A stretch of DNA of 64,000 bases from Auricularia sp. M13. Its lineage: Eukaryota > Basidiomycota > Agaricomycetes > Auriculariales > Auriculariaceae. The notes under the pieces were generated by a model. The model saw only the letters and a program-made list of their open reading frames with translations, searched no databases and was not told the DNA's origin. Below, in pieces: positions 1-64,000 of the stretch (its first letter is position 1; every line of letters starts with the position of its first letter). Both the position numbers and the translations under genes were made by a program. Location of the stretch: the NCBI GenBank assembly GCA_037042915.1, contig CM073198.1, forward strand, positions 1,922,001 through 1,986,000. The letters run 5' to 3'.

Positions 1-303
1 GTCCCCTTCCTTGCTGTCGCTGCCGCCTCCACGCAAATGTACTTCGGACCCCGTGCCTTGCCTCTGCCCCCCGCTCCGATAGATATGAGTATTGTACAAT
101 GTACGTAGTGTCACAGGACATGTAAACGACGCGTGATGCCTTCAAATCGTGCTCGGACGCAATGTACTGTAACAAACTGTACGTAAAGTGTGATTTGGAT
201 TTGAGCGGAGTCGACACGCGACTGACTCCGAAAATCTCCGTTCCTTTCATCCACCCACCGTCGACCGAATCCGACAGCTGTCGAACGAATCCAATCCAAT
301 CTA

Positions 304-1262
304 ATGTCGAGCAAGAAACGCACCTCGACGAGCGCCGCGGACGACGACGACGCGGACTTTTTCGACCCCTCGGACGCCGACTCGGAGAACGCTGCCACCA
401 AGCCGCCCGCACGCAAACGCGCGCGCAAATCCGCCGCCGGTGCCGCCGACACGGACTCGGACATAACGCGCATCCTGGCGCTCACCAGCGGCGAGCTGCA
501 GAAGTGCGAGCATGGCGAGCTGGTCGCGTACGTCGAGGCGCTGCAGCGCGCCGTGCGCGATGGGTCCTCGGGCAAAGCTTCTGCCGCTGCCGCGCCTGTG
601 GTTGTGAGGAGCGGGGTGCCGGACGACCGGCTTGCGGGCGAGGTCGAGAAGACGCGCGAGATCATGGTCAAGGCTATCAAGAAGAGCATGACTTGGAAGG
701 TCTGTGCTCAACTCAAATTTACTCCGTCCTCGTCACGGTGGCACGCACGCTGACCGGTCTTGATTCATTTCATTTCGCTATTTTGCGCACTCAAAATTTT
801 TACTTATCTGCGAGTAGCCGTCGTGCAAGAGCGGGCCGGGCGCCAAGTTCTCGTACAGCGCGGTGCTCACGGACGACAGGGTGCTGCCGCTCATGCTCGG
901 GATGAAGGCGACGGACCGCTTCAAGGCGAAGCGCATGACGCAGGAGGAGTTCCAGGACAAGGTCGGGCACATCGAGGGGAGCGTGAGTGCTTTCGCTTTG
1001 CATTCGGGGAGTCGGAGAACGGGCGGCTGAACAGCTCTGCGTACAGGTGCGCTATGCGACGCTGTACTTGAAGGGGAACGTCAATATCAAGTGGGACCAT
1101 GTGCGTTGCAATTGCTCCGACTCGTCAGGATGACTCACGCTGATTCATTGTTCGCCCACTCGCAGGACGGGAGGATGTTTAGCGTCAGTGGCTCGTATGG
1201 GTTCGTGCGTTTTGTCTTCCTTTATTATCTCGACGCTGATCTACCTGGTCTACAGAAAGTGA
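304..1262 (+). CDS. Hypothetical protein, lysine-rich N-terminus, four exons
   Basis: I do not recognise the family. The protein starts MSSKKRTS and has an acidic/basic N-terminus (DDDDADFFDPSDADSE followed by a KRARK cluster that could act as a nuclear signal), then a short helical stretch, then a C-terminal part with motifs such as FSYSAVLTDD, MLGMKATDRFKAKRM and YLKGNVNIKW. Introns with clean GT-AG borders lie at about 700-817, 985-1047, 1101-1165 and 1201-1255; the last exon adds only two codons and the TGA at 1260. Joining across all of them keeps one frame. Nuclear location is inferred only from the basic cluster. The next gene downstream on the same strand starts about 700 bp away. Confidence 0.6.
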
Positions 1263-1378
1263 GGATGGTTTGCGGACACGGACTCGATATAGAATCGTGG
1301 CTACAGTATGCTCATGAGCTCGGTAATCCAACGCCGTTGGCGAGCGCCCTGCACTGAAACGCATGGGTGGCGTCACTT

Positions 1379-1918
1379 ATGGACTCGCTCTCAGACGCTA
1401 TGAATTCCCACTCCGTGGCGCCTGAGGTGTGGGAGGAGAGTGCAGCGATCGCAGTGCAAGGTCTATTCACAAACTTCAGCTATCAGTATCACGCTTTCCA
1501 GCATAGGACTCGGATATTTATTGGTTTGCGAGCACCCTTTTAAATAGGCCAAATTTATGCTGAGAAAGCTTGATATGCTGCCTGCGGGGTTTCCGGGGCA
1601 TTATGGGCCTGCGTCCGTCGGAGATCGCATTGACCGCGAGGTGCGTCCAAGTGTCCGGCGACAACTGCTGACTGCTAACCCTGGCTCTGCTACTTGTTGC
1701 AGCAGCAGGCCGTTTATGACGGGTGTATGCGTGTGGTGTGCGGAGACCCCGATGGCGGCGCTTGCTTTCTCATTCATGCTTACTATTCAGATGCTTTGCT
1801 GACAAAGAACTGCTCGACCGCTGCCATGGCCAAAACCAGCCTGCCGTCTCCGACTGCCGGTCCCGGGCATGATGCAATGGACGTGAAAGAAGGGTTATTT
1901 AAGTACGGGTCGCCGTGA
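1379..1918 (+). other. Unclear gene remnant or small gene between two real genes
   Basis: A 54-codon frame begins at ATG 1379 (MDSLSDAMNS). A second frame runs from ATG 1558 (MLRKLDML) across an intron-like segment (GTGCGT near 1641 to TTGCAG near 1700) into an open stretch containing QAVYDGCMRVVCGDPDG and ending at TGA 1916. I could not join the two parts into one convincing protein and recognise no domain. It may be a decayed or 5'-truncated gene. Confidence 0.25.
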
Positions 1919-1974
1919 ATCCGCAGCTGACAGCTCTCATCCTCAGATCGACTCGCCAACGTTCATCATAGTCC

Positions 1975-3045
1975 ATGGCATCGCTCGCAGGGAAGATCAT
2001 CCTGATCGTAGGCGGCACGAGTGGCATCGGTAAGTGCCTACAAGGTGCAGAGTTATTCATGCTTTCGAGCTGCTGATCGTGGCCGGAATGGCGCTGCAGG
2101 ATACGCCGTTGCAGAAGCGGCGCTAGCCTCGCGCGCGGCGCATGTCATCGTGGCCTCGCGCTCCGTCGACAAGGTCAACGCTTCGGTGGCTAAGCTACAG
2201 AAAGTGCCCAACCTGGAAGGCAAAGTCTCCGGCGCGACGGTCGACGCCACCAACCTGGAGTCTGTCAAGCAGCTCGTCCTTTCTGTCGGAGAGATCGATC
2301 ACCTCATCTGGACATCCGGGGACGCGCTGAAGCTTGGATTCCCAGATGTCGACCTCTCACAGGCGCAGGGTATGAATGCTGAACTAGCTTCCGGGTGGGA
2401 CCGTTGATTAACTGAGGTTTCTGCTACCGCAGGTCTCTTTGATGTGCGCTTCTGGGGCGCGGTGGCCGCGGCTCAGTCCGCTAAGATCAGGACGGGAGGC
2501 TCAGTGATACTGACGCTGGGTAAGTTCGGCTCTCAGGTCGCTTTATCGCTCACATTGCCACCAGGAAGTGTCCTCATTAAGCCAGGCAAGGGTTGGACTC
2601 TCGCGGCCGGAATGGCGGGCGCAGTTGACGCGGTCACCCGTGGCCTCGCTGTGGACCTTGCTCCGATTCGCGTCAATGCTGTTAGCCCTGGAGCCGTGAA
2701 GACTGAGGTATTGGACATAATTTATTCCAACAATAGAGCGAAGTCTGACGGCCGCTTATCAGCTATGGGACACTATGCCCGAAGCTCATCGTGAGGCGCT
2801 CTTCAAATCGTTGACCGAATCTCTCCTGGTCAAGCACGTTGCCCTGCCACACGAAGTTCGCATCGTAGCCTGCCTGTTTCTGAATGACATTCTGACCCTG
2901 CGCCAGGTCGCTGAGGCCTACCTGTTCCTCATGAAGTCAGCGGTAGAGTCTACAACTGACAGTGAACCGTTTCTGAATGTTTGGCAGGTGCGACTTCATC
3001 ACGGGCAAGACAATCGAGGTCGACGGCGGACAGGCCCTCGTGTAA
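1975..3045 (+). CDS. Non-canonical short-chain dehydrogenase (SDR-A)
   Basis: This is an NAD(P)-binding Rossmann protein of the SDR superfamily, probably cytosolic since no signal peptide is seen. The N-terminus MASLAGKIILIVGGTSGIG carries the glycine-rich TGxxxGxG-type loop. Further SDR landmarks follow: VDATNLE, the central WTSGDALK, RGLAVDLAPIRVNAVSPGAV and the C-terminal ITGKTIEVDGG. The segment aligned to the catalytic YxxxK reads AAGMA, so the Tyr and Lys are absent, as in the three paralogues here. Six introns (2030-2099, 2370-2432, 2520-2564, 2708-2762, then two shorter ones near 2856 and 2935) all have GT-AG borders and restore one frame. It lies head-to-tail before Hyd-A. Oxidoreductase activity is therefore uncertain; a degenerate or divergent SDR is the safest call. 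Confidence 0.85.
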
Positions 3046-3343
3046 TAAAGTAATAGTTGGAAGACATTCAATTCAAGTCTGCATTTGTGGGGAACGGATG
3101 GCTGATCGGCTGATTTGCCATTGCTTGCCAGTGATACGCCGTGTTCCAGGTTCATCCTTCCTGGCTGCCTCCAGCGGCACCTTTTGCTCGCGCACGTTTA
3201 TCTATGACATGTGCAGTCGGATTTAGTCTTCGGGGTAATTCTCTGATGCGCAACCCTGGTGCGACCGACCAGGATGTAGACCCTCGATAACCTGAAACCT
3301 GCCGCAGCCCGTACACCGGCGCGTATATTCCCGCATGCAGTTG

Positions 3344-3373
3344 GGATGACGTGAAGCTCTGAGGTGTATAAAT
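3344..3373 (+). promoter_or_regulatory. CRE-like motif and TATA box of Hyd-A
   Basis: GGATGACGTGAA (3344-3355), containing the bZIP-type TGACGT core, is followed by TATAAA (3367-3372) about 45 nt before the ATG at 3416. The same 12-mer sits upstream of Hyd-B in the matching position. The role is inferred from motif and placement. Confidence 0.45.
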
Positions 3374-3415
3374 CGGCAACGGGGTGTAGAGGTGGACCCG
3401 CAACTTGACAACGTA

Positions 3416-5836
3416 ATGCGCCTCCTCAGCATCCAGCTGTGGTTCATATTACTACATTATGTCCAGGCCGCTTTCGCGGCCCCCGGGCCTGCGCACACTG
3501 CTGAACCTCGCTGCGTCGATTCCCTCCTATCTGTTCACGCATCTGCCACGAACTTCGACCTTCGCGGCGTCGATGTCACTCTGCCAGTACCCCCTCTTGA
3601 CAAACCGTTCACAGAATCGGGGACGTTTCTCATACAGGCTCGCTTTTGCGAGCCAACTGTGCGTAACGCATCCCGGGAGAATACGCTCTTGATCCTCTCC
3701 CCCGGCGCAACCTACGACAGCGTCTATTGGGATATTCCGTTCGAGCCCGAGCGGTACAGCTTCGTCCGCTTCGCCGCTGCTCATGGCTTTGCTACGTTGA
3801 ACCTCGCGCGACTAGGTCAGAAGCAAGAGGTTCTCTAGTTCACTAGCACTCACTGATTATTTCAGGTAATGGGAGGAGCGCGCATCCCGATCCATTGAAC
3901 GTCGTACAGACGCCGCTCCTTCTGTAAATTTGACCTTCGCTCTGGCGCGCTCTGTGCGCTCTGGAGCGGCAGAGCGCGGAAGATAACCCCCCCCTTTAGA
4001 GCAGCGACTGGCTGCTCTGGCATGCTCTGGAGCACGCTGGAGCACCCCCTACGATATATACCATTATATGGCTTGCTAGTTACTGTTTTCACTTGCTTTA
4101 CATTTCACGCGAAGGACAGAATATGGCAAGAAAAAAAAAATCGATTGCGTGACAGCTCGGCGAGATACAGCAATAAGAAAATCAAACTCGCTCGAGGGTC
4201 CAAAACCGAGCGTACGGTATGCAACCTGAAGGGTGCATATAGTGTAAGAGAATGAAAAAAAGGGACGGATGCGTCAGACGTACCACATGCCAAGGCCGCC
4301 ACCTCCACAACGCCGAAACGCACGATACAGGCCGTCGGCGATCTGAAAAGAAAATGTTAGCGGCTGTTGGGCGCAGTGCACAAGGAGCGACATACCGTGA
4401 CGCGGCGCCAGCAAATCGAGCATTCCTGAAAAAAGACAGTTAGTTACTAGTAGGTTGTAGCCAGCAGAGAACAAGCAACAAGCCGAGCAAAGCACCACGA
4501 AGCAAAAACGGAAGACGTTAGCCCAAGTGCAGAAAACAGCCCAACAGCAAGCCAAATAGCACGAGCCACGAAGCACCAGAAGGGTCGTCTGAGCGCAAGA
4601 AACTATCTGCAAAGGAGCCGATGGTGGGGAGAGGTGCGCTGGTACGCTGAGGACCTCCGTCAGCAGCGACGACGTGTGGGTGGAAGGGAAAGGGGCGTTT
4701 TAGACTCCGACCAAAGGTCGGTCCTCCTTTGTGACTGCGCACTTGGGCGGACTTGTGAAAATTTTTCGCGCCCCGATTTGCCCGAAACCCTCCGATGGTC
4801 GAGCACCGACCTCTCCAAGGTGCGAAGTCATAAAAATCATGTTTTTGGACACCATGCGGAAACTCGGTGTCTCGTCATTTGGAACAAAATGGATTATGAT
4901 CATTTTTTTCGAGTTTTGTAGTACACTTGGACCTGGTGCCCGACAACGCAGCGGTGTGGCTCATGGCTGTGGTTGCTTTGGCTGCTCTGATAGCTGCCAG
5001 AGCAGCGGAGCGGCCGGAGCGGCTGATAGCCGCTCCAGAGCAAAACGGGATTTACAGAAGTCCAAGCCGCCATTCAGGTCGAGATACTGAGACTCGCACG
5101 TGAGGGGAGGATCACGGGAAGTGGTGGGCGACGCTTCCGCACGCTGGTCGGCATTGGCCACTCGCTGTCAAGCTTCTTACTCAATGGTGTCGTGGCGACC
5201 GCTGCTCCAGGCCAATTACAAGCTGCGATCTTCTCAGGAGTGAGTGAATCCAAGTCGTCATTCCTGTACCGGTTGCTGACCAAGGCACCCGGGCATGGGC
5301 AGTTCTCGCATTCCGGCCCCGGCATCTCGACGAATCTGACCGAGGTTGTGGGTCTTCTCCCCGCGCGCCAGGTCGTCCCTGCACGCTTCAGAGGCCTTGC
5401 ATCCGGATTTCTGACGTCTCACAACGTTTCCACGCGCTCGGTTTTCTACGGTCCTTCGGGAACGTTCGACCCCCGCGCGCTTGCCTTTGACGAGACGACG
5501 AAGGACTTGGTCTCGACTGGCGAGATCGGTTCCCGCGGAGCCACCGTTGGCGCCGCCCCGCAATTCACGGGCGACGTTCTAACGATAAACGGGGCTGATG
5601 ACCAGTTCTTTTGTGATTCAACTGCATGCGCCAATATCCAGGGAGAAGCTCAGTTCTACCCCAACGCGAAATCTGTGGAATTCGGTGAGTATAGCTTCAG
5701 TATGCTGCCAGGCGAAACCGTGACCGACGCTCGTCCAGCTGTAATTGAGAACTCGGGCCATTCACTCAACTTTCACCTAGTAGCCCCAACATTCTTTTCC
5801 AGTATGATCGATTGGCTGGCTCGCCACGGATTTTGA
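3416..5836 (+). pseudogene. Secreted alpha/beta-hydrolase Hyd-A, split by a TIR element
   Basis: One of four paralogous secreted hydrolases in this window. It has a hydrophobic signal peptide (MRLLSIQLWFILLHYVQA), a conserved domain with CVDSLL, NFDLRG and SPGATYDSVYWD, the nucleophile elbow GIGHSLSS, a candidate acid in NGADDQFF and a candidate His in NSGHSLNFH, giving a plausible Ser-Asp-His triad of the esterase/lipase fold. Introns match those of the paralogues (3816-3865; about 5239-5298; about 5686-5739). The second exon is interrupted at 3918/5061 by a 1142-bp inverted-repeat element; the flanking coding parts are otherwise intact and in frame, so the insertion looks recent. The product is presumably truncated unless the element is spliced out. 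Hyd-B lies in inverted orientation just downstream. Confidence 0.85.
3919..5060. mobile_element. Non-autonomous DNA transposon (TIR element) inserted in Hyd-A
   Basis: The ends are perfect 11-bp inverted repeats, CTTCTGTAAAT at 3919-3929 and its complement at 5050-5060. Comparison with Hyd-B shows exactly where the coding exon is broken; the flanks share TC (3917-3918 and 5061-5062), a likely 2-bp target duplication. Both subterminal regions (about 3935-4045 and 4975-5042) are full of short palindromic GCTCTGGAGC-type motifs in opposite orientations, as seen in binding regions of many cut-and-paste elements. No transposase is encoded. On the minus strand around 4343-4500 there are two intron-like segments (one with donor GTATGT at 4395 and acceptor TTTTCAG at 4343; another with acceptor TTTTTTCAG at 4426), so a piece of a host gene may have been captured. 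Superfamily not assigned. Confidence 0.75.
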
Positions 5837-5995
5837 TTATAGCATGGCTCCGAGAGATGCCCGAGCGGTGAACTTGACCACGTATTTGACTCTGTATTTT
5901 CACCTCTGCTTCAATTCAAGGCAGAAAACAGGTTTCTGTCGATACTGAGCTCGAGTAAGGGACTTGATCGATATCTGAGATGGTGTAGCCGTAGT

Positions 5996-7287
5996 TCAAA
6001 AGCCATGACGAGTCAACCAATCAAGCATTGTGGCAAAGAACGTTGGCGCGATGAGGTGGAAGTTGAGTGAATGGCCAGAATTCTGAATCACAGCTTGGCA
6101 CGAGTCAGTCTCACGCGCCACTCAACCTGAGCTTTTGCAGCTGGACTCACCAGTTTCAGCGGATTTCGCGTTCGGGAAGAACTGAGCTTCATCGAGAATA
6201 TTGGCACATGCGATGGGCTCGCAGAAGAACTGATCATTAGCGCCGTTGATGGAGAGAACGTCGCCCTCGAACTGCGGAGCAGCGCCAACAGCAGCTCCGC
6301 GGCTCCCAAATTCGCCATTCGAGACCAGATCTTTCGTCGCTTCGTCGAACGCAAGCGCACGCGGGTCGAACGTTCCCGAAGGCCCGTAAAACTTCGAACG
6401 GGTGGTGATGTTGTGAGTTGTGAGAAACCCAGCAGGGAGGCCTCTGAAGCGGGCGGGGGAGACCTGCCGCGCTGGCAGTAATCCCAAGATGTCGGTCAGG
6501 TTTGCAGTCAGCCCGGGGCCGGTGTGCGAGAACTGCGGTCATGGGCCGTATTCCTTCGTCAGCAACCGGCTTACAGTACGCACGACGAGAGAACGCACCC
6601 CCGAGAAGATTGCAGCCTGCAATTGACCCGGAGCGGCGGATGCAACGACTCCATTGAGCAGGACGCTTGACAGCGAGTGGCCGATGCCGACCAAGGTGCG
6701 GAAGCGCCGCCCACCGCTGCTCGTAATCCTCCCCTCGCGTGCGAGCTTGAGGATCTCCACCTGGATTGCCACTTGGAGCGGGGTCTGCACGACGCTCAAT
6801 GGATCGGGATGCGCGCTCCTCCCGTTGCCTATGAAGCCAGTCAGTGGGCTGAAGGCGGCTCGGACTGCTCGTCTTCGCAGCTCTCCTCACCCAGTCGCGC
6901 GAGGTTCAACGTAGCAAATCCTTGCGCGGCAGCGAGGCGGACGAAGCTGTACTGCTCGGGTTCGAACGGGATGTCCCAATAGACGGTGTCGTATGTCGCG
7001 CCAGGCGAGAGGATCAAGAGGGTGTTCGCCCGGGATGCGTTGCGCACACTGGGCTCGCAAAAGCGAGCCTGAATGAGGAACGTCCCCGACTCTGTGAATG
7101 GTTTGTCGAGAGGAGGTACGGGCTGAGTTATGTCGACACCACGGAGGTCGAAGTTCGTGGCAGACGCGTGAACCGGAAGGAGAGAATCGACGCAGCGCGG
7201 TGCAGCAGTACGCGCAGGCCCCGGGGCTGAGAAAGCGACCTGGAGCACGCAGAGTATGAGCCACGACTCGACAACGAGCATGCGCAT
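5996..7287 (-). CDS. Secreted alpha/beta-hydrolase (Hyd-B)
   Basis: Intact close paralogue of Hyd-A. The signal peptide is MRMLVVESWLILCVLQVAFS. The order of conserved blocks is CVDSLL, NFDLRGVD, SPGATYDTVYWDIPF, then the nucleophile motif GIGHSLSS, FYGPSGTFDPRALAF, acid region NGANDQFFC and terminal QNSGHSLNFH near the C-terminus. This matches a secreted serine esterase or lipase fold. There are three introns with normal borders; the last exon is entered at TGCCAAG near 6079 and ends with TGA at 5996. A second in-frame ATG two codons in is also possible. A TATATA box (rc of 7323-7330) and a TGACGT-containing motif lie upstream. It is convergent with Hyd-A. Substrate unknown; extracellular location inferred from the signal peptide. 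Confidence 0.88.
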
Positions 7288-7657
7288 CGTAACCGGATGG
7301 TTTCCGTCTGTAACCCGCCCGCGTTATATACCAAATATTTCACGTCATCCGTACCGCATGCGCGAATGTACGCGACAATGTGCAGGGACGTCTTCGTGCT
7401 GCGGCACGTGCGGTAGGCCTAACGGTTGTTGTGAGAAGCCATTCAATACACCGGAGCCTCAAGGGTCCTGAGTGTGCCCGTAGAACTTAGCATATCTCCC
7501 ACCGTGCATAAAGGACCACATACAGTATAGTTGAGTTGGCTGAAAACCGCAATGTCGCACTTGCACTGTACCATTCCGTGCGTAGGGAGGCCAACAGTGC
7601 GAGTTCAGCCCAATGATAGCCCACAATGAAATGCATTGTCAATAATGATAGTATGCC
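7288..7657. promoter_or_regulatory. Hyd-B promoter and 3' flank of CE1-like gene
   Basis: Read on the minus strand, a TATATAA-type box at about 7321-7331 lies 35-40 nt before the Hyd-B ATG, and GGATGACGTGAA (complement of 7339-7350) precedes it as in Hyd-A. The rest up to 7657 shows no gene. Confidence 0.4.
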
Positions 7658-8659
7658 TTACAAAATAGGTTTGCTCGTGGGCACCGCGTGAGGAGCGATA
7701 TCAAACCACAACAAGTCGTCAGTCACGTCGGGCGGGATAGCATTCAGATGCTCTCCGACGTATCCAATTAACTCTCCTCCCTTATAGATAGTGGCTGTAA
7801 TCCCCGCGCGGGGATAGTTTGGCAGTGTCTGGCTGTCGCTAAGATTCACGCCGAGCACGTTGGACCATTGAAGCAAAGACTGCTCGTAATTGACGAAGGA
7901 GACCGTGGAATCCCTGGAGGAATGTCAGCCAGTTTCCTCACAGCCGCTGCGAGCAGGACATACTGTTTACCATGCCACAGTATTATACGAGCTCGCGGTC
8001 CTGCATATGCAGGCCAGGAGTTCCGTACGAGGTTGCCCTGCCAGGCAAGGATGTTAATAGCAGTAGCGCGCGGCGAAAATAGACTGAACACCCACCCATT
8101 CCGTGGCCGACTTCTTAACCTTTCCTGCTGCACACTCCGCGTTCCACCAGTCGTCGCCCTTGAAGCATCCAAAGGGAACGCCGTTATAAATCGCTGCAGC
8201 CTTGAACATATCTGGATAGGCGCCGGCCAGCACAGCAGCGAGCATGCCGCCGTTCTCCGTGCCCGTGACATATACGTGGTCTATGTCGACGTGCAAATTC
8301 TCGACGGCGCAGCGCACCATGCCGACAATGGAGAACGAATCGCTGCCAGCGTGATGGGTGAGCGTCTGGTTCGAGTGCACGTCCCAGCATCCGTCGGGCT
8401 GCGTCGAGCTCGGAAAGATGATAAAGTAGCCGTGCTTCTCGGCGAGGCCCGCGTAGTCCGTTGCGTTGTGGTACTCAGGCCCCGACGAGCCACACGGGTG
8501 CAGCGCGACAAGCACCTTCGTGGGTCGCTGCGGCCGCAGGGGCTCGTACACGAACATCTTGAGCCCATTGCGGTTTGGAAAGAACGGGTTGTGCATCTGC
8601 CGGAAGCCCGCGGCGCGCACTGTGCTGCAGAGCGCTGCTGCTGCGAGCCACCAGCGCAT
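7658..8659 (-). CDS. CE1-like secreted esterase (acetylxylan/feruloyl esterase family), Ser to Glu at the nucleophile
   Basis: The protein has a signal peptide (MRWWLAAAALCSTVRA), the oxyanion-type segment VALHPCGSSGPEYH, PSSTQPDGCWDV and the fold of the carbohydrate esterase family 1/PHB-depolymerase group, which deacylates hemicellulose outside the cell. The expected GxSxG elbow reads VTGTENGG: the codon for the nucleophilic Ser is GAG (Glu). The candidate acid (HGKQDST) and His (GYVGEHLN) remain. Two introns, GTGGGT...GGCAG (about 8029-8085) and GTATGT...CTCCAG (about 7918-7967), join in frame. Without the Ser the classic mechanism cannot work, so this is either an inactive paralogue or a protein with another role. 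It stands between Hyd-B and the MFS gene, divergent from the latter. Confidence 0.85.
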
Positions 8660-9347
8660 GGCGGGCGGATTATACAGGGGAGCGGAGAGAAAGCACCGTG
8701 ACGGATCGACAAAGCTGAGCTCAAGCTCTCAACAAGCGCCAGCGGACCAACGTCGGCTTGATCATGCCGGCTCTTCCGCTGCTCTCAGGCTGCATCTCAC
8801 CTTCGCGTAGGCCACTGTTCAGCGTGTGCACAAGAGCCAGCTCATGAGCTACGTGACTTTCACGAGCAAGTAGGAACGTTTTGCGTGTTGGGCTTGGCAC
8901 GCCGCGGATGCTGTTTCCTCTGCCGAGCTCCATCAAAGGTGCGACAACTTCAAGCGCGCGATACGGTTGGCTTTCGTGGCAAAGCCTTGCAAAACTCGCA
9001 TTGGCAACGACTTGTCATACTCACAAGTTCTGTTCCAACATTTTATTTCCTCAGCAATCGCCAAGCAGCTTCAAGCTGAACTGGAACATACTACACTCTA
9101 CTACACTGTAACGATGGAAAACCTCGGGACAAATCTGGTTTTAATGAGTACATGTTCTCTTATCCTCTGTTGCACTGAAATGGCATACATTGACTCGACT
9201 CACTAGTCAAAGATTTGGGGAACTCTGCGCAGGTACCACGGATATAAAAATAACTCGCAGGTGGCCAAACTCCGCCTACTACTTCCGCGGGATGACCTTA
9301 TAAAGGTGGAGTCAGCACTCGCGCAAGAGTGGGCAAAACGTACCGCG
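8660..9347. promoter_or_regulatory. Divergent promoter region between CE1-like gene and MFS exporter
   Basis: No gene is supported in this 690-bp stretch. A TATAAA-type box (CTTATAAAGG at about 9298-9307) lies about 45 nt before the MFS start codon. Confidence 0.4.
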
Positions 9348-11402
9348 ATGGAGAACACGAAGGAGGACAGTGAGCTGCCGTCAACGTCGTCCGCATCGCC
9401 GCCTCCGCCTCCGTTTTCGGTATGGAGCCTGCGCGAAAAATACTTCATTGTCGCGCTGTCAGGCCTCGCAGCGCTCTTGAGGCAAGTCGCCTCACCTGGG
9501 TAAAGAGATGAAGGCTCACGTGACCAGCCCATTGACTGCCAACATCTACTTACCTGCTATTCCAACGCTTTCGAATGTGTGCTACTCGTTTGGCATGTCC
9601 TGGTGGTATGGGATACTCTGCTCATTCGATTATATAGGAATTCCATAAAAGCGTCGAGTTAATCAACATCACGGTGACCAGTTATATGGTTTTTCAAGGA
9701 GTTGGCGAGTGAATTCACGAGAAGTTCCACGATGCAATCATCTCATTTGACACCTTCCAGCTCCCATGGCGCTCGGTCCTCTGGCTGATATTAAAGGGCG
9801 TCGCACGGTGCGTCTCGAAGTCGACTCATACGCCTCCGACGCAGTCGTCGCTGATTCCTCAGGCATTCATCGTCTGCATGGCCATTCTGACAGTCTCCTG
9901 CGTGGGGATTGCGCTAACTCCCACTTCGGCGTACTGGCTTCTCGTCGTGCTTCGCTGTGTGCAAGCGGCAGGCAGCGCGTCTACTATCGCTATTGGTAAG
10001 TCTCTCTTCCTGAGAGAAGGAATCCGAGGGCATAAGCCGGGCTGACATACATACTCAGGGTCGGGCGTTATTGTCGACATCGTCACGCCCGAGCAGCGCG
10101 GCTCGTTCTTGGGGTTGTCACTCATTGGTCCCGTGGGTGTCTCCGTAGAGTCATCGCTGTCTCTATGATCATTGACTCATGCACTGTAGATGGTTGGCCC
10201 TGGAGTTGGGTGTGTAACAGCGTGGAAGATGGGCAAAATCTATCGTGCTCATGGATTTTCTCAGGCCCATTATCGGTGGCCTCCTTGCTCAGCATCTCGG
10301 TTGGAGGTACTCCTCCCTTTACTGGTGTTGATATGCGCGCCAGGGCTGAAGTTTCCTATCAGGTCCATCTTCTGGTTTCTCGCCATATTTGCAGCTTGTG
10401 TGGGGCTTGTGCTGATCCTGTAAGAACAACCTACTTTCTATGAACGCTTCCCATGCCAATCTCACGCAATCAGAGTATATCCTGAAACGCTCCGCTCTCT
10501 CGTAGGGAACGGGAGCGTCTACCCTCCGTGGTACAGTAGACCAGTTTTCCCGATCCTCACACACCACACGACGCGCGACAAGCCGCCCAAGCCCCTCCAT
10601 CGGCCCTCACGCAACCCATTCATGCTGTTCACTCAGCTCGACGTTGTCATTCTTCTTGCAGGAAACGCAGTGGTCAACTCGCTCTTCTACGCCGTGGCCA
10701 CGACGGCTTCGCCGCTGTTCACCGAGCACTACCCCTCGCTGTCCGAGACAGACATCGGACTCACATTCCTCGCGCTCATGTTCGGCATGTTCACCGGAAC
10801 GGTCATGACAGGCCGCGTGCTCGACTGGCTGTGGCGCCGTGCGAATGGCCCCAAGACGCGACAAGTCCCTGTGGAATTCCCCACCGAGCGCGTCAGACTG
10901 GCCGCGTCGCCGATTTATCTGGCAGTGATGTGCGCGGCATCCATAGGATACGGATGGAGCGTTGAGAACGGTGTGCATATCGCTGTTCCGCTCATCATGC
11001 ACTTCTTTGGTGAGTTTCCCAGGTGTAACGCGTCGTTGCTGTGCCTGCTCACCGTGATCTCTGCAAGTCGGGTACACTGCAATTAGTCTGCTCAACGTGC
11101 AGCAGACACTACTTCTTGACAGCTTTTCAGGCCAAGGATCCAGCGTAACTGCCGCCGTAAGTATAGTAGGCCGCCATTCATGAGTTATAACTAAATCTGC
11201 GCTGCAGAATAACCTCGCACGATGCGTGGTGGCTGCAGGACTCGTCGCGATTGTTGACATCATCATCCGACACCTAGGTGCTGGGTGGACGTTCGTGTTG
11301 CTCGGTCTTCTTGCAGCAGCACTGATGGGGCCGCTGCTGTTTCTGGCGATTCGCGTGGGTCCTCGGTGGAGGCGGAAACGCGCTGAGGCGGCCGGGCTGT
11401 GA
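9348..11402 (+). CDS. MFS transporter, DHA1 drug:H+ antiporter type
   Basis: Plasma-membrane exporter of the major facilitator superfamily. Family landmarks: PLTANIYLPAIPTLS in the first membrane segment, ITVTSYMVFQGVAPMALGPLADIKGRR (motif A region), VDIVTPEQRG, the motif C-like GPMVGPGVGPIIGG, GWRSIFWF and, in the second half, NVQQTLLLDSF and TAANNLARC. The model needs about ten introns. Two of them begin with GC instead of GT: 9482-9527 (donor GCAAGT) and 9705-9760 (donor GCGAGT); both are forced by the conserved protein frame. The stop is TGA at 11400. Nearby hydrolases and SDRs suggest export of a metabolite made or modified by them, which is inference. Confidence 0.88.
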
Positions 11403-12454
11403 TGCAATGGTGCTGAGGAAGGCATAAACGACTCCGCATAGAGAATTCACGACTGTTCATGACTGTTTAGAGCTAGGAGACTCCGTCATGTACTCATTAA
11501 CCTTGATAGCGAGCCTTCAACAAGAGATTTGACGGGTGCAAACTTCGTTCCACTATATTCAGTGATATAATCAGGGAGAATTGCGACCTGCTAATCCAGC
11601 AATGAGCTTTTGCTGTTAAGCTCCTGATATTCCGCTCATGATCATGAGGCCCCGAGCCTCAGCCTGAATAGTTACGAAATAGAAAGTGTGCGGAAAGCTG
11701 AAACAAAGATAATCACTGGCCAGCCAGCCGAAAGGGCACAGTTTGTTTGTGCAGTAAACAAACCTCGCCGTTTGCTCTTCTCAAACGACCGTTGCTTCAG
11801 CGGCTTAGCTTCTGGACGATGGCTGCTCAGATTTGGTCAAAGCTTACTTGGATGCCTTCATCGCTGCGCCTTTTGCTCTTGCTTCTACGGACTCCTGGGG
11901 CCCACGTCCTGCCCACCAGCTCTAGATAACGTGGATTGTGTCGCCGCTCGTGTTGCGCGAAATAAATACGGCATGCATTCATCGAGCCCGGAAACTGACT
12001 GCGGCCCCGTCGACATGGTACTGCTGCCATCGAGAAGAGATCCATACCAGCAGGTCGTCATCGTCCTCGCGCAGTCTCGCGCTTATCCTGGGCCCTGGCT
12101 TGTCCTATTGCGGTACCGCATGGCGAGATCGAATCGTCCATATGACTTCCCTTGGTAGAAAAAAAATCTGGCAACGGCGTGCTCAGCGACATAATATTGC
12201 AAACGGCCTGCTTCTCGCTAATTGCCTTGCAACTTCTCATGTACCGAGCGGATCCCCCACCGCTTTCCCCTGGATGACTGAGCCTTTGTGCACCTTTCCG
12301 AATATATCCGAGGGTAAGTTCTGCCTTGTAGGAGCATGGTGTTCCGGCTCGGCGTCTGTGATGATGGTGTCGCAATGATTGCCACCTGACCCTTGCAAGA
12401 CCGACGTATAAAGTAGGCTGGCTGGCCATACTGCCACTTTACCAATTGACAAGC
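11403..12454. other. Intergenic region with Hyd-C promoter
   Basis: About 1 kb with only fragmentary open frames (11688-12378) that I cannot join or recognise; possibly decayed coding sequence. TATAAA at 12407-12412 lies 43 nt before the Hyd-C ATG and is its likely core promoter. Confidence 0.4.
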
Positions 12455-13695
12455 ATGCGTCTCTTGCTTTGCCTCGCAATTGCATCCGTCGGTGCAGTAC
12501 GCACCCTCCCTCACCCGTCGCAGAGTGGTCGCGCTGGATGTGTGCAAAGCTTAGTCAATATTGCCGCATCTGCAACGAACTTCGACTTGCGCGGGCTGGA
12601 TCCGACCAAACCTGCGCAGCTCAACCGAACTGTCCCAGTCTCTGGCAAATTCGATGTCGAAGTTCACTTCTGTGCCCCGACCACCCGAACATCCCACGAA
12701 GACACACTGCTCATCATGTCCCCCGGCGCGACCTATAACACACTGTACTGGGACTTGCCTCTTAAGCCCGAGACATATAGTTTTGTTCGCCTTGCGAATT
12801 CCCAGGGTTTTGCAACGTTGAGCATCGCGCGCATTGGTGAGTTTTTCATTCGCAACCTCACGTCTTCGCTCACACGTCAGCAACTTGAAGGCGACGGACG
12901 TAGCAGCAGGCCAGACCCGGTCAGGGTTCTGCAGCTGCCATTGCAAGTTGCCGCGCAGATCGAGATCCTAAAGCTCGTTCGCGAGGGGAGAATCCCGGGC
13001 TTCGGAGGCCGACGCTTCAAGAGTCTTGTCGGAATCGGGCATTCCCTGTCAAGCGCGATACTGAACGGAGTAGTCGTAGAAGCACCCCAGTTGCTTGACG
13101 CAGCCATTTTCAGCGGCGTACGTGACTCTTCCAACTTGAGCTTCGCGGCTTAACCCTGCGCAGTACGCTCACGTGGAAGATGCTACCCTGTTATTCCCTA
13201 CAACGGGTTTCGGCTTCATCCCCGCCAACGAAGCCAACATCACGCGCTTCAAAGGCCTACCTGACGCCTATCTCACTACCCAGAACGTCACTTCGCGCAC
13301 CGTCTTCTATGGTCCTCCAGGAACATTCGACCCCGACGTCCTTGCCTTCGACGAGGCGCACAAGGATACGGTTTCGATAGGAGAGTTCAACACGCTTTTC
13401 ACGCTCTCGGTCGCAGCACCTCGTTTCCGAGGGGATGTGCTAACGGTCGATGGCAACTTCGATAAAAGCTTCTGCCTCACTGCTTCATGCGACAATATAG
13501 CCCAGGAAGCACAATTCTTCCCGAATGCTCGATCTGTTGAATCCGGTATGCGCTTGAATAACCTTTAGTTCTGTTCTGTTCTGATAGTTCTTCCAAGCTG
13601 TCATTCAGGGCTCTGGTCACGATCTGAACCTGCACCTCACCGCCCCGGAATTCTTCAGGACGCTACTCTCTTGGATCGAACGTCATGGCTTCTGA
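12455..13695 (+). CDS. Secreted alpha/beta-hydrolase (Hyd-C)
   Basis: Third paralogue of the hydrolase family and the most diverged of the four. Signal peptide MRLLLCLAIASVGAVRT; conserved blocks NFDLRGLD, SPGATYNTLYWDLP, nucleophile elbow GIGHSLSS, YGPPGTFDPDVLAFDE, acid region VDGNFDKSFC and C-terminal QGSGHDLNLH. The catalytic Ser and His are kept. The acid region differs (GNFDKS instead of GANDQF), but an Asp remains at the shifted place. Introns at about 12838-12890, 13119-13162 and 13546-13602 coincide with those of the paralogues. It is convergent with SDR-B, whose stop is under 200 bp away; the same arrangement recurs for Hyd-D/SDR-D. Extracellular esterase activity is inferred from the fold. 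Confidence 0.88.
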
Positions 13696-13887
13696 GAGCG
13701 TCTGGCACGCCATGGTGTGACTGAGGATGGGACACAGCGTGACTGTTTTCCAGTCTTATGCGGGAGCAGGCGCCATGAGTTTGCGGCTTAACGCTACAGA
13801 GTGTATTCTGCGATGAATCAAGTCATGGTCAACCGTCACGGTATCATTCGGGTTTAAGAGAGCACAATCTGGCGCAGAATCACTGGA

Positions 13888-14956
13888 TCAAATGAGTGTA
13901 TGCCCGCCGTCAACTTCAATTGTCTTGCCGGTGATGAAATCGCATCTGCAAAAGTTCAGAAACAATTCTCCATCGTATAATCTCGTGCCCTCACTTCATC
14001 AAGAACAGGTATGCCTCGGCGACCTGAGCGGAGTAGTGTCAGGCTCTCCTGCCAAAGAAACAGCATAAGAGATGAAAGCATACCTCATGTGGCAAAGCGA
14101 CGTGCTTGACAAGTGAAGTCTCCGCCAAAGACTTGAGAAGTGCCTCTTGCTGTGCTACAGGCATTATATCCCACAGCTAATGTGTAATCGTCTGACATGG
14201 ATTTGACACTGCTCAGAGTATCACGTACCTCCGTTTTGACGGCTCCTGGGCTGACGGCATTGACACGAATCGGCGCAAGGTCGACAGCGAGGCCGCGAGC
14301 GACGGCGTCGACGGCGCCCGCCATTCCGGCCGCAAGAGTCCAACCCTTGCGTGGCTTGATGTAGACGGTGCCTGGTGCGTATATAAACATAAAAACAACC
14401 TTATAGCCACATGATCTCAGCGTACCGTGAGTGAGAATTATAGAACCTCCTTTCCTAATCTTGGCAGACTGTGCAGCGGCCACTGGGCCCCAGAAGCGCA
14501 CGTCGAAGAGGCCTATAGTAGTAGAAGCCTCAGTTTATGGACTCATTTATCCGGACACGGGGCAGCTCTCTTACCCTGCACTTGTGAGAGATCGACCTCG
14601 GGGAATCCTATCTTTAACATGTCGCCGGACGTCCAGACGAGGTGATCGATCTCGCCAACAGACAGCATGAGCTGCTTGACGGCCTCGAGGTCGGTCGCGT
14701 CGACCGTCTCGCCGGAGACCTTTCCCTCCAGGTTGGGAACCTTCAGCAGCTTAGCCACAGCAGCGTTGACCTTGTCGATTGAGCGGGATGCCACGATGAC
14801 ATGCGCCGCGCGCGAGGCCAGCGCTGCCTCTGCAACAGCATATCCTAACGCACCATTCCGATCAGCAGTCGCACGAACACACCACATTCGAAGAGACTTA
14901 CCGATGCCACTGGTGCCGCCTACGATGAGGATGACCTTTCCTGCCAGAGTCGCCAT
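13888..14956 (-). CDS. Non-canonical short-chain dehydrogenase (SDR-B)
   Basis: Paralogue of SDR-A. It begins MATLAGKVILIVGGTSGIG, has the same VDATDLE, WTSGDMLK, RGLAVDLAPIRVNAVSPGAV and ITGKTIEVDGG blocks and ends at TGA 13888. The segment corresponding to YxxxK is again AAGMA. All six introns have GT donors here, for example GTAAGT after the glycine motif and GTACGT after KTE. Full-length and apparently functional as a gene. A TATA box (TTATATAAAT at 15011-15020, read on the other strand as ATTTATATAA) lies about 55 nt upstream. Convergent with Hyd-C. Confidence 0.85.
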
Positions 14957-15010
14957 GGGTTGGAAGTCTGCTGGGTGAGAGAGTGCCTGTGGCGAATTCA
15001 CAACGCGCCC

Positions 15011-15020
15011 TTATATAAAT
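15011..15020 (-). promoter_or_regulatory. TATA box of SDR-B
   Basis: TTATATAAAT on the plus strand, about 55 nt upstream of the SDR-B start codon on the minus strand. Confidence 0.45.
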
Positions 15021-15137
15021 ACCCCGCCCCACCCCTTTCGGTTAGTATGAACATCATTCCCGGGAGGTGCAGCCGCCGACGCTATCTGTGTTCGGGCCAG
15101 GGCCGCCAGAAGGACTGATTTGGAGGACAGCAGTTGC

Positions 15138-15254
15138 TAGTTGAACAAGTCTTCGTCAGCATACTAGTAGTTGAACAATTCTTCGTCAGCAGAGGGGCCC
15201 AACAACGCGCGTCAGCCGGCATGACGTTTGCTAATTGAACAATTCTTCATCATC
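15138..15254 (-). repeat. Three direct repeats upstream of SDR-B
   Basis: Copies of TAGTTGAACAATTCTTCGTC-type sequence at 15138-15160 and 15168-15190, with a third degenerate copy at 15232-15254. A shorter match, AGTTCTTCGTCAGCA, stands near 16722-16737 upstream of SDR-C at a similar distance from its start. They could be binding sites or relics of local duplication. The rest of 14957-15549 holds no gene. Confidence 0.5.
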
Positions 15255-15549
15255 AACATCTGCACAGGGCACACATCAACAACGCTCGTCGACCGGCAAC
15301 AGGGGAAAGAAGGGAGCAAATGCGACGAATTCGCCAGAATAACGAGCCCAAGACGAGCAGAACGTCACGGCTTCTAACGGCTTCTGAGCTCTGAGCCACT
15401 ACGCCATGTCAGGACCGTATAATCAGTAAATATTCATTCTTCAGGCTTCTCACGGGCTTACGGGGGGACGCTCGTGCATCCTATGGTTAAATCACGGTGA
15501 ACCGTGTTATTCGGGTTTCGAGAATGCAATCCGGCGCTCAATGACTGAA

Positions 15550-16612
15550 TCAAACGAGTGTCTGTCCGCCGTCAACTTCGATCGTCTTGCCAGTAATGAA
15601 ATCGCATCTGAAAAACTTCAGCAACAGTTTCGTCGTAAAATATAATGCCCTCACTTCATCAGGAACAGGTACGCCTCAGCGATCTGAGCGCAATGTCAGG
15701 CTCTCCCAGTGACAATGCGCGAACAATGAATGTTGACCTCATGTGGGAGTGCGACGTGCTTGACGAGCAGAGTCTCTGACGCCGATTGGAAAAGCGCTTC
15801 GCGTTGTGCTTCAGGCATTCTATCCCACAGCTATATATGTGATCGTCAGACATGGGTCGACACGGTTCAGATCTCACATGCCTCCGTTTTGACGTATCCC
15901 GGGCTAACGGCATTGACTCGGATCGGAGCAAGGTCAACCGCGAGACCGCGAGTGACCGCGTCGACGGCGCCGGCCATTCCGGCCGCAAGAGTTCGGCCCT
16001 TGCCTGGTTTGATGAAAACGCTTCCTGGTGCAGATATACAGTTCAAAACGACCCTACAGCCAAATGATCTCAACGCACCTAGAGTGAGAGTTACCGATCC
16101 TCCTGTCCTGATTTTGGCAGACTGTGCCGCGGCTACCGCGCCCCAGAAGCGCACGTCGAAGAGGCCTACAGTTCAGTTTATGAACCCGCCCGCCCGGAAA
16201 GATAAATGCTGCTCTCGTACCCTGCACTTGTGAAAGGTTGACTTCGGGGAATCCAATTTTCAGCACATCGCCGGACGTCCAGACGAGGTGATCGATCTCG
16301 CCAACAGACAGCATGAGCTGCTTGACGGACTCCAGGCTCGTCGCATCGACCGTCGCGCCGGACACCTTCCCCTCCAGGTTGGGAACTTTCTGCAGCTTTG
16401 CCACAGAAGCGTTGACCTTGTCGACGGAGCGCGAGGCTACGATGACATGGGCCCCGCGCGAGGCCAGCGCTGCCTCTGCAACGGCATAACCTGTTGTAAT
16501 ACAATGCTAATCATCAGCTCACACGCATCGAGAATAATGAGTTTTGAAGGGACTTGCCTATGCCGCTAGTGCCGCCTACGATGAGGACGGTCTTTCCTGC
16601 CAGAGTCGCCAT
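15550..16612 (-). CDS. Non-canonical short-chain dehydrogenase (SDR-C)
   Basis: Tandem neighbour and close paralogue of SDR-B, same strand. It starts MATLAGKTVLIVGGTSGIG, keeps VDATSLE, WTSGDVLK, RGLAVDLAPIRVNAVSPG and ITGKTIEVDGGQTLV, and ends at TGA 15550. The YxxxK position reads AAGMA. Two introns that have GT donors in SDR-A and SDR-B have GC donors here: after the glycine motif (GCAAGT, donor at 16557-16556) and after the KTE codons (GCATGT, donor at 15881-15880). The frame is otherwise unbroken, so the gene is likely expressed if GC-AG splicing works, as it does in fungi. Function as for SDR-A. Confidence 0.83.
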
Positions 16613-16757
16613 GGATTGGATGTTGGTTGCTGGGTGAGGGAATGGGAGCTGCCAGTGGCGGATTAACGACGCGCCCAAATAGAAATACTCTTCAGGCAGC
16701 CGCCGCCACAGTCTGTGTGTAGTTCTTCGTCAGCAAAAGACGCAGGTCGTGATTGGC

Positions 16758-17759
16758 ATGACCGTGTCGGGAGCTCTGACAGAGACTGACTTGGAGCTGC
16801 ATGTCAACGGGACCAAACAAGGTCCAACCGTATCCTTTCTCTTTGCTTCGAGCCAGCTCAGTGCTTCAGGCATAGTGCATATGCCGAACGACCTCCCCAA
16901 CGAGATTTGGCTCATCTGCGCTGAGGTAGCGGCCTGGGACGAGTTCCACGTGAATCGGTCGCAGCTGGCCAGGTTACCGCTGGTCTCGCGCATGTTCAAG
17001 GCAGCTGTCGATCCAGTGCTCTACCATTTCGTTTCCATTACGCACATCAACCTCCAGCGGATCCTTTTCACAGCCAGGATACCACAATCGGGATTCAGAT
17101 TAACCCAGCGGCTTATGGTGCGGGGTCCCATCGCACCTGCCGACCGACCTGCCGTCGCAGCGACGTTCGCCCACGTCCAGCACTTCGGCGGCATGGCGGA
17201 GGAGCTCATAGCACTGTTTGAGCTGGCAGACGTGCACCCAAAATCACTCTACATTCGACACGAACTCGCAATGGAGCCGTGGCTCGACTCGTTGCTCCCC
17301 CGTCTCCGCACATCATGCAAACATCTGCGGTTGACGTTATATGCCAACCATACGCTGTCCTTTCCATTCAACATAGAGCGCTTCTGCGCGACGCTCTCGG
17401 AGCTTACATCGCTGGAAGAGCTCGTTGTCACCATGATGAACCCGTCAGTCTCAAAGGATCTGCCCTACGCCAACGCCGCGAGTGTACGCAGTTTCATCGA
17501 AGCCTTGCGTAACCATGCGAGCAAGGCGAAGCTGCTCATCCTCTGCCTTCACCTTACCCGCGAGACGTATACTCGCGAGATTGCCAAGCATATCCGCGCG
17601 GCTGCCATCGCGCGACGGGATCCCAACATCTCGCTCTGCGAGCTCTTTCTCGCGGACGAGGAGAATGACATTGGGCTGTGGAAGGAGTTTATGAAAGATT
17701 CGTCCTGGGATTTCAACCATAACCGTCATCGGCTGTACCAACCTTCTGCTGCAGAATAG
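16758..17759 (+). CDS. F-box-like protein, single exon
   Basis: An uninterrupted frame of about 333 codons. Near residue 42 the motif LPNEIWLICAEVAAWDEF followed by LARLPLVSRMFKAAVDPVLY fits the degenerate F-box that basidiomycetes carry in large numbers; such proteins link substrates to SCF ubiquitin ligases through SKP1. The remainder is leucine-rich and shows no clear repeats. An internal ATG at 16881 (MPNDLPNEIW) sits directly before the F-box and may be the true start. Partner and substrate unknown. Divergent from SDR-C. Confidence 0.65.
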   Translation: MTVSGALTETDLELHVNGTKQGPTVSFLFASSQLSASGIVHMPNDLPNEIWLICAEVAAWDEFHVNRSQLARLPLVSRMFKAAVDPVLYHFVSITHINLQRILFTARIPQSGFRLTQRLMVRGPIAPADRPAVAATFAHVQHFGGMAEELIALFELADVHPKSLYIRHELAMEPWLDSLLPRLRTSCKHLRLTLYANHTLSFPFNIERFCATLSELTSLEELVVTMMNPSVSKDLPYANAASVRSFIEALRNHASKAKLLILCLHLTRETYTREIAKHIRAAAIARRDPNISLCELFLADEENDIGLWKEFMKDSSWDFNHNRHRLYQPSAAE

Positions 17760-17994
17760 AATAGAGTGGGGGAACGCGGTGTGATTCTCGTATCTACGCT
17801 ATATGGCCACTAACTGGATTACAAAATTCGTTCTAGACATACCTAAGTTCACCTGCAGCAAAAAAGGTTTAACAAGGCTTGCAGAAAACAACGCCGGTGC
17901 CGGGCCGGTCACGCAGCGCGTCTGTCACAGCGCGTTTTGTTCCGGTCGGGTTGTATTTCTTTTTGTTCCCGTCCACCACCCTAGCCGCGTATCG

Positions 17995-19958
17995 ATGGCC
18001 CCGCGCGTCGAGTTGGCGCTGCTGAAGGCCCTGTGCGACCGCCCAGAGACCCTTGCGCGTGCCCAGGCGCTGTACTCGGTGGCCAAAGCTAGAACTGGGC
18101 CGGGCTCGGGCTTCAGCATCGACGACCAGAGAGCCGCCCTGCCTGCTATCTGCGCTCTGCTCGCGTCCCAAGAGTGCGTACGATGCCTGGCTTCAATTGA
18201 ACCATGCGGCTGACTAACTTGGTCGCTCAGGCTGCAGAACGACGATGTCACCCAGGAAGTCGCCCAGAAGGCGTCCTGCGTGACCTCCCGCGCATTCAAC
18301 CTCGCGCTCAGAACAGTGCGGCAGGCTCTCCAGTCATCCCAGAACAACGCGCTCGATACGCCCCGCCCCAACCGAAACACGGTCCGGGCGACAGCGCCCA
18401 AGAAGCGCAGCGCAACCTTCGATGACCTCGGCCGCGAGTTCGACGTCGGCGCTGACCATATCGTCGGCATGAACGAGGCTCGCCAGGAGCTCGTTAGCAA
18501 GGCGGAGAAAGGCTCGGTTCGCGCTCGTAAACTCTTACAGCCACAGTGCGAAACGCTGCTTGCTTGTGTCGTATTCCATTGGGCGTGCAAGGCGATCAAG
18601 GTCAGTTTAGATGATTATGCGCAATATTTTGAAAGTAACAGGTTCTATAGAGGCGGGATGTGTCCGACAAGAAGCTGCGCGCAGCTTGGAATATTGAGCT
18701 CGCGGACTGGAAGCATGCGGAGAACATCGTTGACGAGGAGTGCCGAGCCGTCAAGGAGAGCCTCATTCGATCGGCAGTGCGTTTGCTGATTACCTTCAGC
18801 CACTATGCACAGTACTCATCATTTCTGCCACAGGCTGCAACTGCAATGCCCACTCCATCTTCGACGCCCCGCAAGCCTTCCAAGAAAGACGACCTGATGG
18901 CGAACTTGCTGCGAGGCAGCGACCCGAAGGCCAAGGTCGTAGCTGAGGACGCAGGCACACCATTTAAAGAGAACGTCACGCCTCAGACCGTTTCTTCACC
19001 TGCGCCTGCTGTCCGCTTCATTGGCGCACCTCTCCGCGCGCCGCTGCCGGTCTCTCACGACGAGACGAACTTGGCGCAGCGGTCGCCCACGAAGCGCAAT
19101 GCGGACGATTCTGCGCCCGTCGGTGACGGCGACCTCGCCAGTCCTCGCAAACGACAATTCGCGCCCGTGACACCGTCGAAGCTCCGCGCAGATCTCGCGA
19201 GCAATGCCGACGACGAAGCGGACGATGACGAGGAGCCGGACGCCGGCCCTTCGAAGCAGAATCTCAGGGGCAAGCTGCTCGAAGCCGCAGAACGCGCCCC
19301 GTCGCAGACACCCACGGCGCGCTGCTACATCGGCCAGCGCCCGCCCAACTTCCTTCCCAGTCCCAGCGCGAGCCCGCTCAAGGCCTCCACACCGACCAAA
19401 GATACAGATGTGACGCCCCGCAAAGGCGCAGACCCGATGGTCAGTAAAGACGCCGACCCGACGCCGACCAAATCGTCCAAACCCAAAGCCTACCCCGCCG
19501 CGCTGAGCAAACACAGTAACACCGGCACGCCGACGCCCACGAAGAAGAAAGCGAAGGTCAGCAAGCCGACACGGCGTGTGACGCGCGCGGCGTCGCGCGC
19601 GGGGTTCTACTACGAGACGTCGGACTCGGAGTTGGACCTGGACGACGAGACGCTGGCGGACCCGTCGCGCAACCTCTTCACGCAGGCCGTCGTATCGGAC
19701 GACGAAGCCCCGTCGGACTCAGAGGACGACGACGGTGCGCTGCGGCGGCGCGTGGCGCTCGCGCCGCCGGGCGGAACGGCGCGCCTGCTGATGCGCGGCG
19801 GGCAGCGTGTCGAGCGCGTGTTCCGCGACCGCCAGGCGCTCTACCAGGTCGAGCCGGTGCTCGCCGCCAAGCTGCGCGCGTGGAAGCGTGCGCAGGCCGC
19901 GCTCGAGGCGTCGCCGCAGGGCGAGCAGCAGCAACGCAAACGCAAGGCGCGCGCTTGA
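17995..19958 (+). CDS. Origin recognition complex subunit 6-like protein
   Basis: The N-terminal part (VELALLKALCDRPETLARAQ..., LPAICALLASQ, DVTQEVAQKASCVTSRAF) resembles the cyclin-like fold of ORC6, a subunit of the complex that marks replication origins in the nucleus. The rest is a long disordered region rich in CDK-type sites (TPRK, TPSK, TPTK, SPLK repeatedly), basic KKKAKVSKPTRR and acidic clusters, ending in KRKARA, a possible nuclear signal. Introns at about 18176-18230, 18602-18651 and 18778-18833 join in frame. The many S/TP-K/R sites fit cell-cycle control of ORC6. The assignment rests on overall pattern; another nuclear CDK substrate is possible. Confidence 0.55.
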
Positions 19959-20533
19959 TGCCTTCTTCGCACATTTTTTTCTCCCCTCTCAGGTCCTGGT
20001 CGTGGCAGCGCTGCCATCCGATACGAAATACTCTCAGTCCGGTGCCTATGCCCCCGAGTAGGGCGCGGGCGCTGGCTGGCCAACATCCCACATATGAACT
20101 CTTCTCTCCCACAATGCTCCATTATTCCTATCATCTCTGTTGGGCTCCATCGATCATCTTTGTAGCGTGTACGCTCCCATGCCCCATGTCGCTGTGCTCG
20201 CATCTCGATACTTGCTCTCTTGTCCTGTATGTACATGTCCCGTATGCTCCCAGATTGAATACAACTGCCAATGCCCATTTGAATACTGCCTTAGGTACTG
20301 TACTGCGGGCAACGCTGGACTGTGGGTACTTATAAAACGATGTTTTATAAATATGACCTCCAAAGTGCCTATACCTACAACAGCCAAGAAACCTATACAA
20401 TCTAGGTACAACACAGATACACACTCAAAGGACAGTCGTGAATGAATGATCGTGGCAACAATACAAACGAGGGGAGCGGGGTCGGCAATGTGTAGGTACA
20501 ACCGTAGTGGAAGGAAGGAATGGCGGTCAACGG
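19959..20533. other. Intergenic region between convergent genes
   Basis: Contains the 3' flanks of the ORC6-like gene (plus) and the DDHD gene (minus). AT-richer than its surroundings; no gene or repeat seen. Confidence 0.4.
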
Positions 20534-23500
20534 TCATTCCTGTTCGGCGAAAATCTCTGCGAGGACGAACGCGGCGAGTGTTGAGTCGGACCAATACGAC
20601 ATGTGGGCCTGTAAGACGCGTCAGCATTCAGTTTGAGCAGGAACCGGATAGATGAAGTAAGACTCACAGTGACCATGTCTATCAAACACCAAGGCATTCA
20701 TGTGAGCAAAGAGGTATCCTGACGGGGAAACGGCGCACATACCAAGATATTCACTCAGCCCCTCGCTCGGGAGGTAAAAGTCGAGGGTGCCGTGCGGGTT
20801 GAGCGCGGCGAAGCGGCGCTTGCCGCGCGTGCGCTCGAACTCCTTCTCGCGGCTCTCGCGCTCCTCCTGCGCGGGGTGCCGGCTGAACGGCATGTGGAAG
20901 TGCGGCATGCTCGGCAGTGTGAGGTAGCTCGGCAGCGCCCACAGCGTGCGCGAGATGCGCGAGAGCAGCGACGCGTTGATCGACTCGATCGCCGAGGGCG
21001 GCATCTCGAAGGCGCGTCTGGGTGGAGTGGTGGTTAGATTCTGCTCGGATTGGGGAGGGGGGATTCAGACGTACTTCGAGTCTACGACGGGGTTCAGGCG
21101 GTATGCGATGATGTCTGCCTGGTAGAAGATGTTGTAGATGGAGTCCACCTGGCAGCTGGTATGAGCTTCTGTCGGTGACGCACAAGATGTCCTGGCTTAC
21201 AGCAAGACATCCAAGAATGCCAGCTTTGTCCATCTAAGCTTCGTATGAGCGAACGGAAAAGGCCAATAAGCGATTGTCATACCGACTCGTCCGGGCGCGG
21301 GTACTTCGTGCGCTCTCGTCCCTGAAACACTCTTAGCAAAAGGCTCCCACACATTTGGACTAGACGCCGAGCACACACCCTCCGTGCAATCAGCGTGCTC
21401 TGGTCAAGCGACATGAACATCGCCAGCGGGCTTCCGACCATGAAGTACCCGCTGGTATTGAACAGCAGCTCCTTCGTCGGCCGGCGTTCCGAGGGCGGGC
21501 GTTCGGAGAGCGGGACGACGTTCGTCGGCTGGGTGGAGAGCACGTGTGCGGCAAGCACGCTGCCTATCGAGTGCGCGATGATGTGCTGCAGCACTTCGTC
21601 AACACTAGAGAGATAGAAACTCAAGGATTCGGATGCGACGCACTACTCGCCCGGTCTTATCGAAGCCTGGATGTCGCGCACACCACTTCCGATAGACGGC
21701 ATTTCTGAACGAATGAAATAGGGCGGTCAGATTCTGCGAGGGAGCAGGTCGGTTTCTGGTACGGGACGCACGCTTCTGTGACGACGGCTTGCATCATGTA
21801 TTCTTTATGACGACTAACAGCGAAAGGGCGATTAGCTCCAGTTGGGTGACGGATTCGGGCAATGATACCCACCTCATGAAGAGCGGCAGGTCCAAAATGA
21901 CGTTGTTGAACAGCTCGCGAGCGAACGCGACATTCTCCTTCAACGTGATATCTGCCTACTCGTCAGCCACAAAAGCCAGGACAGATAGACATGGAGAAGC
22001 ATACCGGACAGCGTGTATCGGTTGCTGCCAGCGGTGGCTCCTTCTCGTTGGTGAGCCTCGTCCATGAGCCGCGCAAAGGTGCTCCGCCACTCGATCGGGA
22101 GGAATTGTACGCGATGACCGCGCATAATGGACGAAATGGCGGGCGTTGTGCTCTGCTTCCTGCATTGCGCCGAGCTCGTGAGCGCAGACGATTCAACACA
22201 ACAAAGCAGAAACGAACCGCGCAATCTGACGGAAGAGGTTCGTGGCGTAGACCCAATGGATGCCCTCAAACTGGGCGGTCGCCTACATAATGCATCAGCT
22301 CATGTGTCGCAGACTTAAGACTCGAGCAGAGCTGACCTTCTGTCCAATCCCATGAACCATGAACACGACATCGGTCACCTCTCCGTCGTCTTCCTCGCCC
22401 AACTTGGACGGGAGGTCGGTATGGACGAGCTCGACCTCGTCGCTGGACGTGCTGTGGGCCTTGGCGTGCTCATCGATCTTGGGAAACTCGCGGGGGGCGG
22501 GCTTCGCCTTGAGCTGCTCGTCGACCTTCGTCCCAAAGTCTGCGAAGCTCTGCGGGTGCTCCTCGATGTTGTTCAGCGGGTCCATGCTGGGCTGGCGGCT
22601 GAGGCGCGGCGCGGGGCCCGTGGGCGACGTCGGGGACCGCAGCTGCGACACGGACGAGCGGCGCGATGGCGGGCGGCTGATGGTGATGCGCGGCGGCGAC
22701 GTCGAAGTTGGCGAGGCTAGCTGCGAAACGGACGGCCGGCGCGAGAGCGAGAACGACGGGCGCCGTGAAGGGGGCTTTGCCTTGGCTGCTGCATCGAAGC
22801 CGCGGTAAACGAGCGTGGCGTGAGGGAACGGTGTGTTGTTGTTCGTGCTCGCGAACAGAGATTTGGAGAATCGCGAGCCGAGATACTCGCTGGATAATAG
22901 ATAATGCTTGTCAGATTATTTGAGATAGTTCTGTCGCGAGGAACGTACGAAATAACGCGGGCGGACTCGGCGTTGGGGAAGAAGACGGACTGTTTCTGCT
23001 TGTTGCCGACGAGCTCGAGCCTGAACTTGGTATAGCTGTCGCCGCCCTCTTTCATCGCAGCGTCGAGCTCGTCAACGTAGGATTGCAGCCAGGGCTTCCG
23101 TTGTCTATTGCCTGTCAGACTCGCCGACTATCAGAGCTGCATAACTCACAGATAGGCTTCCTCGAGTTGGCTATTCAGAGGCTCCGGGACCGGTCGCGAC
23201 TGCGGCGGGCAGTGAGCAGCCACCCAGCAAGCAAAGCAGCGCTCAACAGACCTGGTCGTACATCCAGTTGGCGCGCATGACGGGGATCGGCTTGCCTGTG
23301 CGCCGCCAGTACACAGGCTTGAGCTGTCGCGGTCGTCAGGGCCCGTGACACGCTCATACTGTGGCCGACTAACCTGCATGCGCCGGACGTCGACCTCGTA
23401 CAGCTTGTCCTTGTAAATGGCGACGCCCACGACGTCCTCCTCGTCCTCCTCCAGCGCCTCGTTGCCGCCGCCGACATCATCGCCCGTCGTCTCGCCCGAG

Positions 23501-23916
23501 TTCCGGCGGGCCTCCTCGGGCAGCTGCAGCCACGCGTCCTCGCACTCCTCGCTCTCGGCCTCGGTGAACGCGTGCCAGTGCGCGCTCGAGCCCTGCGCGA
23601 CGGGCGCCGTCGGCAGCTCGAGCAGCGCCGTCGCGTAGTGCGGCCGCAGCCAGCGCACGGCGTAGTACGGCGGCTCGTCGTACTCCGAGCCGGCGTACTC
23701 GTTGTACTCGCCGCCGTCGTCGTACTCGGTCTGGTCTGCAACAGTCGCCAGCCACATCGCAGCGGCACCAAGGTCAGAGTGACAGTCAAGACTCAAAAGA
23801 GATACGTTTCACATGGGCACGCAGTTCTTCTCTGTTCTCAATCTCATCAAGCACCCGCACCGCCAGCCCGAGCGCCTCCGGTCCATCAGGATGACGGCGG
23901 CGCCGCACAGTCCCAT
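20534..23916 (-). CDS. DDHD-domain phospholipase (PA-preferring PLA1 type)
   Basis: An intracellular lipase of the DDHD family, which cleaves an acyl chain from phosphatidic acid or related phospholipids. Landmarks in order: acidic N-terminal region (EYDEPPYYAVRWLRPHY), YKDKLYEVDVRRMQ, a Ser/Pro-rich insert (RRPSFSLSRRPS), VVFMVHGIGQK, the nucleophile elbow AHSIGSVLAAHVL, and the DDHD block with YFMVGSPLAMF, DIIAYRLNPVVDS and EYLDMVTAHMSYW. The Ser, Asp and His expected for the fold are present. Many short introns; a coding exon of only 11 nt (20668-20678) is needed to build EYLDMVTAHMSYW. The 5' end is uncertain: an exon with a membrane-like segment (VVIPILMGLCGAAVILMDRRR) precedes DQTEYDDG, and I used its internal ATG at 23916; a further upstream exon is possible. 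Confidence 0.85.
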
Positions 23917-24863
23917 GAGAATCGGGATGACCACACTTCGAAGTTCGAACGGCCCTGGTGACCACGCGCAGGCGGACCGCGTGGGCGATCATCATGCATC
24001 ATCTTCCAAATGAGCACCAGGATTTTGCCGTTATCACACAGCCACGGCGATCGTTTTTGTACGTATCCTTTTCACTGTCCAGATTTATCCCATATGATGA
24101 TCCTTCGCGTAGAACTCTGCGTCCTCGTGCCTCCTCTAGGCATCGCAGGAGCTTGTTCAGACTCAGAGGTCATTGGGATATCTCATCATCACTTCCGAAT
24201 AACTGCCGATACGCATCAATGGCGATAAGATGGGCTCGAGGTATGTAGGTGGCTGGCTATAGCTATACTTACATGGGCAGCTCAAACAACGTAGGTAGGG
24301 CCGCACTCCCAACTGTCCGATAGGAAAGAAGGGCATGCTGCGGCATCGCCCCAGCAGTACGACAGTTCGGGCCCGATGAAAGAACGCCAGCAGCACTTGC
24401 AGAGCAGGAGGGCGCCTGCCCGCCGACACAGCATCAGCGTTTGCCGTGAAGCTCTGAAGGTTAATCGACGCAAGTCCAAGATGAGTCTCTCGTACCGTTT
24501 CCCCCGCTGCGTCATGAGGCCAAGGTGCTGATTGTTCGAGGAATCTCGACTTCAAGTCGAAACCCGACCCGTCTTTCCAGTACTCAGTCCGTATATCCGT
24601 TGAGGCGTCTTAATTCATGAAGATCATGGCCTGTGCTTACGGGCGCTGAGAATGTACGGAGACATCGATATCAAGGTCATGGCGGGGAGTCTGCAGATTC
24701 CCGGGCGGTACGAGGGTATGCAACTTGGGGACGATGATCAAGCTTACTGTAAAGCGTTCTCCTGGATCGTTTCCAGACCGGTGCGCGCGCGTCAGCTCCT
24801 ACGTACGGTGCTGCCCGTGATGAACAGCGTCTGCGCGGGCTCTCCCCCGGCGAGGCGCTGTCG

Positions 24864-26017
24864 CTAGCAGATGGCGAAGTCAGACCGTACTGTCGCAAGT
24901 GAGATGTTCCTCACATCTAGCCTTTGACAGAGCGGCAGGTCTTCAAAGCAGGTCCGAGATCTCCTGCAGCGATCCTCCATTGATCCTCCAAGGAGGATTG
25001 TCCCGGCCATGGTTATCGAATTACCAGTACGGCAGCGTCTCGACGTTGAGGGGCAACGACCAAGCAGTAACGCATCGCGATGGAGGACGTGTCGAGCGAT
25101 CAGACCCTGACGTTCAACCAGCTGTCCTTTCTCAGACTTTCTGTGGAGACGGACAGAATAGACAGATGTTAGAGTTTGGCGAGTTATCCAGAGAGAATTC
25201 GGCCGCGGGTGTAGAAGGCAATCAAGTCTCCTCCGAGTCCGACAAACATGGACAGCAGGGGAATTGCCTCCGGGCTTGCCATTCATGTGAGAGACGTACA
25301 GTATGCGCGGAATGAGTCCTCTATCACTCACTGTAGTACGGAAGCATGGCATGTCGCCTGAATTTGCGTCATGGAGGAACAAAATTAAAGCTACCCAATC
25401 TTGTCCATCCAATGCATCAATCTCCAAGCGGACACTGCTGTATATCTAGAGTCTCGGAGACTCACCGTGCTCTTGTGCTTCCAGTGGTTCGCAGTCATAC
25501 AACCGAGAGTTCGAGATGTTGCCAGAGACGAGAATTCGAAGCTTGCAACAGTTTCCGGCAGACTTGCGAATTGTTTTAGGCTGACTCAGAAGTCACGCTC
25601 CCTTCCTCTTCGGTAGGCAGTGATCATGGTGACTTGAGACCGCTGCCTTGTTGGAGCCGGCGGCCTATAGTGGGGCTGACAGTGCCCGACGAACTTCTAG
25701 ACTGACGGTCGCTGAGAAAGGCTGTTGGCTGGAGCTGAGGCGGCGTCGAACAGGAAGCGGATGGTCTCTGTGCAGAGTTTCTGGGCGCGGGACTGATGAG
25801 AGCCTCCCCTGCGCGCCCATTGTAGTCTCTCTTTATCTCAGCGACGGGCGTAGGAACCTCTCGGTCGCTGCGGGCAGAGGATAAGGTAGAGTGACGACGG
25901 GAGAGGGGGTTTTGGGGATCTTGGCGGTGATGCGGGGAGTGATTTTCGCACGGTAGACGCGCGCCCGCTTGTGAAAGCTCCGTTGGAAAGCCGGCATCGG
26001 TCCTTGTCCTCGACCAT
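24864..26017 (-). other. Possible intron-rich gene or pseudogene, not recognised
   Basis: On the minus strand a low-complexity start (MVEDKDRCRLSNGAFT; SLPASPPRSPKPPLPSS) is followed by Ser/Pro-rich coding-like sequence (RQSRSSSGTVSPTIGRR) and by shorter exon-like pieces including a hydrophobic segment (AIPLLSMFVGLGGDLIAF). Several joins keep phase, but an in-frame stop follows the hydrophobic piece and no full model emerges. I recognise no domain. Either a decayed gene or one with exons I failed to place. The stretch 23917-24863 holds nothing I can support. Confidence 0.25.
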
Positions 26018-26251
26018 CGCCCTCGACCGCCAGTGCAGCGCACTCCCTGCGCGCGTGCTAGACACCGTCACTCTTTCGTTCTCCGGGTGCTCTGTTCAAC
26101 TTCAGAGGCTCTCACGACCTTCGATTGCCTCTTAGCAGGTCCTGCGGCGCGGGCTATTTTTCTTTCATTTTTGCTCTTCGTTCGCACCCGCCCATTTTGC
26201 TTACTTTTTTTGGTTACTATTCTATCTACGAATTCGCTTCTACCAGCTACA

Positions 26252-28236
26252 ATGTGGATCCCTTCGACAGGCCTCCATTTCGCCCGCATGGCCCCAGAGA
26301 ACGCAACCGTCGCCGCCCAGCAAAAGGTCTGGAACGCAGAGATGACCCACGCCGTCGTCTGGACCTGGCTCGGCCTCAACATCGCAGGCCAGGTGCTGCT
26401 CACGCTGCTGCTCGCGACGCTGCTCTTCTCGCGCCGCCTCAAGGCCCAGCGCCATCCCATTCTGCTCAACTTCGTCGTCACCTGGCTGCTCTCCACCATC
26501 CCCTCCTGTCTCCTCATGTACGGCGGCGCGCAGGAGGGCGCCCAGCCGGACCCGGGCCTCTGTCTCTACAACGCCGCTTTGATTGCGGGTGTGCCGCCCA
26601 TGGCCGCCGTCGCCTTCCTTTCCGTCGTCGTGCAAGTCTTCGTCATGCTGCGCTCCGTTGCCACGCACACGACCTACGTGCGGAGGACCTGGCTGACCGT
26701 CCTGGTGCGCTCGAGCGCTGTCTCCCGTGCTATTTCATGGGTTAACGGTGCGGTAGCTGTTGGCGGGCCCCTACGTTGCCTACGTTGCTTTCAGCTTGCT
26801 TGTTGGAGTGGTATGGCACCTATACGTACCTGCATCGCAGGGCCGCGCTGAGGCATTGCAACATAGATCGGATTCTTCAACCCTGCAGATGTTAACCGCG
26901 ACTCCGAGATTGTGTTTTGTTCAGTTGTAAACCACAACATGTGCGTCGCCGCGCGTTCACGGTTTGCAACACGCTCATGGCCTTGCAGCGGAACCTATGT
27001 TTGGAGCTTTACCGTTCTCGTGGTAGCAGTGACCTTTGTTCTCGGAGGTATGCTATTTAGTGTTGCGCACGAGCTCAATCCTGACTTCAAGGGTCCCAGT
27101 CTGGATCGTGGTCATGCTGTACCGCAATTGGCGCGACGTGCGCGGCGGGAAGGTCGAGTCCGAGTTCGACGCCCACCTCATCATTCGCGCCTTGGCCTTT
27201 ACGATTTTCGAACTCTTCATTCTTGCGTGAGTCGACCCTTCTCCCCTTACCCTCCGCACGCTGACACGGTTGATTTTACGGACAGCACGTCCCTGCTCAC
27301 CATCTTCAAAGAGGACAGCACGCCGCCGAAATTCATGCAGGCGCTGGGTGCGTGTGTCAGCTTTCCGCGTTCTGGCCAGCCATTCCTGATACTTGGTCGT
27401 GCAGCCCCTCTTGCTGTGTTCTTGATCTTTGCCACGCAACCGGTACGCAACCACCCCCTCCGCTCCACGACGACATGCTGATTGTTGGGCGCAAACAGGA
27501 CGTGATCTACTCCTGGTTCTTCTGCTTCGGCCGCCCGGTGCGCGGCGGCGATGATGGCGATGACGCGACGCTGCGCGCGTCGTCGCCGTACACCGTGAAG
27601 GAGAAGGCGGCAACGCTCACGTCGTCGTCCATGTCCACGCTGCGCGAGTCGCCCATGTCGGTCCAGGCGCAGCGGATGCCCACCTACAACGCAGATACGA
27701 TGCGCTCGTACGACTCGGACGCGCCCACGATGCGCTCGTACGATTCGTATCCGCGCGCCGGCACGCCCGACCTGCGCATCACGATCCCCGGGCAGGTCGT
27801 CCCGCGCCCGCTCTACCTCGCCAGCGCCAGCGCCGGGCCCAGCAGCGCCGGCGCCGGCACCCGCCCGATGTCCCCGGCGAACACGCGCCGGCCGCCGTCG
27901 CATGTCTCCAGCGCGTCGATGGGCAGCAGCATCGGCTCCGCGCGCTCGGCCGCCATGTCCATGAACAGCAGCATCGGCTCCGCCCGCTCCGCGGCGATGC
28001 GCCCCCAAGCGCACGCACACACCGGCCCGCCGCGCGCGCACGGCGGGCGCTACCACCACTCGCGCTCGGGCTCCGGGTCCGCCGTGAGCTCGGTGTATTC
28101 CGCCGCGGGCTCCGTCGCCTCCCAGGATCCCCTGCTGCAGCTGCGCACCGTCGACGAGCTGCGGACCGACTCGCGGCAGGGGCAGAGTGGCTCGTACCAC
28201 TCGCACGCCGGCGTGCTCGGGGGCGAACGGTTCTGA
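26252..28236 (+). CDS. Seven-transmembrane receptor-like protein with long Ser-rich tail
   Basis: Seven hydrophobic segments can be placed in order: AVVWTWLGLNIAGQVLLTLL; LNFVVTWLLSTIPSCLLMY; PPMAAVAFLSVVVQVFVML; LLAGPYVAYVAFSLLVGV; SFTVLVVAVTFVLGG joined to VPVWIVVML; IIRALAFTIFELFILA; and LAVFLIFATQPDVIYSWFF. The pattern is that of a fungal GPCR-like plasma-membrane protein. Introns at about 26702-26752, 26807-26867, 26939-26987, 27047-27090, 27229-27286, 27348-27402 and 27442-27498 join in frame. The cytoplasmic tail is about 240 residues, Ser-rich and contains two internal repeats: MRSYDSD/MRSYDSY and SSIGSARSAAM twice. Ligand and G-protein coupling are unknown. Confidence 0.75.
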
Positions 28237-29272
28237 ATTCTAAATCTACGCTGCAAGTATAGTACGGTAACCACACCATCTCGTCCTGCTGCTACTATAG
28301 TGGATTTGGATTTAGACTCTAGAGACGTCTGATGCTCATGCCATCTGATCACGCTGCTATGACTGCTGACTGCTGGACGGACGGGGAGTCGGGGATGGGA
28401 TGGGATGGGATTGGACGCTGGGTCGCTCGCTTTCTTGGTTGTATCGCAATTGTCAGGGTTTGAAGTAGGTAGTAAGTAGTCGCACTCGCATCTGTACATT
28501 CCGCATTCCGCTCGCATCTCGCTCGACGCTCGTTGCTGCACCTCCCATTGTCCTTCTATCGCTTGCTATGTCAATAGACAGGCTTCTCGGGAAGGATTTG
28601 CGCTGATTTCGAGTCCAGGTTGGTCGGCAAGGTTGGGTAACGCGATTCATCGTGACAACTCCGCTCCGAGCCTCCTGCTCCTTCTCTCCTCTTGTTGGTC
28701 GATGTTCTCTTGTTGGTCGATTGAATGCAATGCAGCCTGTAGCTGTGCTGAAGCCGCCATAACCGCGGAATCACTAGCAGCAGCTCTGCCAACAAAAAAA
28801 ATCTGCACGTTGGCTTCCGATCCGAGCAATACTGTATGCCAGATCCCAGGATGAAGAACTTTGGTTGCTCTGTCCCCAAGGGGCAGTATCTGTGGGGGTT
28901 GGCGAAGGCTCTGCACAGCGCTTCATCTTCCTGTTTGGGGGCTACGAACTTGCTTGCTTGCTTTTTTCTCTCTGCGCGACATCCTGTTGCATTATACGAT
29001 TCATTGCATCGCGACTGGACTCCTCACGCGCTCGGGTTGAAGATGCAGTGCATTATCTGGAGCCCCGAAACGCGGCCCGGTTCATTGTGCCACCGCGTCG
29101 TGCAACGACAGACAAGGTCCTTCATCTGCCTGCATTCGGAGTCGGCTCACCGGGTGGACAAAGGATGGTGCTACAATCCAACAGTTGACTGCGTTCGGAT
29201 TTACATACTTAAGGATGGGACATGGTGTGCACTGCGCGGCGCACCTCGTCGTTGTTCGTCATCTCCATCTCC
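28237..29272. other. Intergenic region
   Basis: About 1 kb between two plus-strand genes. Contains a short GGGAT tandem run (about 28393-28412) and no gene I can support. Confidence 0.4.
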
Positions 29273-30492
29273 ATGTCTTTGCCGGCCCCTGCCCTCGACG
29301 CTTTGGGCGCTCCGCGCGCGTCTGTGTATACATCTCCACCCACTGTTTTGGCCGAGCGCACAGATGAGAGGCCACCTTCACCGGTCATACACGCGCTGGA
29401 CTTGACTGGACCTGCACTCGTCACGGATGCGTCCCGCTCTCTGCCCAACCCACCACCGTCGTACCCACCTCCTGAAGTTCCCGGTTCTCCTGGCAGCGTG
29501 CATCCAGAGGATGGAGACAGGCCATCACAATCCCGACCATTGGCGGACGCTGAGGCTGAGGGGAAGGCCGAAGTCACATATCCAGCCCTGCCGGACATAG
29601 GCATCAAGCTCTTCAACCAGGTCTACACGCACAAAACGCTGCACGGCCCGCGCTACATCCTGGGCCAGGACTACCTGCGCACGCCGGACGACTACGAGCG
29701 GCTCGCGTTCGTCGGCGCCGCGGCGCTCCAGCTGTGCGTCGCGCAGCTTGCGTGCGAGATGCACCCCAACAAGGTCGTCGGCTTCCTCACAGTGCGTCCC
29801 GCCCTCCTCCTCCCCCGCCCTTCCGCCATACCGAACCCACTTTTGCAGCAATGGCGCCAAAGCCTCATCTGCAGCGACATGCTGGCGCTCTGGGCGCAGT
29901 CCTACAACATGCCGTCCTACCTGAAGACCGCGCCGGGGCTCGGCGAGCTGGCCGCGAAGCCCAAGACGGCCGCGGCGCTGCTCGAGGCGTACGTCGGCGC
30001 GCTGGTGTCGCACGGCGGGGTCGCCGCGGCGAGCGCCTTCGTGCGCGCGCTCGTCGGCGCGCAGCTCGCGCGCCAGCCCGAGCTGCGCGACACCGTCCAG
30101 GTGCGGCCGACGCCGCCCGCGACGCCGCCCCCGGCGCGCGCGGACGAACATCAACACGACGCGCGCAGCGAGCAGAACAACAACCCGCTCGCGCTGCTCA
30201 ACATGCGCGCCGCGCAGACCGGCCGGCGCGTCGAGTGGCGCGAGGAGCCGCAGGGCCCGGAGCACAGCAAGTCGTGGAAGATGACCGTCCTCGGTGCGTC
30301 CCCCTTTCCCTTTCCTAGAAGGAAGTTTCAGCACTTCCTTCTCATTCTCGACGTTGTCGCTCATGCCACGCTGCAGTGGACGGCGTCGTGCACGGCGAGG
30401 GCACGGCCGAGCGCAAACGCAACGGCAAGCTCATCGCCGCCGCGCAGGCGTGGGAAGCCCTCCGCGCCGAGTTGGACAGCGGCAAGCACTGA
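29273..30492 (+). CDS. RNase III-fold plus dsRNA-binding protein lacking catalytic residues
   Basis: A proline-rich N-terminus of about 100 residues precedes an RNase III-type helical domain (LFNQVYTHKTLHG, DYERLAFVGAAALQL) and a C-terminal dsRBD-like part (NPLALLNMRAAQ, VEWREEP, SWKMTVLDG, KRNGKLIAAAQAWEAL). In active RNase III the signature is ERLEFLGD with metal-binding Glu and Asp; here it reads ERLAFVGA, so both acids are lost. Such inactive domains are known in mitochondrial ribosomal protein mL44 and in some RNA-processing partners, so an RNA-binding structural role is likely. Two introns (GTGCGT donors at about 29791 and 30295) join in frame. An upstream in-frame ATG at 29222 would add 17 residues and could provide a mitochondrial presequence. 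Confidence 0.7.
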
Positions 30493-31641
30493 CCACGAGA
30501 ACCCCCCGCATGTACAGTACATACACAGGCACCGTAAACGCACACCTTCCGAATTTCTTGTCATCCCTGAGCGTCAACGCCATGTCCAACCCCCACTGTC
30601 CACACGGCATCTCCTTCAAGTCAACTCCCTAGCCTAGCTGTCTGACCCAGACGTGACATCCACGCAGTTGAGGGCCTGCGATCTCGCAGATAAGTAATCC
30701 AGGTCGCATGGAGCGCAGTTGTACCGTTACTGTTACTGTAGCAGGCAGGGCATTCTATTATTTATGTATAAAACGAGCGCTCCTCCTCCGATCGCAAGTT
30801 GAGTCTGGCGCACCACTGGCACAGCGGCCAACAAAAAAATGAGCGAGATAGAGATCGTACACATTGGACTCGAGACAGAATGAGAGTGACAAAACCGCAC
30901 AAAAGAAAAACCGCCGATCGTTGCGCAACACCCAGTGGCCAGCAGTCATCAAAAAGAGAAAGAAAGGAAAAAAAAGTAAATGACAGCGGTGAAAGAAATG
31001 ACACGCCACAAGTGAAGGTGAAGGTGAAAAGCAGCAATAAGAGGACAAAGAAAGGCAAAGAAAAAAAAAATCCATGCAAGGGCGTGAGGGCGTGGCAAGC
31101 GGCGGATATGCGGGTGTGGTGGGTCGGGCGGGAGGGAGCACAGTGTATAAGGAGGAGTAGAGATGGGGCTAGTAGGGAGTATAGGGCGGGGCATGCGTAG
31201 TAGAGTCGGGGCGATGGGTTATGGGAGGGATGGTAACGAACACACGAGGTATCGGCGGGTGGGGGCGGTGAACGACAGAGGACGGGGGCAGTGCAGTTGC
31301 GAGGATACATGGGACGAAGAGTCGAGTCGGACGGAAGACGAAAGCGAGTCGAATCAGGTGAAAAAAGCGCGCAAACTCAGAAAAGACGCAGCAGCAGCAG
31401 CAGCAGAACGCAGAAACGCAGAAATATCCAACCCCCCCGGACAGACAATAAAGACGAAGAATCGTGAGGCAGTCGGGGCCGCAGCCACAAATTGCGCCTG
31501 CCACCAGGGTCACGAGAATCGGAAATGCAGATCGGCGCGCTAACGACGCGCAGGTGGCGTCGACGTCGTCGGAACACCGTATAAGCCGCACCGCAGGCAG
31601 GCAGGCAAGCGTCCACTCCCCAACTACCCCACGCACCCCGC
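30493..31641. other. Purine-rich intergenic stretch
   Basis: Between convergent genes. The plus strand is strongly purine-biased (30930-31420), with long A/G runs and an AGC run at about 31388-31402. Long open frames here look like side effects of the bias; I support no gene. It probably includes the 3' UTR of the minus-strand gene at 31642. Confidence 0.4.
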
Positions 31642-33759
31642 TTATACCGCAGACGGCGCGCTGAGCCGCGGCGTCCGCGGCGCCGTGCTCGTGCGGTACG
31701 CCATGCCCGCGCCCGTGCGGCCCACAGTGCCCGTGCGCCCTCTGGGCACAGGCAGCGCCGTGCCGCCCGCCGCAGCGGCCGAGACGAGCTTGAGCGGCCG
31801 CGGGCCGCCGCCGGGCGATACTGGCGTCGTAGGCATGGACATCGAGAACGACGACGACGGACCGGGCGTGGGCATCGGTATTGTGGAGGTGCCTGATGTC
31901 GGCATCGGGACGGTGGACGTCGCGGACGTCGGGATGCTGCTCCGCTGCGGTATCGACGGCGGCGGGAGCGGCATGCTCGCCTGGCGCTTCATCGCGGGTC
32001 GTCTGCTTATTCCGCTGGCCGCGGTGCTCGTGCTGGCGTTGCTGGCGGTGCTCGCCGTGCTGACGGTGCGCACGACACGCCCGGCGGTCGCGCTGCCCAC
32101 AGGCACGCTCTTCACGCGCGGTTTGGCCGCAGCCGTGCCCGCCGAGCCGACGCTGCTCGTACTCGACATGTTCGAGCCGGTGCTGTATGTCCGCGGCCGC
32201 GGCAGGCCGCCCGTCGAGTAGAACGCGCTGGGCGGGGCGCTGGAGGGGCCGGACGACCGCGTCCGCACCTTGCTCGTCGATCGCGGGGGCGGACGCTCGA
32301 GCATGGGTGGCTGCGGGAGCGGCTTTTCCTGCAGCAGGCTGTCATTATCTGGCGGGCGAAGCGGGTAGTGCGAGACAGTGCGGCGCATGGAGGCCATGCC
32401 GGGTGACGAGGGCAGCTCGGGCACGGGCGGTGGCGTATGCTGGTGCGCCAAAGCCGATAGCGCCGAGGTGCTGGCCGAGGCGCGAAGCGAGATAGAATCG
32501 GAGCCGCCGTCCGTTCGTTGTCGTCGCGACGAGGAAGGCGGTGATGCAGTAGATGTCGAGGCCGTCGGCCTGGGTGACGATGCCACGGACGATGTGCGCG
32601 AGAGGGAGAGAGTGGAGGACGAGGGGGCGGTCGAGAAGGTCGAAGCTCGCGGCGAGCGGGACGGCGTGCGGGAGCGCGAATACGCGGAGCGGACGGAGAG
32701 CATGCTCGGCCGGCGGGACAGATCAAGCGTGGACAGACGGTGAGTGAGAGGACTGGGCGCGTCTTCGTCCTCACTGGCGGTGGCGGGGATTAGCGTCTGG
32801 GCACTGTGGCTAGCTCATGGCGCACCTGTCGGACCATCCCAGGCCGGTAGTGAGGCCGACGCCCTCGCGCAGCAGGCGACCGTCTCGGTGGCGGTTCTTG
32901 CGGCGCTGGGTGTCGCGGCCGTCCTTGAGCAGCGAGCCCTTCTTGCTGCTGCCTGGCTGGGCGTCGTCGGCGGGCGTGATGAGGATTTTTGAATAGGGGC
33001 TGAGGACGCCGGCCTTGACCATGAGATGCGGCAGCGGGGTGCGGGTGTCGATGCTCGAGTCGCTCTGCTCGCCGGGCGCGAGCATGTCGTCGTCGTTGTC
33101 GGACGACGACTGCGAGGAGGCCGTCGAGTGGATGAGCGACGGCGACGACGACGCGGCGGTCGAGGCGCGCCGGTCGCCGAGGGTGTGCGGCAGCATGCGG
33201 CGCACGAGCGGGCGCGGCGTCGTGGCGAGGATGTGCTGGATGTCGGGCGACGCGGGCCGGCGGGCTTGGGGTGTTTCGCACGGAGGCGGAGGCGGCGACG
33301 GCGGCGGGGAGGGTGTGGGCATCGGCGGCGGCAGCACCGAGCGCCGTCTGGGCGCCGCCGCCGCCGCCAGCTCTGAGGGATGGTCGTCGGGCAGCGAGAC
33401 GGAGCTGGGCGGCTGGAGGGGGCCATGGGCGGCGGGCGGGTGCCGGGCAGGACGACGTTGGTGTCGCTCATCCGGCTCATGCGCTTGCTGGCGACGCTCG
33501 TCCGGCGGCTCGGCGTGTTGCACAGCAGCATCAGCGCGTCCAGGCCGACCTCGGCGCCCGCGCCCTGCGGCACAGGCGGCAGCGGCAGCGTCGGGGGGCG
33601 CGTCGGCGGCGGGTTCGCCCAGTCCAGCTCGCTGCTCGCGCGCGACGAGCGGTCGTAGGCGAGCATCATGGGCGACGGCGACGGCGGGATAAAGGACGGC
33701 GGTGCCGGGAACGACGACAGCAGCGACTCCATCCGCGGCCGCTGCGACGCCTCGGCCAT
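31642..33759 (-). CDS. Ser/Pro-rich low-complexity protein, apparent frame change
   Basis: Starts MAEASQRPRMESLLSSF and is dominated by Ser, Pro and Thr, with ordered islands LAYDRSSRASSELDW, DIQHILATTPRPLVRRMLP, KAGVLSPYSKILI and GLGWSDSEDEDAPSPL. No enzyme domain is seen; a cytoskeletal or cortical scaffold is conceivable but not shown. A normal intron joins GLGWSDS to EDEDAPSPL (about 32771-32821). Earlier, the coding frame changes near 33413-33456. This is explained either by an unusually short intron of 44 nt (GTCGTC...CTCCAG) or by a small indel. The stop is TAA at 31642. Confidence 0.6.
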
Positions 33760-36252
33760 GGCTGCGTGAACTGAAGGGAGGGGGCCGGAAGTCGGACTTT
33801 CCAGCCAGACTGAGAGAGCACAAGATCTTTCCCAATCCGACTGACACCGCGTGGCCTGCCGTGCCTTTTGTTCCCATACACTCGCCCTGTTTGCCTAATA
33901 GTAACCCTCGCTCAACTCAGCCTGTTCTCAATAATAATGAGCACCAGGATATCCAGAGACGACGCCGACAAATCCGTGCTAGCCCCCGCCGCCGCGCCGA
34001 ATCCGATTAGAACGTCTGCCCGACCTACTACATAATAGCTGCTCTCGCACAAAGGCCCAAACTCTCCCGCTTCATCCTAGATCCCCCTTCTTCGTGATCT
34101 CACCCCGCCGCGCCGGCCTTCTCGCGCCCGCCCCGAGATTCGCCCCTGCAGTGCCAGCGCACCGCCCGAGGAGCACATCCCTTGCAGTCAAGGAGTGCTG
34201 GGGCTCGGGGGCGGGGGTGATACATACAGCTGATCGCAACTGCTCGTCGTCGTTCTCCCATGATCCAACACGAAGTCGACGGAAAGCGGGGGGCGTCGAA
34301 CACTCTATCTCATCCCGCAGCTTCCAGCTTCCAGCTTCCAGCGCCACTGTCCCGCTTCGCCCGTCCGCAACCCTGCACAGGGCAGCGTGCATGCTGCTTT
34401 GGGGCCGTCCCTCGCCGGCGGTAACTTACAGCGGCCGAGATCGCCATGCGCCGTCCCTCATTTCAATGCCGCTGCGTCGGCTTCCCACCGTGGCCCTTAT
34501 ATCCACCCAAGCATCTGGGTTCTGTATCGAGATCGTAACAAGGCACGCCTCGCTTAACGCATAAACTGAGCTCCAGTTGCTCTGAGTCTGACTCTCAGTC
34601 TGGCCGCGACGTCGTTGCTTGCTTGCGCTCTCAGTTTCAAATACCTTGCAATGACACACGCACTGCCGCTGCGATCTGGATCTGACGCTGGACGACGGCT
34701 GTCGGGCGATCTGTTTGCCTTGAACTTGTCGGGCTTTGTTGACGTCGGCATCCATGCCCGTTGAATAGCCTAAACAAAAACAAAAACAAAAACAAATGCT
34801 GCTCCTTTCCTACAATCCGTTTCACTCCTCCGCCTGCGCGTCATCTCTTCGCACAGCGGAGTCTTCACGTTCGGCGTCGGCGTTTGAGCGCGCGCGTGCT
34901 CGCACTTATCGTCTCACCTCAGGCTGTAGGCGCCATTCCCACGTCACTGTACTTCTGCAGTACATTCTCTCAGTCTGCGCCCGAGGTCCTGGCCCTCCAA
35001 TAGCGCAAGGGAACGACCGAATGCAGTCTCCCTCCGAGTCCGCCAAGCCATACGCATGCATCTCATCTGCGCGCCCCTTCATTTCGGAGCGCCATATCTC
35101 AGTCCGCACGAGTCGATAGCGCTATCAGAGTCGCACCTGCCAGTCGAACTACTGGGTCCTGGCAGTGGCACACTGCCCGCGGTTGACAGCCACACAGCTA
35201 CCTTACACTCAATCGCCAGATCTGACATGCGCGTTGCCTGGCGATCCCGCCCCACGTGCGACCCGTTTAGCATTGAATGCCGTGCATCTGCCATTCCAGT
35301 GTCCGGACGGCGACAATCCGGCGGCGCTCAGCGCTCAGGCTTGCTTTAATTGAACCGTGACGGGGCGCTTGCGATGTACTGTATGATTCTTTGGCGCCTG
35401 CAACTGGCTCTTCGCTTTATTGGGAATATTGGTAGCAAGGATGAGACGAGGATGCATGAGGTCTGAGTTGCGAGTCTACACTTGGAAGCTTATGGGCCAG
35501 CTCCACCAGCAGCTCGGCGCTGAGATCACCAGCTGGACCCGCGAGCGCAGGTTGATTGCCCTAAATGCATTCATTACCACATGTTTCACGACCATGGGGA
35601 TCAGGCTACAGTAGTGCAACTGGCGTTGGCACGGTAAACGTCAATTGTCAACTTGCCAGCGGGGAGATCGTCACTGGCAGGACGAGCATCATTTGAATGG
35701 TATCTCCCTGAGCCTAAGCGGACCCGCTGAGCTCCGGTACAGTACGGTACTATATGTGTAGGCTGAACCACAACGCCTTGGACCCTAGCCAGCTGCGCAG
35801 TTCGCCAGCCATTTCCAAAAGACTGCATGGTAGGGAGCGACGGTACCGCGGACGGTGCCGCCGCGCCATTGCACGCTATCTCATGCTTGAATTGGTCGGG
35901 TCGCCAGCAGACTGAGAGAGGGCGGTCCCGTAGATCGCATGATGAATGAAGGTGGATTGAGTCCGGGGTACGATGTGCGACGTTAATCGTAGCCCAGGAT
36001 GAGGGACAGCATACCCTGGCGAGACGCCGGTTTCCCCCACCTGGCCCGACCAGGGTTGGCCACTCTTAAACCTGCAGTACAGCTAGGAGGGAAATCGTTT
36101 TCATGATGGAGTCCTGGACGCATTTCCTGACCGAGACAGGGCCCCACCGAGCTATAGGGCGACAGTGCAGTATAGTCCACGCACGTTGGCCAGTTGCGTT
36201 ATGTCCCTTCCCATTGATTTTTATTCTATTTTGCGGCGGATAGATAAATGCA
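33760..36252. other. Gene-poor gap
   Basis: About 2.5 kb in which I find no convincing gene. It holds small tandem repeats: CTTCCAG three times at about 34320-34340 and a CAAAAA hexamer array at about 34774-34796. Confidence 0.45.
34774..34796. repeat. CAAAAA microsatellite
   Basis: Three to four tandem copies of the hexamer in the gene-poor gap. Confidence 0.8.
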
Positions 36253-36702
36253 TCAGCGCGAAAAGGATGAGGCCACATAAAGTTCAAACGCCGCCGCCGC
36301 TCCCTTGCGTCCTCCTCCCATGTATATATACAGCGACCCCGCCCGCACCGCCGGAAGAGGGGTCGCTGTTAAGACGTCGCTCTCAGGTAGACTATCCCAT
36401 GTAGCCGTCTCTGCCGCCTGAAACATCCGATCCAGATACGATTGCCTCCTGCACTGCAGCTCGTCGGGCGCATTACGCGTGAACTTGGCTCCGGCGCGGG
36501 CGGCGCGTCTCTTGCTTCTCGCACATGCTTGCGCGGCGTGGTCCTCAACGTCGCGAGCTAGTCGCGCGGGTACATTGCGCACGCTCTCGGGCCGTATGAA
36601 GGATGCATGGCTGGGAAATCTTCTGGATTCATCCTCGACAGCACCCGCCACACTTTTTGCTTGCTCTGCCTGCTTCGTGGGGGACGGATTCACTAGAGCC
36701 AT
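36253..36702 (-). CDS. Small hypothetical protein, uncertain
   Basis: An uninterrupted frame of 149 codons starting MALVNPSPTKQAEQ. The first 110 residues look coding-like (DELQCRRQSYLDRMFQ); the remainder is less so and may be intronic or out of frame. No domain recognised. It lies about 220 bp upstream of Hyd-D on the opposite strand. Confidence 0.3.
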   Translation of the reverse strand: MALVNPSPTKQAEQAKSVAGAVEDESRRFPSHASFIRPESVRNVPARLARDVEDHAAQACARSKRRAARAGAKFTRNAPDELQCRRQSYLDRMFQAAETATWDSLPESDVLTATPLPAVRAGSLYIYMGGGRKGAAAAFELYVASSFSR

Positions 36703-36878
36703 CCGTGCTAGATTTTTTATTATTCCATTCAGTGCGCATTTCTTGCATGGTTATTTCTGCTGGAGCTTCACGAGGTGCATGCTTGGTACTACCCTACAGC
36801 TCAGGTGACTGGGAGACCCCGACGCTGACTGTCTCAAGCCTGGCTTACGGCACGACTTTCGTTCTTCCAACTCTACGG

Positions 36879-36884
36879 TATAAA
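36879..36884 (+). promoter_or_regulatory. TATA box of Hyd-D
   Basis: TATAAA 39 nt before the ATG at 36923, the same spacing as for the other hydrolase copies. Confidence 0.45.
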
Positions 36885-36922
36885 GCCCAGCAGAAACGAC
36901 GCAGTGATCCTCCACGGATAGC

Positions 36923-38200
36923 ATGCGTTTCATTCCGGCACTCCTGGCCCTTGCGACTGCAGCCGCAGCAGCGCGCGTCAAGTTCGCCCAGCCGCGCTGC
37001 GTCGACTCCTTCGTGCGCGTGCACCCGTCCGCACGAAACTTCGACCTGCGCGGCCTCGACGTCACGCAGAACCTCCCGCCGGCCAATACGTCGACGTTCC
37101 CGGTGTCGGGTACATTCAACATCCAAGTGCGCTTCTGCGAGCCGACGCGGCGCGTGGCGCACCGCGCCGACACGCTGCAAATCTTCGCGCCCGGTGCGAC
37201 GTACAATACTGTGTACTGGGATATTGGGTTCCAGCCCGAGACGTACAGCTACGTGCGCTTTGCGGCTGCGCAGGGATATGCGACGCTGAATATCGCGAGG
37301 CTTGGTAAGTGATATTGCTGCCTCCCAGGTCGCTTTATCAGGTACTTATTGAACTGGAATTGGTGATACTACTGCTGCAGGCGATGGCGAAAGCGACCGT
37401 CCTGATCCCCAGAACGTGGTTCAAATCCCCATGGACGTCGCTACTGAAATTGAGGTCTTCAAACTCGCCAAGGCCGGCGCGATTCCTGGTGCGAACGGTC
37501 GTCGCTTCCGCACCATCATTGGCGTTGGACACTCGTTGAGCGGCGTTACGCTCAATGGGATCGTGTCCAACGCGCCCGACGTGATGCAGGCTGCTATCTT
37601 CACTGGCGTCAGTTCTCCGGTAGTTTATTGCCTGCTGTCCCCCTAACGTTCCTGTTCCCAGTACGCACACTCCGGTCCTGGAGGGTCCCTGAATCTCTCC
37701 GCTATTGCTCATCTCCTTCCGGCGCGCGAGGTCGATCCTCGAAGATTTGGACGCCTTCCTGCAGGCTACCTCACTACGCTGAACAGCACCACCCGCTCTG
37801 CTGCTTTCTACGGCCCTCCTGGAACCTTCGATCCGCGTGCTCTAGCGTTTGATGAGAGCACGAAGGACACGTTCTCACGCGGCGAGCTCGGTACGCGCAA
37901 CACCGCCGTGGTGGCTGCGCCCGAGTTTCGCGGGCACGTCTTAACGGTGAACGGTGTGAACGACGGCTTCTTCTGCGACCCACCTGCATGTCAGAATATT
38001 GAAGGCGAGGCTCAGTTCTACCCAAATGCTCGCTCGGTTGAGAATGGTCCGCATTCGAGCTTTCTGGGATACTATTCGTAGCTGACGGATTGCTCGCTCT
38101 AGCTGTTATCCAGGGCTCTGGACATTGCTTGAACTTCCACTTCGCAGCTCCCGCCTTTTTCAGGACGATCCAGGCGTGGTTGGACAGGCACGGTTTCTAG
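36923..38200 (+). CDS. Secreted alpha/beta-hydrolase (Hyd-D)
   Basis: Fourth copy of the hydrolase family, 23 kb from the nearest sister. Signal peptide MRFIPALLALATAAAAARV; blocks NFDLRGLDV, APGATYNTVYWDIGF, nucleophile elbow GVGHSLSG, FYGPPGTFDPRALAFDE, acid region NGVNDGFFC and QGSGHCLNFHFAAP. The Ser-Asp-His set is complete. Introns at about 37311-37380, 37609-37661 and 38047-38102 occupy the same places as in Hyd-A to C. It is convergent with SDR-D with a gap of about 120 bp. Predicted secreted esterase or lipase; substrate unknown. Confidence 0.88.
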
Positions 38201-38323
38201 TCGACATGTCTCACGGTCAGGAATCAGCGGCAATGGTGCTCAGTTATCTCAAACGATGTCGTCGAATCAACCATATCGCCAGAAATCAAGGGAGTGTGTG
38301 CGTACTGTATATACCGCTGACGT

Positions 38324-39362
38324 TTACACGAGTAAATACCCCCCGTCCACCTCGATTGTCTGTCCTGTGATGAAGTCACATCTGCGAAAGGGTCAAACGA
38401 CAGCGGATTTAGAAGCTCTCGTGCTCACTTCATGAGGAATAGGTATGCTTCAGCGATCTGTGTGCATGGTTAGCTGTGTTCGATGATCAGATCCTTTGTT
38501 GCAGACCTCGTGCGGAAGAGCGACGTGTTTGACGAGCAACGAGTCCGATATCGAAGCCAGCATTGCCTCGCGCTGCGCCTGAGGCACTGTATCCCACATC
38601 TATAATGATGCAATGAGATTCGTCCTGGGTCCCCTGGCACACATACCTCGGTAAGCACGGCCCCCGGACAAACGGAGTTCACGCGGATGGGGGCAAGGTC
38701 GACTGCAAGTCCGCGAGTAGCCGCGTCAATTGCGCCCAACGGACCGTTCGCAACAGTCCAACCCTTGAAAGGCTTCCTGAAGTTGGCGCCTTCATAGCAG
38801 CTAAGCAATGTACACACCCGGGGTGGCCCGGAGCGCTGACATACCACTTGTGAAGATGACCGAACCACCTTTCTTGATTTTGGCAGACTGTGCCGCGGCA
38901 ATTGGTCCCCAGAAACGTACGTCGAATGCACCTGAAGATATTGCGTGAGGTCGATTGGGGCACCAGTCCGGATGCCATACCCTTGGATTCTGCTAGGTCC
39001 AGGTTTGGGAAGCCGACCTTCAAAGCATCCCCCGATGTCCAGACGAGGTGGTCTATCTCTCCGACGGAAAGGACGAGCTGCTTGACTGACTCGAGGTTGG
39101 TCGCGTCAACCGTCGCGCCAGACACTTTCCCTTCCAGTCCCGGAAGCTTCTGCAGCTTAGCCACAGCGGCCTTAACTTTGTCGTCGCTGCTCGAGGCTAC
39201 GATTACATGCGCCGCCTGTGACTTCAACGCTGCCTCTGCAACACCGTACCCTACATTAGTCTGTTTCAGCAACACGCGAGATGATCTCCGGTGGTTAAGA
39301 GACTCGCCCATGCCGCTGGTACCGCCGACAATTAGAATAGTCTTACTTGAAAGCGTTGCCAT
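38324..39362 (-). CDS. Non-canonical short-chain dehydrogenase (SDR-D)
   Basis: Fourth SDR copy and the most diverged. It starts MATLSSKTILIVGGTSGMG and keeps VDATNLE, WTSGDALK, RGLAVDLAPIRVNSVCPGAV and ITGQTIEVDGG. At the YxxxK position it reads ANGPL, again without Tyr or Lys. The first intron has a GC donor (GCGAGT, at 39307-39306), like SDR-C and unlike A and B. The other introns have GT donors. Stop TAA at 38324. A TATATATA-type promoter box lies at about 39406-39415. Convergent with Hyd-D. Function as for SDR-A. Confidence 0.83.
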
Positions 39363-39739
39363 TGATGAAAGAGAGTTCGCGGGGATACTGTACTCGCCGG
39401 CGGACACTTATATATACGCTTTTCTAACCGATTGCGGCGGGCGTAATTGGCCCAGATTTCGACACTTGCTGACAAATCCTCTTTGTCATCAGCACTCAAG
39501 CTCAGTGCAAATGGTTATTGGTCAGAATATAACAAGCTGTCAAAACGATCATCGATGATAAAGAGTTCCGTCTCACGACGGACTTCAAGAAAAAAACTTC
39601 TGCGACGTGCACAAGGGTTGCATTACTAGCCACGCACATGACGTACAGGACTAGGAGTTCCAGTAAGATGTGTATGAAAATGACATTGCCTCAGTCAGAC
39701 AAAAGCTCTATATCCTATCATAGCCAGACCATGCCGAAC
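39363..39739. promoter_or_regulatory. SDR-D promoter and 3' flank of the next gene
   Basis: The plus strand has TTATATATACG at about 39408-39418, which read on the minus strand forms a TATA box about 45 nt before the SDR-D start. Otherwise no feature seen. Confidence 0.4.
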
Positions 39740-40385
39740 TCAGAAGCTGAATCCGGAAGCAGATTGCGCGTCGCTGAACGCCTGGCTGACGACAGCGGGC
39801 GAGGTAGACGGGTTCCAGTTGGATCCGAGCACGAAGCTCGAGTGCTGGCCGATCTCGTGACCGGAGAAGCCAAGGTCCTGCACGACGAAGTTTCCGCTCG
39901 CATCATAGAGGTTCGAGATGTGCGAAGCAATCTCGTGGTCGAAGCCGACGTGACGGCTGGAGACATGGCGCACATCCTCCGAGAAGGACGAGAAGTGAGA
40001 CTGCACCTGCGCGAGGAGGATGGTCTGCGTCTCGACTTCGCAGACCTGCTGGCTGATGACGCGCTTCATGTTCTCCACGAGAACGGCGATCTGCTGCTGG
40101 ATGATGGTAATGTCCTGGCGGTGGCAAACCAGGACGTTCTCCTGCGCGAAGACCTGTACGTTGGAGCTTCCCGAGAAGTTGTCCACACCGTAGAAGTCGT
40201 CGAAGCCCGACAGGCTGGAAATGCCGTGCCATCCGTTAAAGCTGATGCTGTTCCCGAAGGTACGAGCAGAGACTGATAATTCGTGAGAAAGCGTAACAAA
40301 AACCCAGGCTTTGCGTACCGTCAACAGGTTTCGCGACTGCCGAGAGGGCAAGAAGAGAGACAGCGGCGACAGTGCGAGCGAACAT
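39740..40385 (-). CDS. Small secreted protein of unknown function
   Basis: Two exons. The first encodes a signal peptide, MFARTVAAVSLLALSAVAKPV; the intron (GTACGC to TATCAG, about 40270-40317) is followed by a mature part of about 190 residues with FNGWHGISSLSGFDDFYG, QQQIAVLVENMKRVISQQVCEVETQ and VVQDLGFSGHEIG. It has few cysteines and a long helical middle segment. Likely secreted. I recognise no catalytic domain; the pattern recalls hypothetical secreted proteins common in Agaricomycetes, but this is an impression only. Confidence 0.75.
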
Positions 40386-41476
40386 GGCGGTAAAAGTTTT
40401 CAAAACTTTACGTGAGGTTACGCTAAAACCGTGTCAACTAACGATAAAGAACTGGGGAGATGAGACGCACTGTAGTGAGTGTAGTCGGGTTGGGAGATAA
40501 CGCAATTATGGAGTAGCACCCGGCCACGAGAAGTTCGAAGAGTAAGAGGCGTGAGAGAAGATCGAACTGGAACTGGCCAATTTGGAGCATTGGGCTCTCA
40601 TCCTTTATAGGGAACAGGGCACACACTGCCTCTCAACATGACAGGCCTGCCGCCGAGTTGACCGTGGCACGTCCGCGTGCTTGGAGAGTAGTGAAAACGG
40701 ACAGTAGCATGGGCGCTGATGTGAAGCGCACCCGTCCCCTTGACCACTTCGGCAACCGACGCCTGGCGGCTGCCAGAATGAGGAACGGCCTACCAGCGCG
40801 ATGCACCGATTGACATTATGCACAGCCGATTGACGCACTGCCGTCGCATTCAGCAGGGTCATCCTGCAAGAACTGCAGCTTTACTGATCGACAGAGGCGA
40901 TGCCTCCGACTCCGTGAAACCATGGCGGCGGCGGCTGCATGCACCATCAGCAATTCGTTCTTTGACTCGTTTTGCAGCTCAGGACTGCTTATAGATGGGC
41001 TTTCCTTGACTTTCTCCGCATTGTGACCGAGATAACTATCATTTTCCCCGACGGGCGCGACGTCGATTAGCGGTGGCAATCTTCTGAATCGACCTGGCAG
41101 CAATGAAGACCACTGTAGATCACCGCCCTAAGGAAATGAGTGGACACTCATCGCTATCTCATCACAAGAACGTGCATCACGCCAGGTTTTCTGCCATTTA
41201 CGCCTTCATTTGCCCGCGCGCAAAGGAACCCAGCGGCTCCGCTACGCTCTTGCCATTTACCGCTGGCGTACGGCAGCTACTCGTTATGCAAGAGGACGTG
41301 TACAGGTCAAGCTTGAGGGTCTGCGCACCAGTCCGTCGGGACATGCATAGAGGGATTTTTGCCAAAGTGTCATTGCTTTCATATACAAACTAATCAAAGG
41401 CATTACAGTAAGTCAAACCGACGTGTGCCAGCGCCCAAGAAACCCATCACAGTTGTCCCTGCTCGGCAAGGTCTGC
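40386..41476. other. Intergenic region
   Basis: About 1.1 kb between two minus-strand genes. No gene supported. A TATAAA-like box (complement of about 40603-40609) is far from the secreted-protein start and of uncertain use. Confidence 0.35.
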
Positions 41477-43601
41477 TCATGGGGTGGACGCGCCGTCCTT
41501 GGCGATGCTGCCCTCCTTTTCGGGGACATGGTCGTGCTGCACGCGTTCGTGCAGAGCGTCCTCCTTGCGGTCGAAGAGAAGCGAGCACTCCTCGAGGGTG
41601 CGTCCCTTGGTCTCCACGGCGAAGAGGTAGATATAGACGAGCTCGAAAGCGAGCCAGCAGACGTCTAGGCGGAGAATGAGCGGAGATCAGTGAATATGAA
41701 ACGCGCTACGCACAAACGATGTAGTATTTCCAGTTGAGGGCGTCCCACGCGATTGGGTTGACATACTGGTTGAAGACGAGCGAGGCCGTAACCGACAAGT
41801 TCATGATCGCAAGACCCTTGGCACGAATCGTGTACGGGAGAATCTCGACCGTGTACGAGACGAGGAGCGGCGTATACGCCAGGTCGTAGGCGAAGTTGTA
41901 CAGGAAGAGCATGGCAATGAAGGCATTGGCAGCATGCTTGTTGCCGGCCGTAGAAGGGACATCCTTGTCTAAACGGGGGGATGAGGACACGTTTCCCGTA
42001 ATGCCATAGAACTTACCAGGACCGTTCCACTCGGCGCTCTTACGGAACGTCGCGCTGCACGCAGTGATCAAGGCGTAGAAGATCAACATCAGTGCAGTAC
42101 TCCAGAGGAAGAGAGTACGACGGCCGAGGCGCTCAGTGAGCAGGGATGCGCTGATAGCGATGATCAGGTTGAAAATCTGGAGGAAACCGTTGAGGAGGGT
42201 CTGCTTCCAGGTCTCCTCGATGCCAACGGCCTTGAGGATGATGTTGAGATAGTACGAGATGAGACCGTTGCCAGACCATTGCGAGAAGAAGCCGATGGCT
42301 AGCGCCGTGTCAGCATCGGGGTCAGGCGAGAGCGGTATGCCACGTACCGATGATGATCCTCATGCGACGAAGGTTGCCGGGGGTGGTGAAGAGGCTCAGG
42401 AAGCTGACAGACTTCTTGGCCTCCTCTTCAAGGCGAAGGGCCTCCTTGATTTCGTTATACTCAAACTGAACGAGCTCCGAGCTGGCATCGCCGTTTGCGT
42501 GGTACTTCGTGAGAACACGGAGCGCCTCGTCATCGCGTCCCTTGTGCACCAACCACTGTGCAACTGTGAGCTTCGGGGCGGGATGAGACAGTGAAGAGCT
42601 GCATACGCGAGGGGACTCCGGGAGCAACCAGATGAGGAAGACCTGGATGATGGACGGCAGGCCCTGGAGCAGGGAGGGAATGCGCCACGACCAGGTGTTG
42701 GGAATGCGGAACGTGCCGAAGGTCGTCCAGGCCGCTACGATTGCGCCACTGAACCAGAGCGAGTTGAAGATGGAGGTGAGAGCCGAACGGTGCGACGGGT
42801 AGGCGACCTCGGAGATGAGCAAGGGAGACGCCGACTGTGCGAACGAAGTCCCGAAGCCGATCAACCAACGCGACGCAATGAACATGGAGAAACCGTCGCC
42901 TGAGAATTGCATGATAAACAAAGATTCGAAGAATTGTACGAGGCATAAACTCACTGGCTGTCTGAAGTGCGACACCAACGCAAATCAAGACGGCACCGAA
43001 GAAGATAGCCTTCTTGCGCCCGAAGAAATCCGACACGTAGGGTGCAAAGAAGACACCACAGAGACCACCAATCTGTTACGCGATTCTTGAGTACGTCTTC
43101 CTAGCGTGTGGCAAGTGAAGACTCACGTTCTGGATAGCGTTGAACAGGCCGAGCTTAGAGCCATGTGGGTGGCCGAAGTAGTTCTGCCAGTTCTTGACGG
43201 ACTGCAACGAATCTGCAAAGGATTAGCATCTCTGAATCACATGACCATGGCGATCCCACTCACTCATCATCTGAAAGCAGGCAGAATGTTTAGACGACAC
43301 GTGAGGCCTGCGAAAAGACGATGCTCACCGAGCCATCGAAGCTGAAAAAGGTCAGCACTTGCGTGTGAATCGGTACAGAGCTGCTACGCACCCGTTGGCA
43401 TAGGACGTGATCAGGGGCAGGAAGAGCAGCAAGTTAAGCTGCAATAACCGCCTGTTCTGGTACCATTTGCCTGTAAGCGTTCAGACGTTTAGCATTCCAT
43501 GTTGACGCGACATGATATAGCATGGTTGCTCACCAGTGTAGAGCAGGTGCTCGTAGGCGGCAATGCCTCCTCCAGGGCCTGCGGCAGCGACGTTGGGGGC
43601 C
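41477..43601 (-). CDS. MFS sugar transporter (lactose/hexose permease type), 5' end unresolved
   Basis: Sugar porter of the MFS in the plasma membrane. Hallmarks: GFDGSMMNSLQS after the first membrane segment, DFFGRKKAIFFG, SRWLIGFG, LLPESPR before the central loop, ERLGRRTLF, and VETKGRTLEE near the C-terminus. The C-terminus ends at TGA 41477. Two consecutive tiny exons are needed to make GFDGSMMN: 13 nt (43329-43341) and 7 nt (43264-43270), each with perfect splice borders. The first certain exon, encoding a segment like GPGGGIAAYEHLLYTG, begins at 43601 behind an acceptor. The exon with the start codon is not settled; an ATG at 43652 just upstream does not join in phase. A TATAAAA box lies at about 43707-43713. 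Confidence 0.88.
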
Positions 43602-45008
43602 CTGCACGGATATTAGGCTGGGCGAGTGTGGTGCGAGGCTTGGTACGAACATGTAGACGATGTGAGAGCCAACGAGGCGTGCAAATCTCGAGCCCAGGAT
43701 GCGCGTTTTATAAGGATATGGAGCCGGCAGTAGTGAACACCGAAGATTTTCCGTGTGTTCATGGTCGCGGCCCCTGGCGCGTCAATGGCGCCGCTACAGA
43801 TCCGTGTTACGCAGGGCTCGCGCGCCTCGAGCAGGATGCGCAATGGGCGAGGCGCACGCAGATGGCGCTGCAAGCTGGGCCTTGCAGCGAGAAGACGCGG
43901 GTACAGAGGCGTTCTTGGCTTGGCAACCGTCCCCACACACTGAGCGGGGTCGCACGACTTTGACGTAAAGTCACGTGTGCTGCGCAGAACCCCGACGAAG
44001 CCCCGGTCGCGGCGGGAAAACCTTTGGGCAGAGATGTGAGGACAAATCTCGGAGGTGTCCAACGATGAGTACCAAAGGCCCGCGCTGAGCACAGGGGCCG
44101 TGCGCAGACCCGCGGGGAGATCGCCGCGCTTGGGGCTAGTCTGCCCATTTTCACCGACGGATCTTCCACGGCTCACCCACCTCACCCCGCCAGGCACTGG
44201 AAAATCCAGCCAAGGCGGTATGCATGAGGCGGAGTTTAGACTGAACCGAGAAAAGGTACGGAGCAGGCGCCACTGCAGCCGACCATTTGTCGTCCGCAAA
44301 ATCGGCGGATTGGAACCTGACGCCTTAGCGAGGATAACGGCACAGAGATATGGAAAGCCGTATATCCTCCGACTCGTCCATGTGGGGAGTACGCAAACGG
44401 TGCGTGTTTGTCGATGAGACGGCGAGGGCTGGCCATGGGAAAGGTTCGGGCGTCACCCAGAGGCCAATAGCACCTCAGGCTTCGCAAGCAAGAAGCACTG
44501 TGACCGAGACCTTTTAGACTATTGAGATTAGACAAGGTAAGAGCATATGGATGCAGAGACGTCTTCCATTGAACTACACAACTCGTTTACTCACTCGATT
44601 TGGGGCAGCGTCAGATTCTGCGATGCAAGATTATGCAAATTCAGCCTAGTAATTAACGAATTTGTGATTTGAGAAGGGACGCAGGTGGCGACTGGTCCAG
44701 CGAAAGACACAAAGCCAGTTGATCCCGCGGCTCAATCAATGATCGGCCACAGCAAAGGCGCCCGTCGGGTCGACGATCAAAACGGTTCGGGCGTCTAAAA
44801 GGTCTTTTGCCACTTGGTCTTCCACCACTCCCATTGCCACATTTTCTGCACATTCCACATCACTACACATATCTTTTAACACGTACGCACGTACAGCGCA
44901 GCGTAGAATGGTCTTTACTTATCCTTGGACGCGTAGATTTCTTGTTCTTTCAAAGGCACGACACGACACGAACGCCACATCAGCGTGGACAGGCCCTAAC
45001 GACCCCTT
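43602..45008. other. Intergenic region
   Basis: About 1.4 kb between divergent genes. Includes the transporter's promoter (TTTTATAAGG at about 43706 on the plus strand). No further gene is supported. Confidence 0.4.
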
Positions 45009-46517
45009 ATGACGAGCCCTAAGGCCCCGAGGAATCAGTCGGCTTCACAGTACGTGTGATCGCGCCAGTTGTAAAGGATAGAATTAATGATGAATTGCGT
45101 ATCAGAGTCGCGCAGGAGCCAGAGAAATTCGCCGTGTGGGCCGCGCACCATGGATGCAGTCTCGCCCTGTATTCCGACCTCCCGGAAGCCATGCAAGTCG
45201 AACTACGTGCCGTCTTCGACGTCTCTGGGCGCATCCCGAAGGCCTGGGTATTAAAGGTGCGTCCGCCGCCCAGGGGTTTTACTTCCCCTTTGTTGCTCTA
45301 ATTGAATTCTGTGGTTAGACATCGGAGGAATACAAGCGATTGAAGGCGGACTCGCCTAATTTCCTGGGCTTCTTGAAGAAGGCGCACAAGAGCGACCCGA
45401 ACTTGTTCGCGGACAATCTTCCCGAGCAGAACGACCTGCGCGAGAAATTGACCAGCGTGTACAACGCGTGGAGACGGCTCATGACGATTTCCAAGTCGAC
45501 GGAGAGGTGGAATGAAGCCGACTACGCGGGCCAGGTGTACAACTTGGTCCGCAGCCCCGCTGTCAGCAAGAACCGCCTGCGCCTGCAATCAGCCATCGCG
45601 CTCCCTCGCCCGCGTATAACGCCGTTACCAGGCTCCCCAACAAAGCGTATCCTGGCAACAAAATCCGTGAATCCCGACGGGGCGCTCTTCGTCGCGAGCA
45701 CGAGCATCGAGCAGCTTTCGGCGGCGGGCAACTCGCCGCTCAATAGGCTGGTGGAGAGGTCCCCGGGCGTGCCGCGCGGCAAGTTCTCGGCGCAGGCGAC
45801 ACTGGCGGACCGCCTGCCAGACAAACCTAAGTTCGAGTTTGCGAGCAGCGTATGGGAGGACAAGAAGCCGGACCAGACCCAGATCGACAACGCGTGGAGG
45901 CAGAATCGCATGGCCGCGGCCGCGGCTGCACGGCACCACCATGCCTTTGATGTCAAGACGCCGGTCATCGGGCTCGTGTGGGGAGAGGGGACGGTCAGGG
46001 CGCATGTGGACTGGGCCTGCGAGGAAAATGGCTACATCGTGCGTAAAGGTCCTCAAATCTGTTCTAAACGCTGAGACTTTGTCAGACTGTGTACTCCGCG
46101 CCGTACCCAGGGCAGGAGAAGCCTGAGGAGCGCCGGGAGAGCGGCGCGTCGGGCACCTCAGCCGCATTGTCTGGCGTCTCGGGTCTGCCCGCCGTGCCGG
46201 ACTTCCACACCTGGGCGCTGGACGAGCCCACGGCGATCCTCGCGGTGCATTTCCTCGTGCGCAACATCGACGAGTGGACGAGCAAGGCGTTCGCCAAGCA
46301 TGTGAACGAGGGCGTCATGCGCGTCGCGCGGGGCAAGGTGCCGTTCGTCCCGTGGCGGCCATCGGGCCCACGCCGTGAAAAACCGGCCGCAGTGGTCACG
46401 AAGAGCCCCGTTGAGGAGAACGCTTGCGCTTCCGTCGCCGTCAAGAAGGTGCCCGATAGCGCAGAGCCTGCAAAGTCTGCCACGCGTACGCGGAGCGGGC
46501 TCCGGCCCAGGAAGTGA
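45009..46517 (+). CDS. Hypothetical protein, probably nuclear
   Basis: Begins MTSPKAPRNQSAS; the first intron (45050-45105) has a good branch site (TTAAT) and joins to VAQEPEKFAVWAAHHGCSLALYSDLPEAM. Other introns lie near 45256-45318 and 46042-46085. The conserved-looking parts are PKAWVLKTSEEYKRLKADSPNFLGFLKKA, NAWRRLM and, in the last exon, WALDEPTAILAVHFLVRN and WTSKAFAKHVN. The C-terminus is basic and ends RTRSGLRPRK. I do not recognise a family. It stands 480 bp before the xylose reductase gene. Confidence 0.65.
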
Positions 46518-47001
46518 GTGCGCCTCCGCGGCCGCTGAGCGCGGTGGCCGGTTATGATTGGTAGGTTACTCGTGTCCTATGTTTCGGCCAATATTGTACT
46601 CTGTTTCTTGCCAGATCGTAATGGCGTGAGTGGTGCTGGGGAGCGAATGGCCAGTGGTGAGCCCATCGCAGCGCAAGCGGAGCGACCGTGGATTCAATTG
46701 ACGCGGGCATGTAAGGATTTGCACTCGGTTGAACATTGCTCAGCCACCTGTGCTTTATGTTGAGACACGCGCCACACGCAACGGCACACCGTCAGGGTGA
46801 ATGCTGAGAGTGCCCTGCCCCTATCAATTCCACGGGTTTTAAAAACTCAGGAAAGGTAGGTGAGAGTCCGAAGAAGTGCCGCAGTCAGCTGGCACGGCTC
46901 GAGACGGTCCGAAGCGCCGGCGTCAGTACTTGAAGCAACGGTCAGCGCAACGCGGATTCTCTTAGCAGCCCCTGCCACCTACTACTCACTCTAGCTCATC
47001 C
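46518..47001. promoter_or_regulatory. Upstream region of xylose reductase
   Basis: About 480 bp without a gene. A TTTTAAAA stretch (about 46837-46845) lies some 160 nt before the ATG; no clear TATA box nearer. Confidence 0.3.
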
Positions 47002-48465
47002 ATGGCCACCATCGCGCTCTCCCGCACCGGGCAGAAGGTATGCACACGTTCCCACGCGTCGCCAGGCTCGTTCTAAGTCGTCGATCGCGTAGATGCCGCT
47101 CGTCGGGTACGTACTCACTGCGGATAGATTATCGCGCACGAGATCTAACGGCGACGTCCATTTAGCTTCGGTCTCTGGAAGGTTTGTCTCCTACTACACT
47201 GGCTGGCTGGCGCATACTAAGATCGCGCTGCTCTTCAGGTCACCAAGTCTACGACGGCCGATGTGCGTTTCGAGTGGTGCCAGCGTGGCATTTCCTATCT
47301 CACCCGTCAATCGTGGCGTTTGTAGACTGTCTACAAGGCCCTCCAGGCTGGCTACCGCCTCCTTGACGGCGCTGGCGACTACGGCAACGAGAAAGAGGCC
47401 GGTGAGGGTCTTGCGCGCGCGATCAAGGATGGCATCGTCAAGCGCGAGGATGTCTGTGAGTAGCTTAACGTTTGTACTTGCGATTTCTTACTCACAAGCT
47501 CCCAGTCGTGACCTCAAAGGTATTGTTCAGGTACAAAGCACTCAAACAGCTGTTCATATTCTGTCTCTAGCTCTGGAACACCTTCCACGCTAAGGAGCAC
47601 GTGAGTGATCTCATGTTGACAACTCAAGGGCGGCACCCTCACAAGGCACACAGGTCGCCAAGCTGGCCAAGAAGCAGCTCGCAGACTGGCAGCTCGACTA
47701 CTTCGACCTCTTCCTCATCCACTTCCCGATCGCGCTCAAGTACGTCGACCCGGAGACGCGCTACCCGCCGGAGTGGTTCTACGACGGCAAGAGCCAGGTC
47801 GAGCTGCAGGACACGCCGTACCAGGAGACGTACCAGGCGATGGAGGAGCTCGTCGACGCTGGCCTCGCGAAGAACATCGGCATCAGCAACGTCGCGGGCG
47901 CACTGCTCATCGACGTGCTGCGCTACGCGCGCATCAAGCCCGCCGTGCTGCAGGTCGAACTCCACCCGTACCTCCCGCAGGACCAGCTCGTCGCGCTCTG
48001 CAAGCGCCACGAAATCGCCATCACCGCGTACTGCAGCTTCGGCCCCGCGTCCTGGATCGAGCTCAACATGCACCAGCATGTTGCCAGCCTGCTCGACCAC
48101 GACGTCGTGGCGAAGGTCGCTAGCAAGCACCAAAAGAGTGCGTTTAGCTTGGATGTCTGCTTAATAGAAAGGGTTGCTGATCTCATCGCTTGCCCGACAG
48201 CTCCCGCGCAGGTGCTGCTCCGTTGGGCGTCGCAGCGTGGCATCGCGGTCGTCCCCAAGAGCAACAACCACGACCGTCTCATCCAGAATCTCAACCACAC
48301 CGACGTCACCCTCACCGACGAGGACTTCAAGACGCTCGCGACCCTCAACCAGAACCTTCGGTGAGTTCTTCTTTGAGTGCCAATGTTCTGGCGCTGACGA
48401 TACATATAATGCACAGCTTCAACGACCCGGGCGACATCGACGTTCGCCTCTCCATCTTCGCGTGA
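47002..48465 (+). CDS. xyl1: NAD(P)H-dependent D-xylose reductase (aldo-keto reductase)
   Basis: Reduces D-xylose to xylitol, the first step of fungal pentose use, in the cytosol. The N-terminus reads [23 protein letters not shown] after splicing. The AKR catalytic tetrad is present: Asp in [11 protein letters not shown], Tyr in the same motif, Lys in VTSKLWN, His in [11 protein letters not shown]. The coenzyme loop [10 protein letters not shown] carries the Lys-Ser-Asn-x-x-Arg pattern for the NADP(H) phosphate. The C-terminus is short, [15 protein letters not shown]. The 5' half is cut into very small exons: 14 nt (ATGCCGCTCGTCGG), 16 nt, 24 nt and another 14 nt (TCGTGACCTCAAAG), all with GT-AG borders. 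The length is close to that of known xylose reductases (about 320 residues). Symbol follows the yeast/fungal convention. Confidence 0.9.
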
Positions 48466-48969
48466 AGTCTGGGGTCCCCGATACACGGCGTTCATTATAC
48501 GTTGGCTATTCTCGTGTGTATAACCTGTGAGAAAAATGAAAGAAATCGAGCTTCTTCGCCCATGTAACAGGACCGAGTTTTTATATTATAAATTCCTCTT
48601 GCTACCACAGTATTCCTGAAATCTCTGGAGTGTTCAATTTTTTTTCTCTTTCCTGGGTCATCTGCTAGTCATGTCCGGGCCTCAAACCCATCTCTCATGT
48701 ATATAAAGCCCAGACTTGCCTGTTATGCCAGCACCGCGTACCGGTTGTCCCGTCTGCCGCCTGCTCCTCGAGTTGCCAGACGTCGACTCCGAGTTCTAGA
48801 CGTCGAGTCTATCGCATTCCGTTTGCCATTTGGCCGCTCAAGCACTGACCCGCAGTCCTCATACGAGTATTCGCGCGTAAGGTGAGCGCAGCCCTTACAT
48901 CTCAATTCTGGCCCATCTCACGAACCTACGACGAGCCGACAGATGTCTATGTTCATCACCGAGAAAAGG
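48466..48969. other. Intergenic region between convergent genes
   Basis: 3' flanks of the xylose reductase and the ENTH-kinase-WD40 gene; no other feature seen. Confidence 0.4.
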
Positions 48970-51900
48970 CTAATGCTGCGTTACAACAATTTTGGGGAGA
49001 GGTTTCATGTGATTACCCCCGATAGTATGGTCTCTGTACCATTCTGCAAAATCGCTGAACAAAGAAGGGTTTGGCATCACGCGGGGTAGAGCATGGAGCA
49101 CTGTCGCTCCGCCGGAAAAAGGGGTCGCTGCATTACCATTGCTCTCAGGCGGGGGCGGGGATGCCCTCTTTGCAGCGCTCCCGTATTTTGTGAAACGGTC
49201 ATCGAGGCTGTCCCACATGCGCACTGTGCCGTCGACCTTGGATCCTGCGGCAACGTGGGAATTCGCTGGCGAGGTAGCCACCTCGACCTTCTCATCGAGA
49301 TCGATGTTGAAGACGATGCCCACCTCGCCCGTTGATATGTCAGCGTCCCACCCAATGATACTGGTTCTACACCAGCTGTGGTGTACAGCGACAATTAGTT
49401 GGCCATTGTTCGTGAAGGTGAGACTCTTCGTCCAGAGTGTCTCGTTCGACACGTCCGGGACACAGAAGAGCAGCTCAAACGACCCGGTGTCCCAAACGCC
49501 AAAATCGCGATTGGCTGGGTCGCACTGTCCAACGAGCCGAAGTGAGTCTGGTGATATCGCGCATTGGGCTTCTGCACGGTGAAGCAACCCACAGATACGC
49601 CCTGAATGCACTGGCGCCTGGCTAGCGCCAAATGTATCCCACCACGTAATCCGCCCAGAGCATGAGACACAGACAAACCGGTGACCCCCGCATGAGAAAG
49701 AGATGGATGCGATGTGAGTGCGATGAAAGAAGGGCCCCATTTCTGCCAGCGCAGGCACTGGAATGTTGGCCCCTCCCAACCTGCATAGTCCGTGCCCTTT
49801 CTCTTCTGCATCACACGGGCCCTGAAGCAGGCGACCAGTATCAGCCTCCCACATGTACCAGTTGCGGTGATTGGCCGTTACGATGTAGTTCCCGTCCGGG
49901 GATATGGCAATGCACGTGATGGGTAGCTGGTAGGCAAGTCTATCCAGAATACGACGACCCGTCTCGCCGTTCCAGACTTGAATTCCCGAGTTCTCTGACA
50001 CCGTCGCAATGCGCCGAGCACACAGAGATACCGCAAGCATGACGACATTGCTGGTTGGGTCTATCCTAGATCCAGCGCTCCATAGACCTTTGGCAGAATC
50101 GAAGATATGCATAACGTGGTCGGAATCCACCGAGATGACGAATTTCCCATCTGGGCTGAACGCCAATGAAGTTATCTCGCTCTTATGACCATAGAAGGGC
50201 TGTACGAGGAGCTCTGCGGGCTGACGTCAGTACTACTACGACTAAGTGGACTTTGGAGGTGAGATCTTACGAGTCATGAGATGAGCTTTAGCCCATTTAG
50301 CGTGCTCCATCAATTGGTACTGAGAGAGCAAGTTCACTAGAATCTCGACTTCTTTAACAGGACTTTTCGCAATTTTCAAAACCGTGTCTGAAATCTTGAT
50401 ACGTTGTTTGAGGAATGCATCGATGATATCGACAGCCACCATTTGGGCGAGTTTGTCCTCCACGATATCGCGTGCCAGAGACCAAAGCCGACCAATGCAG
50501 ATACGGAGTGCGGCAGCAGCAGCACGTGATGCGCCTTCCCACAGCTGTCCGAGTCCTGCATCACAGTGAAAAACAGGACTACGATAAACGATCAAAGATA
50601 CCTATAGAAATGTGTACAGCCTGAAGCCAGACACGGTCGTCCATATAGACCGAGTTGAGATGGTCTTCGAATGCCGAATCCTCCACCATGTGTTTTGTAA
50701 GACGGAAAGCAAGCCGTTCATTCATGCAGCCTAACGGGACATCCACATGTTGTGCGCGCCAAGTACTGGGGCTGTCCGCTTGAAGCTTCCGCAGCGTCTG
50801 CAAGGAAAGGAGGACGTGGGAAGCAAGCGGCCTTTGGCTGGGGTTGGGATTGCAGCATTCAAGGACAAGCCACCAGAGCCTGTCCGGTGTATCGTCCGTA
50901 CGTGACGGCCACATACGCCCTCCAAGAGCGCGCATGACAGCTGTTTCGTTATCGAGATGGTAATAAGGTGCTCGACCCGTCTGCACCTGCAAATTTTAAG
51001 TTTCTGCTTGGCGATATGCATTGCATTGGCGCCGGACCTCAAGTAAAAGACATCCGACCGCCCAGACGTCACTTTGCGTGGTGTGCCGTGAAGCATCTTC
51101 CGCAAAGAGCTCTGGCGCCATCCAGCGGGTGGTTCCCTTCGCCATTGTATGCAACGTGAATGATTTTGAGTGCTCTGCTAGAACAGATGCGAGACCGAAA
51201 TCGCTGAGGCACGCCACACCCTCATTCGAAATCAAGACGTTTGCCTAGAAGAGAATGCAATACCTTAGCGTGCCTCCGTCAGGGAGTAAGACGACGTACG
51301 CCTTTAATGTCTGCATGGACGATGGCAGGATGATACTCGTGGACTTTATAAGTGGTCAATCCTGTGAGCTTTAAGCGAAGGATGCCGCCGTACGGTATCT
51401 CAAGCCTTGAAGGACCTCCTCCAGCTGTTCAGTGACATTCTTCGTCAATTCCGACTCGCACGATTCTGTAAATTGATGTAAAGCACTGACCAGCTTCAAT
51501 TTCAGCCCATCAATATCCTCGTGGTTCTGATTTGCTCGAAGATACTTCCTTATATCGCCATTTTCACACCAAGGAGAGACCATCGCCGGGAGATCGCCCA
51601 GTTCCCAGTGCAATCCGTAGAGAGGAAGGATGTTCTCGTGGAGGACTTCATGCCACACAGATATCTCACGAGCGTGTCGAGCCTGGTTGAATCGAGTCAC
51701 TTGCCCCAACTTTGCATAATATACTGCTACGCAAACCAACCTGGAACGTGAACGTCGGCTCTTTGTCTGCATAGGCGTCGCGGGTGTCGCGGAAAATCTT
51801 CACGGCGACCTGGAAGACGGTGACATTCGTCCGCTGGAGCAGGATGCAAACTTGACACACTTTTTTAGCGACAGCGCCGGACCGGTTCCAGAAAGCGCTG

Positions 51901-52762
51901 TGGACGTCGGAGAATCCACCAAGACCCAACCGTTCGGACAGATCGCTTAACTCGTGGCTAAGGTCTGGCACCCCGATGAATGAGCGGTAGTACACTGATC
52001 AGCATGGTCAGTAGCGATTCTGGACGACTTTCTAGTAGTTATTGGTACCGTTATCTTTGGCGATAGCCGTTTTGGCCCGAGGCGGACCAACGCGTGCTTG
52101 AGTATTGGAGTTTGTAGTCGATTCACTGTCACCGCGCAAATTGCCCGTGGAAACGACGCCAAGAATTAAAGCGGCCGCTCGCCTAGCCGCAGCGAGTTTG
52201 CTCTCATCCGTCAGCAAACTTTCGAGTCGTTCTGCCGCCTGTCGAATGGCGGGGGCGCGGTCTCGATCACGCTCTTCGACGGATGTGTAGGACAAACACG
52301 CGCGAATGGCAGCGATGTTGTCTCGTAGATGGGAGACGAATAGCTCCGAGCCGGTGTGAAGAAGATAATCAACCAACAGCAAAGACTGCAGGGAGGTTAA
52401 AAGCGAACAGCTATAATGTGGCCACTATGCGCACCTTGAACACACGGCGCCATGAAGCGAAATGGAGCGTGAGGCGTGTCGACACCGCACGAACCAAGGT
52501 AGCGCAATCTTCGCTGGTTTCATTTGGTAAAACAAGAAACTTTCAAAAGGTAAACGGAATCTCGTAGCACTCACGCGTCATGGGTCATGAGCCTGAGTTC
52601 ATCTAATTGCGGGAATGTTGCGTCGTCGATATCGTTGCTCGTCACATCCCGCACTTTGCGTTCAACGTAGCTGTGGATTCTATTAGTTGCGAGAGTCGAG
52701 GAAACGGGTGAATACCTGGGTGTAAAGCCTGCGATGCCCTGACCAGCATCGTGCTCCGTCAT
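48970..52762 (-). CDS. ENTH domain - protein kinase - WD40 repeat fusion protein
   Basis: About 1,050-1,100 residues in many exons, all joining in phase. Order: (1) from MTEHDAGQG, an ENTH-like helical domain (VRDVTSND, FPQLDELRLMTHDAED, ASWRRVFKSLLLVDYLLHTG, LRDNIAAIRA, AERLESLLTDESKL), matching the epsin pattern that binds phosphoinositides; (2) a kinase domain of TKL-like type with Gly loop LGLGGFSDV, VAVK, HENILPLYG, catalytic HADIKGANVLI, SDFGLA and GTTRWMAPELF; all catalytic residues are present; (3) a helical linker; (4) a WD40-like propeller (EITSLAFSPDGKF, ITCIAISPDGNYIV, GTVRMWDSL). The exon joining ENTH to kinase (intron about 52000-52052) enters the kinase with no Met before the Gly loop, and the exon into WD40 (intron about 50222-50271) joins without a stop. 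The C-terminus after the propeller is short. Likely a membrane-recruited signalling kinase; the function is inferred. Confidence 0.85.
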
Positions 52763-53658
52763 GTGAGTGTTCGGTGATTGAGCCACGAATGAGCGACGAT
52801 TGGGAGAACACAGGGTATGTATATGAAGAACGAGCGCAGATGAACAACGAGCTTTTGCGGCCGTTGACCGCAATTGGGTAAGCTCACGGGAGCTGAACGG
52901 CGACCAGGTGGCGAGCGTTTCCGAACGCAACAGCGGGAAAATGAGCGCACTGCGATCCCAGCGGAATCGCTCGAGGGTCGTGTTCAGGCAGTGGCTATGG
53001 AGCGCCTCGTTGGTCGCTTCCTGGTTGACTATCTGTAGGTGCTCTCCGGCTATTCCTTGCAGGGTTCCGCTGCTGTCTCTCCTCAACCTCACAGTTGGAG
53101 CAGAGTCCCAAGTAGAGACGGCGACATCGTCGCGACATCCAACTTGATGCGAATGAGTGGCACGGACTCAAACGCACATAACTTCAGACACGAAGCGCTC
53201 TTGGAGGAGGGTCCAGAGGTAAGTTGTCGGGCTAAGTGTCACTGCTGCAATGTCTTGTGTGGACCTTCTGCGGTGCGTTCTCAGCTGTCCGATAGAGCAT
53301 CCTGGTCGAATAGTCAGCACACCCACATTTTTTTTCTATGAGCGCCTCTCGATATTAGCAGAGAGTGAGCGCCCGAAGCTGTCACGGATACAGTTGGAAT
53401 TGGGTTGGTCGCCGATGTTTGTCTATTGTCCAGAACTGGCGGAGAGAAAACAAAAGCATTCTAGCATGTTCCGTGTTGAATAGAGGGTGCGCAGCGCCGC
53501 CAGGAAGCCGGACGCCATCTGGGCTGAGGCTGCGCATGGGTCTGTAGGCTGCGCAGGCTGCGAGTCTTGCGGACCCAGGGGCGTGGCGGGACTGTCAGGA
53601 GTCAAAAGAGCCGGGAAGTGGCGGATACTCCGCTCGTGCATCTCTTGCTTCGACTATC
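52763..53658. other. Divergent intergenic region with coding-like fragments
   Basis: Between the ENTH-kinase gene (minus) and the PB1 gene (plus). Short coding-like pieces occur on both strands (plus: LLNLTVGAESQVETATSS near 53075, and ERLSILAESERPKLSRIQ near 53340; minus: SVPLIRIKLDVATM near 53160) but cannot be joined. Perhaps the remains of an F-box or leucine-rich gene. Confidence 0.3.
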
Positions 53659-56350
53659 ATGTCGACACTCCCCATTCACTTCAAACTCTCCAAACCAGGC
53701 GACTCCACGCGCAAGGTCGGCTTTGACGAGCCCCCGTCGTGGATGCTGCTGGCGGCCAAGGTCGAGGAACTCTTCCACGTCCCCGGCGATCATCTCGGGC
53801 TCGTTTACCTCGACGACGAGGGCGACAGAGTCACGCTCAGCTCGCAGCAGGAGCTGAACGAGTTTTACGCGACCGCCAAGCAACCGTACAAGTTCGTTAT
53901 CAAGGACCTCTCGGCGTCGCAGGACCCGTCGCTTGTCGACGACGACTTCCGCAGCTATGCCCACAGTCACGCCGGCGGCGACAAGCACAAGGCGCCCCCG
54001 TCGCCATTCATCAACCTTGGCGGAATCCCAATAGCGTTTGAGGTTATGGATGACGGGTTCCCCATCGACCTGCTGCGCGCCCAGTCGGTGGCGAAAGGCC
54101 GCGCAGGCAGCACCGCCTATGTCGAGGAATTGGGCACCGCGAGCAGGCGCAGCACGCCCGCCAACACCCAGGATAAGACCACCCCCGAGGACAAGGACAA
54201 GGGCAAGGGCCGCATGCAACCCAGCGTTGCCGATTTCGAGGACCTCGGCGACGCAGCTGAGGTAGTGTCGCATGCGTCCATGGACGGCTCATTCGCGGCG
54301 CGCGGTGACACGGAGAAGCCGCCTGTGCACGTCTTTGACGCTAAGCACGACACAACCGTTACGATCGAGGAGCAGAAAGAGGATCCAGGCAGCTTCCTCG
54401 AGCGCGTGCTTAATCTCGGACGCCGCGAGCGCGGCGAAGAGGGCGCAGCCCCCGATCCGCCGCTTGCTCCCATCGAGGACAAGCCCAAGCCTCCGCCGCC
54501 GTCGCTCGTCAAGGACCTGGCAGACGTGATGCAGCAGCTCGCAATCACGACGGCCGCGCACCCTGAACTAACCGAGAGTGTGCGCGCCATGCTGCGCAAT
54601 GTCGCCGAGGGCGCCTACTGGTCCAACGACGCCTCGCGCCAGCTCCCGAACGAAACCGAAGAGGCGCGCGCAGGAATGCGTCTGGCGGATTCCGTGGGGG
54701 ACCTGTTCAAGGCGCTCGGCGCGGGGGTCGCACGCGAGGTGGCGACGCAGCTTTCGGACTCCCTGCCCAACGGCCCAGGCCAGCCGCCGCGCCCCCGGTC
54801 TCCGCCGCGCGAGCGCCGTGGCTGGGACCGCGTGCGCGACCGTATGTTCCCGGGCGGCGTCCCACGTGCGCCCTACCCGCCGTACGGTCCCCCGCCGCCT
54901 GGACCGCGCGGACCATTCAATCACCCATATCCCTACCCGCCTCCAGGCCCGCCGCCGCCCCCGCCGCCGCCAGGCGCACCCCGCTATCCCATCGCGCCCA
55001 TGCCGCCGGGCGAGCGCTTCGACATCTGGAACCCGCGCAACTTCCCTGCGCTGCGCCGCGCGCAGACCTACCCCGCGCCGCCCGGCGCACCGATGCCGCC
55101 GCCCCCGCCCCCGCCAGCGCCCGTGCCCCCGCCAGCGCCCGTGCCCCCGCCGGCAGTGCGCCCTCAGCCTACCATTCAGTTCGCCCCGCCGCCGCAGATC
55201 CCACCGCGCCCGAATCTCGAGGTCGCCCGGCACATCCCGCCGGTCCCGCCGGCGCCCGCGTCGCTGGACGACCGCCGCGCGGCGCTCGAGGCGACCAAGC
55301 AGGCGTACATCGAGGCCAAGGAGGCGTACCGCCGCGAGCGAGAAGGAGGAGCGCCGGCGCGAGAAGGAGCGCCTTGCGCGCGAAAGGACGGGCTTTGCTG
55401 CGCTCCCGACGGCTGGCGCGTGAGTGGCTCCCCGCTTTTTATATGAATGTACACATATGTTGATGCGAACACGTTTTTCTTTACATATACCTGCCCCCCT
55501 TTCACGCTTTCAGTGCGGCGACTGCGACTACCAATGCGAGTGAAGCGACGCCCTTGCCGCCGCCAGAGAATGAGCGTGACAGGGATGACAACCCGTTCAA
55601 GCCGACGCACAGGACGTCGCCGCTCGTACGCGCGGCAGACATCCCGGAGGTGCCGCCGCCGCCGATGCACCCCGTCGACGTGCGCGAGCCAGAGCCGGAG
55701 CCGGAGCCGACGAAGAGCAGCGAGTTCACGCTCGAGCGTGCGCCCGCGGACGTCAAGCCCGAGCGCACGTTCACCAAGATGGCGTACAGCCCGGCGCAGT
55801 TCCGCTCGGCCTTTGCGCCGGTGTCGCCGCTCCCGCCTCGGGCGAGGGCCGAGGCGGGCAACCCGTTCGGCTCGCGCCTGCAGGCACCCAATACGGCTGC
55901 GTCGTCCGCTAGTCCTGGCCCCGCTCGTGGGGCGAACCCGTTCGGCGCGGCTGCGAATAACCTGGGAAGCATCTTCGGCGTCGCGAACGCGCTCATGGGC
56001 GCGCCGTTCGGCACCGCACCATTCGGCGGCGGCAGCGCGGCTACGCCTCAGACTCAGAGCGCAGTCACGGACAGGATCCTGGCGCGCCTGGCAGATGTAC
56101 GTCTTCCCCTTGCTCCCGTTCTCCCTCCTCCCTCTGTGTGTGTGCTGACTGACCATGGCGTTCGCAGATGGGGTTCACCCAGGCGGACCACCCGGACCTG
56201 CCGAGCCGCGTCGCGCGCCATCTCCGGCCGACGCTGCGCCCGACGAGCGAGGCGGAGGACGCGATCGTCGTGCGCCTCCTCGAGGAGCTCCTCGCGAATA
56301 CCGCCGGGTCGTCGAATCAGCAGCAGCGCGTCCCCGGCGCGTTCTCGTAG
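53659..56350 (+). CDS. PB1 domain protein with UBA-like C-terminus, apparent frameshift
   Basis: The N-terminal 85 residues form a PB1 domain: PIHFKLSKPGDSTRKVGF (basic Lys), WMLLAAKVEELF, HLGLVYLDDEGDRVTLSSQQEL (the acidic OPCA-type motif). A very long Pro-rich region follows, then a charged helix (EAKEAYRRER), and the last exon encodes ILARLADMGFTQADHPDL, UBA-like. PB1 plus UBA is the plan of p62/NBR1 autophagy receptors; no ZZ domain is seen. FEDL flanked by acids (near residue 195) could be an Atg8-binding motif. The frame breaks near 55338-55341: YRRER is followed, in another frame, by EKEERRREKERLARERTGF, consistent with loss of 2 bp in a CGCGAG repeat. Introns at about 55421-55515 and 56097-56167. 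Could be a sequencing error or a real lesion. Confidence 0.65.
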
Positions 56351-56866
56351 CGTAGGGTAAAGTCACAGTAGGAGAACGGCTCGAGATCGTGGCTCTACAT
56401 ATTACAGTAAACATTGTACACCGAAGGAATGTGTTGTGCGATTGGATCATGTACTGGTTTTATTCTTAGTAAACGACAATATACAAGAGGCTCAATTGAC
56501 TGTACACCAGACCATTTGAACGTCAAGTTCCCTTTCGTGTTTGAGGACACTACGTTTTCCTTGGTATTCGAAGAGCGCCGTTCGAGGTCGTTGGCCTTGC
56601 TGACTCGGGACTTGGAACGCGTGTTAGACCATTGCATTTGCAGCATTGAAGAGTCGTGAGAGTTGCAGCGTGTAAGGACCTAATAAAGAAGCGACGGCGG
56701 CGGGGCGGGGAAGCACAGCAGCAGACAAAGCAAGAAACTACAGTGTTGGGACAGCAGAGCTATGTGGCAAAAGGGCAGAGTCGGGAGGAAGCGCCGATGC
56801 GGATTGAATATACAATTGCGTTTGTCGTATCGCGGGAAATTGTCATCGTAAGGGGGCGGTGCGGGG
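56351..56866. other. Intergenic region between convergent genes
   Basis: About 500 bp, 3' flanks only; nothing recognised. Confidence 0.4.
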
Positions 56867-57853
56867 TCAGTGGGTGCGCTGGGTGGCAAAGAGCAGCATG
56901 ATCTCTGCGACGTCGGACGTCGCGGAGTCGAGCTGGGCCTTGACTTTCGGGTTGACAGTTTTGTCAACGGGTGCGTGGGCGGCGGCGGACGAGCCCGGGG
57001 TGCGCAGCTCGTCGTCCTCGAGGGTGTCCTCGGTGTCCGCGGCGGACGAGGGGGCGGGCGAGGCGCAGCGGGCGGCGTGGGAGACGCGCGCGCGCTCGGC
57101 GGCGCAGGCCCACTCGAGCGTCCTGCGCTTGCCGAGCGGCGCGATGCGGCGCAGGTCGCTGCCGGGCGACGACGGCGGGCCCTGCGGCGAGGACGGCATG
57201 CGGTCCCAGATGTCCATCTCCTCCCGCTCGCGGACCGGCGTCGTCGGGCGCGTCGGGATGTCGGCGAGGGGCGGGGACGCGGCGTCGGTCACGTGCTGCT
57301 GATGCGCGCTCCGGTTCGCGAACGCGTCAAGCGAGACGCGCGGCAGCCGCGCGGGCGGAGCTGACACGGTGCGCTGCCACGTGCGAACCGCGCGCGCGTC
57401 GGGCACGCTCTGCGTCCGCCGCAGCGGCCCCGGGCGCGGCGACGCGGCCTTGTGCTTGGCCACGCCGGCGCCAGCCTTCTTGAGCGACTGGCGCTTGTTC
57501 TGCAGCCACACCGTCACTGAGCGTAGGTCCCTGTGCACAATCCGGGGTTAGCACTGGGTTCACGCGGGACCGAATGCAACGCACATGGAGAGCTCGTTCG
57601 CGGCGGCCAGGCGCGCGTCGCGGCTGGGATGGCTCGTCTTGGCGAACAGCGCCTCCATCCGCGAGACCTGCACCGGCGTCATGCGTTTCCGCGGCATTTT
57701 CTCGTGCCCGCTGGCGCTGGCGCTGGCCGGGGCCGGGACGGTGTTGGTCACGGTCGCGAACGGCGTCCGGAACTGCGCGGACTGGGGCTCGGGCATCGCA
57801 GCGTACACGGGGTAGTAGCCCGGGAAGATGAACACGGGCTGCGGGTGCGCCAT
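56867..57853 (-). CDS. Homeodomain transcription factor
   Basis: After a Pro/Ala-rich N-terminus (MAHPQPVFIFPGYYPVY) comes a homeodomain: KRMTPVQVSRMEALFAKTSH, then PSRDARLAAANELSM, and the recognition helix LRSVTVWLQNKRQSLKK. The canonical WFxNxR reads WLQNKR: Trp, Asn and Arg are retained, Phe is Leu. The intron (about 57533-57586) lies just before the recognition helix (ELSM|DLRS) and joins in frame. The C-terminal half is disordered with SP/TP motifs (RRTQSVPD, RPTTPVRERE) and a short DIWDRM. Nuclear DNA-binding protein; fungal homeodomain factors control mating or fruiting. An upstream in-frame ATG at 57949 (MDWTSNVREF) is an alternative start. Confidence 0.85.
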
Positions 57854-58163
57854 TGCTGCTGCTGAGGGCGAGGGCGAGAAACGAGGAAGAGGAGAGAGAG
57901 ACGCGTTGTGTCGGAATCCGAACTCGCGAACATTTGATGTCCAGTCCAATTCAACGGAAGTGGGAACGCGTTCGCGATCCGAGGCCGCGGTGTTCGCCGC
58001 CCCACGCGAACATCCGACTGTGGCGTTGCCGTCACGTGATCCCCCCTGTTGTGCATTCGATCGGAAAGGTTCGCGGGATGTATTTTATTTTGTGGTCATT
58101 AGCTCCTCCTGCGATACCAACATGAAAGTCGTAAAGTTTTCGTATGAAAATCCAGCCCCGTGA
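57854..58163. promoter_or_regulatory. Promoter region of the homeodomain gene
   Basis: Roughly 310 bp upstream of the homeodomain start and downstream of the MFS gene. No clear TATA box; nothing else seen. Confidence 0.3.
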
Positions 58164-60404
58164 CTACCGTCTGGGGATCCCGCGCTCGCGCTCCGCAACA
58201 CCATCCCGCACGCGTGACGCGAAGAACACGCACGCCACCCCGACGAGCGCCATGAACAACCACACGAACCAGCCCCCCAGCAGGTTCCGCGACGCGGTGA
58301 TGGCAAATAGCGAGCTGCGCGGTGCGCGTAAATTTTATCAGCCTCGGACGGCGGCGGTCTGATGGAAAAGGAGAGGTGGCGGTCGTCACGTACCTGACCA
58401 ATGCGGGTGCCACGCCGCGCGCGGTGGACCCAACGGTCTGCGCGATGCCGAATGTGCTGCCCAGCGCTTCGCGCGAGGGGGCGGAGTGCTTGACGAAGAT
58501 GGTATGCGTGCTACGTAGAAAAGACAAAATAGAAACAAAAGTCAACACCGCCATTGCCGAAAGTAGCGAGTATTGAATGCACGCACGCATACGCCATGCC
58601 CGCCATGCGGATGACAAACAGCATGAGCGCGATGAGGACCCAGACGACGACGCGGCCCTGCGGCGTCAGCACGTCCTCGCCGTCCACGCGGAACTCGCGC
58701 GCCACGACGTTCAGGAAGGGCAGCGCGAGGTAGCACAGCGGGAAGATCGCGACGAGGTAGCAGTACAGCCTGCGCAGCGGTATGCGCCGCGAGAGCCACG
58801 GGAACACGAACGGGTGCGAGCACACGGCGATGAGCCCGCCGCCTGCGAGCGCTACGCCGATTTCGGCTGGCTGTTCAAAAAGAAACATGAGCTACAGAGG
58901 CAGCGATGCGAGACGGCAGGCACGCACGTTGCGCGAGAGCCCGCCGAGGTGGATGGCGGTGTACGAGAAGAGGATGAAGACGACCTCGAAGCCCGTGCCC
59001 TGAATAGACAGCAAGAAGTACGGGCGCAGAACAGAGAGAATGACGGGGTCCGTAATCAGCGACCACACCGACGGGGGCTTGCTCTCCGCCGCGGTCTTCG
59101 GCGCGTCGACGATGACAGAGTTCGGGATGGCGTCGTAGCTGCTGTTGAGAGGTGGCAGCCCCTTCGCCTTGCGCGCACTCGGGAGCGTCTACAGGAGAAT
59201 GTACACACCAGACGAGGCTTGATTTAGCACGGAATATGGAGTATAAGTTGCAATAGCAGAACGGCGCACCTCTTCCAAGAAGAAATACCCCAGCACGACG
59301 CCAGAGAGCGCCATAAAGAACGCGATGGCGCACGGCAGCAGGAACGGGAAGTCGCGGAACAGCTGCACGCCGCCGAAGAGCTCGGGGAAGCGCTCGCACG
59401 GCTCCGCGAGCGTGCCGCCCAGCAGCGTGCCGACGATCGAGCCGATGTACCAGATGAGCTCGACGACGGTGTACGCGCGCGCCTGGTTCGTCTCGTCCGC
59501 CATCTCGCCCACCATGCTCTGGATGATCCTGGACGTTCAATTTTAGTCAGTTCTATTTCGTGCATGTAGAGATGTCACTATGCGCACGCTATGTTGCCCG
59601 AGAGGAAACCAGCTGCAGCAGAATATGAGTGGAAAGTGATCTGGGAAGGAGGAAACGGTGCGCGCACCGAGCGTCCGCGCCAGCAGCGCGGTCCACAGAT
59701 TCGACGAGAGGCCGAAGAGCAGCGTGCTGCATGCGGCACCGGTAATGCCTGCGGCGAGTCAGCACTCGCTGCACAGAGAACAGAAGTGCTTGATCTACCC
59801 ATAAGGATGCAAGGTTTTCGTCCGATACGATCTGCATGTGCGAGCAAGATGAGTTATTGTTGTCCCGTTCACATGCGGGGAAAGTGGAAGAGACGCACCA
59901 GACAGGCGCCCCCAGCGGTAGATCATCGTCAGCTGTGCCAGCGCGAACTGAAGCAGAACGAGTCAACGCAGGCTGTCATTGAATAGTATCGCACGCACCA
60001 CGCTGTCCTACAACACCGCAGGCAAATTAGCCTCTAGGAAATGCGCGCGCGGGAAAGGGCGCGACTGGGACGCACAACAAGGCCAGAGTAGAACCCAATC
60101 TGGGCGGGGTCGTCCGTGACGTGCAGGACTTCCATCATGCGGTTCACATAGGGGAAGATCTGCGATCGCGAGCAGGTCAGCTTCCCGCACAGCGAGAGAG
60201 AGGAAATGAGAGGCGCGGGCGCACCTGGGTATACGCGACGGGCTCCGCCAGCCTCACTGCGCACCAATCATCACCAGTCAGTTCTCAGCGCGTGATGGGC
60301 AAGGGGATGAGCTCACCGAGGCAGAGGATGGCGAGCTGCAGCTTAGGCAGCGGCGTCTCGCGTTTGCGCGCGGGCAGCAGCGGCTCGACGTCCGAACTTG
60401 ACAT
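58164..60404 (-). CDS. MFS transporter of ZIF1/tetracycline-exporter-like type
   Basis: Starts MSSSDVEPLLPARKRETPLPK and ends ERERGIPRR at TAG 58164. Family landmarks: QLAILCLVRLAEPVAYTQIFPYVN, GFYSGLVDSVFALAQLTMIYRWGRL, DRIGRKPCILMG (motif A), MVGEMADETNQARAY, IGSIVGTLLGGTLAEP, FFLEET, the second-half WVLIALMLFVIRMAGMAYA and HSAPSREALGSTFGIAQT. It is typical of a fungal DHA1-like MFS carrier at the plasma or vacuolar membrane; substrate unknown. The gene has many short introns. Exon DSV is only 9 nt (59999-60007) and is required by the motif GLVDSVFALAQ. The intron before it ends in a 14-bp match to the inverted arm at 62878. Confidence 0.85.
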
Positions 60405-61043
60405 CTTTCTGGCTCTGGCTCTCGCTTTGGAGGGGGAAAGAGGAAGAGGAAGAGGAAGACGGCGGCATGACTGGAGCAGCCGCGGCCGTTTTTATCCCGG
60501 GTCCGTCGAGGATGAACGTAAGAGGGTGTGGGTCGGGTGCGCGGACCGGAGCGCTGCAGGATCCAGAGAATCGTCTAGATCCGTCCAAGTGATCATTACT
60601 TTGAGAATGAGATGCATGTCCGGTGCTGGACCAGGATGGGACCCTTCGAGATTGAATGCAATGTCAAGGTCGCGAGCGACGATAGGCAAACAACGGATTC
60701 TCAGCTGTCGATCGATTGCGGAGGGAATACACATACAGTACAGACAGAAAGACACCCGTCTCCCCCAGCTTGAACGTGTCTGGGCCTGACCGTGACAGAT
60801 TAGCAGATGTTTGCCGGGGTCGAACGCGCGCAATTGGCCAGGTGTTTGCCGCGACACCGCGACACATACTATAAGATGCTCTGATCGTCCGCACGACCCT
60901 GCGTTAGGATCTTCCCGCGGGGTTGGTCTGACAGCGCCAGGCTGAGTTGCAAGCCTGGGCTCACGCGGGAAGGTAGGCCACGTGAGGAGGGACGGCGGGC
61001 GGAGGCTGCGGAGCGAGCAAAGGAAGCCGCGGTCTCGGAATGA
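60405..61043. promoter_or_regulatory. Upstream region of the MFS gene
   Basis: About 640 bp without a gene. Read on the minus strand a GGATAAAAA box (complement of about 60487-60496) lies about 85 nt before the MFS ATG. Confidence 0.35.
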
Positions 61044-62755
61044 TTATTGCCATTGGGCATTCTGCTGCGCCGGAGACTGCGCACCAGGAGGAAGAGGAAG
61101 GGGTGTGCCTCCCGTCTGGGGGCCCGACGATCCATCCTGCTGTTGCTGTTGTTGTTGTTGCGGTGGCGAGTGCTGTTGCGGGCTAACGTAGGTCGCTGGC
61201 ACGTTCGTCCAAGCTGGGTGCGAAGCTAGAGGCTGACTAGGTGGCTGAGGAGCGCCCGTCCACGCAGGGCCTGCATACGACGATGTTGCCTGGATCGGGG
61301 GTGCGTAAACTGTGGCCTGCGTGGCAGGAACAGGAGGAGCAGGAGCAGGAGGAGCGGAAGCAGGACTAGGCCCTTGCCCAGGCCAGAATGCTTGTAGGCC
61401 GGACGGCGGGGGCCACATGTCAGCAGATGGATGCTGCTGCCAGCCAGCAGCTGCTGCATTCGGGGCTGCAGCCATGTACGTCTGAGGCATGGCCTGGTTC
61501 TGACCTGGGTTCGGCGCGACGAAAGGCTGCGGGACGTATGGTTGTTGCGGCTGAAGCTGCTGTAACTGTTGCGGAGGTTGGAACTGTTGCTGTGGCTGGA
61601 ACTGTTGCTGAGGCTGGAACTGCTGCTGGGACTGGAACTGCTGCTGGGACACCGCAGGCGGGAAATAGTGTGGCGCCACGTATGGCTGAACGGCGGGCAT
61701 CGCAGGAACAAGGGCCATCGGCGCGGGCTGTTGGTGCAGCACCCAGTCCTCGACCTGCTTCCCCGCCGCGAGCGCGTTGTCCATCTGCGACTCGTGCAGC
61801 AGCGTGAGCGGCACGGCGCTCTGCAGGACGGCCGCGCGCCCGCTCTGGTCGGTGAACCGCAGGAGCACGTCCAGCGTGTGCTCGATCTTGACGCCGCGGT
61901 CGGACGCGCCGGGGTTGTAGCTGAGCAGGATCTCGGACGGGACGGCTAGCTCGACGACGTTGTCGCCTGGCACGAGTCCGCGGTGCGTCGCGAGGTCCTG
62001 CTTGAAGCGCACCTCGCCGCCTTTGACGGTCGCCGAGACGGTCTGCGCCAGGCTGGCGGACAGACCGTCAAGCTTGACGCGAGGATCCTGAATCCATAAC
62101 GACAGGCGCGCACGGATAGTTGTGCCCGCCGCCCATGCTGCGTGCGGGACGTTCACTTCGTACTTGATCGTGTCTTGCCGTGAATTCTTTGCTGGAGAAA
62201 ATATGAGGTCGCCGGCACCGCAGTAAAGGGAACTCACTACCGCACCTTTGACCGGCACAGTGAACGGCGGGCCTGCCGTCGAATGGACGGCTGAGACGAC
62301 CACATCTGCGCGGGTCTCCAGCACACTCTTCTGAGGCTTGCTGAGACGCGCGCGGGCGTGCACCTGGTACTCGATAGCAAATCCGCGGCCGGGGCCGTCT
62401 GCCAGCGCGCGCACGGAGCACGGCAGGTTGTAGTAGACCGGGACCGCGAAGCTGAACGCGTGCAGGCCGCCGGCGACCTTCTTCTTCTTGCTCACCTCGC
62501 GCCCAATCTTGCACAGTTCGCGGCTGGCCATCACGCCGCTGGCCCGCGCGTCAGCCCGATCCTCATATTTATCGAACTTGATACGCACTTTATGCGCCCG
62601 CTGACGACGCCCACAAAGTCGACTATGATCTCGCTGATCGTGCAGGGCTCTGGGACGAAGAGCTCGACGCGGCCGTTGAGCTGTTCGGGCGCGCGCGACG
62701 AGCTGCTCGCGTGCAGCAGGATGCTCTGGGGTACCGTCACTTGCAGGCCCGCCAT
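61044..62755 (-). CDS. Alpha-arrestin-like protein with Gln-rich tail
   Basis: Starts MAGLQVTVPQSILLHASSSS. The N-terminal arrestin-like fold shows EQLNGRVELFVPEPCTISEI, HAFSFAVPVYYNLPCSV and FAIEYQVHARARL; a second beta-rich domain shows IKYEVNVPHAAW and GLVPGDNVVELAVPSEILLSY. Alpha-arrestins are cytosolic adaptors that bring ubiquitin ligases to membrane transporters. The first intron (62539-62588, GTGCGT...GCCAG with a CTGAC branch site) restores the frame; read straight through, the frame would seem broken. A second possible intron (about 62193-62246) keeps the frame whether removed or not. The tail has tandem FQPQQQ units, more Pro/Gln-rich sequence and a run of eight Gln before the end at TAA 61044. 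No PPxY motif was noticed in what I read. Confidence 0.7.
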
Positions 62756-63545
62756 CTGGAGTGAAGGGTGCGAGTCAACGTTGAGTTCATGTCGGTCATC
62801 AGCGCCGGCGGTCTTGGATTCTCAGATTTTGTCCTGAAGGAGGTAAAGCGCCGCAAGATCCCGGTGCGATACAGGTGTAACACCGCAGGCAAAGGTCATG
62901 ATAGTACTGGTGCATACTATCACTGTGATAGTTTTGATCTGCCTGTTTTTCTTTGTGCCACCCGACAAGAGTCTCCATTGTTCTGATGCACCGCGCAGTC
63001 ACTCTCACGGATGCTTCCTTTGTACTTCGGGCCTTCGGGGAGGTGTATCGGAAGACCACCGAGTAGACCAACATGGCGAGAGATAGATGCAAAGGGGAGG
63101 TAGCAAGTATTCAACAAGTGTTGAGAGACGTCCCACCAGCGTCTACAACAACATATTAATAGCAATGCAACTCTTTCCCCACCGAAAATTCATGAAAAAC
63201 CGATTGCTCCTTGGTTAAAATGGGAAGGTCGGCTGTTTACCAGAGTGTTCCGGTGCCTGCACTTCCAGTCGTCCGACGTCGGCCGTGGAACACGGGTGGC
63301 ACCACGCCCGAGATGTTTCTACCCACTATTACAGTGATAGGATGGGTCCGTACTATCATGGCTTTTGCCCGCGGTGTTATAATGAATGATCTCGGGTCTC
63401 TGTATAGTTGAAAGCTGGTTGGAAGCGTTTACGTCGACTGACACCCAGAACAAAGACGAAAAGGTCTGGCTCATGTTGTTAATTCCGACTACTACTCGAT
63501 ACACGCTGACACATTGCACGACACCGCTCAGACAACCCGTACACC
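62756..63545. other. Intergenic region holding the MITE-like element
   Basis: Apart from the element at 62878-63379 there is no gene in this stretch between two minus-strand genes. Confidence 0.4.
62878..63379. mobile_element. MITE-like element with 54-bp inverted arms
   Basis: The left arm (62878-62931) and the right arm (63326-63379) are inverted copies of each other at roughly 80-85% identity, beginning TAACACCGC and containing CATGATAGTAC and CTATCACTGT. Both are bordered by TA, which would suit a Tc1/mariner-type target duplication. The 400 bp between them has no convincing gene. Copy number unknown. Confidence 0.55.
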
Positions 63546-64000
63546 TTACGACGCGATGAGGACCTATGAACCACAGACCGTGAGCAACGCAAGCCAGATA
63601 AATGAAGGCACGACGGACAGCAGAAGGCGTGAGGCCCAACTCGCGTAGCGATTTCGTCCACTCGGCCTTGGAGAACACTTTCCTGACGTTACAAGTCAAC
63701 ACTCGATGCGCTCAATCGTACCGCAACGCGCGTAGCAACGCACCTGGGAAACTGCTGCGTAAACGTCACACTCTCCACGTCGATATTATAATCCTGTCCG
63801 GCCAGATACTCCGCGACATGGCGCAACGTGCTGTCGCTGGGCAGCGCCGTCGTATACGGTCCGCCGGCACCCGCGCGTTGCATGCGGATCTGCAGGCGCG
63901 TCTCCGGGTAGTCGCGACCGGATACCGCAGGCGCGGCGGCACCGGGCGCGGCGACAGTGACGGGCTGGGATTCAGAGACGAGCTGGCCGTCGCGCGCGGC
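63546..64000 (-). CDS. UBX-domain protein, 3' end only
   Basis: The window edge cuts off the 5' part. The visible C-terminus is a UBX domain: ETRLQIRMQRAG, SDSTLRHVAEYLAG, FTQQFPRKVFS and ELGLTPSAVLIAS, with the FPR-type loop that binds Cdc48/p97. Two introns are visible: GTGCGT...CGTCAG between QQFP and RKVFS (about 63685-63745) and GTCCGT...TCATAG near the end (about 63566-63620). Removing the latter gives a normal short UBX end with TAA at 63546. UBX proteins are cofactors that steer the Cdc48/p97 ATPase in protein degradation or membrane work. Residues preceding the domain (SESQPVTVAAPG) suggest a linker; whether a SEP or UBA domain precedes it cannot be seen. Confidence 0.75.

Follow-up and report, generated by a model that had tools for sequence, protein, structure and literature searches.

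We found a gene in Auricularia sp. M13 that joins an ENTH domain, a TKL-type protein kinase, a linker and a WD40 region in one predicted reading frame, and the same domain order occurs at three other loci of the genome. In our judgement this is very likely a real gene and a real fusion, part of a family with four or more paralogous members in this fungus. The best reading of its sequence is that it may encode a signalling kinase linked to membranes or trafficking, with known parts arranged in a new architecture. The stretch of DNA analysed here (the window, 64,000 nucleotides) corresponds to C6:1922001-1986000; the genome comprises 52.1 Mb on 14 contigs.

Gene model

The gene lies on the minus strand (52762-48970) and is predicted to have 13 exons, with 1049 codons and a single terminal stop (Table 1). 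All 12 introns are of the GT-AG type and 45-66 nt long, and the phases are consistent across the whole predicted model. For intron 6 and the last intron, other splice joins were rejected because they break the reading frame. A first-pass annotation of this DNA had placed an ATG at 52762 and a stop ending at 48970 on the minus strand, and had read an ENTH domain, a TKL-like kinase, a linker and WD40 repeats in that order and in one phase-consistent frame. The start and stop fit our model, and both the 13-exon structure and the Pfam matches agree with the order. The two junctions that it had singled out, 52000-52052 and 50222-50271, lie close to model introns at 52048-51995 and 50270-50214, the latter being the 57-nt intron between the linker and the WD40 exon. 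It had also proposed a Pfam domain search, in which ENTH, kinase and WD40 were all matched.

Upstream of the ATG, the frame is open to 53167 and contains no other in-frame ATG. Intron 1 may be coding instead of spliced, which would give a protein of 1064 aa; the PF01417 score, 85.6 bits for the spliced and 85.4 bits for the unspliced reading, does not decide between the two. On the plus strand, a convergent aldo/keto reductase reading frame (47609-48361, PF00248, 91.3 bits) lies about 0.5 kb from the stop of the kinase gene, and a divergent reading frame (53548-55443) combines a PB1 match of 34.9 bits with an extended proline-rich part.

Table 1. Features of the predicted ENTH-kinase-WD40 gene in the window, and its paralogues elsewhere in the genome
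Feature	Position	Strand	Basis
Exon 1, ATG 52762, N-terminal stretch	52716..52762	-	splice model
Putative intron 1, 45 nt	52671..52715	-	in frame, stop-free
ENTH domain, exons 2-4	52194..52664	-	PF01417 profile
Intron between ENTH exon 4 and kinase exon 5, 54 nt, phase 1	51995..52048	-	splice model
TKL-type protein kinase, exons 5 to early 11	50780..51994	-	PF07714
Linker: rest of exon 11, exon 12, last intron	50214..50779	-	helical by eye only
WD40 region, single exon 13 to stop codon	48970..50213	-	PF00400
Paralogue L047	C8:1276k		tblastn and spliced alignment
Paralogue L048	C3:4110k		tblastn and spliced alignment
Paralogue L049	C8:1000k		tblastn and spliced alignment

Domains of the predicted protein

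The ENTH domain is complete: the first 192 residues match PF01417 at 85.4 bits (cut-off 24) over profile positions 4-124 of 124, and the domain was also met as an exon-level Pfam match in the genome search. By its sequence it is an epsin-type ENTH. Among solved structures it matches 15 distinct sequences at E <= 0.001, all of them epsin or epsin-like by name (one is Clathrin interactor 1), and the best solved relative is epsin 1 (5lp0, 8.6e-17). The lipid contacts of epsin in helix 0 and in the PI(4,5)P2 pocket we take to be R8, K11, R25, N30, R63, K69, H73 and K76. By this list and an ungapped match to 1h0a, the window ENTH retains R25, N30, R63 and K76, and has A in place of K69 and R in place of H73. 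Helix-0 positions 8 and 11 are non-basic in both the spliced and the unspliced reading of exon 1, the unspliced reading having two arginines near the helix-0 positions. In the ENTH domains of the paralogues the pocket residues are eroded, and of R25, N30, R63 and K76 only K76 is present in all of them. The absence of the helix-0 basic residues and the presence of K76 alone in all paralogues make phosphoinositide binding uncertain, and the first-pass proposal of a kinase brought to phosphoinositide membranes is weakened by these same features. Scaffolding by the WD40 repeats and an endocytic role, also suggested there, gained no support from the sequence. Membrane recruitment via the ENTH is possible.

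The kinase part contains the motifs VAVK, RHAREI, HADIKGAN, DFG and APE. It scored 138.6 bits with PF07714 and 138.5 bits with PF00069, with a query in which two exon joins were set otherwise than in the final model. Among solved structures it scores best with B-Raf/Raf (102.8 bits for B-Raf). As judged from the Pfam profile and these Raf-type relatives, the kinase belongs to the TKL group. The window kinase has the Gly loop, the VAVK Lys, the helix-C Glu, the HxD Asp, the Asn, DFG and APE. In all four copies the Lys, the Glu, HxD, the catalytic-loop Lys and Asn, DFG and APE are unchanged, and the glycine loop is whole in the window copy only. The kinase had been described as possessing all catalytic residues. 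This holds for the catalytic Lys, Glu, Asp and Asn and for DFG and APE, and fails at the Arg of HRD, which is Ala in the window copy (HAD) and Gly in the three paralogues (HGD); the kinase is thus of the non-RD type. From this residue content the window kinase is predicted to be catalytically active.

The linker behind the kinase gave no Pfam match up to E 10. The WD40 region matches PF00400 at 72.5 bits in three stretches, and its exon is open for 413 aa, as against a maximum of 251 in 500 single-base shuffles of exon 13. An AlphaFold2 prediction for this exon, from the single sequence without an alignment, had a mean pLDDT of 34. The Pfam matches listed for the four parts, ENTH, kinase, linker and WD40 (for the last, the best 25 of 33 families), include neither NACHT nor NB-ARC.

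One gene with three paralogues

We considered whether two neighbours, an epsin-like gene and a kinase-WD40 gene, had been wrongly joined in our reading. ENTH exon 4 can continue to a stop just within the intron, as two separate genes would allow. On the other hand, the gap from ENTH to kinase is merely 54 nt, and the exon phases fit across the junction. No ATG stands in frame within kinase exon 5, and three codons upstream of its first full codon the frame is closed by a stop. Behind the ENTH, Met first appears at residue 288, past the VAVK lysine (residue 235), so that a kinase starting there would lack the ATP-binding lobe. A separate start codon for the kinase had been named in the first-pass annotation as a finding that would speak against the fusion, and none is usable before the ATP lysine. 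Three diverged paralogues with the identical domain order also argue against a misjoin. Because the kinase lacks a start of its own, the gap spans only 54 nt and the paralogues repeat the order, we rejected the misjoin and consider it highly improbable.

The protein search of the fungus's own genome gave 78 exon-level matches, the window's own included, and 13 stretches were examined, namely the window locus and 12 others. With the window protein as the tblastn query, ENTH, kinase and WD40 were found in that order in three of the 12 other stretches, the ENTH part of L048 being weak (E 0.002). The view of a real single gene is borne out by this recurrence of its domain order at three other loci. 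The paralogues were modelled by spliced alignment guided by the window protein with stops punished, a procedure that favours similarity and open frames. The models of L047, L048 and L049 use 11, 12 and 12 exons, respectively, with provisional start codons, and extra small exons proposed by the aligner at the 3' ends were left out as untrustworthy. Pfam scored the ENTH of the guided front parts at 48.2, 47.1 and 44.7 bits and the WD40 of the guided models at 103.7, 77.3 and 107.4 bits, in the same order. The ENTH exon at C8:1276k was found independently by Pfam in the unspliced genome (30.1 bits). That search missed the ENTH domains of L048 and L049, suggesting that further weak copies may exist. 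As queries, the ENTH domains of L049 and L047 reach the window gene at 5.3e-4 and 0.02, respectively, and that of L047 reaches the epsin of this genome at 4.6e-4; apart from these and the query loci themselves, the two genome searches met only three places, at E 0.4-4.8. Compared with the window copy, the paralogues are 41-53% identical in the kinase, 27-37% in the ENTH and 23-29% in the linker (plus the first WD repeat). The linker of L047, used as a genome-search query, matches itself only, so the homology of the linkers rests on their position and on the 23-29% identity.

Probable common origin of the fusion

We placed the four fusion kinases together with 19 other kinases of this genome in an unrooted tree of 23 rows. 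The four lie on one side of a branch (99/96), and a branch with these four is present in 98% of 200 bootstrap trees. We then ran profiles of the aligned ENTH, linker and kinase parts over the open frames of 59 loci. The four members, and for the ENTH profile also the epsin, are matched by construction; beyond these, the ENTH profile found only an epsin-like gene at C3:3386k, and no linker or WD40 match occurred outside the four members among the 59 loci. In the examined stretches around 32 other kinase places, which for 25 of the 32 comprise a flank of about 1.5 kb only, there is no ENTH, linker or WD40 match. These 32 places are a minority of the kinome, as at least 147 exon matches to PF07714 occur in the genome.

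The genome also carries an ordinary epsin-type ENTH as a gene by itself (L055), in keeping with the earlier remark that the ENTH of the window gene stands outside its usual epsin setting. The ENTH introns of L055 lie at the THDA-aligned residues (phase 2) and behind WRHVWK (phase 0) and enclose an exon of 79 nt; they were removed by eye and their positions then placed by script. The window gene, which was spliced without reference to L055, has introns at both positions and in both phases (52574-52514, phase 2; 52434-52386, phase 0), again with a 79-nt exon between. Both positions and phases are kept in the three guided paralogue models, in which the exon lengths differ. This intron pattern, common to the four copies and the epsin, is in keeping with ENTH exons having been attached to a kinase gene at the DNA level. 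It could also be ancestral to ENTH genes generally; the introns of C3:3386k are poorly resolved.

The window ENTH is 37% identical to that of L055 when aligned with the paralogues, to which it is 27-37% identical; a second comparison with L055 gave 39% over 132 aa. Being no closer to its paralogues than to epsin, the ENTH alone cannot group the four. Taken together, the recurrence, the kinase branch and the kept intron positions look like one old fusion that was later duplicated, rather than a misjoin. Most likely, epsin-type ENTH exons would have been joined once, upstream of a TKL kinase gene, with the linker and WD40 part behind.

We also noted features of other kinases in the genome. The 31-nt exon of the window kinase occurs in all four of the other modelled kinases, and its 44-nt exon in two of the four. 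L050, L051, L052 and L057 are kinase relatives with no nearby ENTH or WD40 match, and each has the 31-nt exon, a lineage mark. The kinases at C11:2442086-2442874 (L017) and C11:6301-6993 (L027) are near-identical in the kinase tree. Two kinase places on C1, 979250-979765 (+) and 4662081-4662596 (-), have equal scores and both lie in 506-aa open frames; this pair is either a recent duplicate or an assembly repeat.

Comparison with known proteins

ENTH domains typically form the front of clathrin adaptors, and separate Ark/Prk-type kinases act on these adaptors. In epsins, clathrin/AP2/EH-binding and ubiquitin-interacting motifs follow the ENTH. The window gene resembles epsins (Ent1/Ent2, EPN1) in its complete ENTH profile and in the shared intron positions and phases, but differs in having no basic residues at the helix-0 positions and in the region behind the ENTH, where a kinase, a linker and WD40 repeats stand in place of those motifs. 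As a whole protein, it appears to fall outside the epsin family.

The window kinase has its best-scoring solved relatives among the Raf-like TKL kinases (B-Raf, CTR1), from which its HAD in place of HRD and its different companion domains set it apart. Its PF07714 match and Raf-type TKL likeness are shared with the expanded TKL kinases of fungi, while the window protein differs from these in carrying an ENTH, a linker and WD40 repeats. The main text of PMC2838846 describes unusual numbers of TKL kinases in Laccaria bicolor, and that of PMC3937382 describes extra domains in 16 of 241 members of the Agaricomycete FslK lineage. ENTH or WD40 is absent from the main texts of these two papers and of PMC5030230. 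Fungal NLR-type receptors with WD40 (HET-E/HET-D), as presented in passages of PMC10197012, are similar to the window protein in having C-terminal WD40 repeats with a signalling domain in front. Unlike them, the window protein has a kinase as its central domain and neither NACHT nor NB-ARC among its listed Pfam matches.

Our literature search found no description of an ENTH-kinase-WD40 fusion, which may still be published or present in domain databases. Viral contigs gave six stretches with the whole protein and 27 with the ENTH alignment, none of which was confirmed, and plasmids gave no match with the ENTH query. The kinase alignment gave 80 stretches in genome contigs, including two Planctomycete kinases at 26-31%. 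None of these three sets is a fungal collection, so their blanks are silent on the spread of the fusion among fungi.

Possible functions

How might such a protein work? The ENTH fold may dock it on a trafficking membrane or a trafficking protein, the WD40 part may bind a substrate or a regulator, and the non-RD kinase would then phosphorylate proteins at the docking site. Docking, substrate binding, kinase activity and pathway are all inferred in this joint mechanism, to which we give a little less than an even chance. The ENTH may instead have lost membrane binding and become a protein-interaction or autoinhibitory module, so that the protein would be a cytosolic sensor kinase in which the WD40 part senses, like the WD40 of fungal NLRs. 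Such a change would contest the mechanism and leave the fusion intact. The missing helix-0 basic residues and the eroded pockets of the paralogues are consistent with an ENTH that no longer binds membranes, yet in the window copy the residues equivalent to epsin R25, N30, R63 and K76 are still present. A sensor role is suggested by the ENTH and linker being less alike between copies (27-37% and 23-29%) than the kinase (41-53%), by the non-RD HxD in all four copies and by WD40 being, in passages of PMC10197012, one of the repeat types that commonly serve as C-terminal sensors in fungal NLRs; against it, no nucleotide-binding domain is among the Pfam matches listed. We regard the cytosolic sensor as a tentative alternative, distinctly below even chance.

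Conservation is low outside the kinase, three of the four copies have no intact glycine loop and the HAD motif is unusual, all of which could point to a decaying family, that is, a duplicate becoming a pseudogene or pseudokinase. However, the window gene is open through 13 exons, and the catalytic residues are invariant in all four copies at 41-53% identity, suggesting long selection. That the paralogue models have open frames counts for less against decay, because the aligner punished stops. Decay seems quite unlikely to us.

The preferred reading, a membrane- or trafficking-linked signalling kinase, can be extended more speculatively. The non-RD TKL kinases with ENTH and WD40 might be membrane-trafficking-linked surveillance kinases, in which the ENTH would read the state of the endocytic or endosomal membrane, the fast-evolving WD40 part would read a partner and the non-RD kinase would relay the signal. 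This extension is unlikely, though if true, the family would represent an NLR-like sensor without a nucleotide-binding switch. As predicted here, a single chain unites an adaptor domain and a kinase, and it belongs to a small family of paralogues in a TKL-rich fungus. The fusion would thereby offer a concrete handle on the roles of TKL kinases, through the location of the ENTH and the partners of the WD40 part.
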